From the IMG/VR virus record IMGVR_UViG_3300025030_000003, positions 1 to 64,000 of that record: DNA of 64,000 nucleotides, one strand, 5' to 3'. A model generated the notes under the pieces. That model was given only the letters and a program-made list of their open reading frames with translations, searched no databases and had not been told where the DNA came from. Of this stretch, positions 1 through 64,000 are shown piece by piece (positions within the stretch are counted from its first letter, which is position 1; each line of letters opens with the position of its first letter). Origin of the DNA: a virus. The position numbers and the translations under genes are program-made.

Positions 1-1417
1 AATTTCCGCTACTTGTCCATACTCCTCCAACAACGTCATCTAGGAATCCAAGAGTAGCTAAGTCATTTTGTTCTTCCTCAGTTAATCCATTACTTACAGG
101 TCTTACTTCTACTGAGAGATAACAAGGAGTATTTAAGATAAAAGATTTAGATTCTTTAAATTGTTCTTCTACTATTTTAGTATCGTTTTTAACATTTAAA
201 TATATATTTAATAAAGGCTCTCCTGTAAATTTTTCAGTAACTGCTAGGGTAGTTCCATTTTCTCCCCCAAAGCTTAATCCAGAGTTTTGAGTTCCACATC
301 CAGCTAATAAATCCCTAGCTGTGTTTAAGGCTCCTGAACCTATCCAGATAGTTCCGTTAAATTTTTCAGTAACAGCAGAAGCAGAACCAATACTCCCTCC
401 AAAACATAACCCCGAATTCTGGGTTCCACACCCAGCCATAGAAGTTTTACTTGCATTTAAATTCCAAGATGTTTGAGTTACCCATACTAATCCAGTGAAT
501 TTTTCGGTAGTGGCTAAATAAGTAGTACCATCTGGAGTTCCTCCAAAACATAACCCAGAATTCTGGGTTCCACATCCAGATAAAAAGGCTTTTGCTACTC
601 CCAGATTGCCTGAAGTAGTCCATGTAGAGCCATTAAATTTTTCTGTTATAGCTTGAGTAGTTCCAAATCCAGAACCTAAAGTTCCGCCAAAACTCAATCC
701 AGAATTTTGAGTTCCGCATCCAGCTAATCCTCTTCTAGCAGTATTCAAAGAACCCGTAGCAGTCCACGTAGAACCATTAAATTTTCCAGTAGCTCCCGTC
801 ATAACAGAAGCTGCTATTTGACCCCCAAAACTTAATCCAGAATTTTGAGTTCCACATCCAGATAGATAATCACTAGGAGTTACTAGATTTCCAGTAGCTG
901 TCCAAGTAGAGCCATTAAATTTTTCAGTATATCCAGTAACTCTTTCCCCCCCAAAACTTAATCCAGAATTTTGAGTTCCACACCCTGCTAGTCTTTGTCT
1001 GCCAGTATTTAAGTTACCACTATTAGACCAAACATTTTTTATTAAATTAGTTCCAATAAAATTGGATACATTAAATATTCTATTCCCAGTAGTTGATACA
1101 TAAAATTCTTCATACATATCATTACCGTCAAGAATAGTTGCTGAGAATCCCCCACCACCTCCAGAGCCAGAGTCTATAACAGTCTGCCATCCAGTATTTC
1201 CAGAGCCAGATATTTTCACATATACTAAACCTGTTCCACCTGCATTCTGGTCTTCATATAAAGTACCTATGTTAGCAGTAACAACTCCTTCAGGGGAACC
1301 ACTTCCATATAATATGATAGAATTGAATGCTGAGTATATAGTATCAAAGTTTGAATTAGCTTGTGCTGATTGAGCTAATGTATTACTTGTAAAGTTATAA
1401 GGTTTATTTACTGTCAT
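1..1417 (-). CDS. Kelch-repeat tail/adhesin protein, 3' end cut by window edge
   Basis: Open frame from ATG at 1417 to the window edge, so the C-terminus is missing. It starts MTVNKPYNFTSNTL, then a glycine-rich linker (SGSGGGGG) and about six repeats of roughly 45 residues built on LNTxR..LAGCGTQNSGLSFGG..TEKFNGSTW, the Kelch-like beta-propeller repeat common in phage tail or adhesin proteins. The visible C-terminal part (SVEVRPVSNGLTEEEQNDL) is identical to a segment of the paralogue at 10816-13041. A late-type promoter lies just upstream (1462-1478). Likely a virion surface protein for host binding; the fold is inferred from repeats only. Confidence 0.85.
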   Translation of the reverse strand, partial: MTVNKPYNFTSNTLAQSAQANSNFDTIYSAFNSIILYGSGSPEGVVTANIGTLYEDQNAGGTGLVYVKISGSGNTGWQTVIDSGSGGGGGFSATILDGNDMYEEFYVSTTGNRIFNVSNFIGTNLIKNVWSNSGNLNTGRQRLAGCGTQNSGLSFGGERVTGYTEKFNGSTWTATGNLVTPSDYLSGCGTQNSGLSFGGQIAASVMTGATGKFNGSTWTATGSLNTARRGLAGCGTQNSGLSFGGTLGSGFGTTQAITEKFNGSTWTTSGNLGVAKAFLSGCGTQNSGLCFGGTPDGTTYLATTEKFTGLVWVTQTSWNLNASKTSMAGCGTQNSGLCFGGSIGSASAVTEKFNGTIWIGSGALNTARDLLAGCGTQNSGLSFGGENGTTLAVTEKFTGEPLLNIYLNVKNDTKIVEEQFKESKSFILNTPCYLSVEVRPVSNGLTEEEQNDLATLGFLDDVVGGVWTSSGN

Positions 1418-1461
1418 GTTTTTAACCTTTATATCATAATTAGTATAATTTCATAGTTCAT

Positions 1462-1478
1462 CCTAAATATAATATAAA
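1462..1478 (-). promoter_or_regulatory. Late-type promoter for the truncated tail gene
   Basis: Minus strand reads TTTATATTATATTTAGG, 45 bases upstream of ATG 1417. It matches the other late-type boxes in this window and directly follows a terminator. Confidence 0.55.
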
Positions 1479-1482
1479 AGAA

Positions 1483-1502
1483 ACGAGGGTTTTAACCCTC
1501 GT
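1483..1502 (-). terminator. Intrinsic terminator
   Basis: Perfect 9-bp inverted repeat (ACGAGGGTT/AACCCTCGT) followed on the minus strand by TTCTTTTATATT. It ends the small-gene transcript that starts near 1650 and insulates the tail gene. Confidence 0.75.
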
Positions 1503-1537
1503 AAGAAATATCCTCCAACCGCCCTTCTAGTCGCCTA

Positions 1538-1630
1538 TTATTTACTAGATAAGCCTCTTGATATTAGGTAAGATTCTACATATTTATCTTTTGGTATCTT
1601 TATTGCTTTCTTATTTTTCTTTTTGCTCAT
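1538..1630 (-). CDS. 30-residue basic peptide
   Basis: ATG at 1630 with a strong ribosome site (AAAGGAGATGCAG). The product MSKKKNKKAIKIPKDKYVES... is lysine-rich. It has its own sigma70-like promoter (1657-1685) and terminator, which is why I accept such a short frame. Function unknown. Confidence 0.55.
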   Translation of the reverse strand: MSKKKNKKAIKIPKDKYVESYLISRGLSSK

Positions 1631-1656
1631 CTGCATCTCCTTTAATCTATACTACA

Positions 1657-1685
1657 ATTATAACAGATTTTATCCACCGTGTCAA
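1657..1685 (-). promoter_or_regulatory. Early promoter
   Basis: TTGACA, 17-bp spacer, TGT-TATAAT (extended -10). Drives the 30-residue ORF. Confidence 0.75.
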
Positions 1686-1692
1686 GTATAAT

Positions 1693-2277
1693 CTAAATAT
1701 ATTGCTTAATGTAACAACAATTACATATAGGAAGATATTCTAAATTGTCTCCTTCTATTATATTTACATCTTCCCAGAGTTCACTAGGAAATCCATTTAT
1801 CCTTCTGAGTATTTTGGTAGCTCTCTTATCTCCACAGAAAGGACATTCTGAGAACAATCTAGTTATCCTGTCGGCTCTTTCTATAAACATGTCCATTTTA
1901 TTAAAAGGAGACCCTTTAAAATCAAATTCCAGTCCAGAAGCTATTATGTTTATCTCGTTATCTAAACAATAATTAACAACATCTCTAAAGAAGACTATCC
2001 AATCTGTTATAAACTGTACTTCATCTATATAGATAGTTTCTAATTTATATAAGCTATCACTATTTTCATGTTCTTTTATAACTTTTAAAATATCTCTCGA
2101 GTTATCTATCTTTATCGCTGGGTATTTTAATCCGTTCCTTGAAGTGATAAAACCATCCTCTGTTCTTATATCCACCGAGGGATAAAATACTCTAAACTCT
2201 CCTTCGTCCTCTGATATTTTTTTAATAAGTAACTCACTCTTTCCACTTGCCATTGTTCCCGTAATAATTTCAATCAA
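1693..2277 (-). CDS. tdk: Thymidine kinase
   Basis: Class II thymidine kinase (ATP + thymidine to dTMP), 194 residues, the usual length. The Walker A loop GTMASGKSELL is at residues 7-17, the DEVQFI Walker B segment is near residue 95, and the zinc-binding cysteines are CPFC near residue 144 and CNCC near the C-terminus. The start is TTG, with AAAGGAG supplied by the last codons of the upstream gene, which it overlaps by 4 bases. It probably feeds the dTTP pool for phage DNA synthesis. Confidence 0.93.
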   Translation of the reverse strand: MIEIITGTMASGKSELLIKKISEDEGEFRVFYPSVDIRTEDGFITSRNGLKYPAIKIDNSRDILKVIKEHENSDSLYKLETIYIDEVQFITDWIVFFRDVVNYCLDNEINIIASGLEFDFKGSPFNKMDMFIERADRITRLFSECPFCGDKRATKILRRINGFPSELWEDVNIIEGDNLEYLPICNCCYIKQYI

Positions 2278-2642
2278 TCAACTAACTCCTTTAAGGTCAG
2301 ATATTTATTTCTATAGTCAATTTCACTAAAAATCTTTAGGTCTAAATAATTTAAATCTATTTTGGATAAGTTATTGGATATGAATTTATCCAATAAATGA
2401 TTACGGTTCTCTAAAAAGTTCAGTTTAACTACTGATTCTTGCTGAGAATTATTCCCCCAGTATCTAACTATTAGATAATATCCAGATTTTTTAATTTCTA
2501 TAAAAGATTCAATGTGTTCGCATCTCTCATCGTAGTATTTAAAATCAAAACAATCAAGTATATGCTCTATGTATGAAACTGTTCCTATATCAAGTCTCTT
2601 TAACTCAGTCTTATCCTCACTAAACTTCCAAAATTTTCCCAC
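2274..2642 (-). CDS. Hypothetical protein with MxEL tail (LKELVD)
   Basis: 122 residues, first gene behind the promoter at 2673-2701 and translationally coupled to tdk. The tyrosine-rich central part (YYLIVRYWGNN) looks beta-stranded. The C-terminus is SEIDYRNKYLTLKELVD. No family recognised. Confidence 0.8.
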   Translation of the reverse strand: MGKFWKFSEDKTELKRLDIGTVSYIEHILDCFDFKYYDERCEHIESFIEIKKSGYYLIVRYWGNNSQQESVVKLNFLENRNHLLDKFISNNLSKIDLNYLDLKIFSEIDYRNKYLTLKELVD

Positions 2643-2672
2643 TTGATTTCTTTCGCATTAACTATTATAATG

Positions 2673-2701
2673 ATTATACCACATGTTACCAGTTAAGTCA
2701 A
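2673..2701 (-). promoter_or_regulatory. Early promoter for the tdk operon
   Basis: TTGACT, 17-bp spacer, TGG-TATAAT. Confidence 0.8.
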
Positions 2702-2747
2702 TATTGTTATTTAAACACTTAAAAGTATTGATATTATTGGGTTTACG

Positions 2748-2765
2748 ACTTTATATTATAAGTAC
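2748..2765 (+). promoter_or_regulatory. Late-type promoter, plus strand
   Basis: ACTTTATATTATAAGTAC, 46 bases upstream of the plus-strand glycosidase. The same TTATATTATAAGTA core precedes the only other plus-strand gene (24027-24043). Confidence 0.55.
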
Positions 2766-2810
2766 AATAGGCTAGTAATCTGTTATTTTAATATAAGGAC
2801 AATTGAATAT

Positions 2811-3497
2811 ATGATTAAGAAAATTATTAGCCTAATTATGACTCTAGCATTAGTTCTATTTATCTCTAATCCTATATCATCTTGTGAAAATAGATATAAT
2901 TCTACTATTATTAACAGAGTAAGAGTTCATGTCCTAAGAGCCGATGCTAAAAATATTAAGATTATAAAAGAACAAGGCAAAATAAAATATCTTAGAACGG
3001 TTGTTAAAGAAAATAATGGTTGGGGAGCTATAAATGCTTCCTTTTATAATATGAATAACCGTAGACCCTGTGGACTTTTAATTATAGAGGGCAAGGTTAT
3101 CTCTAAAAATGTGTATAACAGACCCTATATAGTAATAGGAGATAAAACTTATATATCAGATGATAAAAATATAAGTTCAGATGCTAAATTAGCTGTAGGC
3201 GGTGGTAGTTATTTGTTAAAAGACGGTAAAAAATATTTTACCAATAATCATTTTAGCAAACAATTTACTAACTCTGTAGTAAGAAGAACGTGTATAGGTA
3301 TAAATAAAGAAGGGAAAGTTCTCTTAGTTGTTATAAAGGGAGCTAATATTTGGAGATGTGCTAACATCATGAAGAGTCTGGGAGCTACCGATGCAATATC
3401 TTTAGATGGAGGAACTTCTTCACAAATGTATTATGAAGGAAAGTACATAGTAGCATCTAACAGAATAACACCTGTAGTTATTGTTGCTGGATATTAA
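2811..3497 (+). CDS. Exported phosphodiester glycosidase (NAGPA family), probable lipoprotein
   Basis: 228 residues on the plus strand, against the trend of the window. It starts with a basic then hydrophobic signal (MIKKIISLIMTLALVLF) ending in a lipobox-like ISSC at about residues 22-25, so export and lipidation are likely. The rest matches the phosphodiester glycosidase/NAGPA fold: GAINASFYN, a glycine-rich VGGGSYL segment, and the family's most conserved stretch AISLDGGTSSQMYY near the C-terminus. The family removes sugars from phosphodiester-linked glycans; in a phage it could modify cell-surface or wall polymers of the infected cell. The substrate is unknown. Its 3' end overlaps the convergent gene by 20 bases. 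Confidence 0.8.
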   Translation: MIKKIISLIMTLALVLFISNPISSCENRYNSTIINRVRVHVLRADAKNIKIIKEQGKIKYLRTVVKENNGWGAINASFYNMNNRRPCGLLIIEGKVISKNVYNRPYIVIGDKTYISDDKNISSDAKLAVGGGSYLLKDGKKYFTNNHFSKQFTNSVVRRTCIGINKEGKVLLVVIKGANIWRCANIMKSLGATDAISLDGGTSSQMYYEGKYIVASNRITPVVIVAGY

Positions 3498-3780
3498 AAC
3501 ATTCTTCTAAGTTTTTAATAATCCCTCTTCTTTTATTTAACAAGAAATATAAATAATTTAAAATATTAATATCTTCTGATACAATATCCAGTTTTATGGA
3601 TATCTCTAGCATACCTTTATCTGATTTATTATTTTTTAGAGCAAAATAAGTATTCTTTTCATCAGGTTTAACTTTTACTGTTTGATTTTCAATACTTATC
3701 CTCAACTCTGAACAAACTTCGGAGATAATTAAAAAATCAGCCTCACTTAGATTACAGAGAGTTTTCCTGAATTCTGCCAC
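3478..3780 (-). CDS. Hypothetical protein, 100 residues
   Basis: GTG start at 3780; the late-type box at 3807-3822 lies upstream. Product MAEFRKTLCNLSEADFLIIS..., mixed alpha/beta. No family recognised, neither tag seen. Convergent with the glycosidase gene. Confidence 0.65.
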   Translation of the reverse strand: MAEFRKTLCNLSEADFLIISEVCSELRISIENQTVKVKPDEKNTYFALKNNKSDKGMLEISIKLDIVSEDINILNYLYFLLNKRRGIIKNLEECFNIQQQ

Positions 3781-3806
3781 GTATACCCACCACTGTACTA
3801 TTGAAT

Positions 3807-3822
3807 CTAAATATAATATAAA
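3807..3822 (-). promoter_or_regulatory. Late-type promoter
   Basis: TTTATATTATATTTAG on the minus strand, overlapping the stop of the upstream gene and 27 bases before GTG 3780. Confidence 0.45.
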
Positions 3823-4034
3823 TTATTTACAATGAGTAAATCGTGTAGATTTTTACCTAACCCACAATTCCAACAACCAGTATAAGATGTATGTGGGATA
3901 GGAGATTGATTATCTCTAGTACTTATAACATCCTTGACCCTTAATACACAATTAGTATTTATGTTTCTAATAACCTTGAACAATATTGTCTTACAGTTAG
4001 GACAACATAAATAAGAACCTTCATAGATAATCAT
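3807..4034 (-). CDS. Small zinc-ribbon protein
   Basis: 75 residues with two CxxC knuckles, CPNC near residue 12 and CWNC near residue 54, the usual spacing for one structural zinc. ATGA overlap with the upstream gene. Role unknown; could bind nucleic acid or protein. Confidence 0.75.
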   Translation of the reverse strand: MIIYEGSYLCCPNCKTILFKVIRNINTNCVLRVKDVISTRDNQSPIPHTSYTGCWNCGLGKNLHDLLIVNNLYYI

Positions 4035-4621
4035 AATGAACCTCTAAGTTCATTTAACATTTCTACTTTACTTATAAAATCTTTATCTTTTTTATATAAT
4101 TTTTTTAAGTTACTATATTCTAAAAGAGTATCTAAATCAAAGTTAGCTAGATATTTTTCTATGAATTCCTTGGTTAAATCATCTCTTTCGGATATCCAGT
4201 CCCAATCTATTATCGGATGTTTATCCGCCATTAATTTTTCTAATCTATGTAAAGAGGCTCTTTTATTAATACCTCTAACTATATTATTATCTTTCCAAAT
4301 CATTTCAGCTCTGTTTAAAAAATGGTCGAGTATATTATCTGTTAATAGTACAGTATGTTCTATAAGTATATCATATCTCCAATAATCTTTTAACTCTTCA
4401 CATTCAAGTATTTCTTTACTGTAATTTTTTCTTTTTGAGAGTTCCCAAAAATGCAAATAATCCTTATATTTTATAATGAAATCCTCTGGTAGCTTATATC
4501 TCCATTGGCAGGAAATGAAACCCCACATGATATAATGTAGGTTTAAAGTACCGTTGTCCATTTCTTTATAATCTCTAAGAAATCTTTCAGTATATTTATA
4601 CTTATGTCTCTCTGTGTACAT
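4031..4621 (-). CDS. Helical-repeat protein with MxEL-like tail
   Basis: 196 residues. Contains phage-type repeats of the form LxxDFIIKYxDxLxFWELS and WDWISERDDLTKEFIEKY, also seen in the gene at 20995-21561. C-terminus KVEMLNELRGSL is a variant of the tail with extra residues. First gene behind the promoter at 4639-4667. Probably an alpha-helical repeat scaffold; function unknown. Confidence 0.8.
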   Translation of the reverse strand: MYTERHKYKYTERFLRDYKEMDNGTLNLHYIMWGFISCQWRYKLPEDFIIKYKDYLHFWELSKRKNYSKEILECEELKDYWRYDILIEHTVLLTDNILDHFLNRAEMIWKDNNIVRGINKRASLHRLEKLMADKHPIIDWDWISERDDLTKEFIEKYLANFDLDTLLEYSNLKKLYKKDKDFISKVEMLNELRGSL

Positions 4622-4638
4622 AAAAACTCCTTATGTAT

Positions 4639-4667
4639 ATAATAACATAGGGAGTTAAGACTGTCAA
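4639..4667 (-). promoter_or_regulatory. Early promoter inside an inverted repeat
   Basis: TTGACA, 17-bp spacer, TGT-TATTAT. The -10 sits in an imperfect inverted repeat (AACTCCcTATG / CATAaGGAGTT) whose second arm is also the ribosome site of ATG 4621, so it may be an operator or an RNA hairpin that masks the start. Confidence 0.65.
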
Positions 4668-4674
4668 TATTAAA

Positions 4675-5388
4675 TTATTTAATAGTATATTTTCTTAACA
4701 ATTCAGGATTCACTAGCTCTAGCCCAGCAATATGGATAAATTCATTATTAAATATAGTTAATGAATCTTTTATATGATATACTAGTGGTTTATCTTTAGT
4801 TAAATCTATAGTATAGATATCTCTGGAAGGAATTCTACTGGAATGGAATAACAAATCTCCCTCTAAAGTATCCCCTATAAATCTTAAACTAGAATTATCT
4901 ATAGTAGGTTGAATAGGATAGTTTAAATCTAATACATCATTACCTATTATGATAACTCTTTTATTTTCTCTTTTTTCAAAAATGGCTTCTTTAGTTAAAT
5001 TAACTGTTATGTTTATATCCGATAGAATATAGTTCATGAAATGATTATTAATTATAGCAGAAACTTTACTAGAGGCTTCGTTTATTTTTTCCATCCTTGG
5101 AGCTTGCTTATAAATTAATTCATTAAGAACTTCTAAATCACAAGGTAGTTTTATTTTTATAGGTATAAATTTAGTAGTTTTAATATTAATATCTGCTTCG
5201 TGTAACTTAAAAGCAGGGGTATTTTCAGTTATTCTTATCTCTGCTATAAGACTTATAATACTATTATTAATTATATTTCTAAGTACTGCTTCCCCATATT
5301 TCTCTAATTGTGTTTTATAACCACTTGGAGGTAATTCTGATAATTGTTTAAGAAATAATTCTATATGATTTTGCATAGTATTCTCCAA
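4675..5388 (-). CDS. Hypothetical protein, possibly structural
   Basis: 237 residues, sole gene behind a late-type promoter (5405-5421). N-terminus MENTMQNHIELFLKQLSEL is helical; the rest is rich in beta-type isoleucine, leucine and asparagine. No family recognised. Virion association is inferred from the promoter only. Confidence 0.75.
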   Translation of the reverse strand: MENTMQNHIELFLKQLSELPPSGYKTQLEKYGEAVLRNIINNSIISLIAEIRITENTPAFKLHEADINIKTTKFIPIKIKLPCDLEVLNELIYKQAPRMEKINEASSKVSAIINNHFMNYILSDINITVNLTKEAIFEKRENKRVIIIGNDVLDLNYPIQPTIDNSSLRFIGDTLEGDLLFHSSRIPSRDIYTIDLTKDKPLVYHIKDSLTIFNNEFIHIAGLELVNPELLRKYTIK

Positions 5389-5404
5389 TTGAAATTAACT
5401 CTTT

Positions 5405-5421
5405 CATTTAAAATATAAAAT
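5405..5421 (-). promoter_or_regulatory. Late-type promoter
   Basis: ATTTTATATTTTAAATG on the minus strand, immediately after the terminator at 5422-5447 and 17 bases before ATG 5388. Confidence 0.55.
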
Positions 5422-5447
5422 AAGACCCTCTTTAACTGGAGGGTCTT
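5422..5447 (-). terminator. Intrinsic terminator
   Basis: 9-bp stem AAGACCCTC/GAGGGTCTT followed on the minus strand by ATTTTATATTTT. Ends the transcript that starts near 5625. Confidence 0.75.
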
Positions 5448-5625
5448 ATTTAATTCGTATTATCTGGACTCTCCCAGAAGTATTAACCACTAAGGCAGGT
5501 TTCGCACTTTATTAAAATTACTAAAGATAGTATTCGGGTTGTGGGGTTTAGACACCCACGTAATCATAACTATCATCCTTTCAGGTAAACTATAACTCTT
5601 ATAATTCAAATAAAATATATGTATA
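5448..5625 (-). ncRNA. Candidate structured RNA or leader (alternatively a peptide of about 25 residues)
   Basis: This stretch of about 180 bases has its own promoter (5631-5659) and terminator, no long ORF, and is richer in G and C than its surroundings. It holds a hairpin GTGGG/CCCAC around 5541-5559. A short frame with a good ribosome site (CTGAAAGG) could encode MITWVSKPHNPNTIFSN... (25 residues). I cannot decide between a small RNA and a peptide mRNA. Confidence 0.4.
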
Positions 5626-5630
5626 ATTGT

Positions 5631-5659
5631 ATTATCTCATGAAACAGTTAGTTTGTCAA
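5631..5659 (-). promoter_or_regulatory. Early promoter
   Basis: TTGACA, 17-bp spacer, TGA-GATAAT. Confidence 0.65.
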
Positions 5660-5660
5660 G

Positions 5661-5861
5661 TTAAAAATTGTTAAGAAATAAGAGATTTAATTTATCTTGG
5701 GCTTCTAAGAATTCTTTCATTTTCTTTATTTTGAAATCATCTTCATTTAAATGGAACATAGGCTGTTTTATAAAATTCTCAGAAATAGTATATAGCTCAT
5801 TATTTACATCTATTACTCTATTTCTAAATACTTCTTTACTGTCAGTTAGATGTTCGAACAT
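5661..5861 (-). CDS. Hypothetical protein, 66 residues
   Basis: AAGGAGACTTT ribosome site before ATG 5861. Product MFEHLTDSKEVFRNRVIDVNN... is acidic and helical. Second gene of a pair behind the promoter at 6174-6202. Confidence 0.65.
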   Translation of the reverse strand: MFEHLTDSKEVFRNRVIDVNNELYTISENFIKQPMFHLNEDDFKIKKMKEFLEAQDKLNLLFLNNF

Positions 5862-5874
5862 AAAGTCTCCTTGA

Positions 5875-6144
5875 TTAGTCTGTATAAATTAGAACTCTGT
5901 AACATTTTTTAGATTCATTATTAGTATAAGGCTCTACCGTTCCTCCGTAATGTCTAGCCACTAAATCATCAAATTTACACCCGTTATCACAGAAAGCTAT
6001 CAGATTTAATAAGTCTCCATTTAATTTTTCTAATAACTTCTCTTCTGTTCCCCTGTATAAAGTAACATGGTATTCTTTCATGGTTTTATATCTTGAGGGA
6101 ATTCTTTTTATCTTAAGGGAGCCATTTATTTCCGATATCTTCAT
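5875..6144 (-). CDS. Hypothetical protein, 89 residues
   Basis: Basic N-terminus MKISEINGSLKIKRIPSRY, then YHVTLYRGTEEKLL, a likely beta-alpha arrangement. First gene after the promoter at 6174-6202. No family recognised. Confidence 0.7.
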   Translation of the reverse strand: MKISEINGSLKIKRIPSRYKTMKEYHVTLYRGTEEKLLEKLNGDLLNLIAFCDNGCKFDDLVARHYGGTVEPYTNNESKKCYRVLIYTD

Positions 6145-6173
6145 GTATAACTCCTTAACTAATACATATTATT

Positions 6174-6202
6174 AGTATATATTATAATGAAAAGTAATTC
6201 AA
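6174..6202 (-). promoter_or_regulatory. Early promoter
   Basis: TTGAAT, 17-bp spacer, TATACT. Confidence 0.55.
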
Positions 6203-6219
6203 GGGTTTGTTAAGAAGGG

Positions 6220-6498
6220 TTACATAAAAATACGTTGTTTTTTATGTAACATAGTCTTTTCATCTAACTCGTAGAATATTGACCTTCTATAATTTTCTAT
6301 GATATTGGGATATCTATCTTTTAATCTCATTAACTCTATCCCTGTTATGTTTTTTCCATCAGAAGAAAGAGAATTAATCTGGAATCCAAATACTCTAAAA
6401 ATAGGATTTAATATTATTTTAAGAATACTTCTGTGATTACATATATTATAATCACCAGTAACTCCTTTTTTATATATAACTCCTAGATACCATTTCAT
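6220..6498 (-). CDS. Hypothetical protein, 92 residues
   Basis: Starts one base after the stop of the Myb-like gene, so it is probably translated by coupling. A hydrophobic stretch (ILKIILNPIFRVFGFQI) around residues 26-42 may be membrane-associated. No family recognised. Confidence 0.6.
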   Translation of the reverse strand: MKWYLGVIYKKGVTGDYNICNHRSILKIILNPIFRVFGFQINSLSSDGKNITGIELMRLKDRYPNIIENYRRSIFYELDEKTMLHKKQRIFM

Positions 6499-6499
6499 A

Positions 6500-7405
6500 T
6501 TATTTTTTATCCCTTAGCTTATTTTTTAATTTTTCTATTTTACTAGTGTATTTAGTTTCTTGTTTTTCTATCTTAATAGTGTATTTAGTTTCTTGTTTTT
6601 CTATTTTACTAGCGTATTTAGTTTCTTGTTTTTCTATTGCAGTGTTAAATTTATTATCTGCCTTATCAAGTTTTTTTACATAGTTCTCTTTTTCTTTTTC
6701 TAAGTTATTTATAACTTTATTTTTCTTAGTCAAATTTGATTTTAGAGATTTTATTTCTTGGTGTAATTGTTTTTTATCTTTAACATTTACTTTAGATTCT
6801 GTAATTATGCTCCCAGAAACAAATCCCAGATGGATAGCTTTTTGGAATACTTGAGATGGAGTTAATTGAAGTTCCTTCGCTATGGTCTCTACGGTAGCTT
6901 TCGCAGTAACTTTTTCTCTTACTACGTTAAGCTGTTCAGGAGTCCATACATGCCCCCTAGATTTTCTTCTTCCTACGGCACTCTCTGTAGACAGTCTACC
7001 TATTACTGAATTAAGGGGTCTTCCCAAAATTACAGCAATCTCATAATTTGTATAACCGTCTTTCTTAAGAGCTTTTAAAGTATCTATTTCACTATCTTTC
7101 CAAGAATTTTTTAATTGTTGAACTCCCATTACTCCTCTTATTTCCCCACGTTTAGAGGTTATAGCACTGAAGGTTCTATCGGGTAATATTTTCATTAGTT
7201 CAAAAACAGACATTCTAGGATTAGTTTTTACGACATCTAATTCTTCATCTGTCCATTTGTCAAAAGAACTTCCTCTATATAATACTTTTATCTTTTCTAA
7301 TATCTGGTCTTCCGTTCTTTCTGGAAGTAGTTTTTTCAGAGTTATTAATGTACTGTCCATATTTTGTTTTAATAATTCTGTTTCTTGTTTAGTCCATTTT
7401 TTCAT
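6500..7405 (-). CDS. Four-repeat Myb/SANT-like DNA-binding protein with coiled-coil tail
   Basis: Start chosen at ATG 7405 (AAGGAGG upstream; longer frames reach into the promoter). Residues about 1-190 hold four tryptophan-led repeats: WTKQETELLKQN, WTDEELDVVKTN, SWKDSEIDTLKAL and WTPEQLNVVREK, each followed by a second helix resembling Myb/SANT or helix-turn-helix modules (for example NYEIAVILGRPLNSVIGRL). The C-terminus is a long charged coiled coil with near-identical 11-residue repeats EKQETKYxxKI. Probably an oligomeric DNA-binding or transcription-control protein. Four tandem repeats plus a hendecad coil is unusual for a phage. Confidence 0.78.
   Translation of the reverse strand: MKKWTKQETELLKQNMDSTLITLKKLLPERTEDQILEKIKVLYRGSSFDKWTDEELDVVKTNPRMSVFELMKILPDRTFSAITSKRGEIRGVMGVQQLKNSWKDSEIDTLKALKKDGYTNYEIAVILGRPLNSVIGRLSTESAVGRRKSRGHVWTPEQLNVVREKVTAKATVETIAKELQLTPSQVFQKAIHLGFVSGSIITESKVNVKDKKQLHQEIKSLKSNLTKKNKVINNLEKEKENYVKKLDKADNKFNTAIEKQETKYASKIEKQETKYTIKIEKQETKYTSKIEKLKNKLRDKK
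6535..6645 (-). repeat. 33-bp tandem repeat coding for 11-residue coiled-coil units
   Basis: About three copies of a 33-bp unit containing TTTAGTTTCTTGTTTTTCTA (plus strand), in frame in the Myb-like gene. Copy-number change would lengthen or shorten the coiled coil without a frameshift. Confidence 0.8.
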
Positions 7406-7439
7406 AAAAATAATATTCCTCCTTTTTAATACTATCATA

Positions 7440-7468
7440 ATTTTAGCACGGTATATATAAATATTCAA
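7440..7468 (-). promoter_or_regulatory. Early promoter
   Basis: TTGAAT, 17-bp spacer, TGC-TAAAAT, ahead of the Myb-like gene. Confidence 0.55.
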
Positions 7469-7495
7469 TAGTTTGTAACAAAACATTTACATACC

Positions 7496-7527
7496 AAAAA
7501 AACCCGCTTATTTTAACATAAGGGGTT
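7496..7527 (-). terminator. Intrinsic terminator
   Basis: Inverted repeat AACCCgCTTAT/ATAAGGGGTT with one bulge, followed on the minus strand by a T run. Ends the late unit 8082-7567. Confidence 0.7.
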
Positions 7528-7566
7528 TCTTAGAGCTAAGATATACCGATTTATATAGTAGGTACT

Positions 7567-7797
7567 CTAGTGTTTATCCACATCCATTTTCTTTTCCATG
7601 TCTTCAAGGTAGTCGTAGTATCTACTATTCTCCTTCAAGTGAGCTTTAGCAATAGCTTTAGCTATATCGGGATGATTAGTATGTTCACTTTCTACCTCTA
7701 TCCCTTTTTTCAATTGACCTTCATCAAAATCAGAATCTGGGTCTTGACTATGTTTCAACAGTTTAACCAATTCTGTTATTTTATCCATTTTACCCAT
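7567..7797 (-). CDS. DUF5661-like phage protein
   Basis: 76 residues. Central FDEGQLKKGIEVESEHT followed by AKAIAKAHLKEN..YYDYLEDMEKKM matches my recollection of a small conserved phage family (DUF5661). Function unknown. Last gene of a late unit with a membrane peptide and a zinc ribbon. Confidence 0.7.
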   Translation of the reverse strand: MGKMDKITELVKLLKHSQDPDSDFDEGQLKKGIEVESEHTNHPDIAKAIAKAHLKENSRYYDYLEDMEKKMDVDKH

Positions 7798-7801
7798 AGT
7801 A

Positions 7802-7957
7802 TTATCTCTTTCTAAAGGTTAGGCATTCTTCTATGTTAGCTTCTATCCTATTTTCATGTTGATAGTAAAGGCTTCCACAGTCTCCGCATTTTACCATTTC
7901 TTTTTCGGCTTCCGAAACATTATAACTAATCTTACATTTAGGACAGATTATAAGCAT
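7802..7957 (-). CDS. Small zinc-ribbon protein, 51 residues
   Basis: MLIICPKCKISYNVSEAEKE then CGDCG, followed by an acidic helix. Two CxxC knuckles about 19 residues apart predict one zinc. Four bases separate it from the next start. Confidence 0.65.
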   Translation of the reverse strand: MLIICPKCKISYNVSEAEKEMVKCGDCGSLYYQHENRIEANIEECLTFRKR

Positions 7958-7962
7958 ATTTT

Positions 7963-8082
7963 TTAAATCCTTATTAATATATCTAACCTATAAGACAAAT
8001 AAAAATTTATACTACCAATGAATATGTTTAAGAGTAATAACATAATTAAGAAGGTACCTAAATTTTTCTCTATTATATTCAT
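7963..8082 (-). CDS. 39-residue single-pass membrane peptide
   Basis: MNIIEKNLGTFLIMLLLLNIFIG... has one hydrophobic segment of about 20 residues. It is the first frame after the late-type box at 8107-8120, and the next gene starts 6 bases later. Function unknown; small late membrane peptides can assist lysis, but nothing here proves that. Confidence 0.5.
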   Translation of the reverse strand: MNIIEKNLGTFLIMLLLLNIFIGSINFYLSYRLDILIRI

Positions 8083-8106
8083 TTTTCCATTTTATAAATA
8101 AGTATG

Positions 8107-8120
8107 TCTATTTATAATTT
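8107..8120 (-). promoter_or_regulatory. Late-type promoter
   Basis: AAATTATAAATAGA on the minus strand, containing the exact T4 late box TATAAATA, overlapping the end of the upstream gene. Confidence 0.6.
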
Positions 8121-8411
8121 AAATTTTGAATAAATATTTTCAACGAATTCTTCAGGTTTTACTTCTTTTATAGAAAAAATTGTTTCTTCTTCGTTAGTGT
8201 GTTTAAAAACTATATTTTTACCCTGTTTACTCATTGAGGAAGTTATGTTAAAAGATTTAACGTAGTCATCTATTGAATTCCAAATGTAGTTTTCTGCATC
8301 CTCATAGTTAAAAAATGCTCCTAGAAAAGATTCTTCTATGTAAAATACAGAACCAATAGGATGAGTTCTATAGTCTATAATAGTATCTTCCTTAATAACA
8401 CAATAAATCAT
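8112..8411 (-). CDS. Hypothetical protein, 99 residues
   Basis: MIYCVIKEDTIIDYRTHPIG... then an acidic helix FNYEDAENYIWNSIDDYV. Coupled (ATGA) to the HNH gene. No tag, no known family. Confidence 0.7.
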   Translation of the reverse strand: MIYCVIKEDTIIDYRTHPIGSVFYIEESFLGAFFNYEDAENYIWNSIDDYVKSFNITSSMSKQGKNIVFKHTNEEETIFSIKEVKPEEFVENIYSKFKL

Positions 8412-8764
8412 AATAACTCCTCTATGTATTTGACCTCTTCGTAGTAATCAGACCCATTTATAGCACATCCTTTCATTTTTTGGATGTACTTCTTAAGAAA
8501 AAATTTAACTTTGGGATTTAACCTTATGAATTCTTCTAAACTAAGACTTTTCTTTTTAACGTTATTACAGGGGGTACAACAAATTAACAAATTATTTAAA
8601 AATGTATTCCCTCCTGATGATTTTGGAATCACGTGGTCTAAGCTTATCTTTCTTTTTTCGTCAAAAGACCTACCACAATAGCAACATTTAGCATTTACTT
8701 TACGTGCATAGTCCTTTAACTGCTTCTTAAGAGATTTTATTGGCTTTTTTGGAGTATTGCTCAT
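8408..8764 (-). CDS. HNH endonuclease
   Basis: 118 residues with the HNH core in order: zinc knuckle CCYCGRSF near residues 27-34, LDHVIPKSSGGNTFLNNLLICC around 47-68, and CTPCN near 69-73. The catalytic DH dyad and the N and second CxxC are all present. It sits as an ordinary member of an operon with overlaps on both sides, so it may be a free-standing homing-type nuclease or have a resident role such as defence or DNA degradation. Confidence 0.88.
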   Translation of the reverse strand: MSNTPKKPIKSLKKQLKDYARKVNAKCCYCGRSFDEKRKISLDHVIPKSSGGNTFLNNLLICCTPCNNVKKKSLSLEEFIRLNPKVKFFLKKYIQKMKGCAINGSDYYEEVKYIEELL

Positions 8765-9333
8765 CCTACTAATTCCTTAAACATGTTATAACAATTCCAA
8801 GACTCTTTTTTCATAATAACTTTACTTTCTACAGTCCAAGAAGAAAAAGCTATCTCGGGAGAAAAGGAGTAACTAACAGCACCCGTATTATTTTTAATGT
8901 CCTTTAGTACATTTTCAAAGATATATAGTTTATCCCATTGTTTATTCTTTTCTATTAATTTACCTATTTCTTCTGCAACCAATCTTTTCTCCCTATTATG
9001 ATTTTCTAAGATTGTCAAATAGGAGGAGCTAGATTTATTATTAAGTTTTTTTATGAAAGGGATTAAATCCTTTCTAATATCCGCTCTTTTCTTTCTTAGA
9101 ACATCTCCAGACCTGTATTGTATTAATTCTCCTTTATCTAGTTTATATATAAATTTAGGAGGAGTTAAATCACAGTCGATAGCTTTCCAAATATATCCTC
9201 CCGATTCGTGAATGTTTTTTAATCTTATTACATTAAAGTCTAATGTATTTAAGGACTTTTTTAAAGAATTAAGAGATGAATATATAACATATCTAATTTT
9301 ATCGTCTTCAGTATATCTATATATCTTCCTCAT
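8761..9333 (-). CDS. Hypothetical protein with MxEL tail (MFKELVG)
   Basis: 190 residues, basic, mixed alpha/beta. C-terminus ESWNCYNMFKELVG. ATGA overlaps with both neighbours. No family recognised. Confidence 0.75.
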   Translation of the reverse strand: MRKIYRYTEDDKIRYVIYSSLNSLKKSLNTLDFNVIRLKNIHESGGYIWKAIDCDLTPPKFIYKLDKGELIQYRSGDVLRKKRADIRKDLIPFIKKLNNKSSSSYLTILENHNREKRLVAEEIGKLIEKNKQWDKLYIFENVLKDIKNNTGAVSYSFSPEIAFSSWTVESKVIMKKESWNCYNMFKELVG

Positions 9334-9728
9334 GATACTAATTCCTCTAACATTTTAATTCCTGTAATATCATCCTCGGAAAGATAAGGCAGAAAATTAT
9401 AATTAGTGAGAAGTCTATTATAGGTTAAGCATTTAACTAATTCTTTTCTCATCTCCAATAATGTAGTTTTATTAGTTATTTCATAATTATGTATTTTTAA
9501 ATCATGGACACCCATTAAAGAACGAGATTCGTCGATAAGTTTTAGTTCAAAATTACAGTCAGTATCAAAAAGAATACTGTCTAATCTCATAGCTCTATAA
9601 TTAAAACTACCATAGCGATAATGGTCAAATATCTTATCTAGTTCTTTAAAAACATTAAAATCTCTAAGTTCCCTAGAAAATAATCTTTGACCATTTATAT
9701 TTAAAAGTATAAAATCTTTTAACTGCAT
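9330..9728 (-). CDS. Hypothetical protein with MxEL tail (MLEELVS)
   Basis: 132 residues; N-terminus MQLKDFILLNINGQRLFSRE. C-terminus LPYLSEDDITGIKMLEELVS shows the full acidic-hydrophobic lead-in to the tail. Confidence 0.75.
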   Translation of the reverse strand: MQLKDFILLNINGQRLFSRELRDFNVFKELDKIFDHYRYGSFNYRAMRLDSILFDTDCNFELKLIDESRSLMGVHDLKIHNYEITNKTTLLEMRKELVKCLTYNRLLTNYNFLPYLSEDDITGIKMLEELVS

Positions 9729-10012
9729 AGTTCCTTCATACTTCTTTTAGTATAGTATTCTAAACATTCATCCTTTTCAAAGTATTCTCGATATCCAGAA
9801 ATCAGTAATTTTCCAAGATATTGTAGTTTGTTATCACAGAATTTAATGGGAAAATTATTAGTTTTAAATCTATCGTGGAAATTATCTATGTAAGTACATC
9901 TATGGTTATCAGGTACTAAAGGATAAATATTATTTAATTTATTTTGATGCTTCTCTAAATAAACTCTACCACATCTGAAGCATTTGTATATACCCACATA
10001 GCGACTAACCAT
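9719..10012 (-). CDS. Zinc-knuckle protein with MxEL tail (SMKELCS)
   Basis: 97 residues. An N-terminal CFRC knuckle (KCFRCGRVY) is followed by a lone CTY; the second knuckle is incomplete, so zinc binding is uncertain. First gene after the promoter at 10042-10070. Confidence 0.7.
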   Translation of the reverse strand: MVSRYVGIYKCFRCGRVYLEKHQNKLNNIYPLVPDNHRCTYIDNFHDRFKTNNFPIKFCDNKLQYLGKLLISGYREYFEKDECLEYYTKRSMKELCS

Positions 10013-10041
10013 AAATAATCTCCTTATATGCTATATAATAC

Positions 10042-10070
10042 AATATAGCATATATTTTACTGTACTACAA
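10042..10070 (-). promoter_or_regulatory. Early promoter with palindrome at the -10
   Basis: TTGTAG, 17-bp spacer, TGC-TATATT. The -10 lies in an inverted repeat (TATGCTATAT / ATATAGCATA, about 10026-10053), a candidate operator or leader hairpin. Confidence 0.5.
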
Positions 10071-10087
10071 GGGATTATTAACTTTTA

Positions 10088-10261
10088 TTAATCTAAACAA
10101 TTGGGATTAAAATCTCTAGGTATGATTAAATTGCAAGGTTTTATCATTCTTCTTTTAACAGCCCCACATTTTTTACAAGTTATTATAGGGTCTTCCATCA
10201 TACCATGAACAATTTCTTCCTCGGTTTCGCATTCGGGACACCAATAAGAATAAGTAGCCAT
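10088..10261 (-). CDS. FmdB-like zinc-ribbon protein, 57 residues
   Basis: MATYSYWCPECETEEEIVHGM... then CKKCGAVKRRMIKP. The aromatic-Y-x-CxxC start, second CxxC and conserved basic end resemble the FmdB/CxxC_CxxC_SSSS small regulatory-protein family. GAGGAG ribosome site; directly follows the membrane protein gene. Confidence 0.7.
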   Translation of the reverse strand: MATYSYWCPECETEEEIVHGMMEDPIITCKKCGAVKRRMIKPCNLIIPRDFNPNCLD

Positions 10262-10483
10262 TTATTTACTTCTCCTCTTTAAATAAAATAATTTTACTGT
10301 ATATAATAAGGTAGTTAAAGCATATATAACTAGGGGAGCATCAGACAATACCAGCACTAAGCATAAAATATTTAAAGTTGGGTCAATATTTAAGGTATAA
10401 ATAACAAAACTCCCTAACATAATGTTGGTAGAAACTGCTAACAAAATAATCAACAGTATAATAGATAAAATAAAACTTATCAT
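10262..10483 (-). CDS. Small membrane protein, two transmembrane segments
   Basis: 73 residues with hydrophobic stretches at about 3-30 and 36-62 and a basic end (KRRSK). Unknown role; part of a three-gene early unit. Confidence 0.7.
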   Translation of the reverse strand: MISFILSIILLIILLAVSTNIMLGSFVIYTLNIDPTLNILCLVLVLSDAPLVIYALTTLLYTVKLFYLKRRSK

Positions 10484-10491
10484 GTTTCTCC

Positions 10492-10665
10492 TTAATAATA
10501 AAGATTATCGTGTAGTATATCTATTAATACGTCCCTATCGTGCATCAATTCTTTTACTAAACCATCGTCCAAGACATTTTTGTTGTTTTCAATGTTCTGA
10601 GTTAATTCTTCGATTTCTTCTTTCAACACTTCGATTTGTCTTAATTCGTTTCTGGTAAGTTCCAT
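10492..10665 (-). CDS. 57-residue coiled-coil protein
   Basis: AGGAGG site before ATG 10665. MELTRNELRQIEVLKEEIEE... is an amphipathic, acidic helix throughout. First gene after the promoter at 10693-10721. Confidence 0.6.
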   Translation of the reverse strand: MELTRNELRQIEVLKEEIEELTQNIENNKNVLDDGLVKELMHDRDVLIDILHDNLYY

Positions 10666-10692
10666 AAAATCCTCCTATTCACATGTATATTC

Positions 10693-10721
10693 ATTATACT
10701 ATACTTTTATTGGATATTCAA
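10693..10721 (-). promoter_or_regulatory. Early promoter
   Basis: TTGAAT, 17-bp spacer, TATAAT. Confidence 0.7.
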
Positions 10722-10740
10722 GGATTTATGAACTTATGTA

Positions 10741-10778
10741 ACAAAGTAAAACATCTCCTTTTATAGCTAGGAGATGTT
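10741..10778 (-). terminator. Terminator hairpin after the Kelch tail gene
   Basis: 10-bp stem AACATCTCCT/AGGAGATGTT. The plus-strand copy is followed by a better T run (TTTTTAT) than the minus one (TTTACTTT), so it may act in both directions. Confidence 0.65.
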
Positions 10779-10815
10779 TTTATATGAATATCCTTGAGAG
10801 GGGAGACTAAGATAT

Positions 10816-13041
10816 CTAGTAATAGAATACGTTAGCCACTACAGAAGAAACAGGTAAAGTTATTTGAGTATTAAACTTTTCAGTAATTGCAGAGTTAGCA
10901 CCTGTCCATCCGCCCATAGCTAATCCAGAGTTTTGACCTCCACATCCAGACAAAGTAATTCTAGCAGTTCCCAAAGAACTTGTGTTAGTCCAAAGGATAC
11001 CATTAAATTTTTCGGTATTGGCGACATAGGAACCAGTACTACCCCCAAAACTTAAAGCAGAATTCTGAGTTCCGCACCCACTTAAGTTGGTTCTAGCAGA
11101 TACTAACGAAGAAGCAATAGACCAAGTAGCCCCATTGAATTTTTCTGTGTTAGCTAATACATCAGAACCCGTAGTAGTTCCTCCAAAACTTAATCCAGAG
11201 TTTTGACCTCCACATCCCCCCAGCACATGCCTAGCAGTGTTCATATTACCAGTAGCAGTCCAAGTAGAACCATTAAATTTTTCAGTTATATTAGATGTAG
11301 AACCAGTATTACCTCCAAAGCTTAATCCAGAATTTTGAGTTCCAGCCCCTGCAAGTCCGTGTCTAGCAGTGTTTAAAGCCCCCGAACTTGTCCAAGTGGA
11401 ACCATCGAATTTTTCAGTTACAGCAGAAACAGTTCCTGTATTACCCCCAAAGCTTAACCCCGCTGTTTGAGTTCCACACCCTGCTAATAGATAGCGAGTA
11501 GTATTTAAGTTTCCACTATTAGACCACGTAGCACCGTTAAATTTTTCAGTATTATTTAATATAGTAGAAGCGTTATATCCCCCAAAGCATGTTCCAGTAT
11601 TCTCAAATCCACAACTTCCCATAGCATATCTAGCAGTGTTTAAGTTACCAGAAGCAGTCCATACTCCTCCAACAACGTCATCTAGGAATCCAAGAGTAGC
11701 TAAGTCATTTTGTTCTTCCTCAGTTAATCCATTACTTACAGGTCTTACTTCTACTGCTAAATAAGCAGGACAATATATTTCAAAAGTATTTAAATCGTCT
11801 TTTAATGTATTTAATTCTATTATATCATTATTACTACTCAATAAATAATAGGAAAATAAAGGTTCTCCAATAAATTTTTCAGTAACAGCAGAAACAGAAC
11901 CTGTGGCTCCTCCAAAACTTAATCCAGAACCCTGAGTACCACACCCTGCTAATCCCCACCTAGCAGTGTTTAAGTTACTACCACTAGTCCAAGCAGAACC
12001 ATTAAATTTCTCAGTGTTGTTCAAATAATTTGAACCGTTGGTGGTTCCCCCAAAACTTAATCCAGAATTTTGAGTTCCAGCTCCTGCAAGACTGTACCTA
12101 GCAGTATTTAAACTATTTGAATTAACCCAAATAGAGCCATTAAACTTTTCAGTAATTGAGGATATTGCTCCTGTCCAGCCTCCAAAACTTAATCCAGAAT
12201 TTTGAGTTCCGCAACCTCCCACAGCCATTCTAGCAGTGTTTAGTGAACCTGAAGTAGCCCAAGCAGAACCATTAAATTTCTCTGTTACAGCGGAAGCGGA
12301 ACCAGTGTTACCTCCAAAACTTAATCCAGAATTTTGAGTTCCAGCTCCTGCAAGACCATATCTAGCAGTGTTTAGTGAACCTGAAGTAGCCCAAGCAGAA
12401 CCATTAAATTTTTCTGTTACAGAAGAGTAAGCTCCTAATCCAGAAGAATCTCCCCCAAAACTTAATCCAGAATTTTGAGTTCCACAACTTCCCATACTTA
12501 ATCTAGCAGTGTTTAGTGAACCTGAAGTAGCCCAAGCAGAACCATTAAATTTCTCTGTTACAGCGGAAGCGGAACCAGTGTTACCTCCAAAACTTAATCC
12601 AGAATTTTGAGTTCCAGCTCCGTTAATTCCCCACCTAGCAGTGTTTAAATTCCCAAAATTACTCCAAATATTACTAACTAAATTAGTTCCTATATAATTA
12701 GTTAAGTTTATATATCTGTTACCAGAGTCTGAAATATAGAATTCTTTATACATAGCATCTACGTCTAAAGATGTTATGGTTAAACTTCCACCTCCTCCAG
12801 TTCCAGTATTAACTTGAGTCCATCCAGTATTTCCACCATTAGATGTTTTTCTATAAACATAACCAGTTGCAGTATCTTCGTATATAATACCTATGTTAGC
12901 AGTAACAACTCCTTCAGGAGCACCAGAATCTCTCAGAAATGTGGCATTAATACCATTATATAGAGTATCAAAATCACTATTTACCTGAGCAGCTAAACTT
13001 ATTGTATTTCCAGTAAAATCGTATGGTTTACTTAAAGTCAT
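10816..13041 (-). CDS. Kelch-repeat tail/adhesin protein, complete
   Basis: 741 residues. N-terminal anchor MTLSKPYDFTGNTIS (shared with the genes at 1-1417 and 37625), a glycine linker near residue 85, then about 12 repeats on GTQNSGLSFGG..xxxTEKFNGSxW with LNTAR between, predicting beta-propeller blades. After six repeats an insert (EPLFSYYLLSSNND... to LGFLDDVVGGVW) interrupts the series. Probably a tail fibre or adhesin for host recognition. Repeats are also nearly identical at DNA level, suggesting frequent recombination. Behind the late promoter at 13552-13568 together with the small tail gene. Confidence 0.88.
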   Translation of the reverse strand: MTLSKPYDFTGNTISLAAQVNSDFDTLYNGINATFLRDSGAPEGVVTANIGIIYEDTATGYVYRKTSNGGNTGWTQVNTGTGGGGSLTITSLDVDAMYKEFYISDSGNRYINLTNYIGTNLVSNIWSNFGNLNTARWGINGAGTQNSGLSFGGNTGSASAVTEKFNGSAWATSGSLNTARLSMGSCGTQNSGLSFGGDSSGLGAYSSVTEKFNGSAWATSGSLNTARYGLAGAGTQNSGLSFGGNTGSASAVTEKFNGSAWATSGSLNTARMAVGGCGTQNSGLSFGGWTGAISSITEKFNGSIWVNSNSLNTARYSLAGAGTQNSGLSFGGTTNGSNYLNNTEKFNGSAWTSGSNLNTARWGLAGCGTQGSGLSFGGATGSVSAVTEKFIGEPLFSYYLLSSNNDIIELNTLKDDLNTFEIYCPAYLAVEVRPVSNGLTEEEQNDLATLGFLDDVVGGVWTASGNLNTARYAMGSCGFENTGTCFGGYNASTILNNTEKFNGATWSNSGNLNTTRYLLAGCGTQTAGLSFGGNTGTVSAVTEKFDGSTWTSSGALNTARHGLAGAGTQNSGLSFGGNTGSTSNITEKFNGSTWTATGNMNTARHVLGGCGGQNSGLSFGGTTTGSDVLANTEKFNGATWSIASSLVSARTNLSGCGTQNSALSFGGSTGSYVANTEKFNGILWTNTSSLGTARITLSGCGGQNSGLAMGGWTGANSAITEKFNTQITLPVSSVVANVFYY
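11657..11756 (-). repeat. 100-bp block identical to bases 15-114
   Basis: Encodes the conserved VRPVSNGLTEEEQNDL insert of both Kelch proteins. Identity stops sharply at both ends, as expected for gene conversion between the two tail genes. Confidence 0.9.
12229..12348 (-). repeat. 120-bp exact direct repeat, copy 1
   Basis: Identical base for base to 12502-12621, offset 273 bp, inside the Kelch gene. Marks a recent duplication or gene-conversion tract of repeat units. Confidence 0.9.
12502..12621 (-). repeat. 120-bp exact direct repeat, copy 2
   Basis: Second copy of 12229-12348. Confidence 0.9.
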
Positions 13042-13047
13042 ATATTA

Positions 13048-13500
13048 TTAACCCCACATAGCACTTGATACAATATGCCAGTTATCACCATCACTAACAA
13101 CCCTCATATAGGCATATTGACCGCCTATAGTTTTATTTAAACTTCCGTCCAAAGTATCAGTTAAATCACCCTCTATTATCACGTTACCCGTTCCAGAATC
13201 AACCTTTTTAACAATTACTTCTTTACCAGTAACATTAGCAGCGGGAGGTAGGGTTATGGTTCTATCGGAACTTCCAGTAGTAACAGTAGCAAAACTTTCA
13301 TTATTAGCCATACTGTAATCAGTACTATTTACTGCTACAAAAGTAAAACCAGAACTTCCAGTCTGACCTAGTATGTTAGTCCAAGACCCCCCATTATCCT
13401 GTCCTTGTAAAACTCCAGAGTTAGACCTGATACCTACTTTATTAGCCCCTTTTCCAATAGTAAATGTATCTATCAAAGTACCAATCAGATTAAGTAACAT
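13048..13500 (-). CDS. Small tail/fibre protein
   Basis: 150 residues. N-terminus MLLNLIGTLIDTFTIGKGANK resembles that of the tail protein at 26430. C-terminal part with TITLPPAA and VSDGDNWHI is the beta-rich fibre-tip pattern of many phage tail proteins. Directly upstream of the large Kelch gene (6-base gap) in one late unit, so probably part of the same tail structure. Confidence 0.78.
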   Translation of the reverse strand: MLLNLIGTLIDTFTIGKGANKVGIRSNSGVLQGQDNGGSWTNILGQTGSSGFTFVAVNSTDYSMANNESFATVTTGSSDRTITLPPAANVTGKEVIVKKVDSGTGNVIIEGDLTDTLDGSLNKTIGGQYAYMRVVSDGDNWHIVSSAMWG

Positions 13501-13551
13501 TATTATTAATTCCCTTAAATTAAATTACGTGCTTATTCATCATAAAGTTCT

Positions 13552-13568
13552 CTATTTAAAATATAAAA
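13552..13568 (-). promoter_or_regulatory. Late-type promoter for the tail unit
   Basis: TTTTATATTTTAAATAG on the minus strand, just after the terminator at 13565-13594 and 52 bases before ATG 13500. Confidence 0.6.
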
Positions 13569-13594
13569 GTCCCAGTAAATAACTGAGACTTTTT
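13565..13594 (-). terminator. Intrinsic terminator
   Basis: 10-bp stem AAAGTCcCAGT/ACTGaGACTTT with one mismatch, TTTTATATT after it on the minus strand and TTTTTT on the plus strand. Ends the rnlA transcript. Confidence 0.7.
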
Positions 13595-13615
13595 TAGGTA
13601 TATTTTTATATATTT

Positions 13616-14692
13616 TTAAATTAGTTCATATAGCTTATTTTTTATAATGAAATCAGCTATTCCGTTATCTCTTCCCACATATAAATTCATAGCTAAAGAC
13701 ATCTTATTACCTAATTCTGAGGTGGCTTTTATAGCATAATCTTTTCTTTGTAAATTTTTATTAGTACTATAGAAATTATCTATCTCTTGAATCAGCTCAT
13801 TATATAAAACTACTAATTTTACTCTAAATTCTTCTAGGTACCTTAATAAATCTTTATCTTCTTTAAATAGTGGAAGAATATCATCTAGCCCATTGCCTAG
13901 AATAAGTTCAGATAAGTGTTTTTTATTAGAAACATTGTCCTTGCAACGATGTTTTTTAATGTAATCCAAGGTTTTGAATTTCATCCTTTGTCCATTATCA
14001 AAAACTATTACAAATCCTTCTCTACCAGAAGCAGTTTCTTGTAATTTAGCAACATCTTCTAAACTTATATTGTACTTTTTTACAATTTCAAAAGGACATT
14101 CCTTTAATTCATGTACGGAATGATATTCTCCTGTTAGCATATTTCTCAAAGCTAACAAAACCAATTTTTCTTCGGGATAGAATAAGACTATTTGGTTAGT
14201 AGGTGCTACATATTCTGCAAGAACCGTATATCCTTTATCTATCCAATCATTACAGAAATCTTTATAAAGATTATTATTATTTATTATTTCGGTGGCTCTG
14301 ATAGCTTGGTCGGAATAGGGGGTAGATTTAGTTTTAGCCAATAGTTTACCGTTTGGAAGTTTACCCACCATTATTAAGCTACCGTCTGTTTTTTCAGTGA
14401 TAGATGTGGGGGTCAATTGAGATACTAACAATTTATCCGTGAAAGGATTCTCTTCATAGTTGAAGAACTTTTCAAAAGGTCTAGCGAATATAGATAAATT
14501 TTCATGAGTATCTCTCATAAAAGATATGCCCCTACTTTCTAATGAACATTCAGACAGCCAATCACTGTAACTAGCTAATTTGTAAGAGAAAGTTTGTATA
14601 ATATACCCATCATATTCATGTTCTATTTTATAAAAAACTTCACTATGCTGAGTTAGTTTAGATAGATTCTCGTACAAAGTTAATATGTCCAT
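13616..14692 (-). CDS. rnlA: T4-type RNA ligase 1
   Basis: 358 residues, close to T4 Rnl1 (374). Start set at ATG 14692 (MDILTLYENLSKL) because AAGGAG lies 6 bases upstream; the frame is open further but lacks a site. Nucleotidyltransferase motif I is TEKTDGSLIM with the AMP-accepting lysine; other ligase features are AKTKSTPY, AEYVAP and EGFVIVF (motif IV), and MKFKTLDYIKKH (motif V). Joins 5'-phosphate and 3'-OH ends, typically to repair tRNAs cut by host anticodon nucleases. The 5' end overlaps the homing endonuclease gene by 35 bases. Confidence 0.92.
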   Translation of the reverse strand: MDILTLYENLSKLTQHSEVFYKIEHEYDGYIIQTFSYKLASYSDWLSECSLESRGISFMRDTHENLSIFARPFEKFFNYEENPFTDKLLVSQLTPTSITEKTDGSLIMVGKLPNGKLLAKTKSTPYSDQAIRATEIINNNNLYKDFCNDWIDKGYTVLAEYVAPTNQIVLFYPEEKLVLLALRNMLTGEYHSVHELKECPFEIVKKYNISLEDVAKLQETASGREGFVIVFDNGQRMKFKTLDYIKKHRCKDNVSNKKHLSELILGNGLDDILPLFKEDKDLLRYLEEFRVKLVVLYNELIQEIDNFYSTNKNLQRKDYAIKATSELGNKMSLAMNLYVGRDNGIADFIIKNKLYELI

Positions 14693-15425
14693 CAGTATCT
14701 CCTTCATTAAAATATTTCCACAAATAACCACCTGCTATTTTTCTTTTATTTTTACAAACCTGTCCTATGTTCTGTGCGGGGATGCCGTAAAATTTAGATG
14801 CTTCTGACATACTTTGAAATACTAAACCTGTTGTTACATTAATTACCCTTTTTCTATTAGGGTTGTTTTTACTAACTTTTATTTTCATTTCTTCGGTATG
14901 TTTATATCCTAGGCAATGTTTATTATTTTTTAAAGCTTCACTTAATTTTATTCTAGTTTCATCTTTGGTTATTCTAAGTTTTCTAGCATTCCTTAGTTTC
15001 ACTTTAGTTTCTTCAGTATGAGGAATACCTTTGTTACTAGCATTACGTCCCTTAAGTGCTTTACTTAAATTATTTTTATGCTCATCTGAGAATTCAATAC
15101 CTAAATTACTTTCAGCAATTCCTCTCTTATTATAACCGTATCTTGGATTGTTAGCTTTTAAACTATCTATCCAATATTGCTCTTTTTCCAACAATAAATT
15201 CTTTAATTGTTCCACATCTTTAGATAATACTATATATTCTAAAACCTCAAATATGAAATTATCTTTCCCGTATTTATTATAAGAACTTTGTAAATGTTTA
15301 TTATGATGTACTCCTCTTTTTAAGTTATCAAAATGTTGTTGTTTTCTACTTTTTAAGCGAGAGGAACTACCAATATAGTATTTACCAGTTACTGTATTAA
15401 TTATCTTATAAACACCTTGATTCAT
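14658..15425 (-). CDS. GIY-YIG homing endonuclease
   Basis: 255 residues. GIY-YIG core GVYKIINTVTGKYYIGSS at residues 4-21 and catalytic Arg/Glu region following, then NUMOD3-like repeats (GRNASNKGIPHTEETKVKL; LGYKHTEEMKIKVSK) and a C-terminal IENR1/NUMOD1 helix (VFQSMSEASKFYGIPAQNI). Free-standing SegA-like element. Its own early promoter lies inside the upstream gene and its 3' end runs 35 bases into rnlA, as expected for a later insertion. Confidence 0.93.
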   Translation of the reverse strand: MNQGVYKIINTVTGKYYIGSSSRLKSRKQQHFDNLKRGVHHNKHLQSSYNKYGKDNFIFEVLEYIVLSKDVEQLKNLLLEKEQYWIDSLKANNPRYGYNKRGIAESNLGIEFSDEHKNNLSKALKGRNASNKGIPHTEETKVKLRNARKLRITKDETRIKLSEALKNNKHCLGYKHTEEMKIKVSKNNPNRKRVINVTTGLVFQSMSEASKFYGIPAQNIGQVCKNKRKIAGGYLWKYFNEGDTDGHINFVRESI

Positions 15426-15898
15426 GTTGTTAATTCTTGCATTGATAATCTTGTTAATAATTTATTATAGCATGACAGGTATGTTAAGTCAATATCTTTC
15501 TCTTGGATACATTTAAAATCTTTAACATTAATTAATATCTTGTCAAAACTATTATCTAATAGAAATTCCAAGAAAGTATTTGTTATAGTTTCATAGGATA
15601 CATCATTTTTGAATACTATCTTCCATGTTTTTCTATCTTCAAAGGCTAAACATCTCTTATTGAAATAGTGTATTTCATAGATAAAACTATTCCTAGTTGT
15701 ATTATTGAATATTTGATAGAGTATAAAAGGATATTGACTTACTCCCAATTCTTGACATCCCATACACTCGGTTAAGAAATCACCACAATAATGTATTCTC
15801 TTAAATTGTTCCTCTGTTCTATGACTTTCATACTTATACTTCAAAAACGAGTACAGAATGCCTATAATTCCGCCTACTATAATTTCATTAAAAATCAT
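15422..15898 (-). CDS. Hypothetical protein with N-terminal membrane segment and MxEL tail (SMQELTT)
   Basis: 158 residues. MIFNEIIVGGIIGILYSFLK is a likely membrane anchor; the middle has paired cysteines (CGDFLTECMGC). C-terminus NKLLTRLSMQELTT. The end of the gene contains the promoter of the homing endonuclease. Confidence 0.72.
   Translation of the reverse strand: MIFNEIIVGGIIGILYSFLKYKYESHRTEEQFKRIHYCGDFLTECMGCQELGVSQYPFILYQIFNNTTRNSFIYEIHYFNKRCLAFEDRKTWKIVFKNDVSYETITNTFLEFLLDNSFDKILINVKDFKCIQEKDIDLTYLSCYNKLLTRLSMQELTT
15464..15492 (-). promoter_or_regulatory. Intragenic early promoter of the homing endonuclease
   Basis: TTGACT, 17-bp spacer, TGC-TATAAT, inside the coding end of the 15422-15898 gene. 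Confidence 0.7.
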
Positions 15899-16845
15899 AT
15901 AAAATTTTTACCGTTAGTGGCAATTGTTATAAGTTTATCTACATCATATAGTCTTGTGGAAATAGCTAAAGTCTCTAATTCTTTATACATATCTCCATCA
16001 TTAAAGGGTAGCATTAAATCAGATATGTTATCGGTTCCTATTCCTACTTGTATTTCGTATTCCAACATCTCATCTACAGGTGTTATAGAATTATGTACTG
16101 GTTGTAATTCTTCTTTTCTGGGAGAATCCAACCATGCCCTAGGACAACAGATAATAGAAGTTCCCGTTTCTTTTAAATAATCATAGATAAAATTTCTATA
16201 ATTTCTAGGATGACTAGAAAGAGAAATACAATGTATTAATGATACTTGTCCTTCTAATCCATATTCTACTATCTTATTTAATACTAGCTCGGTCTCTTTT
16301 TCTTCGGAAGAATTGAATTGGTCTACATGAACATGAACTTTTTTAGATAACTGTTTAGCCCTTTTAAATACTATATCCAAATGAGCTTCTAAGTCAATAT
16401 CTCTAGCAGGTAAAGAACCTATAATATCACAATAGGCAGAACCCATGTCAAAATAATACCTGTTTTTTTCATCTAAAATACCTTTTAGAGTTTGGTTAGC
16501 ACATTTTAGGTCTATTAAAGCTCCAAAATTTCCTTTAACATTTTCAAAAGCTTCGTATGGTTTAGATTCTGATACTTCATCAAAGTCTAAAAAGGTACAT
16601 ATTCCTCTAGCTCCGTTCATTTTTTGATAAGTAACAGCATTCATCATATTAGTAGTTAGTTGTTTTACAGTTATTTCTTTCTTTATAGTATCTACTAAAT
16701 GCCATTTTTGTTTTAAATTCTTATTGGATACATTAAAATTTTCATCTGTAAGAGTATAAGCTCTATCCAAGTGAGCATGACAATTATAAAATCCGCCCTT
16801 TTTCTCTATGAGGTCTCTAAAATATCCTTCTACGTTAAAAAACAT
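15895..16845 (-). CDS. Amidohydrolase-superfamily enzyme, cytosine-deaminase-like
   Basis: 316 residues. Metal-site motifs in order: NCHAHLD near residue 20 (HxH), KVHVHVDQ near 170, SLIHCISLS near 204, and GIGTDNISDLMLPFNDGDM near 268, the last closely resembling the CodA-type deaminase end (TDN.xD...G.GDM). Such enzymes hydrolyse C-N bonds of pyrimidines or related rings. This copy is shorter than bacterial CodA (about 425) and lacks the flanking beta sandwich. Substrate unknown; in an early unit it might alter host nucleotide pools. ATGA overlap with the downstream gene. Confidence 0.78.
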   Translation of the reverse strand: MFFNVEGYFRDLIEKKGGFYNCHAHLDRAYTLTDENFNVSNKNLKQKWHLVDTIKKEITVKQLTTNMMNAVTYQKMNGARGICTFLDFDEVSESKPYEAFENVKGNFGALIDLKCANQTLKGILDEKNRYYFDMGSAYCDIIGSLPARDIDLEAHLDIVFKRAKQLSKKVHVHVDQFNSSEEKETELVLNKIVEYGLEGQVSLIHCISLSSHPRNYRNFIYDYLKETGTSIICCPRAWLDSPRKEELQPVHNSITPVDEMLEYEIQVGIGTDNISDLMLPFNDGDMYKELETLAISTRLYDVDKLITIATNGKNFI

Positions 16846-16853
16846 ATTACTCC

Positions 16854-17441
16854 TTAAAATTTAACTTTACAAGACTTATCTATTCTAGTTAGAATACTAA
16901 CTCCACTAAATTTTTCATCTCCATTCAAGTTCATCAGAGCTTCTACTATACCCACTGCTTCTCCCCTACTATTTAATACTGGACTGCCAGACCATCCTTT
17001 AGCTATGAAAGAGTCTGAGACAAGATAGTTGTCGGTAACTCCAAATATTTGACCAGAAGAAGAACTAACACAATTGTTAATTTTTATCTTATCCCCTTTT
17101 TTAATGGTACCTATAGAATATGGGGCTATTCCTTCTGTATTTATATTTATGGTGGTTATAGTGTTAGTCAAGTATTTAACCTGACTCTGACTTATCAATC
17201 TAGCTTTGCCTTTAATATCTATAAAAACATATTCAAAATTATTATTTAAGATATGGGTAGCTGTTATTATTTTATTTTTTCCAACAATAAAACCATGACC
17301 ATAGGCTATATGGTTTTTATCTACTACTCCTATAATTAAAACAATTCTATCGTCCTGACATCTTTTTAGAAGAATATCTTTGGCACAACATTGGATAGCT
17401 AATAAAAAACAAAACAAAATGGATAATAAAATTCTAAACAT
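16854..17441 (-). CDS. Secreted trypsin-like serine protease
   Basis: 195 residues with a clear signal peptide (MFRILLSILFCFLLAIQCCA). Chymotrypsin-fold signatures: histidine in IITATHIL near residue 60 and serine in GWSGSPVLNSRGEAVGIV near 155. I see no convincing catalytic Asp between them (the candidate region reads TITTININ), so it may use another acid or be weak. Predicted to act in the envelope. First gene after the promoter at 17463-17491, ahead of the amidohydrolase. Confidence 0.8.
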   Translation of the reverse strand: MFRILLSILFCFLLAIQCCAKDILLKRCQDDRIVLIIGVVDKNHIAYGHGFIVGKNKIITATHILNNNFEYVFIDIKGKARLISQSQVKYLTNTITTININTEGIAPYSIGTIKKGDKIKINNCVSSSSGQIFGVTDNYLVSDSFIAKGWSGSPVLNSRGEAVGIVEALMNLNGDEKFSGVSILTRIDKSCKVKF

Positions 17442-17462
17442 AAAAATATCTCCTTTTATTTG

Positions 17463-17491
17463 ATTATACCAAACACGGAGATAAAAGTCAA
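17463..17491 (-). promoter_or_regulatory. Early promoter
   Basis: TTGACT, 17-bp spacer, TGG-TATAAT. Confidence 0.8.
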
Positions 17492-17492
17492 G

Positions 17493-18404
17493 TTAAAAAT
17501 TCATGAATTTTTGTAAAGCTTTTTCTACATCATCTACTTCAGAATCATCTAACTCTTTATCATCTATTAAATCTTCTAAATCAGATACTAATCTATTATA
17601 TAAAAATCTGGATAATAGTTTATATTGAGCATTGTCATCTTCCCACTCTGGGGTATCAGCACTGTGCTTTCTTCTTATTTCTTTCCAATGTTTTTTATCT
17701 TGAGAAAGGGAGGCTATTTCCTGTTCCATAGAGTCCAATTTATCTTGTAATAAATCTCTTAATTGTATTTTAGTCTCTTCAGGAACTCTTCCCATAACAT
17801 TTCTGAGATACCTATAATCTATCAAATCTCTTCTTAATTTACCGATATCTAAATCTGCATCTTTAGTGAGATACTCTATTTTAGAAAACACGTCTTTAAA
17901 TACTTCGTAGGGATTGTATGTATCTTGTTTTAATATTGGTTTTTTAATCCAAGTATTTTGTAGCAGTGAATAAACTCCTATACTTTTTAAATCTGACTCT
18001 TCATCAAACTCTACATACACTTCAAAAGGATGAATACCTGCATACCAATTATTTTCTTCTCTATTATCTTTGTACCACTTCATTACTTTTTTGGTAAACT
18101 CTAAATTATCTTCTCCCTCTATTTGGTCAACATTAGGAATTATATGAATATCTATATCCGATTCATCATCGTATATATTGGATGTTATGGAACCTATGAT
18201 ATAAATATCCCTAGATAGTTCAATAAGATTATAATACGGATAAGCTCTTAGTGCTCTAAATATTTTGTTTTTTACGTCTTTTCTAAGGACGTAATCTTCA
18301 TTATCTTTAAAAAACCAAACATCCTCAGAAGGTTTTTCATGAGGAAAGTCTATGGAGGACTCATTTAATCCGCCAATAATGTTTTTAATCTTTTTTAATG
18401 ACAT
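17493..18404 (-). CDS. Nucleotidyltransferase-fold protein with N-terminal late tag
   Basis: 303 residues. Begins MSLKKIKNIIGGLNE, the N-terminal segment shared by late proteins. Then GSITSNIYDDESDIDIHI near residue 71, the G-S-x(n)-D-x-D signature of nucleotidyltransferases, and a charged helical C-terminus. Late promoter upstream via the 35-residue gene. It could be a virion-delivered enzyme that adds nucleotides to a host target; that is inference. Confidence 0.78.
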   Translation of the reverse strand: MSLKKIKNIIGGLNESSIDFPHEKPSEDVWFFKDNEDYVLRKDVKNKIFRALRAYPYYNLIELSRDIYIIGSITSNIYDDESDIDIHIIPNVDQIEGEDNLEFTKKVMKWYKDNREENNWYAGIHPFEVYVEFDEESDLKSIGVYSLLQNTWIKKPILKQDTYNPYEVFKDVFSKIEYLTKDADLDIGKLRRDLIDYRYLRNVMGRVPEETKIQLRDLLQDKLDSMEQEIASLSQDKKHWKEIRRKHSADTPEWEDDNAQYKLLSRFLYNRLVSDLEDLIDDKELDDSEVDDVEKALQKFMNF

Positions 18405-18511
18405 TATTTCTTTTCTTCTGTAAGAGGTCTAAGCTCTTTACTTTTCTTCTCATCTACCAAACTGCTAATGTTCATTAATAATTGTTTAATTTTTTCTAAT
18501 CCTTGTTCCAT
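18404..18511 (-). CDS. 35-residue peptide
   Basis: MEQGLEKIKQLLMNISSLVD... TAATG coupling to the nucleotidyltransferase and a late-type box 31 bases upstream. Short amphipathic helix; function unknown. Confidence 0.5.
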   Translation of the reverse strand: MEQGLEKIKQLLMNISSLVDEKKSKELRPLTEEKK

Positions 18512-18541
18512 ACCAAATTTCCAGAATTAATTGTACTCTAT

Positions 18542-18558
18542 CTATTTATAATTTAAAA
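18542..18558 (-). promoter_or_regulatory. Late-type promoter
   Basis: TTTTAAATTATAAATAG on the minus strand, with an exact TATAAATA box. Confidence 0.65.
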
Positions 18559-18573
18559 TAAGTATGTAACAAA

Positions 18574-18936
18574 CTAATCTATCAGTTCTTTTAGTACTAG
18601 ATATTTATTAATATCTTCTTCATTTATAGGTAATAACTCTGTATCAAATCTATATCTAGTATACATTTTTATCATTTCTTTACCCAATAGCTCATTATCC
18701 AACATAAATATAATTATTTTATTAAAAATATCTTGAATATCATCGTTTCTAACCTTATAGTAACTAATCTCTATGTTATTCCCCCAGCTAAATCTTAAAG
18801 ATATTTCAAAATTATCTATATCCAACCTATGCAGTATTATATCGTACTTTCTATCGAAGGCTTTTATAGAATAAAGTAATTTACTCAATGTAGGATTTTC
18901 TATAATAGTTGAAATTTCTATTTCATTCGGATACAT
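18574..18936 (-). CDS. Hypothetical protein with MxEL-type tail (VLKELID)
   Basis: 120 residues, beta-rich middle (FEISLRFSWGNNIEISYY). C-terminus LLPINEEDINKYLVLKELID. Last gene of the unit from promoter 20201-20229; the tail is kept although no gene follows closely. Confidence 0.75.
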   Translation of the reverse strand: MYPNEIEISTIIENPTLSKLLYSIKAFDRKYDIILHRLDIDNFEISLRFSWGNNIEISYYKVRNDDIQDIFNKIIIFMLDNELLGKEMIKMYTRYRFDTELLPINEEDINKYLVLKELID

Positions 18937-18938
18937 AT

Positions 18939-19523
18939 CTAACTACCTGTCAGCTCTAATAGCATTCCTAGCCTACATCTTAAATCCTCTGATAAATTTG
19001 AATTTTCTAAAATATTATTTAATTGATAATTTTCTATTTGGTCATATCCTTCATTATCTAAAATATATTGGACTAATTCAGTAGGGCACTGACCTATAAA
19101 AAATGTAAAAAAATTACTAAATGAAAAATCCATCAACCTAACATCGAATTTTGCTTTATTAAACGCAAATCTATTTACTATTATATGAAGAATATCCCTT
19201 TCTGTTATGTTAGTTCTTTTTAATTTTCCGTGAAAAACTGTTCGGGTTATGAAACATTGAAATTCTTTATAATTCACTTTTTCTTTTGGGATATGTATAG
19301 TATGATTAGGTAACTCAGTATAATAATATCCAAGAGCTATTATTTCTGTAGCTTTGTTCGGTATTATTAGTTCAGAGGGGTCATTGTTATAATATTCTAT
19401 CTCTTCTATTTGCATGGAAGATTCTAATATTCTTATATTTTTAGTATTACTTTTTATGGCATTATTTCCATAATCCCTTGGTTTAATATTATATTTTTCC
19501 ATAAAAGAAGCTAAATTACTCAT
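18939..19523 (-). CDS. Hypothetical protein with MxEL tail (MLLELTGS)
   Basis: 194 residues. C-terminal third has helical-repeat character (CPTELVQYILDNEGYDQI, NILENSNLSEDLRCRL) like the 20995 protein. Ends LGMLLELTGS. Confidence 0.75.
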   Translation of the reverse strand: MSNLASFMEKYNIKPRDYGNNAIKSNTKNIRILESSMQIEEIEYYNNDPSELIIPNKATEIIALGYYYTELPNHTIHIPKEKVNYKEFQCFITRTVFHGKLKRTNITERDILHIIVNRFAFNKAKFDVRLMDFSFSNFFTFFIGQCPTELVQYILDNEGYDQIENYQLNNILENSNLSEDLRCRLGMLLELTGS

Positions 19524-19527
19524 ATTA

Positions 19528-19812
19528 TTAGTTTTTCATATCCTCGAGGATACTTATAAATTTATCTATCTCTTTCTTTTCTATAAGACCACATTCATAG
19601 TCTCCGACATCTCTATTAAAGGCATATCTGACACCTAGCCACAATCTTTTAAAGAAGTTATGTTGTTTTGGATTAAGTCTAACATCCGCATAAACAGTAT
19701 CATCTCCCTCTACGGTATAGAAACGTAGTACATGATGAGCACAACAACATTCACACTCAACATAACCAACTTTAAAAGTACAATTATTGGCACCTTCGTA
19801 TTTATTTATCAT
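19528..19812 (-). CDS. Conserved-type small phage protein with cysteine cluster
   Basis: 94 residues. ECECCCAHHV gives a CxCCC cluster with two histidines; then YADVRLNPKQHNFFKRLWLGVRYAF, a pattern I have seen in small phage proteins (aromatic RLWxGxRYxF). No function known. Confidence 0.7.
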   Translation of the reverse strand: MINKYEGANNCTFKVGYVECECCCAHHVLRFYTVEGDDTVYADVRLNPKQHNFFKRLWLGVRYAFNRDVGDYECGLIEKKEIDKFISILEDMKN

Positions 19813-19814
19813 AT

Positions 19815-20171
19815 TTATTTCTCCTCTTCGTCTTTGTTCTCTTTTATGAAACTAGATTCTTTAGACAATTTATTCTGTTCATCTAAAAGTTTAAAATAAT
19901 CTTCTTTTGTGGGAGCTAACATACTAATACTACCATTAGTTATTATATAGACTAGATAATAATTGAGATTTCTTACTATGTCATTAAGTATCTCCTTATT
20001 ATATCTATAGAAGACACTGACACATAAGATAGAAAGAACTCCATTAAGTACTAAGTTAGTTCCTCCCAGAATACCCATTAGATGATATAATAAAGATATA
20101 GGAAAAATATATAAAACTGCTATATTTAATAAAGTTATTACTAGGGATATTGCTATAAATCTAGGGTTCAT
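19815..20171 (-). CDS. Membrane protein
   Basis: 118 residues; three or four hydrophobic segments between residues 5 and 95, then a charged C-terminus (EENKDEEEK-like, acidic). First gene after the palindromic promoter at 20201-20229. Confidence 0.72.
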   Translation of the reverse strand: MNPRFIAISLVITLLNIAVLYIFPISLLYHLMGILGGTNLVLNGVLSILCVSVFYRYNKEILNDIVRNLNYYLVYIITNGSISMLAPTKEDYFKLLDEQNKLSKESSFIKENKDEEEK

Positions 20172-20195
20172 TAAAATTCTCCAATAATCTACTTT

Positions 20196-20229
20196 AAATC
20201 AGTATAACATCAATTATACTGATTTACAA
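20196..20229 (-). promoter_or_regulatory. Early promoter overlapped by a 12-bp palindrome
   Basis: TTGTAA, 17-bp spacer, TGT-TATACT at 20201-20229. Perfect arms AAATCAGTATAA and TTATACTGATTT (20196-20207, 20214-20225) cover the -10 and most of the spacer, suggesting repressor binding or a transcript-5' hairpin. Confidence 0.65.
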
Positions 20230-20246
20230 TACTATGTTAAGTTTAA

Positions 20247-20762
20247 TTAACTCCAAATATGTGTTAAATATTTTTGAAGAGATTTAAAGAATCCTTCGTA
20301 GTTCTTTTTCTCGAAAGCTACTACTTTGTGTATATACTCTTTTTGTTCTGGAGTAGACTCTTTAAATCTAAGATGACCTTCTTCTGTTCTTTCGAACCAC
20401 TCATCTACATTATCACTACAAGGCATATCCCCTAAGTATTTATGGGAGTTAGAAAACCTATCCATACGACCACGAATTACATCTATCTTCTTAACTGTCC
20501 AAGGAGCATCATAATGTATATCATCCTCTACCATAACTTTCCTTAGTCTTCCTAATTTAAAGTCTATTATTCTTAGCAGATAATCATAATCCCAATCCTC
20601 ATCATTATATAAAACAGGAATCCATCTAATTAATCGTTCTGCAAACCTAAATTGCTTTCTTATGAAATAGGCTACGTCATTTTCTAATAGTAAATCTCCC
20701 ACTTTTGTAAAAATAGTTTCTTCTCTGGGTTCGAAATTTTTAATTGCTTTTGGACTTAACAT
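20247..20762 (-). CDS. Conserved-type phage protein, 171 residues
   Basis: Tryptophan-rich, with IRWIPVLYNDEDWDYDYLLRIIDFKLGRLRKVM, a pattern I recall in hypothetical proteins of many unrelated phages. No enzyme motif. Last gene of the unit that starts at 23978-24006. Confidence 0.7.
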   Translation of the reverse strand: MLSPKAIKNFEPREETIFTKVGDLLLENDVAYFIRKQFRFAERLIRWIPVLYNDEDWDYDYLLRIIDFKLGRLRKVMVEDDIHYDAPWTVKKIDVIRGRMDRFSNSHKYLGDMPCSDNVDEWFERTEEGHLRFKESTPEQKEYIHKVVAFEKKNYEGFFKSLQKYLTHIWS

Positions 20763-20779
20763 AATTTATTCTCCTCATA

Positions 20780-20998
20780 TTAATCTAGTAATTCTCTCAT
20801 AGATATTAAACTTTGTACATTATCACTAAATATCCTACCTTCTTCTTCGAATATCTTCCTTAACTCTTTTAAAGATATATTATTATTTACTGAAACATAG
20901 CCAGTACTAGGAACTTCCTCCATTATAACTGTCTTTTTAAACGTACCTGTTTCTGTTAATTTGTATATTGTATCCCTAGCTAGCATATAAATAGTCAT
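20780..20998 (-). CDS. 72-residue protein with MxEL tail (SMRELLD)
   Basis: MTIYMLARDTIYKLTETGTFK... then LKELRKIFEEEGR. Ends DNVQSLISMRELLD. ATGA overlap with the upstream gene. Confidence 0.7.
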   Translation of the reverse strand: MTIYMLARDTIYKLTETGTFKKTVIMEEVPSTGYVSVNNNISLKELRKIFEEEGRIFSDNVQSLISMRELLD

Positions 20999-21561
20999 GT
21001 TAATTCTCTTATCATTTTAAGTCTAAACTGAACCTGAGTAGGTAAGTGGGATAATTTTAAATACTTGATATCCAATAAATCTAAATTTTTTAAAATAAAC
21101 TCTTCGGATAACTTTTGAAATTTGGAAAGCATCCTAGATACCTTTTTGAACTCTTCGGGACATTCGTATTGTATTAGCTCTAACAGTCTGACACAAGACT
21201 CTTCCGATAATTTTTGAATTTGTAGCAGGGATACTAATCCAGATATATCTATAGTATTATCGCTTTTGGAACGAATTATAGTTTCCAAATATTTATTTAA
21301 AAATTTTTCAGTATAGTTTAATTTTACATAAGTAATTTCTGTGTAGTTGTGAGGATGACCAAACACTTGTTTAACCAAGGCACTAAGTACAATGCCCTCT
21401 TCTAATTCTAATTCTCTCTCTACCCTACCCATTCTTAGTTTTCTACAAGAATGACCATGAGTAAGAGAAAACCACCGATACTTATTGTCTTCAGAATCGG
21501 AGAAAATTTTAGTATAATCATACCATTTTGATAATTTTACTTCTTTAGTTATCTTTTTCAT
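20995..21561 (-). CDS. Helical-repeat protein with MxEL tail (MIRELT)
   Basis: 188 residues. Repeats of the type IQKLSEESCVRLLELIQY and FQKLSEEFILKNLDLLDIKYL, as in many large-phage and giant-virus proteins. Ends RLKMIRELT, followed directly by ACATGA overlap. Possibly a protein-binding scaffold. Confidence 0.75.
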   Translation of the reverse strand: MKKITKEVKLSKWYDYTKIFSDSEDNKYRWFSLTHGHSCRKLRMGRVERELELEEGIVLSALVKQVFGHPHNYTEITYVKLNYTEKFLNKYLETIIRSKSDNTIDISGLVSLLQIQKLSEESCVRLLELIQYECPEEFKKVSRMLSKFQKLSEEFILKNLDLLDIKYLKLSHLPTQVQFRLKMIRELT

Positions 21562-21994
21562 CTTCTGTCAGGACTATCTCCTCTACCAATTCTCCTTTAT
21601 CGTCGTAAAGGATGACTTTAATGCTTCCTTTAAAGTCGTTCATTTCTTTTATAGCCTTTAAAAAAGCCTTATCCTGTTCTTCTTCTTTTTTAAAGCCATC
21701 AAGGATTATATCAAAATCTGCTAAATCTTCTTTTTTTACTTCTGGGTCTATCTTATACAAAGATAGATAATTTTTAATTCTAGTAACGAATTCTTCTTTT
21801 AATTTTACCATCCCATACAGGGTTGTTATCTGACCCCGTAGTTGTTCAGAAGGTTGGTAGGTTTCTTCATCTATACTATTTTCTTCTACGCATTTTAGGT
21901 GTTCCTGCATAGTATCTTTTCTTAAATCGTTTATTTGTTCTACTAGGGTTTCTAATCTGGAAAGATATAAAAGTATTTTTTCTCCAGCTAACAT
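21545..21994 (-). CDS. Acidic coiled-coil protein
   Basis: 149 residues; leucine-rich heptads (LLYLSRLETLVEQINDLRKD), acidic end (LTEDEKDN). No tail motif. Overlaps the next gene by 17 bases. Confidence 0.7.
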   Translation of the reverse strand: MLAGEKILLYLSRLETLVEQINDLRKDTMQEHLKCVEENSIDEETYQPSEQLRGQITTLYGMVKLKEEFVTRIKNYLSLYKIDPEVKKEDLADFDIILDGFKKEEEQDKAFLKAIKEMNDFKGSIKVILYDDKGELVEEIVLTEDEKDN

Positions 21995-22008
21995 AATTCC
22001 TCCATTTA

Positions 22009-22605
22009 TTAATCTTCAACCAATTCTTGCATTAACTTTATTCTTATCTTAAAATCTTCTGGTATATTCTTGAAATCCCCACTCAGCATGTATTCTCTGT
22101 TATGATATTTAGGATAGATAGAATGAAACATTTTCCAGAATAAATCTTCATATAAGTACATATATTTACAATGTCTTAGATAATTTTCTACTAATATACT
22201 ATCATCTATATATTTTAACCAAAAGGATTCAGGTAAAGGAGGTATCTCGTCTTTAAATAAAAAATTTAATACTATCATATCTCTATCACAAGTATGTAAA
22301 GTATCTAATAACATCTCTAATGCAAAAACATCTCTATGTGCTTTATACATAAAATAGAAATATACTATATTTTCTTTATCGTGCCCCATATAAGCATTTA
22401 TAACGGCTTGCTGGAAGACATACTCGGGTATCTTTTCAACCAATTGAGGATGCAATGGTAAAACATCTCTATAAATGCTAGGAGCTTGGTTGTTTTTTAT
22501 TAAGTTTATTACTATATCTAGGCATACATCTTCTCGATAGTAATTTCTATTTAAAAAGTCATTTAACTTTTGATAATCTACACATGTTATAAAATCAAAA
22601 TTCAT
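22009..22605 (-). CDS. Helical protein with MxEL tail (LMQELVED)
   Basis: 198 residues, all-alpha composition, many aromatic residues. Ends FKIRIKLMQELVED. No family recognised. Confidence 0.73.
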   Translation of the reverse strand: MNFDFITCVDYQKLNDFLNRNYYREDVCLDIVINLIKNNQAPSIYRDVLPLHPQLVEKIPEYVFQQAVINAYMGHDKENIVYFYFMYKAHRDVFALEMLLDTLHTCDRDMIVLNFLFKDEIPPLPESFWLKYIDDSILVENYLRHCKYMYLYEDLFWKMFHSIYPKYHNREYMLSGDFKNIPEDFKIRIKLMQELVED

Positions 22606-22608
22606 ATA

Positions 22609-22902
22609 TTAATCACACAATTCCGATAAGGCAAGATACCTGTGTGTAATCTCGTCCATATCTTCCGATTTATATATAACGTCTGTATTCTTTTCGTAGT
22701 CTTCTAAGGCTTTAGAGAAATTAATGTATTTAAAATTCTGTCCCATATCTACAAATCTACCACTATTAGAAATAAAACCATGACTGACACCATCTATGGG
22801 AGTCTTCAGACCTGCATGGAATATACTAATCTCATTTACATATTTCAAAGATAGCCCTTCCCCATCCCTGATTATATAATACATAGTCTTTTTACGTTTC
22901 AT
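22609..22902 (-). CDS. 97-residue protein with MxEL-type tail (ALSELCD)
   Basis: Starts MKRKKTMYYIIRDGEGLSLK, beta-rich. Ends SEDMDEITHRYLALSELCD, where M is replaced by A. Next to the RNA ligase stop. Confidence 0.72.
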   Translation of the reverse strand: MKRKKTMYYIIRDGEGLSLKYVNEISIFHAGLKTPIDGVSHGFISNSGRFVDMGQNFKYINFSKALEDYEKNTDVIYKSEDMDEITHRYLALSELCD

Positions 22903-23946
22903 TTATTCCTCGTTCTTTATCAGATATTTATTAGAAATAGACTTAAAAGAAATTACTTGATTGTTAATTAAGTTTTTAGATTTAAATACTAATCCTTCTC
23001 TTTCAGAACCAGATATAACGGATTTACCTTCTGCCATTTTTAGTAAATCAGCTACTGTTAAGTTATCTAGGTTAGTGGAACCCAGTATCGGAACATGGGG
23101 TATCTCTATTCCATCTATAACATTTAATTCTTTAAGGGTATTTAATCTTTCTTCTGGAGTCATATATCTCTTTTTATCAATATCAAAAATATCGAAGAGT
23201 TTAAAATGGTGTCCTTTGTATTTACCTCTATTTTTTTGTATACCTTCTCCCACTAATTCTCCCTGTAAAGATATATTTTTATTATAAATTTCTAATTTTT
23301 CTAATATCCTTAAGCTTCTTACGATGTCCCAGAAGGTATTACCCACAGTTTCTTTAAGTTCATAGTTTCTGGAGCATACACCTTGCTCTCCATCTTTTCT
23401 AAAGACTGTACAAGAACTACCATCCTCTTTTTCAGATATCTCAAACTCCTCATACCTATATTTTTCTAAATAATCGGGTAAGTTTTGAATTCTCTCTTGG
23501 TCTGTTTTAGAAATTCCCGATGGAAAATTTCCTTTTATATTTCCAGCTAGGTTAGCTGGAAGAGGAGGTTCGTATTTTAGAATACCCAGACTCTCTGTAA
23601 CATCATCTCCTACTTGTAAATTAAAAGCAAACTCATGATTAAACAATTTATGTGGGTCTAAAACCAGTCCTTGGCTTATTTGCCCACGTAACTTCACTGT
23701 TCTGAGACGTTCTCCCCTAATTCCCTCATATTCTTTAGGTTCGTAACCTTCTCTAGTTAGAAACGGTGCTATATTAGTGGGTATAAAAGAGTCAATCTCA
23801 AAGTAGCAGACCTTATCAAACTCTTTAAATTCATTTTTCTTTACTACCACAATCCACCCGCCTAAATGAGCTGCTTCTATGGCATCTGCTCCTTCTATGG
23901 GAGCTATTTTATCTATCTGTCTTATAGTTGCTAATTTTCTTTCCAT
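22903..23946 (-). CDS. RNA ligase, DRB0094/Rnl5-like
   Basis: 347 residues from ATG 23946 (AAGGAG upstream; the longer frame runs into the promoter). An N-terminal OB-like domain (RKLATIRQIDKIAPIEGADAI) is followed by the nucleotidyltransferase core: motif I SEKEDGSSCTVF near residue 180, CSRNYEL, LQGELVGEG (motif III), HHFKLFDIF, GSEREGLVFK (motif IV) and ISFKSISNKYL (motif V). The N-terminal domain and order match the Deinococcus-type nick-sealing RNA ligases. Probably works with RnlA and RtcB in RNA repair. Confidence 0.9.
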   Translation of the reverse strand: MERKLATIRQIDKIAPIEGADAIEAAHLGGWIVVVKKNEFKEFDKVCYFEIDSFIPTNIAPFLTREGYEPKEYEGIRGERLRTVKLRGQISQGLVLDPHKLFNHEFAFNLQVGDDVTESLGILKYEPPLPANLAGNIKGNFPSGISKTDQERIQNLPDYLEKYRYEEFEISEKEDGSSCTVFRKDGEQGVCSRNYELKETVGNTFWDIVRSLRILEKLEIYNKNISLQGELVGEGIQKNRGKYKGHHFKLFDIFDIDKKRYMTPEERLNTLKELNVIDGIEIPHVPILGSTNLDNLTVADLLKMAEGKSVISGSEREGLVFKSKNLINNQVISFKSISNKYLIKNEE

Positions 23947-23977
23947 GATGTTATTCTCCTTATTATTTTCTATTAAG

Positions 23978-24006
23978 ATTATACCAAAGAAATATCCAAA
24001 AGTCAA
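23978..24006 (-). promoter_or_regulatory. Early promoter for the RNA ligase unit
   Basis: TTGACT, 17-bp spacer, TGG-TATAAT. Confidence 0.8.
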
Positions 24007-24026
24007 GCTATGTTAAGAAATGTGTA

Positions 24027-24043
24027 GCTTATATTATAAGTAG
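24027..24043 (+). promoter_or_regulatory. Late-type promoter, plus strand
   Basis: GCTTATATTATAAGTAG, 22 bases before ATG 24066; nearly the same core as 2748-2765. Confidence 0.55.
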
Positions 24044-24065
24044 AGGTAAAGATGGGAGATAGATT

Positions 24066-24377
24066 ATGTTTGATTTTATTAAGAAATTTTTTGAAAAAAC
24101 TAATGAAGTACAGAGTAAGATTGACGAAGTGCAAGTATCTGCACAGAGTAAAATAGATGCTACTGAGGATATTGAAAAATCCTTAGAGGCGGAACTTGTA
24201 GAAACTAAAGAACAGTTAATTACTTATAAAAATTTCTATTCCACTGTTACTACTCTAGTAAAAGACATTCCTATAACTCTTACTAGCAATGTAAAAGATG
24301 AAACTATAGCCAAACTTCAACATATTGTAAATTTCTACAATGCTCAACTAGCTAAAGTAAAAGCTCCACGGTCTTAG
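24066..24377 (+). CDS. Coiled-coil protein, late gene on plus strand
   Basis: 103 residues. MFDFIKKFFEKTNEVQSKI begins like the late N-terminal tag; the rest is heptad-rich. Its 3' end overlaps the convergent gene by 26 bases. Function unknown. Confidence 0.7.
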   Translation: MFDFIKKFFEKTNEVQSKIDEVQVSAQSKIDATEDIEKSLEAELVETKEQLITYKNFYSTVTTLVKDIPITLTSNVKDETIAKLQHIVNFYNAQLAKVKAPRS

Positions 24378-24663
24378 TACATTTTTTACATACATATACA
24401 GCTCTAAGTTTATGGGGAGGAGAGAATTCTTTACAGCCATTTCCTCCTCTTACCGAGGATATCCTAGAAGATATCTTACAGTAGGTTCTATGGTAGGCAC
24501 ATTCTTCGAATTGAAATTCCCTTTTTCTTTCTCCATTTAGAGTTTCCCGATATTTTTTAATTAAGTGTTTGCATGCTCCACAATTGGAAGTAGTATACTC
24601 TTCTTTTTCGTATACTTTTTCATAATTATGATTACAAAATATCTTCCTTATCCTATCTAACAT
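24352..24663 (-). CDS. Cysteine-rich zinc-binding protein
   Basis: 103 residues with CNHNY, CGACKH, ECAYHRTYC and a final YVCKKCTKT knuckle. Two zinc sites are possible. Last gene of the unit from promoter 26140-26168. Confidence 0.7.
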   Translation of the reverse strand: MLDRIRKIFCNHNYEKVYEKEEYTTSNCGACKHLIKKYRETLNGERKREFQFEECAYHRTYCKISSRISSVRGGNGCKEFSPPHKLRAVYVCKKCTKTVELLL

Positions 24664-25301
24664 ACCAATCCCTCAAGAATCTTGGCTTCCTCCGAGATTC
24701 TTTCTTTATATTTTGCTATAAAATGTTCATGGTAGTCCCTGTTATATGCTTCATAATCATTTTTAACACGACCATTAAAAAGGATATCTCTTCCTGAAAA
24801 ATATTCCTTTAACTGTTCAAAAGACACTGGGGTATAATTCCACTTATCCACACCTACATCAGTGGATAATCCGTAGTCTGGACAAGTATTATGTACGTGT
24901 CCGTACAAATGCCAAGCTCCGTGAAAGGAACGATTCCAGCTTCTGTGAGGATAGTGGGAAAGATAAATATATTGACCGTCTACTGTTATGCTTTTACCTT
25001 TATACATTCCTTGAATTAGACCGTCTATCTGCATCTTTCTATATACTTGTTCCGTATCGTGGTTTCCAAGAATTAAAAATTTCTGTCCGTTCAGCATAGG
25101 GAGTACATGTTTATAATTCTGATGTCCCCATATCATATCGCCCAACATCCATATAGTATCTCTGTTAGTAACAACGGAGTTCCAATTATTTATTAAAGCT
25201 TCGTTCATCTCTTCAACTGATTTATAGGGTCTATTGCAATATCCTATAATATTTTTTGACCCTATATGTAAATCTGCTGTAAAGAATATATTAGATTTCA
25301 A
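24657..25301 (-). CDS. Calcineurin-like metallophosphoesterase
   Basis: 214 residues. Metal motifs in order: FTADLHIGS near residue 8 (DxH), WMLGDMIWG near 53 (GDxxx), LILGNHDTE near 76 (GNHD), YLSHYPHRSW near 114 (H), and LYGHVHN near 132 (GHxH). Small phosphoesterase class seen in many phages; substrate may be nucleotides, RNA ends or proteins. The C-terminus AKILEGLVC looks like a decayed MxEL tail. Confidence 0.9.
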   Translation of the reverse strand: MKSNIFFTADLHIGSKNIIGYCNRPYKSVEEMNEALINNWNSVVTNRDTIWMLGDMIWGHQNYKHVLPMLNGQKFLILGNHDTEQVYRKMQIDGLIQGMYKGKSITVDGQYIYLSHYPHRSWNRSFHGAWHLYGHVHNTCPDYGLSTDVGVDKWNYTPVSFEQLKEYFSGRDILFNGRVKNDYEAYNRDYHEHFIAKYKERISEEAKILEGLVC

Positions 25302-25591
25302 GATATCAGCTCCTCCATCATTATTTTTGTGCTTATATAATCCATTGCTTCTTTTTTAGTATCAAATTCATACCAAATACTGTTGTCCCTGTTGTTATTT
25401 ATAGAAAGATATATTGTAGCTAGGAACATTGATTGGTCTAACTTACAATAATCCATTTTATTTCCTTTATAGTATTCTTCATGGAATATATGTTTATCAT
25501 ATCTATACAATAATTCTAATTGGGAGTCATCTTTAAATTTCTTTATATATGCTTTATTGGGATTTATATTACCTAACTCAGCAAGTCTCAT
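25298..25591 (-). CDS. 97-residue protein with MxEL tail (MMEELIS)
   Basis: MRLAELGNINPNKAYIKKF..., tyrosine-rich middle (LLYRYDKHIFHEEYYKG). Ends AMDYISTKIMMEELIS. ATGA overlap with the phosphoesterase gene. Confidence 0.73.
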   Translation of the reverse strand: MRLAELGNINPNKAYIKKFKDDSQLELLYRYDKHIFHEEYYKGNKMDYCKLDQSMFLATIYLSINNNRDNSIWYEFDTKKEAMDYISTKIMMEELIS

Positions 25592-25955
25592 CTACTAACT
25601 CCATCATAGTAAGAGTAGCTAACATAGCTTCTTCATCTATCCCGCCATGTCTTTCTAGTAGGGTATCAATTATGTTACAAGAGACGTATCCATATACATC
25701 TTGAACAGGTTCATTCAGTGTTTCTGCTAACCAATTATCAAAAGGTTCTGGAAATCCTATTTCTAAGTGGGAATACTCTACATTCTCATCTTTGGGGGTA
25801 CAGTAGTGATGAGAGCTACCTTGAATACTAACGGTAAATCCATCTTTACAAACTATAGCAGGTCTAGGAAAACTGTATCTTCCGAAAGGTGCACGTTTGT
25901 ATGATAATTTAAGGTATTCTTTTAAATTCATCCTAGATACCGTTTTCTTGTACAT
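25578..25955 (-). CDS. 125-residue protein with MxEL-like tail (TMMELVDETC)
   Basis: Contains APFGRYSFPRPAIVCKDGFTVSIQGS, a pattern I recall from small phage proteins (F-G-x-Y-S-F-P-R...). Ends LATLTMMELVDETC; the extra residues come from a 14-base overlap with the next gene. Confidence 0.72.
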   Translation of the reverse strand: MYKKTVSRMNLKEYLKLSYKRAPFGRYSFPRPAIVCKDGFTVSIQGSSHHYCTPKDENVEYSHLEIGFPEPFDNWLAETLNEPVQDVYGYVSCNIIDTLLERHGGIDEEAMLATLTMMELVDETC

Positions 25956-26118
25956 GTTTTAATAATCTTTTAACTTCTATAGCAGGAACAGTTATGTTTT
26001 TTAATAATTCGTCATTAGTATTTAATAAATCATCTACTGATAAATTTATTATATCTTCTTTTATATAATATTGTGATGATAATAATTTTTCTAATAATGA
26101 ATTTTTGTTTTTTGACAT
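25933..26118 (-). CDS. 61-residue helical protein
   Basis: MSKNKNSLLEKLLSSQYYIKE..., acidic helices, no tail. Overlaps the next gene by 23 bases. Confidence 0.65.
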   Translation of the reverse strand: MSKNKNSLLEKLLSSQYYIKEDIINLSVDDLLNTNDELLKNITVPAIEVKRLLKHVQENGI

Positions 26119-26139
26119 ATAATTTCTCCTTTTACATCC

Positions 26140-26175
26140 ATTATAATAAATAAAAGGGTTGTTGTCAACCCTTTT
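26140..26175 (-). promoter_or_regulatory. Terminator-promoter composite
   Basis: Hairpin AAAAGGGTTG/CAACCCTTTT (26152-26161, 26166-26175) followed by TTTATTTATT on the minus strand; its loop and second arm contain the -35 TTGACA of a promoter with 17-bp spacer and TATAAT (26140-26168). Ends one unit and starts the next. Confidence 0.75.
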
Positions 26176-26187
26176 GTAAAGAAATAT

Positions 26188-26430
26188 TTATCTATCTTTA
26201 GTTACTTTAATTTGTACGATATGGTTAGGAGTGATTACTGACCAGTCTTGATACTGTACTGTTACCCAAGGATGACGAAGGTAAGTATAACTAGGTTCTT
26301 CTACTACATCCTGTATGAGTTCTCTCATAGTTTCTTTAACTAGATGTTTCTCATAAGCTTCCATATAGCATTTCTTGGGAGCCAATTGAAATTGTTTAGG
26401 TTGTTTAGTTTTTTCCCAACGTCTACTCAT
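26188..26430 (-). CDS. 80-residue protein behind the tail gene
   Basis: MSRRWEKTKQPKQFQLAPKK..., basic, beta-rich end (WVTVQYQDWSVITPNHIVQI). Coupled to the tail protein gene by one-base overlap. An internal TMRELIQD looks like the tail motif but sits mid-protein. Confidence 0.68.
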   Translation of the reverse strand: MSRRWEKTKQPKQFQLAPKKCYMEAYEKHLVKETMRELIQDVVEEPSYTYLRHPWVTVQYQDWSVITPNHIVQIKVTKDR

Positions 26431-27017
26431 TATTTTAGATACACTATAACTCTTCCAGAACCTTGAGTAGGGGTTCCAGTAAAATATATTCTTATATCGG
26501 AATTATAAGAATATTCAAAACCGCTTGCTTTTTCATATAAGTTAGATACTGTTAGTTCTGAATCTGTAGCAATAGTAAACAAATCAGAAACGAGAGCATC
26601 CCCTACCGTTATTGTTCCTTCGTCAAATGCACTTTCTACTTCTATTACTACTTTATCTACAAAATACCCGTCATAGGTATTTCCTATAGTAATCCAATCT
26701 AATCCAAAAGTATTAAAATCAAAATCTCCTACAATTTTGCCTATTTCATCATATACTTCTTTAATTGCGTTTTGTACGTTAGTGGATGTTAAGTTACCCG
26801 TAGGAGTAAAAGGTAAATCAGTAGCAGTAGCACTTCCAGACACGTCGCCTGTTGTACTTTTAAGTATTCCCCCAAGGGTACCAATTTTTAAATTAGGTAC
26901 TATGGTCTTTTTATCAATAGTTAATCCGCTTGCATCCGACGTAAGGGTAGTTTTGTTAGCTTTACCAATGGAAAATACTCCACTAAGGGTACCGATAATG
27001 TTTTCAATTAATCCCAC
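26430..27017 (-). CDS. Tail/fibre protein
   Basis: 195 residues. N-terminus MGLIENIIGTLSGVFSIGKANK parallels that of the small tail protein at 13048. Threonine, serine and glycine rich, with TPTGNLTSTNVQNAIKEVYD, typical of tail fibre shafts. Preceded by an early-type promoter (27064-27092), unlike the other tail genes. Confidence 0.72.
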   Translation of the reverse strand: MGLIENIIGTLSGVFSIGKANKTTLTSDASGLTIDKKTIVPNLKIGTLGGILKSTTGDVSGSATATDLPFTPTGNLTSTNVQNAIKEVYDEIGKIVGDFDFNTFGLDWITIGNTYDGYFVDKVVIEVESAFDEGTITVGDALVSDLFTIATDSELTVSNLYEKASGFEYSYNSDIRIYFTGTPTQGSGRVIVYLK

Positions 27018-27063
27018 AACAAATTTCTCCTTTTATGAATACTATACGATATCTTTTTAATTA

Positions 27064-27092
27064 ATTATATCACGATAACGGGATTATGTCAA
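27064..27092 (-). promoter_or_regulatory. Early-type promoter
   Basis: TTGACA, 17-bp spacer, TGA-TATAAT, overlapping the end of the upstream late gene. Confidence 0.75.
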
Positions 27093-28085
27093 GCTACTAT
27101 AAATTTTATCTATCATATCTTCTATTTTAGTATCCCCAGAGAATTCAAAGGATAATCTTTTTTTATCTACCGTTTTTCCTATCTTAATATCTATCTGGAT
27201 ATCAGAATATTCTTGATATTCTTTGTGTTCTTTTCCAGCATTATAATAAATAGTAATCATGCCACTGAAAAGTTTCCCTTTAAATCCAATTGTGGTTTTA
27301 AGGAATTTTTCCCCATAAGGATAATTTCTAACTATTTTAAATCTATCTCCTAATTTATTAGATAGCATTCCTAACATTTTTTCTATTATGTTAGTTTCTA
27401 AATACTCATCTCTTTTTTGAGTTATCTTCCCAGTAGCTTTTTCCTGTCTCAGTTCAAAAGTTTCTATTATCTCAAAAGAATCTCTAGTCAAAAATATGGC
27501 TTGGTGGGGTTCGTCTGGATGTATGATAGATTTACTTTTTTCTTCAGCATTATCTACTAAAACTTTTATCCCAGCTTTTACTAATAATTGATTACTTATC
27601 TTGGGGCTTAGTACTGTTTTATTAGTCAAACCTACAGTTATCATTCTGTAAAATTGATATCCAGCTCTTATTCCCCTATTAACTACGTAATTTTGATAAA
27701 TAACATCCCATCTTTCCTCTGGAAACATTATACTTAAATAGTGAATAAATTGTTCCCTTGTTAAATCTTGTAAATATAGGGTTTGGTTAGGGACAGTATT
27801 TCTAACAATTGCTAAATATCTTCTATTTGTTCCAAATCCTATGTCAGAAGGATGATGCACAACATAGTCAGCGGGAAAAGCATATACCCCAGCGGGGTCT
27901 TCATGTGTTCCAGCAGGGTCATAGACTATCCTTTTATCCAGAACATCAGATTTAAAATTAGAGAAGTGAACATACAAGTTATCTAAGTTTTGAGTTTTGT
28001 ATTTTTCTACAAAATTGACAAATTGCTTAGGATAGTAGTCGGTATAATGCACCTCATTTATTAAATTTATAATTTTTTTAAACAT
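27084..28085 (-). CDS. Late-tagged protein with DPAGTYAFP-type domain
   Basis: 333 residues. N-terminal tag MFKKIINLINEVHY. Then LYVHFSNFKSDVLDKR and DPAGVYAFPADYVVHH, a module I recall from many large-phage proteins (H-F-S ... P-x-G-I-Y-A-Y-P). Function not established; ADP-ribosyltransferase-like activity is a speculation based on the T4 Alt parallel. One base after the metallopeptidase-like gene. Confidence 0.72.
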   Translation of the reverse strand: MFKKIINLINEVHYTDYYPKQFVNFVEKYKTQNLDNLYVHFSNFKSDVLDKRIVYDPAGTHEDPAGVYAFPADYVVHHPSDIGFGTNRRYLAIVRNTVPNQTLYLQDLTREQFIHYLSIMFPEERWDVIYQNYVVNRGIRAGYQFYRMITVGLTNKTVLSPKISNQLLVKAGIKVLVDNAEEKSKSIIHPDEPHQAIFLTRDSFEIIETFELRQEKATGKITQKRDEYLETNIIEKMLGMLSNKLGDRFKIVRNYPYGEKFLKTTIGFKGKLFSGMITIYYNAGKEHKEYQEYSDIQIDIKIGKTVDKKRLSFEFSGDTKIEDMIDKIYSSLT

Positions 28086-28086
28086 G

Positions 28087-28794
28087 TTATTTACCTATAT
28101 AAGGTTCTATCTCTAAATTCCAAAACTCTTCTGGAGATTTAAAGTGTTGTTGAGCTAACATTCTCTTAAAAGCATTAGCATTAGCTACTTTTTCTAATGG
28201 TAAGTTTTCATATGCTTTTCTTTCTTTTATCATGTCTCTTAAATATAGTTTAAAATCCTCATCACTGGTTATTTTAAATTCTTCTTTATTTCTTTTAAAA
28301 TATTCGGCATGTTCTTTATAGGATTTATTATAAAAGTCTGGGCTTACTATATAATTCAGAGCATGTTCTATCTCATGAACTAATTGTTTGGGTCTATCCA
28401 ACACAGATATTCTATTGTCTATAGATACAAAAGGTATTTCTTCCCCAGATGCTGTTTTCCCCACAGAAAAGAAACTTCCTTCGGGTTGGAATATTATAGG
28501 CAACCCTCCTATTTTCTTATAAACAGTGGGAGCTTCGGAAGTTAATAAGTCTGATAATTTAATATCGTTAGTTAAGCTTTTATCATAAATAGTCTGATTG
28601 AATATGGGAGCCTTATTCATAATATCCCAGAAATCTAAACCGTAGTAACTTTCCAACCATTTTTGGAATTCGGGGTATGTTTTTATATCTGAGCTTAATA
28701 CTTCTGATTTAAGTAATTCTAAATCTTTATTTAATATATGCTTAGTTAGAGGATTGACTCTCTCATTAACTAGCTTTAATATTTTCTTAAACAT
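28087..28794 (-). CDS. Late-tagged protein with HExxH metallopeptidase motif
   Basis: 235 residues. N-terminal tag MFKKILKLVNERVNP. At about residue 139, LVHEIEHALNYI supplies the HExxH zinc motif with a downstream acidic helix (DEDFKLYLRDMIKERKAYE), as in small zincins. Late-type promoter immediately upstream. Could be a packaged protease delivered to the host. Confidence 0.72.
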   Translation of the reverse strand: MFKKILKLVNERVNPLTKHILNKDLELLKSEVLSSDIKTYPEFQKWLESYYGLDFWDIMNKAPIFNQTIYDKSLTNDIKLSDLLTSEAPTVYKKIGGLPIIFQPEGSFFSVGKTASGEEIPFVSIDNRISVLDRPKQLVHEIEHALNYIVSPDFYNKSYKEHAEYFKRNKEEFKITSDEDFKLYLRDMIKERKAYENLPLEKVANANAFKRMLAQQHFKSPEEFWNLEIEPYIGK

Positions 28795-28818
28795 ACCATA
28801 ACCCTAATAAACATCTTC

Positions 28819-28835
28819 GTTTATAATATAAATTA
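28819..28835 (-). promoter_or_regulatory. Late-type promoter
   Basis: AATTTATATTATAAACG on the minus strand, 24 bases before ATG 28794. Confidence 0.5.
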
Positions 28836-28836
28836 A

Positions 28837-29331
28837 TTAATCGTCATCATCTAAATTAAAGGTATTAGAAGTAATACCATAATTAGGGTTTAATCTAGGT
28901 AATCCTCCATTTATAATTAAAGGCATATAAGGGGCATGTATCACGCTTCTCAACATAGCTTCTAAATCATCTTTTTCATTATCATCTGTTAATTCAGCCA
29001 TAACCCTAGAAGATAGATGAACGCTATCAAGATATTCTATTAATGATTCCCTATCTTTAAAATGGATTGGACTAAAATTATCAGCTTCCAACTCTTCTAC
29101 TTTTAAACAATAGTTACCTTCAAAGATTCCATATCCTTCTTTATTAGCTATATAATTATAATAGAGTTCTCCTTCATCATGATACATTATATTATCCGAC
29201 AAGAATACAACTTTATCAGCTCTCTGAGTATCTGCTGATTTAAGGTAGACAAATCCTCCTTCAGAAGAAAGTTTTTCTACTATAGTTGTAGCTAAAACAA
29301 GATTATCTAAATGTTTTAATTTTAAATACAT
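28837..29331 (-). CDS. Hypothetical protein with internal MxEL tail plus acidic extension
   Basis: 164 residues. FKDRESLIEYLDSVHLSSRVMAELTDD at about 93-119 is a full tail, but the protein continues for about 50 residues to an acidic end (NTFNLDDDD). Last gene of the rtcB unit. Confidence 0.7.
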   Translation of the reverse strand: MYLKLKHLDNLVLATTIVEKLSSEGGFVYLKSADTQRADKVVFLSDNIMYHDEGELYYNYIANKEGYGIFEGNYCLKVEELEADNFSPIHFKDRESLIEYLDSVHLSSRVMAELTDDNEKDDLEAMLRSVIHAPYMPLIINGGLPRLNPNYGITSNTFNLDDDD

Positions 29332-29340
29332 GACTAATCC

Positions 29341-30546
29341 TTAGTTAGATTTAAAGTTATAGATAGGTTTTATGATATCCAATATCTCTACAGTATCCTG
29401 AACTAGCATAATTATCTCTTCTGAGGGTTTGTAAGCCATAGGAGCTTCATCTAAAGTGGATTGTTTTACAGAAGTGGAATAAACATTCGCCATTTCTTTT
29501 TCAAAATCTTCCAATTTTAAAGTATCCTTAGCTTTAGACCTAGACATCAATCTTCCAGCACCGTGGGGAGCCGAATAATTCCAATCTTTATTACCTTTTC
29601 CAATAGCCAGTATAGAACCGTCCCTCATATTTAAAGGAATTAAAACTAGTTCTTCTAACTCTGCCGAGATAGCTCCTTTTCTTATTATTCCATTTTCGTC
29701 AATATAATTATGGATAGTTTCAAATCGTTCTATTTCATTTAAGCCTAGAGATTTAACTATTCTGTTAGCCATATTATGTCTACTAATAGAAGCATATTTT
29801 TGAGCAATTCTTAAATCATATATGTATTCATCCTTAAGGGTACCCTCTAAGAAACACAAATGTTTAGGAGTTTTATATTTTTCGTTATACTGCTTAGTTT
29901 CTTCTATATAATTCTGTAATTCTTCAAACTTGCCTTCTTGTTTAAAAGATTCTATCTTTTCTTTATGAAAAGCTTTTACTTTATCCGCACAATATTTCTC
30001 TGCTATTCTCTGATGATACTCTGCAACACATTTTCCAAAATTTCTCGAACCGCTGTGAATTACTAGGTACTTATTATCCTCTGAATCTACGTTTATTTCT
30101 ATGAAATGGTTTCCTCCACCTAAAGAACCCACACCTTTTAGAAATTCTCCAAAATCCCTGCCAAGTTTCTTACCTATTTTTTTAACATCGTCCTCTATAC
30201 TAGAAACATTAGCAACAACTTTATTATTGTTTTTAAATCCGTGTGGAATATTATGTCTTATATAATCATCTATGTCTGATAGATTTAATTCTGATTTATC
30301 CAACTTAACTGTAAGCATACCACAACCAATATCTACCCCTATTAAATTAGGAACAACCCTATCTTTCATGAGAGCAGTAAAACCTATCACGCATCCTTTA
30401 CCAGCATGTGTATCAGGCATAATTCTCACATTAGCATCTACGAAAGCAGGAGTGTTTATTAATTCTATTACTTGACTCAATGCTTCTTTTTCTATATTGT
30501 CAGTATATATTATTGCATTACTATATTTGCCATCTAAATTTATCAT
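29341..30546 (-). CDS. rtcB: RNA-splicing ligase RtcB
   Basis: 401 residues from ATG 30546 (GGAG site). Manganese and GMP motifs: MPDTHAGKGCVIGFT near residue 45, NLIGVDIGCGM near 70 (DxGCGM cysteine), GSLGGGNHFIEI near 140 (GGGNHF), HSGSRNFG near 165, and SAPHGAGRLMSRS near 330 with the GMP-accepting histidine. Joins 2',3'-cyclic or 3'-phosphate ends to 5'-OH RNA using GTP, the chemistry left by many toxin RNases. Confidence 0.95.
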   Translation of the reverse strand: MINLDGKYSNAIIYTDNIEKEALSQVIELINTPAFVDANVRIMPDTHAGKGCVIGFTALMKDRVVPNLIGVDIGCGMLTVKLDKSELNLSDIDDYIRHNIPHGFKNNNKVVANVSSIEDDVKKIGKKLGRDFGEFLKGVGSLGGGNHFIEINVDSEDNKYLVIHSGSRNFGKCVAEYHQRIAEKYCADKVKAFHKEKIESFKQEGKFEELQNYIEETKQYNEKYKTPKHLCFLEGTLKDEYIYDLRIAQKYASISRHNMANRIVKSLGLNEIERFETIHNYIDENGIIRKGAISAELEELVLIPLNMRDGSILAIGKGNKDWNYSAPHGAGRLMSRSKAKDTLKLEDFEKEMANVYSTSVKQSTLDEAPMAYKPSEEIIMLVQDTVEILDIIKPIYNFKSN

Positions 30547-30575
30547 TATTTTTCTCCAATTGTCTATATATTCCA

Positions 30576-30604
30576 AGCATAACATAAATTTTTATATATT
30601 TCAA
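30576..30604 (-). promoter_or_regulatory. Early promoter of rtcB
   Basis: TTGAAA, 17-bp spacer, TGT-TATGCT. Confidence 0.55.
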
Positions 30605-30605
30605 G

Positions 30606-31196
30606 CTATTTTCTTAAATCATAAAGATATGTTACTTTTGGTTTAGTTTTTACGTAAATAGCTTCTCCAGTTTCTAAAGCTTTTTTAATTTCTTTAGCGA
30701 ACGGTTTAAGTTCTCCTTTATTTTTAGTTCTTATACATTTATCATGATATCTTTTATCTCTATATAAGATAACTCTTCCAGCACTGGTATATCCAATATG
30801 TTCGAAGTTACTTGCTTTGTATATTATCCCAGTGTGTCCAAAAGTTTGGTCTGCGTAGGAAATTACTTTTTTAATATCTGTATTTTTCTTTAACCATTTT
30901 AATGTTTTCCCTATGAAATAGCTCTCTGTATTTCGAGGAGTATCATCTATACAGCATAACCTTCTTAATTCTATCACATCTCTCTCTTCATCAGCATACT
31001 TTTTCCAACAATTAGCCATAGCCATCTTACCATAAATCATGGCACCAATCATTTCATCACCTTTCATTAACCTGAAACAGTAATCTATTCTCAGTCCATT
31101 AATACTTTTACTGTAGTGCCACTTCTCTACAAAGTCTTTTATATCTTTTCTGGTACATAGTTCTACAATATAATTTCTTACAGAAGTTTCTTTCAT
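30606..31196 (-). CDS. mom: Mom-family DNA adenine modification protein
   Basis: 196 residues, GNAT-like fold. Diagnostic stretch VIELRRLCCIDDTPRNTESYF followed by KVISYADQTFGHTGIIYKASNF matches the phage Mom family (Mu Mom converts adenine to N6-carbamoylmethyladenine in DNA). Such modification protects phage DNA from restriction. In an early unit with the tRNA and small tailed proteins. Whether a second co-factor enzyme is needed is unknown. Confidence 0.87.
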   Translation of the reverse strand: MKETSVRNYIVELCTRKDIKDFVEKWHYSKSINGLRIDYCFRLMKGDEMIGAMIYGKMAMANCWKKYADEERDVIELRRLCCIDDTPRNTESYFIGKTLKWLKKNTDIKKVISYADQTFGHTGIIYKASNFEHIGYTSAGRVILYRDKRYHDKCIRTKNKGELKPFAKEIKKALETGEAIYVKTKPKVTYLYDLRK

Positions 31197-31357
31197 TATG
31201 CTAATATATTTCTTTCTGGAAAATTTATTATTTTCTTATCTTTATTTATTTTAGAATTTAATAATTTTTTGCAAAGTTTAGCACAATCTGTGCAAATTAA
31301 TAAATCTCCGTCTCCTAGGTATTTTTCTTTATCTTCTTTACAAAATCTACAAGACAT
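31196..31357 (-). CDS. Small zinc-binding protein, 53 residues
   Basis: MSCRFCKEDKEKYLGDGDLL then CTDCAKLCKKLL: two CxxC knuckles. AAGGAG site; TAATG coupling to mom. May assist Mom, as regulators often sit beside it, but that is only position. Confidence 0.65.
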   Translation of the reverse strand: MSCRFCKEDKEKYLGDGDLLICTDCAKLCKKLLNSKINKDKKIINFPERNILA

Positions 31358-31367
31358 TTTTATCTCC

Positions 31368-31691
31368 TTAATTAACTAACTCGTTTAACATTTTTAAACT
31401 ATTCAATTCTTCTTCCGACACTACGTATGCGTTATGTCCTTGTAGCACATTTCCAACTATACTATCTGCTATATCACAAATGTTCCAAGCACTCTTTTGT
31501 TTAGTTTTATCTTTCCAGAGCATGTCATATTTTAAAGGGTAGCAACATCCGACATACCTGTAAACCCAATACTGAGAACCAGATTTAAAACAATTAACTA
31601 TATCGTCGAAAGGAGAGGTTAGTACAAATATTTCCCTACTTGTTAGATAATTTGTTACTTCAGATAATGTCTCTTCTTCTAATTTAATCAT
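31368..31691 (-). CDS. 107-residue protein with MxEL tail (MLNELVN)
   Basis: Beta-type middle (SGSQYWVYRYVGCCYPLKYDM). Ends SEEELNSLKMLNELVN. Overlaps upstream gene by 8 bases. Confidence 0.73.
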   Translation of the reverse strand: MIKLEEETLSEVTNYLTSREIFVLTSPFDDIVNCFKSGSQYWVYRYVGCCYPLKYDMLWKDKTKQKSAWNICDIADSIVGNVLQGHNAYVVSEEELNSLKMLNELVN

Positions 31692-31917
31692 TTACTAACT
31701 CATCCATCATCTCAAACCTAAATTCATCTAAAGCTATAAAATTTTTATTATTAAGTATGTACTCTTTTAACTCTTTTCTACCCATACCATGTTTATTATG
31801 GAACATTTCATGAAAATTACCTGTTTGAGGTATTTTATTTCGAGATTGAAGTTTCCAGCCATCATACCCTTCCACTAAAAGATATCCAGTTTTCAATAAT
31901 CTATTCCAAAAAATCAT
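31684..31917 (-). CDS. 77-residue protein with MxEL tail (MMDELVND)
   Basis: MIFWNRLLKTGYLLVEGYDGW...; ends LDEFRFEMMDELVND. ATGA overlap upstream. Confidence 0.72.
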   Translation of the reverse strand: MIFWNRLLKTGYLLVEGYDGWKLQSRNKIPQTGNFHEMFHNKHGMGRKELKEYILNNKNFIALDEFRFEMMDELVND

Positions 31918-32222
31918 CCTATTAATTCTCCCATGGTTATAGAAGGGAGAACAAAGTTGTATATTAATTCGTTAGACAGTAATCGTTCTTTAAGACCCAT
32001 GAACAATACCGTAGTAGGAGTATCTTCAGAAATTAATTCATTTAACTCTTTAACTATCTGGCAGGGACAGTCCTTCAGATAAAAAATATCTATTATACAA
32101 GATAGCCTATTATATACATGAGGATTTTTAGTCTGTTGTTTGTAATACCTACGTGCTTCTCCTCGGTATTTTTCCATCTCATCGAACAAAGTATTCAAAA
32201 CTATCCATTTATCTATTATCAT
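31914..32222 (-). CDS. 102-residue helical protein with MxEL tail (TMGELIG)
   Basis: MIIDKWIVLNTLFDEMEKYR..., two cysteines in DCPCQI. Ends YNFVLPSITMGELIG. Confidence 0.72.
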   Translation of the reverse strand: MIIDKWIVLNTLFDEMEKYRGEARRYYKQQTKNPHVYNRLSCIIDIFYLKDCPCQIVKELNELISEDTPTTVLFMGLKERLLSNELIYNFVLPSITMGELIG

Positions 32223-32449
32223 GAAACTAGCTCTATCATTGTTTTTATAGTATCTAACTCTTGAGTTACTATTTCGAAGGGGTTATCACAACATTTTTTA
32301 TAAAGTTCATCAAAGTTGGTAGCTTGAAATTGCATACCCCATTCTCTGTAATAGAAGTCATACTCTATGGTATAAACCCCTACACCAAACCTTAGTACTT
32401 GACATAGGTGTTTTATTTCTTTATGATATACAAAGAATTTTTCTAACAT
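32219..32449 (-). CDS. 76-residue protein with MxEL tail (TMIELVS)
   Basis: Start set at ATG 32449 (MLEKFFVYHKEIKH, AAGGAAA upstream) because a longer frame would run into the tRNA. Ends VTQELDTIKTMIELVS. First protein after tRNA-Trp in the same transcript. Confidence 0.7.
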   Translation of the reverse strand: MLEKFFVYHKEIKHLCQVLRFGVGVYTIEYDFYYREWGMQFQATNFDELYKKCCDNPFEIVTQELDTIKTMIELVS

Positions 32450-32471
32450 AATATATTTCCTTAAATAAAAT

Positions 32472-32546
32472 CGCAAGGTGGGGGAATCGAACCCTATACC
32501 GTCTTGAGTTTTGGAGACTCCTATTCTACCATTGAACTAACCCTGC
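32472..32546 (-). tRNA. tRNA-Trp (CCA)
   Basis: 75 bases. Acceptor arm GCAGGGT/ACCTTGC pairs fully with one G-T, D arm GTTC/GAAT, anticodon loop CTCCAAA with CCA at 34-36, T loop TTCGATT, discriminator G as usual for Trp; the 3' CCA is not encoded. The outer anticodon-stem pair is mismatched and the T stem has only three good pairs, so it is a weak or decaying tRNA. Own promoter directly upstream. Confidence 0.82.
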
Positions 32547-32555
32547 ATATCTTAT

Positions 32556-32584
32556 ATAATATCATACACTATAATTTATTTCAA
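32556..32584 (-). promoter_or_regulatory. Early promoter of the tRNA-mom unit
   Basis: TTGAAA, 17-bp spacer, TGA-TATTAT, 10 bases before the tRNA. Confidence 0.65.
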
Positions 32585-32591
32585 GTATTTG

Positions 32592-32762
32592 TTAAGGAAT
32601 ATTAATTATTTTTAATTCACAACAAGTGCATCTTGTTTTTCTACATTCATGACATATTTTTATGAAAGAATTACTTTTTAAAAATTCTTCTCCGCATACT
32701 ATACATTTAGATTTAGATACACAGGGAAAACCAATTTTTCTAGCACATCTTATACAAAACAT
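32592..32762 (-). CDS. Small double zinc-knuckle protein, 56 residues
   Basis: MFCIRCARKIGFPCVSKSK, then CIVCGEEF, CHECRK and CTCCEL: ten cysteines in five pairs or near-pairs, enough for two zinc ions. TAATG coupling to the upstream tailed gene. Confidence 0.7.
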   Translation of the reverse strand: MFCIRCARKIGFPCVSKSKCIVCGEEFLKSNSFIKICHECRKTRCTCCELKIINIP

Positions 32763-33046
32763 TATCCTACTAACTCCTGCATTATTACCACACTTTGAAT
32801 TTCCGAAAAATTTTCTATTTCATATAAATCTTGTCTTAAAAAACCAAGGATAAGATTATTTTTCCATTTTTTATAATCTATCTTATAAGCATATTTAAAT
32901 AAATTAGATAAATCTGTTCCGATACTAAACATCTGACTTCTATAGGTACTATTATTTTCAGAATACATTAAGATAAAATATCTATCTCTTTTAAGAATAT
33001 ATTTTTTATCCTTGGATATATTTTTCCCGTCTGATACTTTTTTCAT
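32762..33046 (-). CDS. 94-residue protein with MxEL tail (IMQELVG)
   Basis: Lysine-rich start MKKVSDGKNISKDKKYIL, then RYFILMYSENNSTYRSQM. Ends ENFSEIQSVVIMQELVG. Confidence 0.73.
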   Translation of the reverse strand: MKKVSDGKNISKDKKYILKRDRYFILMYSENNSTYRSQMFSIGTDLSNLFKYAYKIDYKKWKNNLILGFLRQDLYEIENFSEIQSVVIMQELVG

Positions 33047-33047
33047 A

Positions 33048-33821
33048 CTATCCCGCAGTTAATTCTATCATTGTTCTTAGTGCTTGTAATTTTTCTACAA
33101 CTTTATCAAAATCGTTTGAAATATCATATATAACTTTAGATATCTCGATATCATTTAATTGGGAGATATCCTCTCCCTTATAAAAATCTTTACCCATAAC
33201 AACTTCTACCTTTATAGCATAATCTAATTTAAGTTTATCTTCTTGACCTATGGGAAAGCCGTACCTGATTTCGGACAGATTGGGAAAACATCTCAAGTCT
33301 GGATTGACATTAATAGTATTGATAGTACTTTTTATCTTTTCCCAATTTTTAAAATGGAGTATTCTTAAGGATAAAGGGGTACCCCACGGAAAATTACTTG
33401 TATCATTTTCAGATAATGTTATAGATAAACTATTTCCCGAATTACTCCATGCTAAAGGGTCATGGAGGATATTGGAGTTTACGACAATGGAGGGAGGGGA
33501 AAGAACTGAAGGGTAATTACGATACTCCACAGAGCAACTAAAAATAGGGGCATACCAATAATAATTGTTTTTCTGAACATTGAATATCTGGAATTCTTGT
33601 AAATTTTTTAAATCCCCTTCTATAAAAGGAGGAAGCGTAAAATTAATAACTCTATCCCTGTTGTGATATGGAATACATAAAAAATTAGGAATGTTTTCTT
33701 CAAAAGTGTCATGTCCAAAGTCTTTATAGAAATTTAAATAAGTTACTTTATAATAATACACAATTCCAGTATTTTTTAGAGATTCATTATAAATATCTAT
33801 TATTTCTTTTACATCTTCCAT
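33048..33821 (-). CDS. 257-residue protein with MxEL tail (TMIELTAG)
   Basis: One of the largest tailed proteins. Beta-rich, with FLCIPYHNRDRVINFTLPPF and aromatic YYWYAPIFSC. C-terminus EKLQALRTMIELTAG. No family recognised. Confidence 0.73.
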   Translation of the reverse strand: MEDVKEIIDIYNESLKNTGIVYYYKVTYLNFYKDFGHDTFEENIPNFLCIPYHNRDRVINFTLPPFIEGDLKNLQEFQIFNVQKNNYYWYAPIFSCSVEYRNYPSVLSPPSIVVNSNILHDPLAWSNSGNSLSITLSENDTSNFPWGTPLSLRILHFKNWEKIKSTINTINVNPDLRCFPNLSEIRYGFPIGQEDKLKLDYAIKVEVVMGKDFYKGEDISQLNDIEISKVIYDISNDFDKVVEKLQALRTMIELTAG

Positions 33822-33825
33822 AGAG

Positions 33826-34164
33826 CTATCTTCCTTTCAGAACATTTCTTATTTGTTCTACCGAAGTTATTATATCTTTAATATCAGAAATACTCTTTTT
33901 GTACAGTTTTAATGATTGTTTTACTACAAACTTTAGGAAGAAATTAGATTTCTCCAATTTTATTAACGATTCTTTTTCTTGTCTCTGTAATAATTTTAGT
34001 ATCAATTGATACATTCTCATCAGTTTATCAATTTTATTTAATAAATCTATCCTGATATGTAATTGAAAAGCATTTTCTTTTTGTTCGTTCACTAATATTA
34101 ATAAATCATGAAGGTCTTTCCCTGATTTTTTTATTAAAGTATTAGCTATTTTTATTTTATTCAT
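33826..34164 (-). CDS. Basic helical protein, 112 residues
   Basis: MNKIKIANTLIKKSGKDLHD..., long leucine/lysine helices, no tail. ATGA overlap upstream. Confidence 0.68.
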   Translation of the reverse strand: MNKIKIANTLIKKSGKDLHDLLILVNEQKENAFQLHIRIDLLNKIDKLMRMYQLILKLLQRQEKESLIKLEKSNFFLKFVVKQSLKLYKKSISDIKDIITSVEQIRNVLKGR

Positions 34165-34532
34165 TCTGATAACTCCTTCATCACTAAAAGGGACTCAAAC
34201 TCTTCTTTATCCTCAAATTCATGTATTCTAAACTCTCTATAGCTAGTAAAACTAGTTAAATTTAATAAAACATTAGAGATTCCAAAACAAGTAGCACTGT
34301 GCCATCCATTGTCTCCTAGACTGTCAACATCAAAAGCTCTAACATACTGGAACTGTTTCCATTTATTCCCTATGGTTAGATGAAAATATTTTTTATTATG
34401 GCAGGTACGGTGGGTTCCCTCTATAACATAGAATTTTCCAGAGTCTAATGTTTTCAAAGTAAATACAGTATCCCTTCGGAGACTGTCTTTTCCATTAGGA
34501 ACCATAGCATATATGGGTAAATCTAATCTCAT
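34161..34532 (-). CDS. 123-residue protein with MxEL tail (VMKELSE)
   Basis: MRLDLPIYAMVPNGKDSLRR..., beta-rich. Ends FEDKEEFESLLVMKELSE, a clear example of the acidic lead-in. Confidence 0.73.
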   Translation of the reverse strand: MRLDLPIYAMVPNGKDSLRRDTVFTLKTLDSGKFYVIEGTHRTCHNKKYFHLTIGNKWKQFQYVRAFDVDSLGDNGWHSATCFGISNVLLNLTSFTSYREFRIHEFEDKEEFESLLVMKELSE

Positions 34533-34927
34533 TAATTTGTCAACTCTTCCATAACTTTATGTTTCTGATAACTTTCTATTAAATATTCCATAATTAAAGG
34601 TTTATCTTCTCCTTCTAACTTCTCATCTATAATTTTTAATGCCCGATAGAAAACTTTTTCAGCGGTGTTGTGGTCATAGAACATAAATTCTACAATTCTA
34701 TCTATTAGAGAATATTCATTATAGAACTTTTCATAGCATCTCGATTTGATACAATCATTTATTATATAATATTCTTCTGGATTATCTGGTCGTATAACAC
34801 CTAATTCACTATCTAGTATTCCCACAAAACGTTCTCTTATAAAAATAACTTCCATATTCCACAAAGCCATATATTTTAATATGCTATTTATGGTTTCTCC
34901 AAAAGGTTTTATGATATTTAAATTCAT
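34532..34927 (-). CDS. 131-residue protein with MxEL tail (VMEELTN)
   Basis: Helical, acidic. Ends LIESYQKHKVMEELTN. Starts in the last codons of the next upstream gene. Confidence 0.73.
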   Translation of the reverse strand: MNLNIIKPFGETINSILKYMALWNMEVIFIRERFVGILDSELGVIRPDNPEEYYIINDCIKSRCYEKFYNEYSLIDRIVEFMFYDHNTAEKVFYRALKIIDEKLEGEDKPLIMEYLIESYQKHKVMEELTN

Positions 34928-35244
34928 CCTACTAGCTCCTCCATACTTTTAACAGCATGGAGTTCATCCAAACTATCAAGTTCATAAACTTTCTCCTTTG
35001 AGAAGTAAGGACGTTTTATATAAGTTAAATAGATATTTATCTCTTGTAATAATTCCCTCTCCCACAAACCGTGGTCAAAGTGGATATTACCATAAGGATA
35101 TCCAGAACTATCTTCTTGATAAAATTTCCACAATTTTTTTTCTTTATCGAATAGGTACCAGTGGTAATTATTTCCAGATTTAAAAAGATAAATCTTATCT
35201 TGATATATGCTATTTATTTTAACATGCTTCTCTAATATTATCAT
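34924..35244 (-). CDS. 106-residue protein with MxEL tail (SMEELVG)
   Basis: IYLFKSGNNYHWYLFDKEKK is a typical strand-turn-strand segment of this protein class. Ends YELDSLDELHAVKSMEELVG. The tail codons GGAGGAG lie 10 bases before the next ATG. Confidence 0.74.
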   Translation of the reverse strand: MIILEKHVKINSIYQDKIYLFKSGNNYHWYLFDKEKKLWKFYQEDSSGYPYGNIHFDHGLWERELLQEINIYLTYIKRPYFSKEKVYELDSLDELHAVKSMEELVG

Positions 35245-35597
35245 GATACAAGTTCCTGCATACTGAAATAAGTATCTAAAAGTCCTACAATTTCTTCGTC
35301 TTCTAAGGGGATTAATAATTTAGCATATAATCTACTATAACCTTCTGAATCTCTATGTTGCAGGTTAAAGGGGAATGAATACTTTAATTCCTTAGTTTCT
35401 TTTTCCAATATACTGATATAGCTAAACACATAATCGGTATTACTTTTTATATATAATATTTCATACTTATAGGTACGATGGAATAGGGCAGTGATTATAT
35501 TTGTTATTTCTAAAATTTCCATAAATTTTAGTTCTAATCTAAGGGGTTCAAATATTTCATATATTTTACATTCGTAGGATGGTTTTACTAATTTCAT
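35241..35597 (-). CDS. 118-residue protein with MxEL tail (SMQELVS)
   Basis: Beta-rich with YKYEILYIKSNTDYVFSYI. Ends EEIVGLLDTYFSMQELVS. Confidence 0.73.
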   Translation of the reverse strand: MKLVKPSYECKIYEIFEPLRLELKFMEILEITNIITALFHRTYKYEILYIKSNTDYVFSYISILEKETKELKYSFPFNLQHRDSEGYSRLYAKLLIPLEDEEIVGLLDTYFSMQELVS

Positions 35598-35676
35598 ATT
35601 ACTCCTAAAGAAAAAGGAAGAGGTTAGTGAAAAGTAAGGTTAAAGGTCAAGACAGGAAAAACTAACCTCTGTTACG

Positions 35677-35919
35677 TTAATTGTTAATGTAGAATGTTGC
35701 TGTAACTATGACATCGAGTATATCGCTGTAGGACAGCATGCCGTTGTCGTGCATTGTTTCTCCTATTATACAAAAATCTTTATTAAAGAAAGCATCTGCT
35801 ATTTTTTCAAATCCACGTATTTTAAGATACTGAACTAAGTCTGATTTTTCTACGTCTTCAGCATATATTTCTAATTCTAATCTTTTAAGGACTTTATTTA
35901 TTTTAGTTGTAGTACTCAT
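35677..35919 (-). CDS. 80-residue protein
   Basis: MSTTTKINKVLKRLELEIYA..., helical then a hydrophobic end (ILDVIVTATFYINN). AAGGAG site. First gene behind the composite at 35951-35985. A 10-bp inverted repeat with a large loop (AGAGGTTAGT / ACTAACCTCT, about 35609-35663) follows it. Confidence 0.68.
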   Translation of the reverse strand: MSTTTKINKVLKRLELEIYAEDVEKSDLVQYLKIRGFEKIADAFFNKDFCIIGETMHDNGMLSYSDILDVIVTATFYINN

Positions 35920-35950
35920 AATTTTCTCCTTGACTTAACCTTATATAATT

Positions 35951-35985
35951 ATCATAACAGAAAAAGAACTATATTTCAAGTTCTT
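35951..35985 (-). promoter_or_regulatory. Terminator-promoter composite
   Basis: Hairpin AAGAACT/AGTTCTT followed by TTTTCTG on the minus strand; the -35 TTGAAA lies in the loop, 17-bp spacer, TGT-TATGAT -10. Confidence 0.6.
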
Positions 35986-36008
35986 CGTTAATAATTATTA
36001 AGATATTG

Positions 36009-36058
36009 TTACACTTTTCGTAAGGAGTTTTACGATATTTTTACACTTTTCGTAAGGA
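36009..36058. repeat. Two 18-bp direct repeats
   Basis: TTACACTTTTCGTAAGGA at 36009-36026 and again at 36041-36058, 32 bp apart (three helical turns), with a partial TTTTACGATA between. Between the 36062 gene and the 35951 promoter; candidate regulator-binding pair. Confidence 0.7.
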
Positions 36059-36061
36059 ATC

Positions 36062-36310
36062 CTATAAAACCACACTATTTCTAGGTCTTATCTTATATTT
36101 TGGTAGATATACTTGTACTTCCTTGCCATTAAGAGTATATTTTACATTAACTTCATTTTCAGAAGGGCTAGAATCACTCACTACCTCTGCATCGATACCT
36201 GTTTTTACCTCTGGAACAGTACTATGCTCGTCTTGTACCATGACCTTCATCCCTTTTTTAAATGTTTCATTTAAAAAATTACATAAATAGATAGTTTTAT
36301 TTAATTTCAT
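36062..36310 (-). CDS. 82-residue protein
   Basis: MKLNKTIYLCNFLNETFKKG..., then a beta-rich acidic half ending KYKIRPRNSVVL. Preceded by a weak late-like box (TTACATTATAATTAGA near 36331-36346). No family recognised. Confidence 0.65.
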   Translation of the reverse strand: MKLNKTIYLCNFLNETFKKGMKVMVQDEHSTVPEVKTGIDAEVVSDSSPSENEVNVKYTLNGKEVQVYLPKYKIRPRNSVVL

Positions 36311-36357
36311 TGTTTTAGTCTCTAACTAGATAATCTAATTATAATGTAAAATAAAAG

Positions 36358-36699
36358 TTATCCAGTTAGTTCAGACATTGACCTTCTTATCAAATTCTCA
36401 TTAGATACTCTAATACGTTCTTTTTCTAGGTATTCAGACATTCCTTCTATGGAAACTATTTCCTTCTGAAGATTTATATATAATTGTTTCTCTTTACCCT
36501 CAGAAGTACTTATATCATGGGGAATTCCATTTCCATATACTATATCAACGGCTCTTCCAATCATCCAATATTCAGAAGTGTCATAAAGAAAACTTGTTTT
36601 GGCATTGACTGGAACAAACCATGAATTTTTAACCTTAGTTCTATATTCTTTCAGTATACTGAAGATGATTTCTATAGCTTTATCTTCATTAATCATCAT
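36358..36699 (-). CDS. 113-residue protein with MxEL tail (SMSELTG)
   Basis: Ends ENLIRRSMSELTG. The tail codons (ATG TCT GAA CTA) do not form a ribosome site and the next gene starts 47 bases away, so here the residues themselves appear to be conserved. Confidence 0.73.
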   Translation of the reverse strand: MMINEDKAIEIIFSILKEYRTKVKNSWFVPVNAKTSFLYDTSEYWMIGRAVDIVYGNGIPHDISTSEGKEKQLYINLQKEIVSIEGMSEYLEKERIRVSNENLIRRSMSELTG

Positions 36700-36931
36700 T
36701 ATCTAATCCATCTTTTAGATTCCAAGCAACTGTACCGTCCTTTTGTTTCATACCAAAAATAAGAGCATGTTTTATTAGTTCCGATACACTACTCATACCG
36801 AGTTCTTTAGCATATAACTTCATTCTTAACATCTCGTCTTTATCAAATCCGTCAAAACTAACCTTAAACAATTTCCCTTTCAGAACCTTTTTGGCTCTAC
36901 GTTGTCTTTTGCTTTTTTTCCAAGTTTTCAT
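36689..36931 (-). CDS. Basic protein, possibly ribbon-helix-helix-like
   Basis: 80 residues. Basic start (MKTWKKSKRQRRAKKVLKG), then KVSFDGFDKDEMLRMKLYAK and MSSVSELIKHALIFG, a strand-helix-helix order like Arc/MetJ-type DNA-binding proteins. Moderate inference. Confidence 0.6.
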   Translation of the reverse strand: MKTWKKSKRQRRAKKVLKGKLFKVSFDGFDKDEMLRMKLYAKELGMSSVSELIKHALIFGMKQKDGTVAWNLKDGLDNDD

Positions 36932-37167
36932 TTTATCAATTCCTCCATTATTATTTCTAAATATTTTTTATCATCGTAATAGTATTTGTTTATATAATCT
37001 ACTCCATATCCATAATCCTTTTCCGTCTCTTTGTATACCCCACATTTTTGACATTGGTAGAATACATGGTCATCTGGAGATAAGAAAGGTTTGCTCATAT
37101 TTTTTACGATTATCCAGTCATGAAAACAAAATTTCTTTTTAAAGTAATTAATTATTTTATTTTTCAT
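36928..37167 (-). CDS. Zinc-knuckle protein with MxEL tail (IMEELIK)
   Basis: 79 residues; CQKCGVYKE knuckle near residue 38 with a CFHDW segment upstream. Ends DKKYLEIIMEELIK. Confidence 0.72.
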   Translation of the reverse strand: MKNKIINYFKKKFCFHDWIIVKNMSKPFLSPDDHVFYQCQKCGVYKETEKDYGYGVDYINKYYYDDKKYLEIIMEELIK

Positions 37168-37615
37168 ATTTCTCTTTAAGCTTTAAGTATAATTTATGCT
37201 CTTCCTCATCTCTTTTAATAGCCTCTTTTTCTTTCATCTCCTTTATTCTATCATCTATAATTTTCCTATTTTCTCTAATAATTCTTAACTCTTCTTCGTA
37301 TTTATCAGTCAGTTCTTTTTCAAAATCTTCATAGAAAAATCTTATTGGGAAACCTATCATTCTAGTGTCTTCGTCTCCGTCTTGTTGAGTGAGTTCTACA
37401 TATTCTTCTATATCATCGACGGGATATAAATCTACACTGACTCTATTGTCATCATTGAACTCAAAGCCATAATCCTGAAAACTCCAATGGTCAAAATTCT
37501 TTTCAGCACAAGCTTTATCCTGCTCAAATTTTCTTTCGGCATTAAGTACCTTATTTCCTATCTCAACAGCCTTCGTTCTAAATCTTTTGAAACCTTCTAA
37601 AATTTCTTTACTCAT
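37157..37615 (-). CDS. Charged coiled-coil protein
   Basis: 152 residues, highly charged, helical at both ends (RIKEMKEKEAIKRDEEEHKL). No tail. Confidence 0.68.
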   Translation of the reverse strand: MSKEILEGFKRFRTKAVEIGNKVLNAERKFEQDKACAEKNFDHWSFQDYGFEFNDDNRVSVDLYPVDDIEEYVELTQQDGDEDTRMIGFPIRFFYEDFEKELTDKYEEELRIIRENRKIIDDRIKEMKEKEAIKRDEEEHKLYLKLKEKYEK

Positions 37616-37624
37616 GACATTCTC

Positions 37625-37951
37625 CTAATTTATTAATTCTTTCATTGTATCGTATACTTTCTTCTGGTCTTCTGTAAAATATTCTCTAAGACTCAATTTT
37701 TCAATAAATCCTTTTTCTTTTTCTTCTCTATCCATGCTCATTTTAAAAGCTATATCGGGATTAGTGGTGAAAACTAAGGATAACATAAATCCAGTTTTTA
37801 ATTCTTCTATCTTTGTTTGAGCATCTACGTAATCTTTTGTAGCCACATCGCTCCAAGACGTACCGTTTATTGCTTGTACCGCATTTAAATTTACGTCGGA
37901 GGTGGTGATTACCTGACCCGCTGTAAAACTATAAGGACTATTTAGGGACAT
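37625..37951 (-). CDS. Chimera of tail-fibre N-terminus and MxEL-tailed protein (TMKELIN)
   Basis: 108 residues. Residues 1-46, SLNSPYSFTAGQVITTSDVN... to VATKDYVDAQTKI, match the start of the Kelch tail proteins (KPYDFTGNTIS...). Residues 50-108 are a typical small early protein, ending FTEDQKKVYDTMKELIN. Looks like a fusion of a fibre anchor to a tailed protein. Confidence 0.72.
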   Translation of the reverse strand: MSLNSPYSFTAGQVITTSDVNLNAVQAINGTSWSDVATKDYVDAQTKIEELKTGFMLSLVFTTNPDIAFKMSMDREEKEKGFIEKLSLREYFTEDQKKVYDTMKELIN

Positions 37952-37953
37952 TC

Positions 37954-38355
37954 TTAATTCACCAATTCATTCATTACTAATAATTCATGATAGTACTCAT
38001 TTGGATATTTTTCTAGCACTTCCAGTATACCTGTTTTTAATTTTTTGTTATTTAATAATTTTAGCATATCTTCCTTATCAAGTAAAGTATGCAATTCTGA
38101 AAAAGATTTAAATTGTACTTCGTTTAATAAAACGAATACTAAATGTTGTCCCAAATATTTAATCTGAGAACGAATACATAATTTTCTTCCCGTATCAGTA
38201 TTAACTATGTTTCTTTTTATTAACATAAGGAAGTAGCTAATTTCTTCTAAATCTTTATGTCCTATATTATACCCTAACGAATCTTTTGGAAAAAACTCAT
38301 GGTTGAACCAAACAGGGTCTAAATAATAATATTCATTTATTATTTTAGTTGTCAT
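37954..38355 (-). CDS. 133-residue protein with MxEL tail (VMNELVN)
   Basis: MTTKIINEYYYLDPVWFNHE..., helical. Ends YPNEYYHELLVMNELVN. Confidence 0.73.
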   Translation of the reverse strand: MTTKIINEYYYLDPVWFNHEFFPKDSLGYNIGHKDLEEISYFLMLIKRNIVNTDTGRKLCIRSQIKYLGQHLVFVLLNEVQFKSFSELHTLLDKEDMLKLLNNKKLKTGILEVLEKYPNEYYHELLVMNELVN

Positions 38356-38686
38356 TAATCAATTCTCGCATCATTAAATAAGTCTCTGTGTCTGGATATT
38401 CAGTACATCTGAATTTGCTGTATTCTAAATCTGATAATCCGTAATTTATCATATAGTCATAGCAACTTGCCATAGAATGAAAATCTTTAGGAGCTATTAT
38501 TTTTTTCTTAATTTTATTTTCGGAAGATATATAATTGCTTACAGTTTCTATAGCCAGATTGTCGCCTTCTCTATATATGAATTTAGATTTCCAAAAACAG
38601 CTATCGTATCTTTCCTTAATAGGTTCTATAAGATAACACTTATTGTTTTCATATACCTCATGTATTGTATAACTCTTTAAGTCCAT
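38345..38686 (-). CDS. 113-residue protein with MxEL tail (MMRELINDN)
   Basis: MDLKSYTIHEVYENNKCYLI..., beta-rich. Ends YPDTETYLMMRELINDN. One-base junction with the upstream gene. Confidence 0.73.
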   Translation of the reverse strand: MDLKSYTIHEVYENNKCYLIEPIKERYDSCFWKSKFIYREGDNLAIETVSNYISSENKIKKKIIAPKDFHSMASCYDYMINYGLSDLEYSKFRCTEYPDTETYLMMRELINDN

Positions 38687-38985
38687 TAAGTGGTCAACTC
38701 CAACATAGCAAAAAGTTTAGTTATTTCATCTGGTTCTAATATTACAAATCCTATTAGATAGGCTTCTATTATTTCTTCTGGAATTCTAGGAAATAATTTC
38801 CTCATTCCTACTATTGTCTCTTTTACTAGATTCCAATCTGTTTCATAATTTTCAAGGTAGCTTCCAAACTCGTCTGAAAATGTTAAATATTTTGCACTAA
38901 TTGATATATGTAATCTTATTGATGAACGAGGATAGTATTTCATTATTAATGTATTAACTATGCTAGTTAATTTATCATAGTTCAT
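38686..38985 (-). CDS. 99-residue protein with MxEL tail (AMLELTT)
   Basis: MNYDKLTSIVNTLIMKYYPR...; ends LEPDEITKLFAMLELTT. Confidence 0.72.
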   Translation of the reverse strand: MNYDKLTSIVNTLIMKYYPRSSIRLHISISAKYLTFSDEFGSYLENYETDWNLVKETIVGMRKLFPRIPEEIIEAYLIGFVILEPDEITKLFAMLELTT

Positions 38986-39368
38986 ATTTTAAATTTCTCC
39001 ACGAATTCCCATTCTTTGTCATTGAAAGCCGATATAACAGGGAGACCTTCATAATTAAAAAATAAAAAAGGATAGCTTTTATGACCTTTATCTAAATTTG
39101 GATTAGTGTTATTAAAAACGGTACACACTGCTCTCATGTGAGGAATCCAAAAGTCTCCCACGTATTTGTTATCTCCCTCTAATGTCTCTGCTAATTCCTT
39201 TCTAGTTGCATATTTCTTTTGTCCTTTTAGCTTAAACTTATTTTTAGTACTTCTTCTAACTGTTTCATTTTTAAGGAATTGCTCAAAAGTCATGCCTTCG
39301 TTTATTCCTTCTATTTGACAGCTATAAAAGGATTCTTTGAGAAGTAGTATCTCACGTAGATTCATCAT
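38982..39368 (-). CDS. 128-residue protein
   Basis: MMNLREILLLKESFYSCQIEG..., basic middle (RRSTKNKFKLKGQKKYATRK), no tail. Between the membrane protein and the tailed run. Confidence 0.68.
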   Translation of the reverse strand: MMNLREILLLKESFYSCQIEGINEGMTFEQFLKNETVRRSTKNKFKLKGQKKYATRKELAETLEGDNKYVGDFWIPHMRAVCTVFNNTNPNLDKGHKSYPFLFFNYEGLPVISAFNDKEWEFVEKFKI

Positions 39369-40456
39369 TAGTTATATCTCCCATATTCATTTGAAAATGC
39401 GTACATCCAATAACCTATTTGGGTTAGTAGAACTATTAAAAAAGTAACCATGTAAGCCCACGAAGGAGGGTCTATCTGCATGTAGTTAAACTTGCTGAAG
39501 TCTTTTATCTTATAATTTTCTATAACTTCCTGCTTAATTAATGGGATTATACTATCATCCACTTTATTATCCAATATAATAGACTCCAAATTTCTTTTCA
39601 CTAATGATTTTTCTGTCCATCCGAAAACATAAGACCATCTATTTCCTTCTATTCCCCCATAACAAATCACTAAGTCGTTCTTCTTACCCCCAATCCAAGC
39701 AGATTCTTGATACATAGCTTGTTCTTTATCTTTGTTTCCAAAGTAAATTATAATTAAGTTTACTTTTTTAGTAGCCCCAAGCTCAGTATTTAAAACATCC
39801 CAAGCATGTGGAGTTATAGTAGACACGTTGATAAGTCTATCACTTTGAAACCAATTATTATTTTGAGGATATTCAAGAGTCTTCATATTTTTAGGAATTT
39901 CTATAAAGGAAAAGTTAGATTTTGTTGCTTTTATTATATTTGTCCAACTTCTTGTCGTTGTGGTGGGGAAATAAACCTTACCTGTCTTATTGTAGGCAAC
40001 ATATATATTACGGTCTCCTCCGTCAAATCCAGATTTATTTCCATCTTCTGTATTATAATTTCCAAAAGTATTAGATATTTGTTTAAATGTAGTTTCTTCT
40101 ATATTATTACTTTCTCCCGTAGAAGAATTAGCTTCCCAATATCTATTATGGGTTCTATGTTCGGTAGTGTAGTAAGTAGTACAAACTTCGTTTTTACCGC
40201 TACCTGAACAGGATGTATGAGCTTCTTGATATTCTTCAATCCATTCGGGATAATAAGTGGCTCTTATTATATGTCCAGACCAAGTTTCTGTATCTGATGT
40301 CATTCCAGCGTATAAACATCCATGGATGATACCAACTGTTGCAAATCCTATTAGAACACTAAGTAACCACTCCCACCAAACTATCTCTTTTTGTGTTATC
40401 CATAAATAACATCCTATTATAAGAGGAATAAAACATATTAGATATAAATTTCCCAC
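39368..40456 (-). CDS. Membrane protein with large external TPM-like domain
   Basis: 362 residues. Two N-terminal membrane segments (about 3-20 and 27-52) and one near the C-terminus (about 332-352). The region between contains HTSCSGSGKNEVCTTYY and, from about residue 215, HAWDVLNTELGATKKVNLIII...WIGGKKNDLVICYGG, resembling the TPM fold of small envelope proteins and a phage membrane family I recall but cannot name. May alter the host envelope. First gene of the unit from 40487-40515. Confidence 0.72.
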   Translation of the reverse strand: MGNLYLICFIPLIIGCYLWITQKEIVWWEWLLSVLIGFATVGIIHGCLYAGMTSDTETWSGHIIRATYYPEWIEEYQEAHTSCSGSGKNEVCTTYYTTEHRTHNRYWEANSSTGESNNIEETTFKQISNTFGNYNTEDGNKSGFDGGDRNIYVAYNKTGKVYFPTTTTRSWTNIIKATKSNFSFIEIPKNMKTLEYPQNNNWFQSDRLINVSTITPHAWDVLNTELGATKKVNLIIIYFGNKDKEQAMYQESAWIGGKKNDLVICYGGIEGNRWSYVFGWTEKSLVKRNLESIILDNKVDDSIIPLIKQEVIENYKIKDFSKFNYMQIDPPSWAYMVTFLIVLLTQIGYWMYAFSNEYGRYN

Positions 40457-40486
40457 AATTATCTCCTTATTATGTGCAATAATATC

Positions 40487-40515
40487 ATATTAGCACACAA
40501 TTAATTAAATATCAA
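40487..40515 (-). promoter_or_regulatory. Early promoter
   Basis: TTGATA, 17-bp spacer, TGC-TAATAT. Confidence 0.5.
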
Positions 40516-40535
40516 CTATTTCGTTATAAAAATTT

Positions 40536-40569
40536 ACAAATAAAAAGAGTAGTCCAGCTCGACTACTCT
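40536..40569 (-). terminator. Intrinsic terminator of the candidate ncRNA
   Basis: 9-bp perfect stem, 6-base loop, T run on the minus strand. Confidence 0.8.
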
Positions 40570-40769
40570 CTAAATTAAAAGGAATCCCTCAGTCTAAGAT
40601 TCCTTTGGCTACAAATAGAGTACCCGTAGTCTGCCACACTACACGGAACCAGAGTATTTATAACAGCACGTAATTGACTGATGACGTACTGTTTTTATTT
40701 ACCTCCGAAACGCAACTTAGCTTTCGTGGATAGCTACTCCCTACTTGCTGGGAAGAATACGTCTCACAT
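40536..40769 (-). ncRNA. Candidate structured non-coding RNA, about 235 nt
   Basis: No ORF fits, and the stretch is clearly richer in G and C than the surrounding genes. It has its own promoter (40776-40804) and ends in a terminator (stem AGAGTAGTC/GACTACTCT at 40546-40569, then TTTTTATTTG). Inside are an 8-bp stem (40664-40671 with 40084-type partner at 40684-40691), a 9-bp stem AAAGGAATC/GATTCCTTT (40578-40606), CGAAA/TTTCG (40706-40726) and ACTAC/GTAGT near 40626-40642. No known RNA family recognised. Confidence 0.6.
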
Positions 40770-40775
40770 AATTTT

Positions 40776-40804
40776 ATTATATCACTACAGAGTAAATTTG
40801 TCAA
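40776..40804 (-). promoter_or_regulatory. Early promoter of the candidate ncRNA
   Basis: TTGACA, 17-bp spacer, TGA-TATAAT, close to consensus. Confidence 0.8.
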
Positions 40805-40814
40805 GAGATAAATA

Positions 40815-41231
40815 TTATCTAAGACTATGTTTAATATATAGGTTAAGTATCATTCCGCCCTTTTGAACTTGCTTAGGACTATTTCTGAAAGTTACGGAAT
40901 CCCAACTAACTTTATATTCTCCATCGACTCTCCAGAGGTCTCCCCCAACTAAATTATTATAGTTTAATTCAATGCCTTCAGATATTAATTTATCAATAAT
41001 GATAGAATGTAAAGCGGAGAAAGCATCCCAAACATATAAATCTTCTGTTTCTAAATCCACAAAGAATCTTAGAGCTTTAGGTCTTGAACTATTTTCTGGT
41101 TGAGCAGAATTTCTTATTAAGTGTTTAATATCAGATAAAGAAGGGTTTTTAAATACAGTAGCTTCCGACCATTTAGATTTAATAGTCGTTAAATACTCTT
41201 CTTTCAATATATTTAATATCTTACTAAACAT
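40815..41231 (-). CDS. Late-tagged protein, 138 residues
   Basis: N-terminal tag MFSKILNILKEEYLTT. Then RFFVDLETEDLYVWDAFSALH, a pattern I recall in phage proteins (F-V-x-D-x-x-T-G-x-V-Y-V-W-x-A). Last gene of the late cluster from 44905. Function unknown. Confidence 0.72.
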   Translation of the reverse strand: MFSKILNILKEEYLTTIKSKWSEATVFKNPSLSDIKHLIRNSAQPENSSRPKALRFFVDLETEDLYVWDAFSALHSIIIDKLISEGIELNYNNLVGGDLWRVDGEYKVSWDSVTFRNSPKQVQKGGMILNLYIKHSLR

Positions 41232-41689
41232 TATTTTCTATCACTCACATCTACAATTAAAACTTTAGGTCTAACTCCTAAGATAAAAGCAGTATCTAGT
41301 CTAGTATTACCAGACATAATCCTGTATCCCCTGCTGAATTTTAATACTATAGGAACTGGCATAGAATCATTATTTTCAAACCCTTTAATGATTCTATCAA
41401 CATCCCTAGGAAATTTATAATGACTTACAAGTTCTTTTAAGGATTCTATTGATTTAGTTTGACTTCTATAATCTATATTATCATCAAAGTTTTTATCTAT
41501 TTCTACAATTTTCCCTTCTTTAGCTTTCTTTATAAATTCCTTCTCGCTGTCGAAAAGATTCCAATTCTTAATATTTCTTATTTCATATTCCCAATGATAT
41601 TCTTGACTTAATTCTTTATCGTCTGGAAGTCTCCAAGAATTATACTCAGAAAAATTCTCTTTTATTATTTTTAGAATCTTTTTAAACAT
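41231..41689 (-). CDS. Late-tagged ParB-like domain protein
   Basis: 152 residues from ATG 41689 (MFKKILKIIKENFSEY); the longer frame overlaps the upstream gene and breaks the shared N-terminus. C-terminal MPVPIVLKFSRGYRIMSGNTRL resembles the ParB/Srx nucleotide-binding core (G-N-x-R-L-x-x-A). ParB domains bind CTP; activity not shown here. Confidence 0.75.
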   Translation of the reverse strand: MFKKILKIIKENFSEYNSWRLPDDKELSQEYHWEYEIRNIKNWNLFDSEKEFIKKAKEGKIVEIDKNFDDNIDYRSQTKSIESLKELVSHYKFPRDVDRIIKGFENNDSMPVPIVLKFSRGYRIMSGNTRLDTAFILGVRPKVLIVDVSDRK

Positions 41690-41690
41690 G

Positions 41691-42479
41691 TTATTTTCTA
41701 GCCATCCCTTTAACACGTTCTTCGACCTCTTGATTCACCTTGTTAAAATCTATATCTAGTTTATCGTGTAGGAAATTGCCTCCATGGTGAACCATATCTT
41801 TAAGCCTGTCAAATTTAAGAACAAGAGTTTTAATGTCATCATAATCTTGCCCTTCTTTTACCAACTCAACAGCCTCTACATTGTTCTTAGCTAGATTATA
41901 AAATTCCTCATTTTCTTTAGCTTGTTCTCCTCTGAAGTTAATAAGAATATCTGATAAACCTTCTTCATCTAAATCTAAAAACCTATTTATGTTACCTTCT
42001 TCATCCTCTTCTTCGGTTATGTAAGGCTCCAATAAGTCTCTTAATTCGTCATCTTCCATGTGTTTAAATATGGAAGTATTTAATATACCAAAAGCAAAAC
42101 GATATCTACCTTCCCCATTTATATACTCCATTAAATCAGGGCTATACCAATCTTCTAATACTGCTTCCCTAAGTTTTTCCAATAAATTCTCTAATCCTGA
42201 TATATCCTCGGATTCTTGATATTCCGAATAGTCCCCTCCAAGAGCTTCAGCTAATTCTACTAAACCATGTTCAAATAACCAATCTGTTAATTTAAAGGAT
42301 ATTTGCTCTGTGGCTTCTTCTATATATTTTCTTAGTTGATTCTCTTTACTATCATTAAGTTTTCCAGCTTGAGATAAATATGTTAAAACTCCTATTTCCA
42401 CTAGCATATCATCTAATTCAAGATAGTCTTCGAGTAAACTTTCAGTAAGTTGTTTTAATCTTTTAAAATAGTTATTCAT
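41691..42479 (-). CDS. Acidic late protein, 262 residues
   Basis: MNNYFKRLKQLTESLLEDYL is a tag variant; the rest is strongly acidic and helical. Overlaps upstream gene by 8 bases. Could mimic DNA or act as a scaffold; no motif seen. Confidence 0.7.
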   Translation of the reverse strand: MNNYFKRLKQLTESLLEDYLELDDMLVEIGVLTYLSQAGKLNDSKENQLRKYIEEATEQISFKLTDWLFEHGLVELAEALGGDYSEYQESEDISGLENLLEKLREAVLEDWYSPDLMEYINGEGRYRFAFGILNTSIFKHMEDDELRDLLEPYITEEEDEEGNINRFLDLDEEGLSDILINFRGEQAKENEEFYNLAKNNVEAVELVKEGQDYDDIKTLVLKFDRLKDMVHHGGNFLHDKLDIDFNKVNQEVEERVKGMARK

Positions 42480-42738
42480 AAAAATGTTCTATTCCACTAT
42501 GCTGAAAATAATAAATTTTACCATCTTCGCTTCTGCCGTATTGATAATCATTTGGATATTTTTTCATATCAAGTAATATATTTTTATCTATATTACATTT
42601 TTTTAAAAATTCTTCTTTAGTTATATCCTCACCATAATAAGTGGCATCATAATATCTCTTCTGGTCTTTTTTACAAATACCTACGCAAGTTTGAGTGAAA
42701 TCTAATTTTTCTATTAAATTTATAATTTTTTTAAACAT
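42472..42738 (-). CDS. Late-tagged protein, 88 residues
   Basis: MFKKIINLIEKLDFTQTCVG; ends with YYFQHSGIEHFYE. Tag identical in its first six residues to the 27084 protein. Confidence 0.7.
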   Translation of the reverse strand: MFKKIINLIEKLDFTQTCVGICKKDQKRYYDATYYGEDITKEEFLKKCNIDKNILLDMKKYPNDYQYGRSEDGKIYYFQHSGIEHFYE

Positions 42739-42743
42739 ATTAT

Positions 42744-43022
42744 TTAACCTGAATATAATTCCCTAAGCTTTGCTTCTCCCCTTTTAGTAAGATAGTACTT
42801 ACCCTTCATATCTTTAGCTATGTAATTATTAGCTAAGGCAGAATGAAGTTGTATTCTTATATCATTTATAGTTTTAAATCCTTCTTCGGGGCTTCTGTGA
42901 GAGGCTATATTATAAAGAAGGGTTGTCATCCCTAAGTCTGTTCTATTTTTAGCAATATCCATGGGAAGAACAGCTTCTCCTAAAATATCTTTCGTTATTT
43001 TCTTTAATCTCTCGAGAGACAT
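42744..43022 (-). CDS. Late-tagged winged-helix-like protein
   Basis: 92 residues: MSLERLKKITKDILGEAV, then ISHRSPEEGFKTIND-type helices and a final GKYYLTKRGEAKLREL, which looks like the wing and last helix of a winged-helix domain. Confidence 0.66.
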   Translation of the reverse strand: MSLERLKKITKDILGEAVLPMDIAKNRTDLGMTTLLYNIASHRSPEEGFKTINDIRIQLHSALANNYIAKDMKGKYYLTKRGEAKLRELYSG

Positions 43023-43366
43023 TATTCTCCTCCTCCGTCTCCACCATCCCCATCTCCGTCATTATCATCATCGTCTCCATAATGACCAAAATAAGGATAT
43101 CCCATAATACCTTTATGAGATTTTCTTTTCTTATGTTTTTTCTTTTTTCTTTTTTCGTCTATTTCTTGGGGAACTTCTACAGAATTACATAATGCTATAA
43201 TAGTATCAAATGATTCTTTTTTCGAGTTATATGCAATCGCTTGTGCTTGCTTCAAAGCTTCTTCCTTGGTTTCTGGGGAGGAAGTTCCAATTTTACCCGT
43301 ACGTTTCCATTTGTGCATGAGTTCTTTAATTATATCACTTTTACTTTTTCGTTTATCGATAGGCAT
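43022..43366 (-). CDS. Small phage protein with Lys-rich and Asp/Gly-rich tail
   Basis: 114 residues. KSDIIKELMHKWKRTGKIGTSSPETKEEALKQAQAIAY matches a small phage family with G-T-S-x-P-x-T...QAxAIAY (DUF6496-like, from memory). Then KKKKHKKRKSHKG and a DDDDNDGDGDGG end. Confidence 0.7.
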   Translation of the reverse strand: MPIDKRKSKSDIIKELMHKWKRTGKIGTSSPETKEEALKQAQAIAYNSKKESFDTIIALCNSVEVPQEIDEKRKKKKHKKRKSHKGIMGYPYFGHYGDDDDNDGDGDGGDGGGE

Positions 43367-44880
43367 TATTCTTCACCCTCTTTGTGTATAAAATTAGTAA
43401 TAGAATATTTAACAGCAGATAATGTTTCATCTGCAAAATATTCTTCATCAAAACCATCCCAACCATATCTAGGTTCCCATATTTTTATTAGATATCCTTT
43501 GTTCTTAGACATTGTATAGTAAGGTAAAAATCCTTCATCTTGAATACTACTAAAATCATCTGCATAATCTACAGTGTCTTTTATATCTTCCATATTAAAA
43601 TTAACTATAAAGTTATCATTTTCCCTAATTATGTCAGGAAAAGTATCTTTAAGAGTATTCATAATGGTATCGTAGGCTTCCGATTCTGTACCTGATGTTT
43701 TAGCATTTCTAGCACTACTACTTATCTCATCCAACATTTCTTCTATATCGTCGAACCCCGATTTTTCTTTGAGTTCTTCTAATTTATCTTCGTCTCTACC
43801 ATCTTCGAAATAATCTACTATGTCATTAAACGATAAATGAATTTTATATAAATACTCATCTATGTCTGAGCGTTTACTATTTTTCATATTTTTTAATTCA
43901 TATCCGATACTACCATTGTCTATATCCACATCTAGGAAAAAGTCATTATCCCCAGAAAGTATTGCATAAGCTGAATCGGGACTAACATAATCCCCTCTAT
44001 TCCCTTCAGTAACAGTATCATTTAAGAAACTGTCTATATTTCTTTCATATTTTATATTTTTAGTTTCTGGGTCATACGTTAATCCATCATCTATTTTCTC
44101 TAAAAATTTTATTATCTCTTCGTCAGTATGTTCTCCTATTAGAAAGAAAAATTGAGGAGTGCTTTCTAATATACTAGGATTATTTTTAGCTAATTTTAAG
44201 AAATACTCCATAAGAGAAGGACGTTCCTCCAAAAATTCTATCATATTAATTTGACGGTCATTCTTATCCATGAATTGTTGAGATTCGAAATGAAACTGAT
44301 ATTTTTCGGTAGGGTCTTCTTTATTTATAATTATAAATAAATCCCCATCTTCAGTATAACTATCGTAGTAGCTACGAGTATTGCTAGTAGCTGTGCACCA
44401 AGAAGTCCCCGCTCCTAATTTACAAGAAGCTTCGTAGGAAGTAGGAGTCCATATCTGCCATTTATCATCCTCAAATAAAAGTTTAGCATCTTTCATACCC
44501 TGCTTTTTTAACTCTCTCTGCTGTTGTCTGGCTGATAGTTCAGTATCTTCCCCAGATATTTGTTGTAGAGCATTGTACAAATCAGGAAGAGATTTGAATT
44601 GAAATATATCTTTATTAGTAAATTTCTTTTTATTTTCTTCGAAAGAGTTTAAGTACTCAGTAACTTTATAGAAATCTTCTTCCTTTAAGTTTCCTTTATT
44701 GTATATAGAAAGAATCCACCTACCGTAGTTACCTAGATTCTCATTACCTTTGTAGGTAGGGTCTAGGGCTATAAGCTTTCTAATCATATCTTCCTCTATA
44801 TTAGGAAAATATTTTTTAATCTCCGCAATACCTTCATATATTAATTTATCAACCAACTTTGTAATCTTATTAAAGTTCAT
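43366..44880 (-). CDS. Late-tagged WCTA-domain protein, paralogue 1
   Basis: 504 residues. Tag MNFNKITKLVDKLIYEGIAE. The domain at about 150-215 reads ASCKLGAGTSWCTATSNTRSYY, then DLFIIINKEDPTEKYQFHFE and SQQFMDKNDRQI, a module I recall in many large phages with no assigned function. The C-terminal half is acidic and helical. Closely related in its first 240 residues to the 53862 protein. First gene of a late cluster, so probably packaged or structural. Confidence 0.78.
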   Translation of the reverse strand: MNFNKITKLVDKLIYEGIAEIKKYFPNIEEDMIRKLIALDPTYKGNENLGNYGRWILSIYNKGNLKEEDFYKVTEYLNSFEENKKKFTNKDIFQFKSLPDLYNALQQISGEDTELSARQQQRELKKQGMKDAKLLFEDDKWQIWTPTSYEASCKLGAGTSWCTATSNTRSYYDSYTEDGDLFIIINKEDPTEKYQFHFESQQFMDKNDRQINMIEFLEERPSLMEYFLKLAKNNPSILESTPQFFFLIGEHTDEEIIKFLEKIDDGLTYDPETKNIKYERNIDSFLNDTVTEGNRGDYVSPDSAYAILSGDNDFFLDVDIDNGSIGYELKNMKNSKRSDIDEYLYKIHLSFNDIVDYFEDGRDEDKLEELKEKSGFDDIEEMLDEISSSARNAKTSGTESEAYDTIMNTLKDTFPDIIRENDNFIVNFNMEDIKDTVDYADDFSSIQDEGFLPYYTMSKNKGYLIKIWEPRYGWDGFDEEYFADETLSAVKYSITNFIHKEGEE

Positions 44881-44904
44881 ATAACATACCCATCAAACAT
44901 TTAT

Positions 44905-44922
44905 CCTATTTATAATTTAAAA
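44905..44922 (-). promoter_or_regulatory. Late-type promoter of the 40.8-44.9 kb cluster
   Basis: TTTTAAATTATAAATAGG on the minus strand, exact TATAAATA, 25 bases before ATG 44880. Confidence 0.68.
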
Positions 44923-44923
44923 G

Positions 44924-44958
44924 AAATGTAGTAGAATTGTTTAAAAACTACTACATTT
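44924..44958 (-). terminator. Intrinsic terminator
   Basis: 11-bp stem AAATGTAGTAG/CTACTACATTT, followed on the minus strand by CTTTTAAATT, which belongs to the late promoter. Ends the pilin unit. Confidence 0.7.
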
Positions 44959-44979
44959 TATTTATTAAGTTTACAGTTA

Positions 44980-45144
44980 CTATTTATGGGTTATTGTAGC
45001 TATCCTTAAGCCCCCATCGGTGGTAAGTCTCACATCATATACTTCAGGGTCTCCTCCTTTTTTGAGGTAATCTTCTATATAGTCATTAACTTTTTTTTCC
45101 AATACGTCTAACTGTAGACTAGTTTGAAAAAATTTTACTTTCAT
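44980..45144 (-). CDS. 54-residue protein
   Basis: MKVKFFQTSLQLDVLEKKVN..., AAAAGGAG site. Ends VRLTTDGGLRIATITHK. Resembles short phage proteins with a sporadic-domain F-x-x-x...R-x-T-x-D-G-x-I-A-T pattern. Overlaps the upstream gene. Confidence 0.6.
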   Translation of the reverse strand: MKVKFFQTSLQLDVLEKKVNDYIEDYLKKGGDPEVYDVRLTTDGGLRIATITHK

Positions 45145-45335
45145 GCTCTTTCTCCTTTTATAACTTTTATGAGATGTTCCACGAAATCGTATGTGTCCTG
45201 ATAGAAGTCCAATGTTACTACGGGAATAAGAATACCATCATCTCCTTTAGCATCCGTTGTTTTGGACAACACTTTCATTTCTTTACTTTCATCATCAATC
45301 TCAATGATGTAACATGAATCTTCGTAATATTTCAT
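45141..45335 (-). CDS. 64-residue protein
   Basis: Start set at ATG 45335 (TAATG coupling to the pilin-like gene, GGAGG upstream). MKYYEDSCYIIEIDDESKEM... mixed alpha/beta. Unknown. Confidence 0.65.
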   Translation of the reverse strand: MKYYEDSCYIIEIDDESKEMKVLSKTTDAKGDDGILIPVVTLDFYQDTYDFVEHLIKVIKGERA

Positions 45336-45976
45336 TAAGGTAAGTTTCCTCCAGTTATTAATTGTCCAGAACAAGCCCATCCTGTCTTATCTTTCTGACA
45401 ATCATTTGTGTATCCTTTTAAATATATAGGATAAGCATCGTTGGGAGAATCAACTCTATTAGCAACAATACCTGTAGAAGTAATCCAGAAATAGAATACA
45501 TCTTCTCCAGCGACACTTTTACCTTTAACTCCGTCTACATTTACTAGTATATCTCCGCATATATTATTCATGTGTTGTTGAGCATAATCACAATTAGGAA
45601 ATATCATTCTTGGCATTATAACGATTCCGTTAGCCAGAGCATACTTCTCATTATTAAATGTTTCTGGGAACATGCTACCGTCTTGTAAGGATACATTTCT
45701 TAATCCAAGACTGTTATCATTACCCGAAGCAGTTTTTAAAACTACTAAATATTTTTTTAAAAAATCACTATTTAAATTTTTAAGAGTTCCTCCATTATCG
45801 TTAGAAGCCATTTGTCCCGCATTACTTAATACACTGGCTATTACTTGTACTTGACTTCTTCTTTTAATATCTCTTATCTTTGTAACAGTTGTAGGGATTG
45901 TCAGAGCACATATAACTCCGATGATAACTAACACTAGCAGAGTCTCTGCAAAAGTAAAACCATTTCTTCTTTTCAT
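45335..45976 (-). CDS. Type IV pilin/pseudopilin-like protein
   Basis: 213 residues. MKRRNGFTFAETLLVLVIIG is a textbook prepilin: short basic leader, G|FTxxE cleavage site, then a hydrophobic helix to about residue 28. The C-terminal domain has DILVNVDGVKGKS and DVFYFWITSTGIV with a late cysteine pair, as in bacterial type II secretion pseudopilins. It would need the host's prepilin peptidase. A pilin-like gene in a lytic-type phage is unusual and suggests capture from the host or interference with its pili. Confidence 0.85.
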   Translation of the reverse strand: MKRRNGFTFAETLLVLVIIGVICALTIPTTVTKIRDIKRRSQVQVIASVLSNAGQMASNDNGGTLKNLNSDFLKKYLVVLKTASGNDNSLGLRNVSLQDGSMFPETFNNEKYALANGIVIMPRMIFPNCDYAQQHMNNICGDILVNVDGVKGKSVAGEDVFYFWITSTGIVANRVDSPNDAYPIYLKGYTNDCQKDKTGWACSGQLITGGNLP

Positions 45977-46008
45977 TTTAATCTCCTTTTATTTAACCTT
46001 ACCTAATT

Positions 46009-46042
46009 AGTATAGCAAAGAAAAAGGACTTTTTCAAGTCCT
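46009..46042 (-). promoter_or_regulatory. Terminator-promoter composite A
   Basis: Hairpin AGGACTT/AAGTCCT (46025-46042) with T run; the loop carries -35 TTGAAA, 17-bp spacer, TGC-TATACT. Nearly identical to 50134-50167. Drives the pilin-like gene. Confidence 0.72.
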
Positions 46043-46072
46043 AAGTTACATAAGGTTAAGCTATTGTTACAA

Positions 46073-46354
46073 TTAAATTAATTCTATTAGTTTATTAAAT
46101 CTATAGACAAATATTAAATCTTTTGGATTTTCTACCCCTTCAAAATCTGAATTATCTTTAAATATATTTTTAATTTCAGATATTTGATTCTTACTGGGTA
46201 TTCCTTCTATAGAGTAACTTATAGTTACTTCATAGTTTTCTTCTTCGGCATTCTCTAAATTAATGCCCCGCTCTTTTAACTTGTCTCTTAACTCTTCGAT
46301 GTATATCTTTAAGTACCCATCTTCGAGTATCTTCTTTAATTTCTTATATGACAT
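46073..46354 (-). CDS. Protein with late-type N-terminal tag, 93 residues
   Basis: MSYKKLKKILEDGYLKIYIE matches the shared N-terminus. Middle EEENYEVTISYSIEG and end VYRFNKLIELI. Follows the LemA-like gene; no late box seen directly upstream, an exception. Confidence 0.68.
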   Translation of the reverse strand: MSYKKLKKILEDGYLKIYIEELRDKLKERGINLENAEEENYEVTISYSIEGIPSKNQISEIKNIFKDNSDFEGVENPKDLIFVYRFNKLIELI

Positions 46355-46363
46355 GGTTCCTCC

Positions 46364-46912
46364 CTATTTTTTGAAAACGCTTACGTCATCATCCTTACCA
46401 GTTTTAAATGAGTTTTCTGTTCTTGTGGATGTTACTATAGTTACATCTATTTCATCCCTTCCAATAATTTTAAGGAATAATCCACTTGGGAATTGTCTTA
46501 AGAGTTGCTTATGCTGTCTATTCAAGTCAAGAAGTTCTTTCTGTCTCATTGTAAAAGAGTCTCTTGAAGATGTTATAATATTCTGCAAATTTTGAAATGT
46601 TTTAGTATCTACATTAGGAACTGACTCCTGAACCCAGTTCATAATAGCCTGACCAGAATCTTTGCCTTTTCTGGCATCTGCATAACCAACTATTATCTCT
46701 TTAAGAGCATCTTTTTGACCTTGTGTTACTTCAGCCACTTGACTAATTTTCTTAAACATATTGTCATATTCGCTGGCATTGTCTTCTTGTTTGGTTTCAA
46801 TAGCTGTCCTAAGAGTTACCTCTTGGTTGGAATAATTTACGAACATACTTCCGACAAAGAACACCGCCACTATAACTATTGTAATAATACCTAATAAAAT
46901 TCTAACTAACAT
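46364..46912 (-). CDS. LemA-like membrane-anchored phage protein
   Basis: 182 residues. One N-terminal membrane segment (LLGIITIVIVAVFFVGSMF), then NYSNQEVTLRTAIETKQEDN, FKKISQVAEV and a helical body ending DDDVSVFKK. Same layout as phage proteins related to LemA. Inner-membrane anchored helical bundle; role unknown. Confidence 0.75.
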   Translation of the reverse strand: MLVRILLGIITIVIVAVFFVGSMFVNYSNQEVTLRTAIETKQEDNASEYDNMFKKISQVAEVTQGQKDALKEIIVGYADARKGKDSGQAIMNWVQESVPNVDTKTFQNLQNIITSSRDSFTMRQKELLDLNRQHKQLLRQFPSGLFLKIIGRDEIDVTIVTSTRTENSFKTGKDDDVSVFKK

Positions 46913-46940
46913 AATTTCTCCTTCTTTTATTTCTTCTTAT

Positions 46941-46969
46941 ACTATAACATAATTAAATTTATTTTTAAA
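46941..46969 (-). promoter_or_regulatory. Early promoter (weak -35)
   Basis: TTTAAA, 17-bp spacer, TGT-TATAGT. Confidence 0.45.
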
Positions 46970-46986
46970 GTGTTTGTTAAGAAATA

Positions 46987-47142
46987 TTAATCCAAATAAG
47001 TTTCATGTCCTTTTTGGATAGCCCTATTTGTCCTTTCATTATTTAAATAGACTAATCCACATCCAGAACAAACCATCCAAGGGATACATTTTAATTTTCT
47101 GGGTTTATGGGGTTCCCATTTTATTTTAGGTTGTTCCTTCAT
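46987..47142 (-). CDS. Small zinc-knuckle protein, 51 residues
   Basis: MKEQPKIKWEPHKPRKLKC... then CSGCGLVYLNNERT and a GHET end, so one CxxC plus an upstream Cys and a His. TAATG coupling. Confidence 0.62.
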   Translation of the reverse strand: MKEQPKIKWEPHKPRKLKCIPWMVCSGCGLVYLNNERTNRAIQKGHETYLD

Positions 47143-47384
47143 TAATCCTTACCTGTATAAAAGTATAACGATGTTTCTATAGTAAAAGGTATCTCTAAAT
47201 TAAATAAAAACATATCACAACACTTACATCCATTTACATATCTAAACCAAAAATCATCTACTGATATGGGTATGAGATACAATTTAAATTGAGCTTCCCT
47301 GAAGGGGATACTAATAGAAAACCCAAATAAACAATACTTAAATAAATATATTCTTAAAAAATCAAATATTTCCAGTTCAAACAT
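47142..47384 (-). CDS. Aromatic-rich 80-residue protein
   Basis: MFELEIFDFLRIYLFKYCLF..., phenylalanine and tyrosine rich, CKCC cluster near residue 53. No tail, no family. Confidence 0.62.
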   Translation of the reverse strand: MFELEIFDFLRIYLFKYCLFGFSISIPFREAQFKLYLIPISVDDFWFRYVNGCKCCDMFLFNLEIPFTIETSLYFYTGKD

Positions 47385-47388
47385 CTTG

Positions 47389-47691
47389 TTACTCCGTTAG
47401 TTCTATCAAAGACCTTATTACTTCTATAGATATATCTCTATATTCTTCTGTATTTTTAGGGTTAAAACAATCAGCTACCAAATTTAATACTTTATTAAAT
47501 TTTGAATAGGATTTCTCTCGTGTGTTGTCTATCATGTCTACAGGAATAAATAGTTTAGCAGAAGATTTAAAAGTAAATTCTATGCCAATCCACTCACTTT
47601 CTGAGTTTTCACTAAATTTACTTATCTTGATAACATATCCAGCTACTTCTTTAGTATCTATTATTCCGTTCCCTATTATATTTATTATCAC
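47389..47691 (-). CDS. 100-residue protein with MxEL-type tail (SLIELTE)
   Basis: GTG start in the last codons of the upstream gene. Ends YRDISIEVIRSLIELTE. The ribosome site for the next gene (GGAG) lies after the tail in another frame, so here tail and ribosome site are separate. Confidence 0.72.
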   Translation of the reverse strand: MIINIIGNGIIDTKEVAGYVIKISKFSENSESEWIGIEFTFKSSAKLFIPVDMIDNTREKSYSKFNKVLNLVADCFNPKNTEEYRDISIEVIRSLIELTE

Positions 47692-48149
47692 AGCACAAGT
47701 TCTCTCATCATAGTGTATGTTGTTTTGACTCCTTTACATCTTAAGTATATTTCAAACTTATCATTTATATTAGTTGTAGAGTCATACCTATATTTTATAA
47801 ATCCTACTCCAACACCATAAATAACACTAGAAGTGTGTTGAAGGAATAAAGGTACGTTATTATTTTTCAATACTACTAACACTTTAGAAGCAGGTTTATT
47901 AGCTTGTAGTGTCTTCATCAATTCTCTAGTATCTTTTCCATACTCTATAAGAGTCTTATCTACTCTAGGAATATGTTCTCTAAATAAAACCATATCGAAA
48001 GAACTGTTGGCTTCATAGGATATATCTGAATTTTCCACATAAGGATTTATGTAGGTAATAACATTACCCTCCCATATAGCTTCTTCTACCTTTAAAAATC
48101 CTATTAAAGAATCTAATTCTAATCTAAAATTCATCCAATTAGCTCCCAC
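47688..48149 (-). CDS. 153-residue protein with MxEL tail (MMRELVL)
   Basis: MGANWMNFRLELDSLIGFLK..., beta-rich. Ends CKGVKTTYTMMRELVL. Overlaps upstream gene by 19 bases. Confidence 0.72.
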   Translation of the reverse strand: MGANWMNFRLELDSLIGFLKVEEAIWEGNVITYINPYVENSDISYEANSSFDMVLFREHIPRVDKTLIEYGKDTRELMKTLQANKPASKVLVVLKNNNVPLFLQHTSSVIYGVGVGFIKYRYDSTTNINDKFEIYLRCKGVKTTYTMMRELVL

Positions 48150-48343
48150 ATTGTTAGTCGAGTAGTTAATTCCTCTTCGTTATCAAACTGAATGTAAGTA
48201 GGATTAATTTTCTTACTTAAATGTATATCGGGTAACATTTTTTGAATCCATTTGTCTTTTTCATTTCTTATAATGACACAATAATCTTTATTAACAAATA
48301 AGTAAAATTTAGTTTTATCAAACATTAAATCGAAAACACTCAT
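48131..48343 (-). CDS. 70-residue protein with MxEL tail (TMWELIG)
   Basis: MSVFDLMFDKTKFYLFVNKD..., two strand pairs. Ends FDNEEELTTRLTMWELIG. ATGA overlap upstream. Confidence 0.72.
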   Translation of the reverse strand: MSVFDLMFDKTKFYLFVNKDYCVIIRNEKDKWIQKMLPDIHLSKKINPTYIQFDNEEELTTRLTMWELIG

Positions 48344-48609
48344 GATACAAGTTCTCTCATAGCTACCAGTTTAATCATGAACTCCCCGTAGCTTTTAATG
48401 TCTTTAAATATTTTTAACTTGCATCCATCTTTTATGTTACTGTTTATAAAATGCTCTGCATCCCAATTATTCATAGTGTTTACTAATTCACAGTTATGGT
48501 CGTAAGCCACGTAACACAGAGAAGTAACATTTTTAATAACATAATATGAATCGTCGTCATATACTACATAAAAATAATTTGGGTTTATATCTTTTATTTT
48601 CCTACTCAT
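48340..48609 (-). CDS. 89-residue protein with MxEL tail (AMRELVS)
   Basis: Contains NYFYVVYDDDSYYVIKNVTSL. Ends YGEFMIKLVAMRELVS. Confidence 0.72.
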   Translation of the reverse strand: MSRKIKDINPNYFYVVYDDDSYYVIKNVTSLCYVAYDHNCELVNTMNNWDAEHFINSNIKDGCKLKIFKDIKSYGEFMIKLVAMRELVS

Positions 48610-48669
48610 ATAATCTCCTAATAAAATAGAGTTGTTACCAACTCTGGGGGAAAAAGGGAAAGGGGTTTA

Positions 48670-48870
48670 TTATTTTATTAACTCTTTTATTACTCTTTCG
48701 TTAGTTATACAATCTTGGTTATGATATCTCTTGCTACTGTACCACATACCCGTTTTTTCTTTAATATTTATACAACTGTTTCCTTTGTCTATCCATTTTT
48801 TACACCCATCACAAACAAAAGATTTTCTACTCTTTTTTACATAAATTACTTGTCTAGCACTCGTATCCAT
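48670..48870 (-). CDS. Zinc-knuckle protein with MxEL-type tail (VIKELIK)
   Basis: 66 residues from ATG 48870 (TAATG coupling; the longer frame overlaps the upstream gene). FVCDGCKKWIDKGNSC and HNQDCI give a CxxC plus CxxH/C set. Ends ITNERVIKELIK. Confidence 0.7.
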   Translation of the reverse strand: MDTSARQVIYVKKSRKSFVCDGCKKWIDKGNSCINIKEKTGMWYSSKRYHNQDCITNERVIKELIK

Positions 48871-49028
48871 TAAAGTTTTTCTCCGCATAATATACAATGA
48901 TGATTCATTTGACAAGTGTAGCAAATATTGGTAAATCTTGTTTTGAACTTCTTTTTACAAACTTTGCATTTTACTTCTATGGCTTCTTCCCTCTTCAAAT
49001 CTTTCTTTTCGCATTTGTTACACTTCAT
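48870..49028 (-). CDS. Double zinc-knuckle protein, 52 residues
   Basis: Start set at ATG 49028 (MKCNKCEKKD). Four CxxC pairs: CNKC, CKVC, CYTC and CILC, predicting two zinc ions. First gene after the promoter at 49059-49087. Confidence 0.68.
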   Translation of the reverse strand: MKCNKCEKKDLKREEAIEVKCKVCKKKFKTRFTNICYTCQMNHHCILCGEKL

Positions 49029-49058
49029 CTTTATCAAACTTTCTTTTGTTGTACTATA

Positions 49059-49087
49059 AATATACCACAATTAATTAATTTTTACAA
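49059..49087 (-). promoter_or_regulatory. Early promoter
   Basis: TTGTAA, 17-bp spacer, TGG-TATATT. Confidence 0.55.
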
Positions 49088-49110
49088 GTATTTGTAAACT
49101 TATTGTTACA

Positions 49111-49614
49111 TTATTCTACTAGTTCTTGCATTGTTTTTCTAATTATATTAAGTTTCTTCATGGTATTATTAGCTTTTCTCTGGAGTCTCGCCCTATTATA
49201 CCCAATAAAAGAGATATGTGTTTTATTTTTATCTTTTTTATCCCTCACATACTCTTCCATCTCTCTAATTTTACAAGTAGGAACAAGTCTGGGGAAATCT
49301 TCATCTGTTTTTATTTCTATTCCACTATGGCTTTCTGTAGCTTCCACGGTACATTTAACTCCTACGGAGTACTCTTTGTATTCATCAAGGGTGAAATATT
49401 CAACATAAGCCCTAGATTCTATTTCTTGTTCCATAAATTTATGATTATATTCATCTCTCAATCTATTAGCTTCATAACAAGAAGTAAATATGCCTACTAA
49501 TTCGGTAGTTCTGGTAGAGAAACAACCTCCATTATACTTAAGGGAACCATAGTGAACCCACATATTATCAACATCTTCATGAATTAAATATAAAGTATAA
49601 ACAACATTATCCAT
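49111..49614 (-). CDS. 167-residue protein with MxEL tail (TMQELVE)
   Basis: MDNVVYTLYLIHEDVDNMWVH..., then a basic, helical C-terminus ending KLNIIRKTMQELVE. Tail codons ATG CAA GAA CTA make no ribosome site and no gene starts next, which supports selection on the peptide. Confidence 0.74.
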   Translation of the reverse strand: MDNVVYTLYLIHEDVDNMWVHYGSLKYNGGCFSTRTTELVGIFTSCYEANRLRDEYNHKFMEQEIESRAYVEYFTLDEYKEYSVGVKCTVEATESHSGIEIKTDEDFPRLVPTCKIREMEEYVRDKKDKNKTHISFIGYNRARLQRKANNTMKKLNIIRKTMQELVE

Positions 49615-50111
49615 TATTCTACTAGCTCCTGCATTGTTTCATAGTGGGGGAAAGCATCTAAAAATATTTCAGAATGCCATATAATCATACTCACTAATTG
49701 TTCATATTCTATTTTATTCATGAATTCTTCTTTAGCTTCTTCTAGCATTTCTGCCTTATGTAATGCTCTTGACATTACAGGAGTTAAATTAGACTCTGTT
49801 TCAAAAACCTTATCAGGAAGTAACTTAAAATTCTTAAAAACATCTTGAGCTATTAGATTAGCCGTGGCTTTAGTAGCTTCTCTTGAAGTAGCCAGTTTCA
49901 TTTGTGGATACCCTCCCACAAACCTTGTTCTCATCCTAACTTCAGTATCCCACACACTACGCATAGCCATATCAATAGCCATAACATACTCTGAAGAATT
50001 AGTGGTTTTAACTATAGGTTTAGGAAATTTAATATTATTTTTACCATATAAGTTATTATTGTGAACGTGCCCTAATTTATTTAAGTGCATTCCAAAAGGC
50101 TTTTTACCCAT
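49614..50111 (-). CDS. 165-residue protein with MxEL tail (TMQELVE)
   Basis: MGKKPFGMHLNKLGHVHNNN..., helical, ends AFPHYETMQELVE. First gene after composite promoter B. Confidence 0.73.
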   Translation of the reverse strand: MGKKPFGMHLNKLGHVHNNNLYGKNNIKFPKPIVKTTNSSEYVMAIDMAMRSVWDTEVRMRTRFVGGYPQMKLATSREATKATANLIAQDVFKNFKLLPDKVFETESNLTPVMSRALHKAEMLEEAKEEFMNKIEYEQLVSMIIWHSEIFLDAFPHYETMQELVE

Positions 50112-50133
50112 ATATTATTTCCTTTCTAAAATT

Positions 50134-50167
50134 AGTATAGCAAAGAAAAAGGACTTTTTCAAGTCCT
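50134..50167 (-). promoter_or_regulatory. Terminator-promoter composite B
   Basis: Same hairpin and promoter as 46009-46042 (TTGAAA, 17-bp spacer, TGC-TATACT; arms 50150-50156 and 50161-50167). About 39 bases are shared between the two copies. Confidence 0.72.
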
Positions 50168-50197
50168 AGGTCATGAGTATTAAATTATTGTTACAAA

Positions 50198-50518
50198 TTA
50201 TCCTTTAAATCTTTTTTCTTCTTTTAATTCATGTATCATATCATATTTAAGCATTATATCTTTCCATTCTTCATTACCCTCAAACATTTCACATCCTATA
50301 CCATGTCTTCCAGATAGCATAAAACTCTCTGTTTCATTGTATGTAAAAGAACATACATAACAATAGGAAGTAGAAATGGATTTTCCGTTGTGCCACGGGT
50401 GCCCGCACACGAGTCTGTGGTGGATACATTGACAACAACAGCCTATACAGGGCATACCCGTTGAAGGTTCGTAGGTATAGTGAGGAAATTTATCTATATT
50501 ATACTTTTTTATACCCAT
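50198..50518 (-). CDS. Cysteine-rich protein, 106 residues
   Basis: CIGCCCQCIHHRLVCGH and YCYVCSF then GCEMF: eight or more cysteines plus histidines, likely two zinc sites or an iron-sulfur-like centre. Overlaps pth2 by 10 bases. Confidence 0.7.
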   Translation of the reverse strand: MGIKKYNIDKFPHYTYEPSTGMPCIGCCCQCIHHRLVCGHPWHNGKSISTSYCYVCSFTYNETESFMLSGRHGIGCEMFEGNEEWKDIMLKYDMIHELKEEKRFKG

Positions 50519-50856
50519 AATCGTAATCTCGCCAAAGATTTAGGGAGAGTAGTCTCTTCTATCGGATAAATTACTATACCTGTAAGAGTTCTTCCTTCGA
50601 ATTCAGTAAATCCCTCGTCTATTATATCATGATAAGGGATATTATTATCTTCTAAAGTCTTTCTAAGGTTGTTTAATTTCTCTAAAGAAGAAATTTTTAA
50701 TAAAATCTTTCTTCTATAAGATTCTTGTACCCATTTAGCATGGTTATCTTTAGCTCCAGACCAAATAAAATCTACTCCGTGTCCTACCTGAATACTCATT
50801 TTAGCAGGAGACATATTTAAGTCTTCTCTTAATAAAAAATATGCTTTAACGACCAT
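50509..50856 (-). CDS. pth2: Peptidyl-tRNA hydrolase, Pth2 type
   Basis: 115 residues, the Pth2 family size. VVKAYFLLREDLNMSPAKMSIQVGHGVDFIW has the K/R-D-L...G-K-x-x-x-Q-x-x-H core; later NIPYHDIIDEGFTEF and TGIVIYP match the T-x-L-x-I-G-P region in degraded form. Frees tRNA from stalled peptidyl-tRNA, useful when tRNAs are damaged during infection. Confidence 0.85.
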   Translation of the reverse strand: MVVKAYFLLREDLNMSPAKMSIQVGHGVDFIWSGAKDNHAKWVQESYRRKILLKISSLEKLNNLRKTLEDNNIPYHDIIDEGFTEFEGRTLTGIVIYPIEETTLPKSLARLRLWV

Positions 50857-50992
50857 ATAATACTCCTAAAGACATTGTTTTAATAAGTCTTCTCTGCTCG
50901 GGAGTTATCTCTGCCATAGGTATTTTATAATACTCACAAGCCATTCTTTTATAAACATCATATTTTGGTGGGATTTCGTAAGTTTTCTTCAT
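50846..50992 (-). CDS. 48-residue protein matching DNA polymerase A motif B
   Basis: MKKTYEIPPKYDVYKRMACE... ends EITPEQRRLIKTMSLGVLYGR, which has the R-R-x-x-K-x(6)-Y-G pattern and preceding IPxxEIT of the family A polymerase O helix (for example ...EVTPEERRxAKxxNFGxxYG). There is no rest of a polymerase here. Overlaps the ABC-GNAT gene by 35 bases and pth2 by 11. Could be a vestige or an unrelated protein with chance likeness. Confidence 0.5.
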   Translation of the reverse strand: MKKTYEIPPKYDVYKRMACEYYKIPMAEITPEQRRLIKTMSLGVLYGR

Positions 50993-52094
50993 ATTTTATC
51001 CTATACTGGTTATCTAATTGACCTACATATTCATGAGAATAGCACAGTCTTCTTGTGTCTAATTTCATGTGGTGCCATAAATCTTTTTTACTTTGTTTTT
51101 GTGATTTCTCTCTACTTTTTAAATTAGTGGAAGTTGGTCTCCATAAGTTACTATTTTGTCTATACTCTCCCATTCTGATATGGGCTGTTTTAGAAAAATA
51201 TCTATAACCTTGATTTAAAAACATCTCTCCGATGCTGTCAGAAAATCTAGTTCCAATACCCATTCCTTGATAGTCGGGTAAAACTACTAATCTACTTTCT
51301 CTAAATTTATTTCTATCGTCCCCTTCGTACAGAGGAGGAATTCTACTGGGAAGAGACAAATTTCCAGAAAATACTATTTCCTGATTTCCCCATAATCCTA
51401 CATAACATCTAGCTGCTTTATTCATATCATTATTCAGATAATGATGTTTTGAGAACAAGTTCCAAGTTTTATAATCTGTTTCGTATATGTCGATTTTAAT
51501 TTGAGGTCTGCATCGAAGTAACCTCCGTTCGGTTAATTGTCCAGAATCGGTATCAAAAATCCAATCTGGGTCTAACCATTCCACTATATCTCTATGACAA
51601 CTTGATATAGTTATATTCTTTAAATTATTCTTTCTTATATATTTAGATATCGCAACAGAGCAAGCTTTGGCTACATTTCTATCCACCACAGAAGTAAATT
51701 CATCTATGATAGCATTATCTCTAAGAGCCATAGCTAATTCCGCTCTAAATTTTTCACCATTGGATAAGACATAATAGGGTTTAGTCCAAGAGGGTATAGT
51801 ATTTAAACCCACCGCTGATAGTTTATCTATAGCTTCTTCTGGGCTATTGAAATGACTTGCAATACATTTATCATAATCCCACACACTATGAAGTTCTTTC
51901 CCGAATTCTCTAAGAAGCGTAGTTTTACCACTACCTGAAGAACCTACTATCAAACCAATGTTGTAGTTGCTATCAGAAAGTATGGGTTTTTCCCAACAAT
52001 TAAATATACTAACTCCACTGAATTCATAATCAAAACATTTAGATATTTTTTCAGTGTATTCATCAGTTTTAACAGTACATTTAACTTGTCTCAC
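50958..52094 (-). CDS. ABC-type ATPase fused to a GNAT acyltransferase
   Basis: 378 residues, GTG start with AGAGG upstream. Residues about 45-190 form an ABC ATPase: Walker A VGSSGSGKTTLL, a signature-like LSNGEKFRAELAMAL, Walker B-like NAIIDEFTSVVD, and switch histidine region SSCHRDIV. Residues about 205-360 are GNAT-like: ARCYVGLWGNQEIVFSGNLS and RLVVLPDYQGMGIGTRFSDSIGEMF (acyl-CoA loop Q-G-x-G-I-G). Such fusions occur in phages and may modify nucleic acid or protein; link to Mom is a guess. Confidence 0.83.
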   Translation of the reverse strand: MRQVKCTVKTDEYTEKISKCFDYEFSGVSIFNCWEKPILSDSNYNIGLIVGSSGSGKTTLLREFGKELHSVWDYDKCIASHFNSPEEAIDKLSAVGLNTIPSWTKPYYVLSNGEKFRAELAMALRDNAIIDEFTSVVDRNVAKACSVAISKYIRKNNLKNITISSCHRDIVEWLDPDWIFDTDSGQLTERRLLRCRPQIKIDIYETDYKTWNLFSKHHYLNNDMNKAARCYVGLWGNQEIVFSGNLSLPSRIPPLYEGDDRNKFRESRLVVLPDYQGMGIGTRFSDSIGEMFLNQGYRYFSKTAHIRMGEYRQNSNLWRPTSTNLKSREKSQKQSKKDLWHHMKLDTRRLCYSHEYVGQLDNQYRIKYEENLRNPTKI

Positions 52095-52097
52095 TGA

Positions 52098-52319
52098 CTA
52101 ACCTCTCTCATCAAATTCCTCTGTCATCTCTTCATAGAATTCACAATCTTCAACAGATTCCAATATTTCTTCACAAAATTGTTTTCTTTTGGAGCAAAAG
52201 AATTCTAAGTTAAAAGCATACCCTCCATCATTGGTATCTCCCTCTCCTAGGGTTTTTAATCCCGAATGATTACAATTAGAACAATTCTTTTCTTCTAAAC
52301 AATCCCTATTTCCACACAT
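52098..52319 (-). CDS. Cysteine-rich protein, 73 residues
   Basis: Start set at ATG 52319 (MCGNRDCLEEKNCSNCNHSG); longer frames lie in the promoter. Six or more cysteines, acidic end. First gene of the ABC-GNAT unit. Confidence 0.68.
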   Translation of the reverse strand: MCGNRDCLEEKNCSNCNHSGLKTLGEGDTNDGGYAFNLEFFCSKRKQFCEEILESVEDCEFYEEMTEEFDERG

Positions 52320-52341
52320 AACTATATTCCTTTTTAAAAAC

Positions 52342-52370
52342 ATTATATCACGGTATTTATAAAATGTCAA
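52342..52370 (-). promoter_or_regulatory. Early promoter
   Basis: TTGACA, 17-bp spacer, TGA-TATAAT. Confidence 0.8.
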
Positions 52371-52450
52371 GCAATAAAAAAGTAGTTAAGTCTGTAGGGC
52401 AAACAGCTACATTTTTAACTACTATAAGAGAAAAGGCAAAAAATGTGTAT
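52371..52450 (-). ncRNA. Candidate small RNA, about 75 nt
   Basis: Transcript expected from the promoter at 52457-52484 to a terminator made by AGTAGTTAA/TTAACTACT (52381-52389, 52415-52423) with an inner TGTAG/CTACA helix and TTTTTT after it. No ORF. Short promoter-hairpin-terminator layout is typical of regulatory sRNA, but it could be a leader remnant. Confidence 0.55.
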
Positions 52451-52456
52451 ACTTTT

Positions 52457-52484
52457 ATTATAGCACTATTTAATTATTTGTCAA
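52457..52484 (-). promoter_or_regulatory. Early promoter of the candidate sRNA
   Basis: TTGACA, 16-bp spacer, TGC-TATAAT; the only one of the set with a 16-bp spacer. Confidence 0.7.
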
Positions 52485-52493
52485 GATGTCAAT

Positions 52494-53162
52494 TTAAAAT
52501 TCGTAAATATCCCCAGTAACTTCTCTTATTGTAACTTCGAACATCGTAGAATTTTCTGGGGACTCTTCTACTTCCAAAGAGTATTTACCATGTCTTAGAT
52601 AATCAGACAATGCTTCTATAAGGTCATCCTTACTTATTCTTTCATTGTTATTGTCTGAAAGTTTATGCCACACTTTATATACATTGGGTAATATTCTACT
52701 GTATATCAAGTCGTTATCCTTGTCATATTTATCTTTTATTATAACTTTATAGATTCTGTCTTTTACTTCATTAAGTTTTGTTATAGCTCTGTTAATTCTT
52801 ATTCTTTCTAAAGTCTCTGAATCTTTCTGACCATTTCCCATATTAGATTCTGGGTCTATAAGAGTTATATCATATCCTTTAGTTGTTTTACTTATCCTTA
52901 CATCGTGGTCATCTTGAGATTGTTTTACAGTATTCAACATATCTTCATTACTTAATTCCGATTCAAAATCAGGTTCATTTCTCTTATATAGACTTTTAGC
53001 TACATGGAAAGTATCTTTGTCTAATCTCGTATAAACAAAATCAGTATCTCCGCTAGTATTCAGATAGAATACATTTTGTACTTCGGGAAATACATAATCT
53101 AATCCTTTTAGAGGAACGTCCGACTTTACATAATCAAGTAATTCTAATATTCTTTTTAACAT
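52494..53162 (-). CDS. Late-tagged protein, 222 residues
   Basis: MLKRILELLDYVKSDVPLKG, a tag variant. The rest is charged alpha/beta with no recognised motif. Overlaps the membrane protein gene by 7 bases; late box upstream at 53829. Confidence 0.7.
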   Translation of the reverse strand: MLKRILELLDYVKSDVPLKGLDYVFPEVQNVFYLNTSGDTDFVYTRLDKDTFHVAKSLYKRNEPDFESELSNEDMLNTVKQSQDDHDVRISKTTKGYDITLIDPESNMGNGQKDSETLERIRINRAITKLNEVKDRIYKVIIKDKYDKDNDLIYSRILPNVYKVWHKLSDNNNERISKDDLIEALSDYLRHGKYSLEVEESPENSTMFEVTIREVTGDIYEF

Positions 53163-53806
53163 AATTTATCCACCACATTTCCGATACATTCTACTAATTG
53201 TATAAATCTCATAAAATCTATATTCGCACTCTCTTTACATTTTATTCTAGTTATATCATCCCCAAATTTTATTATAGATAAATCCAATTCTGATAGTTTA
53301 TTAATCAAATCTTGGTCGTCCGTATGTTCCATTATTCTGGGAATGAATTCTGTTCTTATCTCTTTTATGTCTTCTTTTATGTCGTTATGGTATTCTATAA
53401 AAATATCTCTATGTTTCATATCTTCTTGAGAATCCAAGTAGTTTAATTCTTTTACAAGATTTTCTATGATTCCTGATATTTCTTTTCTGTTCTTCTTTTT
53501 ATACATCAAATTCTTAACGATGTCAACAAAATTAAATTTCATTGATATTTTAACTAAGAGCTTTATTAAATGTTCATTAAGAATACTATAGTGAATATGT
53601 CTAACTTTCTCCCACTGTTTATTATTTTGTCTTTTCATGAATTTATCTATAATGAATAAACCTATAACCAACTCAAAACAAAATTGACCCCAACCCGCTA
53701 TCAGGTTTGGAGCGAAATTCTGCCAACCAAAACTAAGTCCGTAGATTGTTAAACCTATCCCAACGGCTAAGAAAATTATGGTGTAAAGTATAAGTTCGAT
53801 ATTCAT
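53156..53806 (-). CDS. Membrane protein, 216 residues
   Basis: Two N-terminal membrane segments (about 5-23 and 32-55, with GWQNFAPNLIAGWGQF between), then a long cytoplasmic helical region. Resembles bacterial small membrane proteins of unknown role. First gene after the late box at 53829-53845. Confidence 0.74.
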   Translation of the reverse strand: MNIELILYTIIFLAVGIGLTIYGLSFGWQNFAPNLIAGWGQFCFELVIGLFIIDKFMKRQNNKQWEKVRHIHYSILNEHLIKLLVKISMKFNFVDIVKNLMYKKKNRKEISGIIENLVKELNYLDSQEDMKHRDIFIEYHNDIKEDIKEIRTEFIPRIMEHTDDQDLINKLSELDLSIIKFGDDITRIKCKESANIDFMRFIQLVECIGNVVDKLC

Positions 53807-53828
53807 AATCTTACCTAATAGTTCTTCT

Positions 53829-53845
53829 CACTTAAAATATAAAAG
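53829..53845 (-). promoter_or_regulatory. Late-type promoter
   Basis: CTTTTATATTTTAAGTG on the minus strand, 23 bases before ATG 53806. Confidence 0.5.
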
Positions 53846-53861
53846 AAATACAGTTAGGGGA

Positions 53862-55457
53862 TTAATCTTCCAACATATCTAATTGTCTAAGAATTGCTTT
53901 TATACTTTCATGCCCTAATTTTAACTTCTGTTGGTTGTTTCTCTTGTCTGTTAATATATCCTTATGTTTTTGGAACACCTTCATCACATCTTCAAAGAAT
54001 TGTTCAGATTCTTCAAAAGGTTTTTTAAAGTCTTCCATTATATCTTCTATCTTCTCTTCTTGATTTTCGTCTAAGTATATATCATTATATCTTAAATTCT
54101 CATCAGCCATCCACTCTGCATTACTTTCTATGCTTCCTCCAATATCCCCAAAGTCGGATTTTAATTCATAGTATTGAAAAGGAACCCACAAGTATTTGAG
54201 ATAAGAACCGTGAAAATCTTTTTTCTCATATCCAACAATATCTTCTATCTGTTTTATAGTCTCTGGACTTATAACACCGTACCTGTGTAATAGATTAACT
54301 AAATCCCCGTGCATATCTGGATACAGAGTTAAGAAAGAATCAAGAGATTGTTCTCTCATATTCACGTCAAAGAATTTTTTAACATAACTGGATATTTCCT
54401 CATTCTGAGTTAAAGACCTCCAGATGGATTCTTTAGTTTCGTCTGCATAAACGGTGTCTATAAAATCGGCTATGTCGCTATCCATTTCTTTCATAAGGTC
54501 AGACAACTGAACTTCTTGATAAACCCAATTATCTTTTACTTTAAAAACATACCCTGTAAGTTTATCCATACCATTAGCTATAGCTTCATTGGAAGGGTCT
54601 TTTACTAGCATAAACAATTCAGGGTGCTTCTCCAGATGTTCTTCTGCCACATCTGAAAAGAACTCTTTAAGACCTTCATGTTCAGATAAAAATTCAAGTA
54701 AACTTACTTCTCTGTCATTTTTATCCATAAACTGTTGAGATTCAAAATGAAATTGATATTTCTCAGAGGGGTCTTGATTATTTATTATTACGTAGAGGAT
54801 ACCTTGTCCACTATAGGTATCGTAATAATATCTATCTGAGGTAGAAGCAGTACACCATCTGGTACCAGAACCTAAATTACATGATGCTTCATAGTTGTTA
54901 GGAGTCCATACCTGCCATTCTTTATCCTCATAAACCTTATCTGCATTCTGAAAACCTTGTTTTTTTATTTGTCTTTGCTTTTGTTTATTGGACAAAGCTA
55001 ATTCTTGGTCTTGTACAGAGTCTAATCCTACAGCTAAGTCAGGTAATGTCTTGAATTGGAATATATCTTTATTAGGAAATTTCTTTTTATTTTCTTCGAA
55101 GGAGTTTAAGTACTCAGTAACTTTATAGAAATCCTCAGTCTTTAGATTATTAGTAGTCCAAAGTTTTAATATCCATCTGGCATAGTTTCCAGCAATATCT
55201 CCTCCCTTATAGGTAGGGTCGAGATTAACAAGTTTCCAAAACAACCCATTATCAATAGCTGAGTAGTACTTTTTGTACATATCCTCTAAGCCTTCATTGA
55301 AGAATTCTTCAGTTACTTGTTTTAATTTCTTCTTTTTCTTTTTATGTTTCTTAGGGGATTCAGGATAAATAGCAAGATTAGTAGCAGGAGGATATGATAT
55401 CTCCACATCGCCCTTTAGGATACCCTCGACTATCTCTTTAATCTTACGTAAACTCAT
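53862..55457 (-). CDS. Late-tagged WCTA-domain protein, paralogue 2
   Basis: 531 residues. Tag MSLRKIKEIVEGILKG, then a basic KHKKKKKKLK stretch. The domain at about 200-260 reads ASCNLGSGTRWCTASTSDRYYY, YVIINNQDPSEKYQFHFE and FMDKNDREV, nearly as in the 43366 protein; the upstream WILKLWTTNNLKTEDFYKVT segment is also shared. C-terminal halves differ. Probable packaged or virion protein of unknown function. Confidence 0.78.
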   Translation of the reverse strand: MSLRKIKEIVEGILKGDVEISYPPATNLAIYPESPKKHKKKKKKLKQVTEEFFNEGLEDMYKKYYSAIDNGLFWKLVNLDPTYKGGDIAGNYARWILKLWTTNNLKTEDFYKVTEYLNSFEENKKKFPNKDIFQFKTLPDLAVGLDSVQDQELALSNKQKQRQIKKQGFQNADKVYEDKEWQVWTPNNYEASCNLGSGTRWCTASTSDRYYYDTYSGQGILYVIINNQDPSEKYQFHFESQQFMDKNDREVSLLEFLSEHEGLKEFFSDVAEEHLEKHPELFMLVKDPSNEAIANGMDKLTGYVFKVKDNWVYQEVQLSDLMKEMDSDIADFIDTVYADETKESIWRSLTQNEEISSYVKKFFDVNMREQSLDSFLTLYPDMHGDLVNLLHRYGVISPETIKQIEDIVGYEKKDFHGSYLKYLWVPFQYYELKSDFGDIGGSIESNAEWMADENLRYNDIYLDENQEEKIEDIMEDFKKPFEESEQFFEDVMKVFQKHKDILTDKRNNQQKLKLGHESIKAILRQLDMLED

Positions 55458-55460
55458 TAA

Positions 55461-55667
55461 CTACTCTCTTCCGTCAATAAAAGATTTTAACTTACTAACA
55501 AAAGGTTTTAGTGTCCTTCTTACTTCCTCTGAGTCGGAGTCAGTACTCATAGAATAATATAGACCGTCTTCTATTTCCTCTAATTCTTTTACTAAACTAG
55601 ATAGCTCAGAACTATCCTCGTAGTTGTAGCCTTCATTTACTATCTTTTGTATTTTTTTAAATGACAT
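55461..55667 (-). CDS. Late-tagged protein, 68 residues
   Basis: MSFKKIQKIVNEGYNYEDSS, then acidic helices. Between the two larger late genes with 3 to 9 base gaps. Confidence 0.68.
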   Translation of the reverse strand: MSFKKIQKIVNEGYNYEDSSELSSLVKELEEIEDGLYYSMSTDSDSEEVRRTLKPFVSKLKSFIDGRE

Positions 55668-55676
55668 TTTAAAACC

Positions 55677-55946
55677 TCAAACTATTCTATTCTTAGTATA
55701 CTCTTTTTTAATACGTTCCTTCATTATACCGAATTTGGATTCTCCAAGAGAGGATATCAAGGCATCTTGAATGCCTCTTAAATAATATTTATTCTTCTCT
55801 GATTTATGCTCTCGGTAATCATAGTATGCTTTTCTATATAAGCTTATTGCGGATTTATCCATAGCATCTCTAGTAGGAGTACCTTTATTTGATATCTCCT
55901 CAAACAACTTTGTATCTTCTATATTTTTCAATATTTTCTTGAACAT
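55677..55946 (-). CDS. Late-tagged protein, 89 residues
   Basis: MFKKILKNIEDTKLFEEISN, then a basic helical body (YRKAYYDYREHKSEKNKYY). One base after the AdoMetDC-like gene. Confidence 0.68.
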   Translation of the reverse strand: MFKKILKNIEDTKLFEEISNKGTPTRDAMDKSAISLYRKAYYDYREHKSEKNKYYLRGIQDALISSLGESKFGIMKERIKKEYTKNRIV

Positions 55947-55947
55947 T

Positions 55948-56352
55948 TTAATATCTCAGTATCGTTACCGCTTGTTTTACTTTAGCATTAAAGTAATTTC
56001 TACAATATTCTTCTGCCATTTCTTCATCGTAATCTTTACAGGAGTAGATATTTAGTGAAACTTTATCAAGATTATCGAAGGTGTGTATGGTTATATTAGA
56101 TGTTTTTAAGAATAACACAGTGGAGCATCCTTTAAGATGCTCAAACTCTTCGGGTGTTTTATCGGGGTCTTGTGTTGTATATTCCCAAGTATGTATCTCT
56201 ACTGAAGTCATATCTATGAAATTGCATAAATCTTGAGTAAACTTCTCTACTCTATCTTTATTGAAATCTTTTAAATTACAATTATGTAAATCCAAAATTA
56301 ATTCTTTTCCAAGTATTCTCCCCGAGTTTATTTTATCTTGTATTTCCGACAT
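55948..56352 (-). CDS. S-adenosylmethionine decarboxylase-like protein
   Basis: 134 residues. LILDLHNCNLKDFNKDRVEKF, VLFLKTSNITIHTF and VSLNIYSCKDYDEE follow the order of bacterial AdoMet decarboxylase (polyamine synthesis). At the self-cleavage site the bacterial ESHxTIHTWPE is here TSNITIHTFDN: the serine remains, but the Glu before it and the His after it are changed, so pyruvoyl formation may fail. First gene of a late unit (late box at 56393). Confidence 0.78.
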   Translation of the reverse strand: MSEIQDKINSGRILGKELILDLHNCNLKDFNKDRVEKFTQDLCNFIDMTSVEIHTWEYTTQDPDKTPEEFEHLKGCSTVLFLKTSNITIHTFDNLDKVSLNIYSCKDYDEEMAEEYCRNYFNAKVKQAVTILRY

Positions 56353-56392
56353 TCTAGTATTCCCTCAACTAATGCTAAAAACAAATAATTAT

Positions 56393-56409
56393 CTATTTAA
56401 AATATAAAT
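56393..56409 (-). promoter_or_regulatory. Late-type promoter of the 53.9-56.4 kb cluster
   Basis: ATTTATATTTTAAATAG on the minus strand, 41 bases before ATG 56352. Confidence 0.6.
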
Positions 56410-56430
56410 TAATCAATTGTTTTTTGCACA

Positions 56431-56775
56431 TTAATTGGTTAATTCCTGCATCATCCTAATACTTGTTATTTCATCCACACTGTCCAGTTCAAATATTTTA
56501 ATATCGTAGTTTTTTAATCTAAAGCCATACTCAAAATATCCTAACTTACCTTTAAATACTTCTAATAAAAAATTTTCGGTTAGAACAGTATTGTCTTGTC
56601 TTGGATTTCCATAACGATATTCTCTCCATTTACTTTTCTTTCCTCCACAAGTATAAAAGAACCTATACTCTGGGAAAGCAGAAAGGGATTCATTCCAATG
56701 ATTAATTCCAGTCTTCTTATAGCAGTAAACTTTAAGAGGGTTTAAATTTTCAGGAGGTTCTATCTTTCTTATCAT
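56431..56775 (-). CDS. 114-residue protein with MxEL tail (MMQELTN)
   Basis: Beta-rich, tyrosine-rich (LKVYCYKKTGINHWN, FFYTCGGKKSKW). Ends FELDSVDEITSIRMMQELTN. Last gene before the late unit; tail kept. Confidence 0.74.
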   Translation of the reverse strand: MIRKIEPPENLNPLKVYCYKKTGINHWNESLSAFPEYRFFYTCGGKKSKWREYRYGNPRQDNTVLTENFLLEVFKGKLGYFEYGFRLKNYDIKIFELDSVDEITSIRMMQELTN

Positions 56776-56981
56776 CCAATAAGCTCCTGCATCATCTTTC
56801 TAGCTTCTCTAAACTTATAGGATAATCTAAATCTATGACAATTTTGAGCATTCTTTTCATAACTAGCTTTATGACAAGGTTCTCGTTTATTTTCGTTATG
56901 TTCACATCTTCTGCAAACTTTATAAACACACCTACTAGCATTACATTTAGCTTTTCCACCATTACAACCTATACAACTCAT
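56772..56981 (-). CDS. Cysteine-rich protein with MxEL tail (MMQELIG)
   Basis: 69 residues. CIGCNGGKAKCNASRC and CRRCEHN, then CHKASYE: at least one zinc site. Ends KFREARKMMQELIG. Confidence 0.73.
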   Translation of the reverse strand: MSCIGCNGGKAKCNASRCVYKVCRRCEHNENKREPCHKASYEKNAQNCHRFRLSYKFREARKMMQELIG

Positions 56982-57262
56982 CCTACTAACTCCCTCATCA
57001 TTAAATGGTTTTTATATTCAAGGGGAGTCATACACTCATAAGATATCAATTCGTTACTTTCGGTGTATGCTTCTAATACTTGCTGAATACTTGTATAGCC
57101 AGTACGTCTGAATTTACCTTGATAATTATTCAAGATAACAAGATACTTATTTGTACTTTTTTGTTTATATATTAAGATGTCGGGCTTTACATCATAATCC
57201 CAAGCAGGACTTACTATTAATTTATGGTAGATTGTCATTTCGTAAGTTCTTTCACAGTACAA
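56978..57262 (-). CDS. 94-residue protein with MxEL tail (MMRELVG)
   Basis: TTG start inside the last codons of the upstream gene, with AGGGA from that gene's tail as ribosome site. Ends TPLEYKNHLMMRELVG. Confidence 0.72.
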   Translation of the reverse strand: MYCERTYEMTIYHKLIVSPAWDYDVKPDILIYKQKSTNKYLVILNNYQGKFRRTGYTSIQQVLEAYTESNELISYECMTPLEYKNHLMMRELVG

Positions 57263-57467
57263 GTTCCCTCATTATTTTATACTCCTCCACGGCTTCCCAG
57301 AATTCTTCCTTAGTTATCTTAGTCCAATTTCTTTTAGCTAGGATACTTTTACCCTGTGTAGTATTTGTGTAAAACTTTTTTATGCCGTTCAAATGATAAC
57401 TATGGGTTAATCCCCACTCATTTATTAAATGATAACTACCATAACCATCTTTATAGTATTCTGACAT
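57252..57467 (-). CDS. 71-residue protein with MxEL tail (IMRELVL)
   Basis: MSEYYKDGYGSYHLINEWGL..., aromatic, ends WEAVEEYKIMRELVL. GAGGGAG site; directly downstream of the palindrome array. Confidence 0.72.
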   Translation of the reverse strand: MSEYYKDGYGSYHLINEWGLTHSYHLNGIKKFYTNTTQGKSILAKRNWTKITKEEFWEAVEEYKIMRELVL

Positions 57468-57482
57468 TACTCCCTCTTAATT

Positions 57483-57590
57483 GTAACCTATAGGTTACAT
57501 TTTACTCTACTGATTGTAACCTATAGGTTACACTTTACTTTATAATCTATAGGTAATAATTTTAAATTTAAATTATCATGGATAGGTTAT
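57483..57590. repeat. Palindrome array, candidate operator or RNA switch
   Basis: Perfect 16-bp palindrome GTAACCTATAGGTTAC at 57483-57498 and 57516-57531 (33 bp apart), a third diverged copy around CTATAG at 57547-57552 and a half site GATAGGTTAT near 57581. Fills the gap between two tailed genes. No clear promoter is seen in it. Confidence 0.8.
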
Positions 57591-57594
57591 AATT

Positions 57595-57951
57595 TTAAGA
57601 TACTAACTCCTTCATCATAAAGTAACTGTTGTAATGGGACTCGTTTTCAAACTCTAATAAGTCCATGTGAGGTTTTTCATAATAAACATGAGCATAACCA
57701 AAATATTTAGTTAGATAAGAAACCAGATGATTTACTTTTAAGCAATGCCATCTACCTTTATCGTCTTTAAGATAGATACCGCTCTTATCTCTTTTTATAG
57801 CCAATTCTTTAAAGTCGTCATTTTTAAATAGTGTGGTAGGGAAAGCTATGGCATAGAATTTACCTTCCTTGAATAGCTCACTGGGAATTTTATAATTCTT
57901 GGTTATATTAGATAATTTTATCTTTTTCATTTTATTAGTAATCTTACTCAT
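57595..57951 (-). CDS. 118-residue protein with MxEL tail (MMKELVS)
   Basis: Start at ATG 57951 (ATGA overlap with the ferredoxin gene). Basic start MSKITNKMKKIKLSNITKNY. Ends FENESHYNSYFMMKELVS; the next gene is 128 bases away. Confidence 0.73.
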   Translation of the reverse strand: MSKITNKMKKIKLSNITKNYKIPSELFKEGKFYAIAFPTTLFKNDDFKELAIKRDKSGIYLKDDKGRWHCLKVNHLVSYLTKYFGYAHVYYEKPHMDLLEFENESHYNSYFMMKELVS

Positions 57952-58184
57952 TCCGTTAATTCCTGTATGTGTTTCCACTTAGCCATACTCTCATCATCTA
58001 TGGTTAAACAATCATAAGGGCAATGTTCTACTGCTTTTATTATCTTTAATTCATTACCTTCTACGTTCTGATACTTTATATCTATTAGAAAAAAAGAATT
58101 TGGACTATCTATCAGAAAAACTTCGGGACAATAATACTCACAACGCTTACATAATTGACATTCATCTTTTATATGTATTATCAT
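57948..58184 (-). CDS. Ferredoxin-like iron-sulfur protein with MxEL-type tail (HIQELTE)
   Basis: 78 residues. CQLCKRCEYYCPEVF near residues 9-23 supplies CxxCxxCxxxCP and EHCPYDCLTID near 53-63 the closing cysteines, as in small single-cluster bacterial ferredoxins. The extra C-terminus MAKWKHIQELTE carries the tail. Phage ferredoxins are rare; the partner enzyme is unknown. Confidence 0.85.
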   Translation of the reverse strand: MIIHIKDECQLCKRCEYYCPEVFLIDSPNSFFLIDIKYQNVEGNELKIIKAVEHCPYDCLTIDDESMAKWKHIQELTE

Positions 58185-58531
58185 CTGATAAGTTCTTCCA
58201 TAACTTTAATTTTATCTATCTCCTGTTGAATCATAAAGTCTGGCATATCATGAAGTTTTTGGAAGTCTTCCCCGCACAGATTGTAAATTCGTTCTATTAT
58301 CTTGAATTTTATCGCATCGAAAGTTATCCTAGATACATGAGAATATAGAAAGGCTGTGTTTATATAATCAAATATCTCTTCTTCATAAGTCTTCTGGACT
58401 ATCAATGTTAATAGTTCGGTTCGTAGAGGGTCAACTACACAATCATCCGTCATGAATTCAATACGTATACCACATTGAATTTCACCATGAATACTATCAG
58501 TTACTTCTATATCTATTCTTGGATTTATCAT
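58181..58531 (-). CDS. 116-residue protein with MxEL tail (VMEELIR)
   Basis: Beta then alpha; MINPRIDIEVTDSIHGEIQC... ends QQEIDKIKVMEELIR. ATGA overlap with the ferredoxin gene. Confidence 0.73.
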   Translation of the reverse strand: MINPRIDIEVTDSIHGEIQCGIRIEFMTDDCVVDPLRTELLTLIVQKTYEEEIFDYINTAFLYSHVSRITFDAIKFKIIERIYNLCGEDFQKLHDMPDFMIQQEIDKIKVMEELIR

Positions 58532-58535
58532 ATTT

Positions 58536-58913
58536 CTACTTCATTCTAAGGATAGATATAATTCCAGTAACTGTGAATATTGAATAAAAACAATAAGCAA
58601 ATATGAACATTCCCAAACAATTAAAAGATGCAGTAGCCATTCCCATAAATATGGAAAAGATAGGAAATAATAAAAGACTCATAAAGGTATAGATTATTAC
58701 TGCTGTTCTATTACTTTTTAGTTCCTCAGCTACTCTTTTCAACATCTGTTCTTCAGAAGACCAACCATTTCCTACGAAGCCTTCTATACCTTTAGCTATA
58801 GTGAGTATTTTAGTAGCCTTCTCTTCTATCTTTTTGTCATCGATGATTTTATATTTTATTAAATCCACTAATTCTAAAGCTTTATGTACCAAGCTCAAAG
58901 ACAATTTAATCAT
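58536..58913 (-). CDS. Membrane protein, 125 residues
   Basis: An amphipathic N-terminal half, then two hydrophobic segments (about 74-96 and 98-120). First gene after the promoter at 58942-58970. Confidence 0.72.
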   Translation of the reverse strand: MIKLSLSLVHKALELVDLIKYKIIDDKKIEEKATKILTIAKGIEGFVGNGWSSEEQMLKRVAEELKSNRTAVIIYTFMSLLLFPIFSIFMGMATASFNCLGMFIFAYCFYSIFTVTGIISILRMK

Positions 58914-58941
58914 TTTATTCTCCTTCTAATTAACATATATA

Positions 58942-58970
58942 ATAATACCATAAATTAAGTTATTTGTAAA
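58942..58970 (-). promoter_or_regulatory. Early promoter
   Basis: TTTACA, 17-bp spacer, TGG-TATTAT. Confidence 0.55.
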
Positions 58971-58983
58971 GTGCTTATTAAGA

Positions 58984-59232
58984 TTAATTACTTAATTCTA
59001 ACATGACTAGAATACTTTCTAATTCATCTAAACTTTCAAATTCTTTTACAATACTGCATCTCCATTCCTCACGAATAGTTTTTAGTGATTCTTCTTTACT
59101 TATACCCTCCAATAAGGAGTTGGATTTTCTATCTAAACGACATCCATCAAAAGTCAAATATACTTTATCGTCTTTGTATTCGTACACAACCATCAGAGGG
59201 TCATTTATCCAACCCGCTAATACATAACTCAT
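58984..59232 (-). CDS. 82-residue protein with MxEL tail (VMLELSN)
   Basis: MSYVLAGWINDPLMVVYEYK..., strand-rich. Ends FESLDELESILVMLELSN. Last gene of its unit, tail kept. Confidence 0.73.
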   Translation of the reverse strand: MSYVLAGWINDPLMVVYEYKDDKVYLTFDGCRLDRKSNSLLEGISKEESLKTIREEWRCSIVKEFESLDELESILVMLELSN

Positions 59233-59507
59233 GATATAAGTTCTTCCATAACTTTAATTGGAATATAATGGATACCTAGCTCTTCTTCAACTTCCTCCTC
59301 GGTTAGGAAAGACCAATCTATCAATTGTTCCAAACTTCGTTTACCATTACCGTATTCAAGTAATTTATCTAATCTTTCATCAGAGACACTCCAATTATTT
59401 TTATCGAAATAACATTCCAAGATTCCAGACCAAACATTTAATCTATAAAAGGATTTATAATTATAACCATTGTCAAATAAATAATATACGTAGTCTATGG
59501 GTTTCAT
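59229..59507 (-). CDS. 92-residue protein with MxEL tail (VMEELIS)
   Basis: MKPIDYVYYLFDNGYNYKSF..., ends GIHYIPIKVMEELIS. Confidence 0.73.
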   Translation of the reverse strand: MKPIDYVYYLFDNGYNYKSFYRLNVWSGILECYFDKNNWSVSDERLDKLLEYGNGKRSLEQLIDWSFLTEEEVEEELGIHYIPIKVMEELIS

Positions 59508-59743
59508 AAAGTTAGCTCCAACATAGTAAGCATGGCATCTACTCTATCCTCGTCTTCTATTACTTCTCTCTTAATACCTTTTTTAGCGAGATATAACATA
59601 TCATCATAAGATTTTACCCACATTCCATCATCCTGCAATTTTTTATTAGAATAACGCTCAAATAATACATATTTACCTTTTTCGTAAAAATATGTAGTAT
59701 GCTTGATTCCTTCTATTATTTCTATAGTAATAAATCTTCTCAT
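59504..59743 (-). CDS. 79-residue protein with MxEL tail (TMLELTL)
   Basis: MRRFITIEIIEGIKHTTYFY..., beta-rich; ends EDEDRVDAMLTMLELTL. ATGA overlap upstream. Confidence 0.73.
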   Translation of the reverse strand: MRRFITIEIIEGIKHTTYFYEKGKYVLFERYSNKKLQDDGMWVKSYDDMLYLAKKGIKREVIEDEDRVDAMLTMLELTL

Positions 59744-59967
59744 TTTATCATCTTGTCCAAATTATCTAATAAGGATTTTATAACGGGGTCTTCATCTTTA
59801 TCTTCATTCTGAGTTAATTCTCTCATCATGTCAGTCTTGAGTTTAAGATTCTTCTCTCTAATATCGATATAGATATTTATAACGAGAGGTACTCCAATAC
59901 AAGCCAATGTCATTATTATATAAACAGTAATTCCTGTCCCTAAAGCTTCCATCATCTCCAATACCAC
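59740..59967 (-). CDS. Membrane protein with internal MxEL tail
   Basis: 75 residues. One membrane segment (about 11-33), then NLKLKTDMMRELTQNEDKDE and a further 20 acidic residues. Same layout as its neighbour at 59952. Confidence 0.72.
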   Translation of the reverse strand: MVLEMMEALGTGITVYIIMTLACIGVPLVINIYIDIREKNLKLKTDMMRELTQNEDKDEDPVIKSLLDNLDKMIK

Positions 59968-60233
59968 TCATCCCAGACTTCTGATTCGTCTTGTGTTAAT
60001 TCATTCATCATTCTTCTCTTAAGCATATCATTTTTGTATTTTCTTTCTTGTATCCAAAAATTAAGCATGCTTATACCCGTGCTTGAAAAACACACAACCC
60101 AAGCCCACACGTGGGCTTTCTCGGAATGTAATGAATTGAGATATGCTATTATGGCACAACATACAGTACATTGTATTAAATTAGCGTATCTTTTTATTTT
60201 TTCAATTTGCTTTTCGTTGAAAGTTCGTAACAT
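59952..60233 (-). CDS. Membrane protein with near-terminal MxEL tail
   Basis: 93 residues. Two membrane segments (about 17-33 and 40-60), then KNDMLKRRMMNELTQDESEV. The shared MMxELTQ block with the next gene suggests duplication. Confidence 0.72.
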   Translation of the reverse strand: MLRTFNEKQIEKIKRYANLIQCTVCCAIIAYLNSLHSEKAHVWAWVVCFSSTGISMLNFWIQERKYKNDMLKRRMMNELTQDESEVWDEWYWR

Positions 60234-60493
60234 ATTTTAATTAATTCTAACTCTTTCTGTTTTTTCTCATAAAGATATTTAATAAATTCCAGAGTATTTT
60301 TATCACTTGAAACTATGTTGACGTGAATACCAAATCCATCCGAACAAAATGGTTCGTAATCGTAAACAACATAACTATTGTATTTACTTTTCCACTCCAC
60401 TCTTTCTATACTTGCATTTTCTTGACCCACTAGATTAACTAAGTCATCAAGAACTTTCTTATCGGGCACTTCAATTTCTAAACTATGTGTCAT
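60194..60493 (-). CDS. 99-residue protein with degenerate tail (ICYELSTKSKLKK)
   Basis: MTHSLEIEVPDKKVLDDLVN..., beta-alpha. The tail-like ICYELS is followed by seven basic residues that overlap the next gene by 40 bases. Leader contains two interleaved stems. Confidence 0.7.
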   Translation of the reverse strand: MTHSLEIEVPDKKVLDDLVNLVGQENASIERVEWKSKYNSYVVYDYEPFCSDGFGIHVNIVSSDKNTLEFIKYLYEKKQKELELIKICYELSTKSKLKK

Positions 60494-60505
60494 TTAAATA
60501 CCTCT

Positions 60506-60584
60506 TATCTCATATAACTTTTTAAATAAAGGATATAGGATACGAAAGAATAGCTTCTACTATATGAGATATCGTTGCGTATCC
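60506..60584 (-). promoter_or_regulatory. Leader RNA with interleaved stems (possible pseudoknot switch)
   Basis: Arms TATCTCATATA (60506-60516) and TATATGAGATA (60561-60571) pair over 11 bp; GGATACG (60538-60544) and CGTATCC (60578-60584) pair over 7 bp. The order A-B-A'-B' allows a pseudoknot or two competing folds. Arm A ends just before the ribosome site of ATG 60493. Confidence 0.6.
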
Positions 60585-60588
60585 CTTA

Positions 60589-60602
60589 CCTATTTATAAT
60601 AC
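60589..60602 (-). promoter_or_regulatory. Late-type promoter
   Basis: GTATTATAAATAGG on the minus strand, exact TATAAATA, overlapping the early promoter at 60599-60627, so the unit may be read at both stages. Confidence 0.6.
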
Positions 60603-60634
60603 TACCATAAAAAAAGAGAGCCGTCAAGACTCTC
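60599..60634 (-). promoter_or_regulatory. Terminator-promoter composite
   Basis: Hairpin GAGAG/CTCTC with a run of seven T on the minus strand; loop holds -35 TTGACG, 17-bp spacer, TGG-TAGTAT. Confidence 0.65.
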
Positions 60635-60662
60635 ACAGTAAACATCACATTATTGTTACAAT

Positions 60663-60911
60663 TTATTTTAATGTGGCTATTCGAGAGCCATCACTAAAAC
60701 CAAATTTCTTTTCTTCATTATTCTTAGCTGTCTCCTCGACTTGTCTTTTCTCTGCCTTTTCTGCAAAGAAAATCATCTCGTCCAATAGTTGTTCAGCATA
60801 TCCTCCCTCTTTAGCCTCTAGTAGCCACTTTGAAACTTTTTTATCATAAGCTTCTATCTCACTGGAAGCTCTGAATTCCAGTATGCCTTTTAGAAAATCC
60901 GACAATTCCAA
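60663..60911 (-). CDS. 82-residue helical protein
   Basis: MELSDFLKGILEFRASSEIE..., acidic helices. Last gene of the groES unit. No tail. Confidence 0.68.
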   Translation of the reverse strand: MELSDFLKGILEFRASSEIEAYDKKVSKWLLEAKEGGYAEQLLDEMIFFAEKAEKRQVEETAKNNEEKKFGFSDGSRIATLK

Positions 60912-60917
60912 TCTCCT

Positions 60918-61184
60918 TTAACTATTAATCTGTTTCAATTCTTTTGGAGGATTTTTAAGGGTCTCCAGTTTTGTACTATACCTATTGAAGGGGTGAGAAC
61001 GAAATACAGTCTTACCTTCTTTAAGCTCTTCCACATTATCTATCTTAGTAAATCGTGTCCAAGTACCATCACCATTTTCATAGATAACCATATCGTCGAG
61101 ATTTTCTTCTAACTTTGATTTTTCTTCTCCAAGTTTATCCATCTCATCTTTTATTTGTTTTAATCTTTCAACTTTATCTTTCAT
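60918..61184 (-). CDS. 88-residue coiled-coil protein
   Basis: MKDKVERLKQIKDEMDKLGE... coiled coil, then a small beta part (GDGTWTRFTKIDN). Overlaps the 50-residue gene by 11 bases. Confidence 0.68.
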   Translation of the reverse strand: MKDKVERLKQIKDEMDKLGEEKSKLEENLDDMVIYENGDGTWTRFTKIDNVEELKEGKTVFRSHPFNRYSTKLETLKNPPKELKQINS

Positions 61185-61326
61185 CTTTTTCCTCCACTTT
61201 TTTATAAGGTTTGCTTCCGAGCATCTTATGGAATAACCAAGGAGCTAAACCCCAAGGTAAACTTATTTTATAAAATTCACAGAAGTCCCAAATGTATGAC
61301 CAAATATTATTTTTGAAAGTGAACAT
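61174..61326 (-). CDS. 50-residue aromatic protein
   Basis: MFTFKNNIWSYIWDFCEFYK... LPWGLAPWLFHKMLG: tryptophan and phenylalanine rich, may sit at a membrane. TAATG coupling to groES. Confidence 0.6.
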   Translation of the reverse strand: MFTFKNNIWSYIWDFCEFYKISLPWGLAPWLFHKMLGSKPYKKVEEKDER

Positions 61327-61625
61327 TATCCTTTTAATATTCCTATGATGTCTCTTTCAGTAATAATCTTATAAGGCTTCTGGTCTACTTTAATTTCTAC
61401 TCCAGCCATTCTATTAAATACTACGATGTCTCCCACTCTAACTTCAGGCTCTACTCTAGCACCGTTACTTAAGATAAGACCAGCCCCAACAGCTACAACT
61501 TTAGCTTTCTGAGTTGTCTCCTTTACTACGGTAGATTGTGGAAGAACGATACCGCCTTGAGTAATGGCTTCCGTGTCAAAAGGTTCAATAATAATTCTAT
61601 CACCTATTGGTTGTAATTCTGACAT
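61326..61625 (-). CDS. groES: GroES co-chaperonin
   Basis: 99 residues, the cellular GroES length. PIGDRIIIEP at the start, mobile-loop-like TQGGIVLPQST around 23-34, VVAVGAG near 45, VRVGDIVVFNRMAGVEI, and YKIITERDIIGIL at the end are all canonical. It would cap host GroEL, as T4 gp31 does, for folding of phage proteins. No GroEL in the window. Confidence 0.95.
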   Translation of the reverse strand: MSELQPIGDRIIIEPFDTEAITQGGIVLPQSTVVKETTQKAKVVAVGAGLILSNGARVEPEVRVGDIVVFNRMAGVEIKVDQKPYKIITERDIIGILKG

Positions 61626-61657
61626 AGTGATTTCCTTTCATACTAATATACTTTTAC

Positions 61658-61686
61658 ATTATATCATTTTGTGATTCTATTGTCAA
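61658..61686 (-). promoter_or_regulatory. Early promoter of groES
   Basis: TTGACA, 17-bp spacer, TGA-TATAAT. Confidence 0.8.
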
Positions 61687-61688
61687 TC

Positions 61689-62078
61689 CTATAACTCTTC
61701 TATCTTAATTTTAAATTTATCTTCAAACCAATCCGCAAAGATTCTTCTATGACAGAATTTATTCTTACCTTCATAACATAGAAAAAGATAAAGATTCTTT
61801 TCATTGTGCATTTGTTTTATTATATCTAATACAGCTCTACCATCGATAGAAGTTTCAAAATAGTTTTCTATTCCTTTTATATACATCTCTTTAAACTTAT
61901 CTTTATTTATTGCCCCTGCTTGATATAAATTAAATAGGGTCTGAGACGGATACAGACAAGGAAGTTCCCTCGCTTTGTCTGTAATTTCTCCTCTAGGAGA
62001 AGTCCTAGATATTTTAAACAGTATTGCTTCTTTAGGAAACTTTCTCCAGTTAGCGTAATAGGATGTACAGATAGTCAT
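61689..62078 (-). CDS. DUF488-family protein
   Basis: 129 residues. FKISRTSPRGEITDKARELP and the conserved end LFLCYEGKNKFCHRRIFADWF (L-C-x-E-x...C-H-R) match DUF488, a small family of unknown chemistry found in bacteria and phages. Confidence 0.82.
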   Translation of the reverse strand: MTICTSYYANWRKFPKEAILFKISRTSPRGEITDKARELPCLYPSQTLFNLYQAGAINKDKFKEMYIKGIENYFETSIDGRAVLDIIKQMHNEKNLYLFLCYEGKNKFCHRRIFADWFEDKFKIKIEEL

Positions 62079-62081
62079 AAA

Positions 62082-62327
62082 TTAGTCCCTATGAAATTCG
62101 TGGCAGTATCCACAATATTTATTTTCTACATCTTTTGGATGATAAGAAGTCTTGTTACATTTTAAACAAGTTATCCTAAGCATAAATCTTAATGTAGAAC
62201 CTGCCGTGTCTATAAAATATGTTTTCTTATTCTCAACAGCTCTTCTCCTAGGAATACCATATATCCATGACATTAGGAGTAAAAAAGATATAGAAAATAT
62301 TAATAAGAATACTATAAAAAATGTCAT
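62082..62327 (-). CDS. Membrane-anchored zinc-ribbon protein
   Basis: 81 residues from ATG 62327 (ATGA overlap; the longer frame lies over the upstream gene). Membrane segment TFFIVFLLIFSISFLLLM, then CLKCNKTSYHP and CGYCHEFH. Confidence 0.75.
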   Translation of the reverse strand: MTFFIVFLLIFSISFLLLMSWIYGIPRRRAVENKKTYFIDTAGSTLRFMLRITCLKCNKTSYHPKDVENKYCGYCHEFHRD

Positions 62328-62527
62328 GATACTAACTCCCTCAATGTCATATAAGAAGTAAAATGGTCTTCGTCTATTTCCTCTAACGATGTATAAGATG
62401 ATTTCATAGGTATCCCAGAATGCTCCCAACTATGTTTAACTTCGTCCCAAAAGTATAGAAACCCAGTTGGAGAGGTTCTATAATAAGAGGAGCCTAGATT
62501 AGTTGTATATTTGAAATATTTAACCAC
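62324..62527 (-). CDS. 67-residue protein with MxEL-type tail (TLRELVS)
   Basis: MVKYFKYTTNLGSSYYRTSP..., aromatic strands. Ends EEIDEDHFTSYMTLRELVS. Confidence 0.73.
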   Translation of the reverse strand: MVKYFKYTTNLGSSYYRTSPTGFLYFWDEVKHSWEHSGIPMKSSYTSLEEIDEDHFTSYMTLRELVS

Positions 62528-62801
62528 TTACAAGTTCTTTCATTATTCTTAATTTTTCTATGTCATGAGTGTTATCTATTATCTTATAACCCATGTGAAC
62601 TTCTAAAAATTCTTTTTTACCATACTCATATATATCTGTACCATGGTAGATAATATGCCAAATATTTCCCCAGATTCTTCCAGTTTTAGCATCTACTTTG
62701 TCTCCAGCAACCCTAGCTAAAGAATTACCGTCTATTTTAACTATCATGACTTTTCCATCTGGGTCATGTACTAAGTAAAAAGGTTTTCTTCTATCAGCCA
62801 T
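62520..62801 (-). CDS. 93-residue protein with MxEL tail (IMKELVSG)
   Basis: MADRRKPFYLVHDPDGKVMI..., beta-rich. Ends NTHDIEKLRIMKELVSG. Overlaps both neighbours by 8 bases. Confidence 0.73.
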   Translation of the reverse strand: MADRRKPFYLVHDPDGKVMIVKIDGNSLARVAGDKVDAKTGRIWGNIWHIIYHGTDIYEYGKKEFLEVHMGYKIIDNTHDIEKLRIMKELVSG

Positions 62802-63306
62802 CTTTTCTCTTCCTAGTACGTTTTGGTTTAGGTGGATTGTCCCTTTCCCATAACAGCTCTGACAGAAAATAATAATCTCTACAATATACTTGGTCGGGGT
62901 CTATGCCTTTTTTCTCACAATCTTTGATAAATTCTTTAATACAATTTTCATAGAATTGAAATTCTTTCGGATATTTCTCTTGTTTATATCTAAACATTTC
63001 TATATGTGTAGGAATTTTAACGTCTACGGGTTTTGCATCCATTACTATTTCCACTTCTACTATTTCTAATTCATCAGCTTTATAGTAATGGGTTGGGGTA
63101 GAATAATCAGCATTAAACCACTCCGTACTATTTCTACGTACCCATTCTGCATGTTCAGGAGTCATAGACATCCAACAATTTATATTGTCTTTATCTACCT
63201 CTATTATATACTGGAACTCTCCACAGAAATCTCCTCCCTCGTTAGAGGAGAGTCTTACTTTTAAGAATTCATTTTTAACTTTATGTCTTAGTCTATACTC
63301 TTTCAC
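62794..63306 (-). CDS. 170-residue hypothetical protein
   Basis: GTG start (GTGA overlap). Beta-rich N-terminal half (FQYIIEVDKDNINCWMSM), basic C-terminus (PKPKRTRKRKDG). No tail. No family recognised. Confidence 0.7.
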   Translation of the reverse strand: MKEYRLRHKVKNEFLKVRLSSNEGGDFCGEFQYIIEVDKDNINCWMSMTPEHAEWVRRNSTEWFNADYSTPTHYYKADELEIVEVEIVMDAKPVDVKIPTHIEMFRYKQEKYPKEFQFYENCIKEFIKDCEKKGIDPDQVYCRDYYFLSELLWERDNPPKPKRTRKRKDG

Positions 63307-63416
63307 GGTTCCTGCCAGTCTTCACAAAACTCTTGTTCTATGTTAGTAATAATATTTTCTTCCACAGAACAAGTACCGTCTAAATAATGCTTACAATTCT
63401 TACAACAGAGTTTCAT
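63303..63416 (-). CDS. 37-residue cysteine-rich protein
   Basis: MKLCCKNCKHYLDGTCSVEE... CCxxC plus later cysteines, acidic end; short zinc-binding type. Confidence 0.55.
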   Translation of the reverse strand: MKLCCKNCKHYLDGTCSVEENIITNIEQEFCEDWQEP

Positions 63417-63417
63417 G

Positions 63418-63624
63418 TTAATCTCTGTAAGTAATGAAGAAAGTTACGATATAGGAATTAGCTTGATTGTAGGGAGATTTAATTCCTTCTATATTACTTT
63501 GTATTCCCAACACCGATTCTTCTGGGATATTAAATCTTGTCAATATTTCGTTCAAAGTCTCCGTAAGATTTTCATTATTAACATGATTCTTTACATTAAC
63601 TGCCTCTTTTACAACTTTAATCAC
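63418..63624 (-). CDS. 68-residue hypothetical protein
   Basis: MIKVVKEAVNVKNHVNNENL..., ends SYIVTFFITYRD. ATGA-type overlap with the upstream tailed gene. Confidence 0.65.
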   Translation of the reverse strand: MIKVVKEAVNVKNHVNNENLTETLNEILTRFNIPEESVLGIQSNIEGIKSPYNQANSYIVTFFITYRD

Positions 63625-63848
63625 AATATCTCCTCTGTTAATTCTTTCATAACTCTCATTTTATCTCGATATTCATAATCCGATGCTTTGATATCTATTA
63701 CCTCATCAAGGATACCATACATCCACATCTCGTTAAATAAGTCTAAGCCATAAGAGTCTAATCTCCGTCTCATAGCTTCTTCTATATGTTCTCTCTCCCT
63801 GTTAGGGAGAGTTCCTTTTCTTTTATAATCTTCAGAAAAACTATTCAT
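63621..63848 (-). CDS. 75-residue protein with MxEL tail (VMKELTEEIL)
   Basis: MNSFSEDYKRKGTLPNRERE..., helical; ends YEYRDKMRVMKELTEEIL, four residues longer than most tails. Confidence 0.72.
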   Translation of the reverse strand: MNSFSEDYKRKGTLPNREREHIEEAMRRRLDSYGLDLFNEMWMYGILDEVIDIKASDYEYRDKMRVMKELTEEIL

Positions 63849-63850
63849 AT

Positions 63851-64000
63851 TTATTTACCACAAAGTACTTTAGCGGTAGTGTAAGCTGTTGTATCTGGAG
63901 GAATTGCTTTCCAATTAGTCTTAAAATCTAGGAAAGCATCCTTATTTCCCATATAATCAAATCCTTGTCCTATTTCATTATTTTTAGAGTCATATCTTCT
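63851..64000 (-). CDS. C-terminal end of a gene cut by the window edge
   Basis: The last 49 codons, reading RRYDSKNNEIGQGFDYMGN... TTAKVLCGK and stop. No tail motif. Too short to assign. Confidence 0.6.
   Translation of the reverse strand, partial: RRYDSKNNEIGQGFDYMGNKDAFLDFKTNWKAIPPDTTAYTTAKVLCGK

Follow-up and report, generated by a model that had tools for sequence, protein, structure and literature searches.

A predicted stand-alone non-coding RNA of about 230 nt in the genome of a 190-kb myovirus-like phage

Abundant non-coding RNAs (ncRNAs) are a frequent product of lytic phages, but few of them have defined boundaries. ncRNAs of unclear role have been described for the lytic phages phiKZ (PMC8545117) and ICP1 (PMC7567579) and for kayviruses (PMC7698491). 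Like these ncRNAs, including lncRNA1/2 of the kayviruses, the RNA described here sits in an ORF-free gap of a large phage of virulent type; its predicted size is about 230 nt, whereas the first phiKZ RNA measures about 100 nt, the ORF-less space in ICP1 about 1 kb and the kayvirus RNAs 525–570 nt. A comparison with phage records revealed no sequence similar to this predicted RNA. GOLLD and ROOL (PMC12286853) are likewise structured RNAs of phages and prophages; their lengths range from about 660 to over 800 nt and many are found close to tRNA islands, whereas the present RNA lies about 30 kb from the tRNA island of its phage and has no Rfam match. A possible way of working is offered by PreS of lambda and VpdS of VP882, small phage RNAs that act on the host, PreS demonstrating that a host gene can be the target of a phage sRNA (PMC12197685); PreS (about 88 nt) and VpdS (about 50 nt) are both Hfq-dependent base-pairing RNAs, whereas the RNA here has a predicted length of about 230 nt.

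The window, i.e., the whole stretch of DNA that was analysed (64,000 nt), is the first 64 kb of the IMG/VR record IMGVR_UViG_3300025030_000003 (G000; 190,151 bases, 31.4% GC, majority of genes on the minus strand). The source is a 190-kb myovirus-like phage. Its genes, assigned by reading the sequence, include those of a tail-sheath-like, a RecA-like and a terminase-like protein, and the major capsid protein shares about 36% identity with its counterpart in Rhizobium phages of the RHph_TM group. The terminase-like protein (974 aa; record 165262–168186, minus strand) appeared on reading to carry an intein-like insert from CHGLGTKILMYDGS to VTHNTT. A permuted tmRNA (RF04321, 98 bits; record 71295–71496, minus strand) adjoins 14 tRNA genes (record 70063–71190, minus strand); a permuted tmRNA together with a phage is rarely mentioned in the literature searched. 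Among the 342 ORFs of G000 that reach 60 aa or more, 103 end in the motif [MLIV]-x-E-L followed by 0–4 residues (typically MxELV/T/I), and 7 have it 20 residues further in; the C-terminal motif was also found in 103 of 288 ORFs in the relative G001 and in 35 of 258 in G004; the codons for E-L vary, and the motif therefore looks like a protein-level tail common to about 100 mostly small proteins.

The RNA locus is a 358-nt gap (40457–40814) between a 138-aa gene (40815–41231) and a 362-aa gene. The initial annotation had called this gap the longest gene-free stretch, which holds among the stretches without a plausible gene in the window, since the longer gaps of the 60-aa ORF list (14658–15425; 10088–10483) hold genes. 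The following features were located in and beside it:

40776–40804, minus strand: extended sigma-70-type promoter; −35 TTGACA (40804–40799), TG (40784–40783), −10 TATAAT (40781–40776); 12/12 match, 17-nt spacer ending in TGA.
40538–40769, minus strand: predicted non-coding RNA of about 230 nt; start at A 40769, end at about 40540–40538 (MFE, conservation, no ORF).
40544–40571, minus strand: intrinsic terminator; 11-pair stem, then UUUUUAUUU (U5-A-U3); −15.3 kcal/mol.
40487–40515, minus strand: separate extended −10 promoter of the phrog_2087 gene (TTGATA-17-TAATAT with TG); 9/12 match, identical in G001.
39368–40456, minus strand: downstream gene, 362-aa protein, phrog_2087 (context only).

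The promoter, annotated initially as near-consensus, matched the consensus in both hexamers and TG, and the terminator, annotated as strong, was recovered with its 11-pair stem and U-rich tail; both RNA ends are predictions derived from the positions of these two signals. About 20 similar extended −10 promoters were found across the 190-kb genome, mostly 15–50 nt 5' of ORFs, and the RNA promoter is of the usual type of this phage. Only three intergenic promoters of this type are followed by a strong terminator before any ORF (starts 40768/9, 5623 and 52449). Terminator-like sites in the 2.5-kb region numbered 2, against 0.6 expected. All three reading frames of the transcribed strand are interrupted, an ATG at the 5' end being directly followed by TGA, in agreement with the earlier statement that the transcribed strand holds no ORF; the difference in base composition that had been pointed out was likewise found (RNA 42% GC, phage genome 31.4%). 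As read, the locus has promoter and terminator signals of its own and a putative transcript free of ORFs, as is characteristic of a stand-alone phage ncRNA.

The two other promoter–RNA–terminator units of the window are observations in their own right. The first (5415–5623, minus strand; about 209 nt, z −3.2) shares 97% identity with its G001 counterpart, the core being almost unchanged, and gave no Rfam match above threshold; the second (52375–52449, minus strand; about 75 nt) holds no ORF and is 98.7% identical in G001. No paralogy between the RNA and the other RNA units of the phage was found by blastn.

The order of promoter, RNA, terminator and protein gene resembles that of ToxI of type III toxin–antitoxin systems, where tandem repeats lie upstream of a ToxN-like gene. 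Identity with ToxI was rejected: the RNA has no direct repeats, and the downstream 362-aa phrog_2087 protein gave no match to Pfam or to a toxin family. Homologues of phrog_2087 are present in T5-like, T4-like and Lak phages.

Folding of the RNA (40769–40540) gave an exceptional MFE of −71.2 kcal/mol (z −3.77), a value that none of 200 shuffles equalled; when 200 windows of 230 nt were drawn at random from the phage genome, none was as stable and two reached the z of the RNA, one of them overlapping the RNA itself. Without the terminator, z falls to about −2.5. The predicted parts are, from the 5' end:

40707–40765 (RNA 5–63), minus strand: 5' domain, predicted three-way junction of a closing helix and hairpins 40754–40737 and 40736–40718 (MFE, centroid, two-sequence consensus fold).
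40701–40706, minus strand: GGAGGU, Shine-Dalgarno-like, without ATG, GTG or TTG at translation distance (sequence).
40687–40700 (RNA 70–83), minus strand: A-rich linker AAAUAAAAACAGUA, complementary at 13/14 positions to 40551–40538 (3' arm of the terminator plus U tail).
40662–40693 (RNA 77–108), minus strand: hairpin 4, 10 bp + 2 bp (MFE, centroid, pair probabilities).
40607–40650 (RNA 120–163), minus strand: hairpin 5 region, predicted, with alternative folds; holds the sole substitution between the copies.
40578–40606 (RNA 164–192), minus strand: hairpin 6, 11 bp (MFE, centroid, pair probabilities).

The four or more stems described initially were thus predicted again; their basis is the folding energy, and pairing as such stays a prediction, since the near-identity of the two known copies leaves no covariation to be seen (one substitution, 0 informative pairs). 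Promoter, terminator and fold energy together support the earlier proposal of a stand-alone structured RNA gene. A 6S RNA was rejected, as at least five separate helices are predicted, not a single long hairpin interrupted by an open bubble at its centre, and there is no Rfam match.

A complementary pair like that of linker and U tail arose in 1 of 500 shuffles, in a post hoc test framed after the pair had been noticed, and its predicted pairing probability varies from 0 to about 0.5 with the 3' end of the RNA; the pairing is a lead, not a result. A new RNA family in which the 5' three-way junction is joined by a second domain, closed by pairing of A-tract and terminator U-tail into a stable decoy that targets either the ribosome or some host protein, is a further but distinctly unlikely reading.

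One relative (G001; IMG/VR 3300025154_000049, 158,517 bases) was found with the phrog_2087 gene as bait. Its RNA is identical at 229 of 230 positions, the sole difference being U to A at 40613; in protein sequence the downstream neighbour is 92% and the upstream neighbour 52% identical, and the genes around the RNA agree at 63% of their fourfold-degenerate sites. At that fourfold rate, one difference or fewer in 230 sites has a binomial P of about 1e-45. Near-identity sets in at 40769, the predicted +1, and the first upstream mismatch is at 40770. The promoter spacer differs at 7 of its 17 positions and the 6-base interval from −10 to +1 at 2, with hexamers and TG intact. As the hexamers and TG are kept, the spacer has diverged and identity begins at +1, selection on promoter and transcript is indicated; the near-identity fits selection on the putative transcript, and the RNA, almost unchanged in the nearest relative, is therefore probably a working viral RNA.

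Further copies were sought as follows. Rfam 15 gave no match to the RNA at gathering or lax E-value (best 17.6 bits, E 2.8), in keeping with the initial remark that it resembles no recognised family; blastn against INPHARED phages gave chance-level pieces only, and DNA pattern (exact-block) scans of IMG/VR viral contigs and GTDB genome contigs gave only G001 or chance matches, hits being examined with the covariance model, in sets that may omit records very near the window's own. The gene 40815–41231 as bait in viral contigs yielded no confirmed relative; the major capsid protein yielded six further records (G002–G007), those of G003, G004 and G006 with 74% identical capsid protein. By blastn the RNA is absent from all six (G005, 7.4 kb, by blastn only), and covariance model R1, whose helices after hairpin 4 are one column out of register and less sensitive there, did not find it in the contigs of G002, G003, G004, G006 and G007. 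A 39-nt R1 match in a Lachnospiraceae genome was rejected, lying inside a protein gene. Since scans and more distant relatives gave no further copy, the RNA looks lineage-specific, with two known copies; its absence from phages with 74% identical capsid protein indicates that it is not a core function. A separate observation was made in G004 (contig L031, 18242–18360), where a terminator-like hairpin stands no more than about 100 nt after a consensus promoter, with no evident ORF; this is perhaps another small RNA, unrelated in sequence.

The locus is read here as a stand-alone ncRNA gene whose folded product would act in trans on a protein or RNP of the host and not by antisense to phage genes; this full reading is tentative, with a probability of roughly 0.45. 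Host-type sigma-70 RNA polymerase would initiate at about 40769 from the consensus extended −10 promoter, and transcription would end at the intrinsic terminator near 40540 to give a stable RNA of about 230 nt, which may fold into the 5' three-way junction, the A-rich linker and a series of hairpins and, during infection, act in trans on its host partner as decoy or modulator. At least two similar promoter–RNA–terminator units elsewhere in the phage were counted for a stand-alone RNA, and among trans modes a folded decoy or modulator is preferred over a base-pairing sRNA. Two specific decoys found no support: a CsrA-type sponge, as the GGA motifs lie in stems, the linker or the terminator stem of the predicted fold and not in hairpin loops, and an anti-SD decoy acting through GGAGGU, as its duplex (−10.8 kcal/mol) is equalled by 13% of shuffles.

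In the alternative of a trans-acting sRNA that works by base pairing, its single-stranded loops or linkers would pair with host mRNAs in Hfq/ProQ style and redirect the host. Promoter, size and a U-rich tail after the terminator hairpin are usual for such RNAs, and lambda PreS and VP882 VpdS are phage examples (PMC12197685); however, the best antisense matches to the phage's own translation starts lay within the spread of shuffled controls, and the A-rich linker may partly sequester the U tail. This mode of action is rather unlikely.

The RNA could also be the cis-acting 5' leader of phrog_2087, its terminator serving as an attenuator that a ligand or protein turns off. A terminator-opening fold, in which GACUAC (RNA 139–144) pairs with GUAGUC of the terminator, lies only 2.5 kcal/mol above the best one, but 13% of shuffles have an equally close alternative. 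The identity with G001 extends 65 nt past the terminator toward the start codon, across the promoter-like site of the next gene, which counts for a leader and against the stand-alone reading; phrog_2087 has this promoter of its own after the terminator, however, and so does not need the RNA as a leader. Upstream of the phrog_2087 homologue the annotated gaps are only 21 nt in PX29 and 152 nt in pVp-1, and a leader is on balance unlikely.

A recently exchanged or passively conserved spacer, made near-identical by recombination and giving at most a transcript without function, has to be weighed since recent exchange could mimic selection: about 8% of the genes common to G000 and G001 have identical fourfold sites, a sign of mosaic exchange, and there are other identical blocks between the genomes, these genes included. 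Intergenic DNA is 92% identical between the two, coding DNA 86%, and in 4% of 230-nt windows the similarity equals or exceeds that of the RNA. Against this stand the onset of identity exactly at the predicted +1, the diverged promoter that has kept its functional elements alone and a fold far better than that of shuffled sequence, which make such a spacer improbable. That the RNA is a short mRNA, its peptide beginning at an unusual start codon behind GGAGGU (40706–40701), is highly improbable, for although this is a strong Shine-Dalgarno sequence, no ATG, GTG or TTG stands at usable spacing, every frame is interrupted and 13% of shuffles pair with the anti-SD equally well.

The RNA gene is real, well delimited and probably functional, and its role, that of a folded trans-acting RNA, is inferred. 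Most likely the RNA is a new family of a kind already known, the phage-encoded stand-alone ncRNA; at present it is a well-defined candidate rather than a surprise. Its promoter, start and terminator are clear and a second, near-identical copy is known, which leaves little guesswork in expressing it, probing it or using it as bait. If the RNA acts on a host factor, it would be a new tool of phage takeover.
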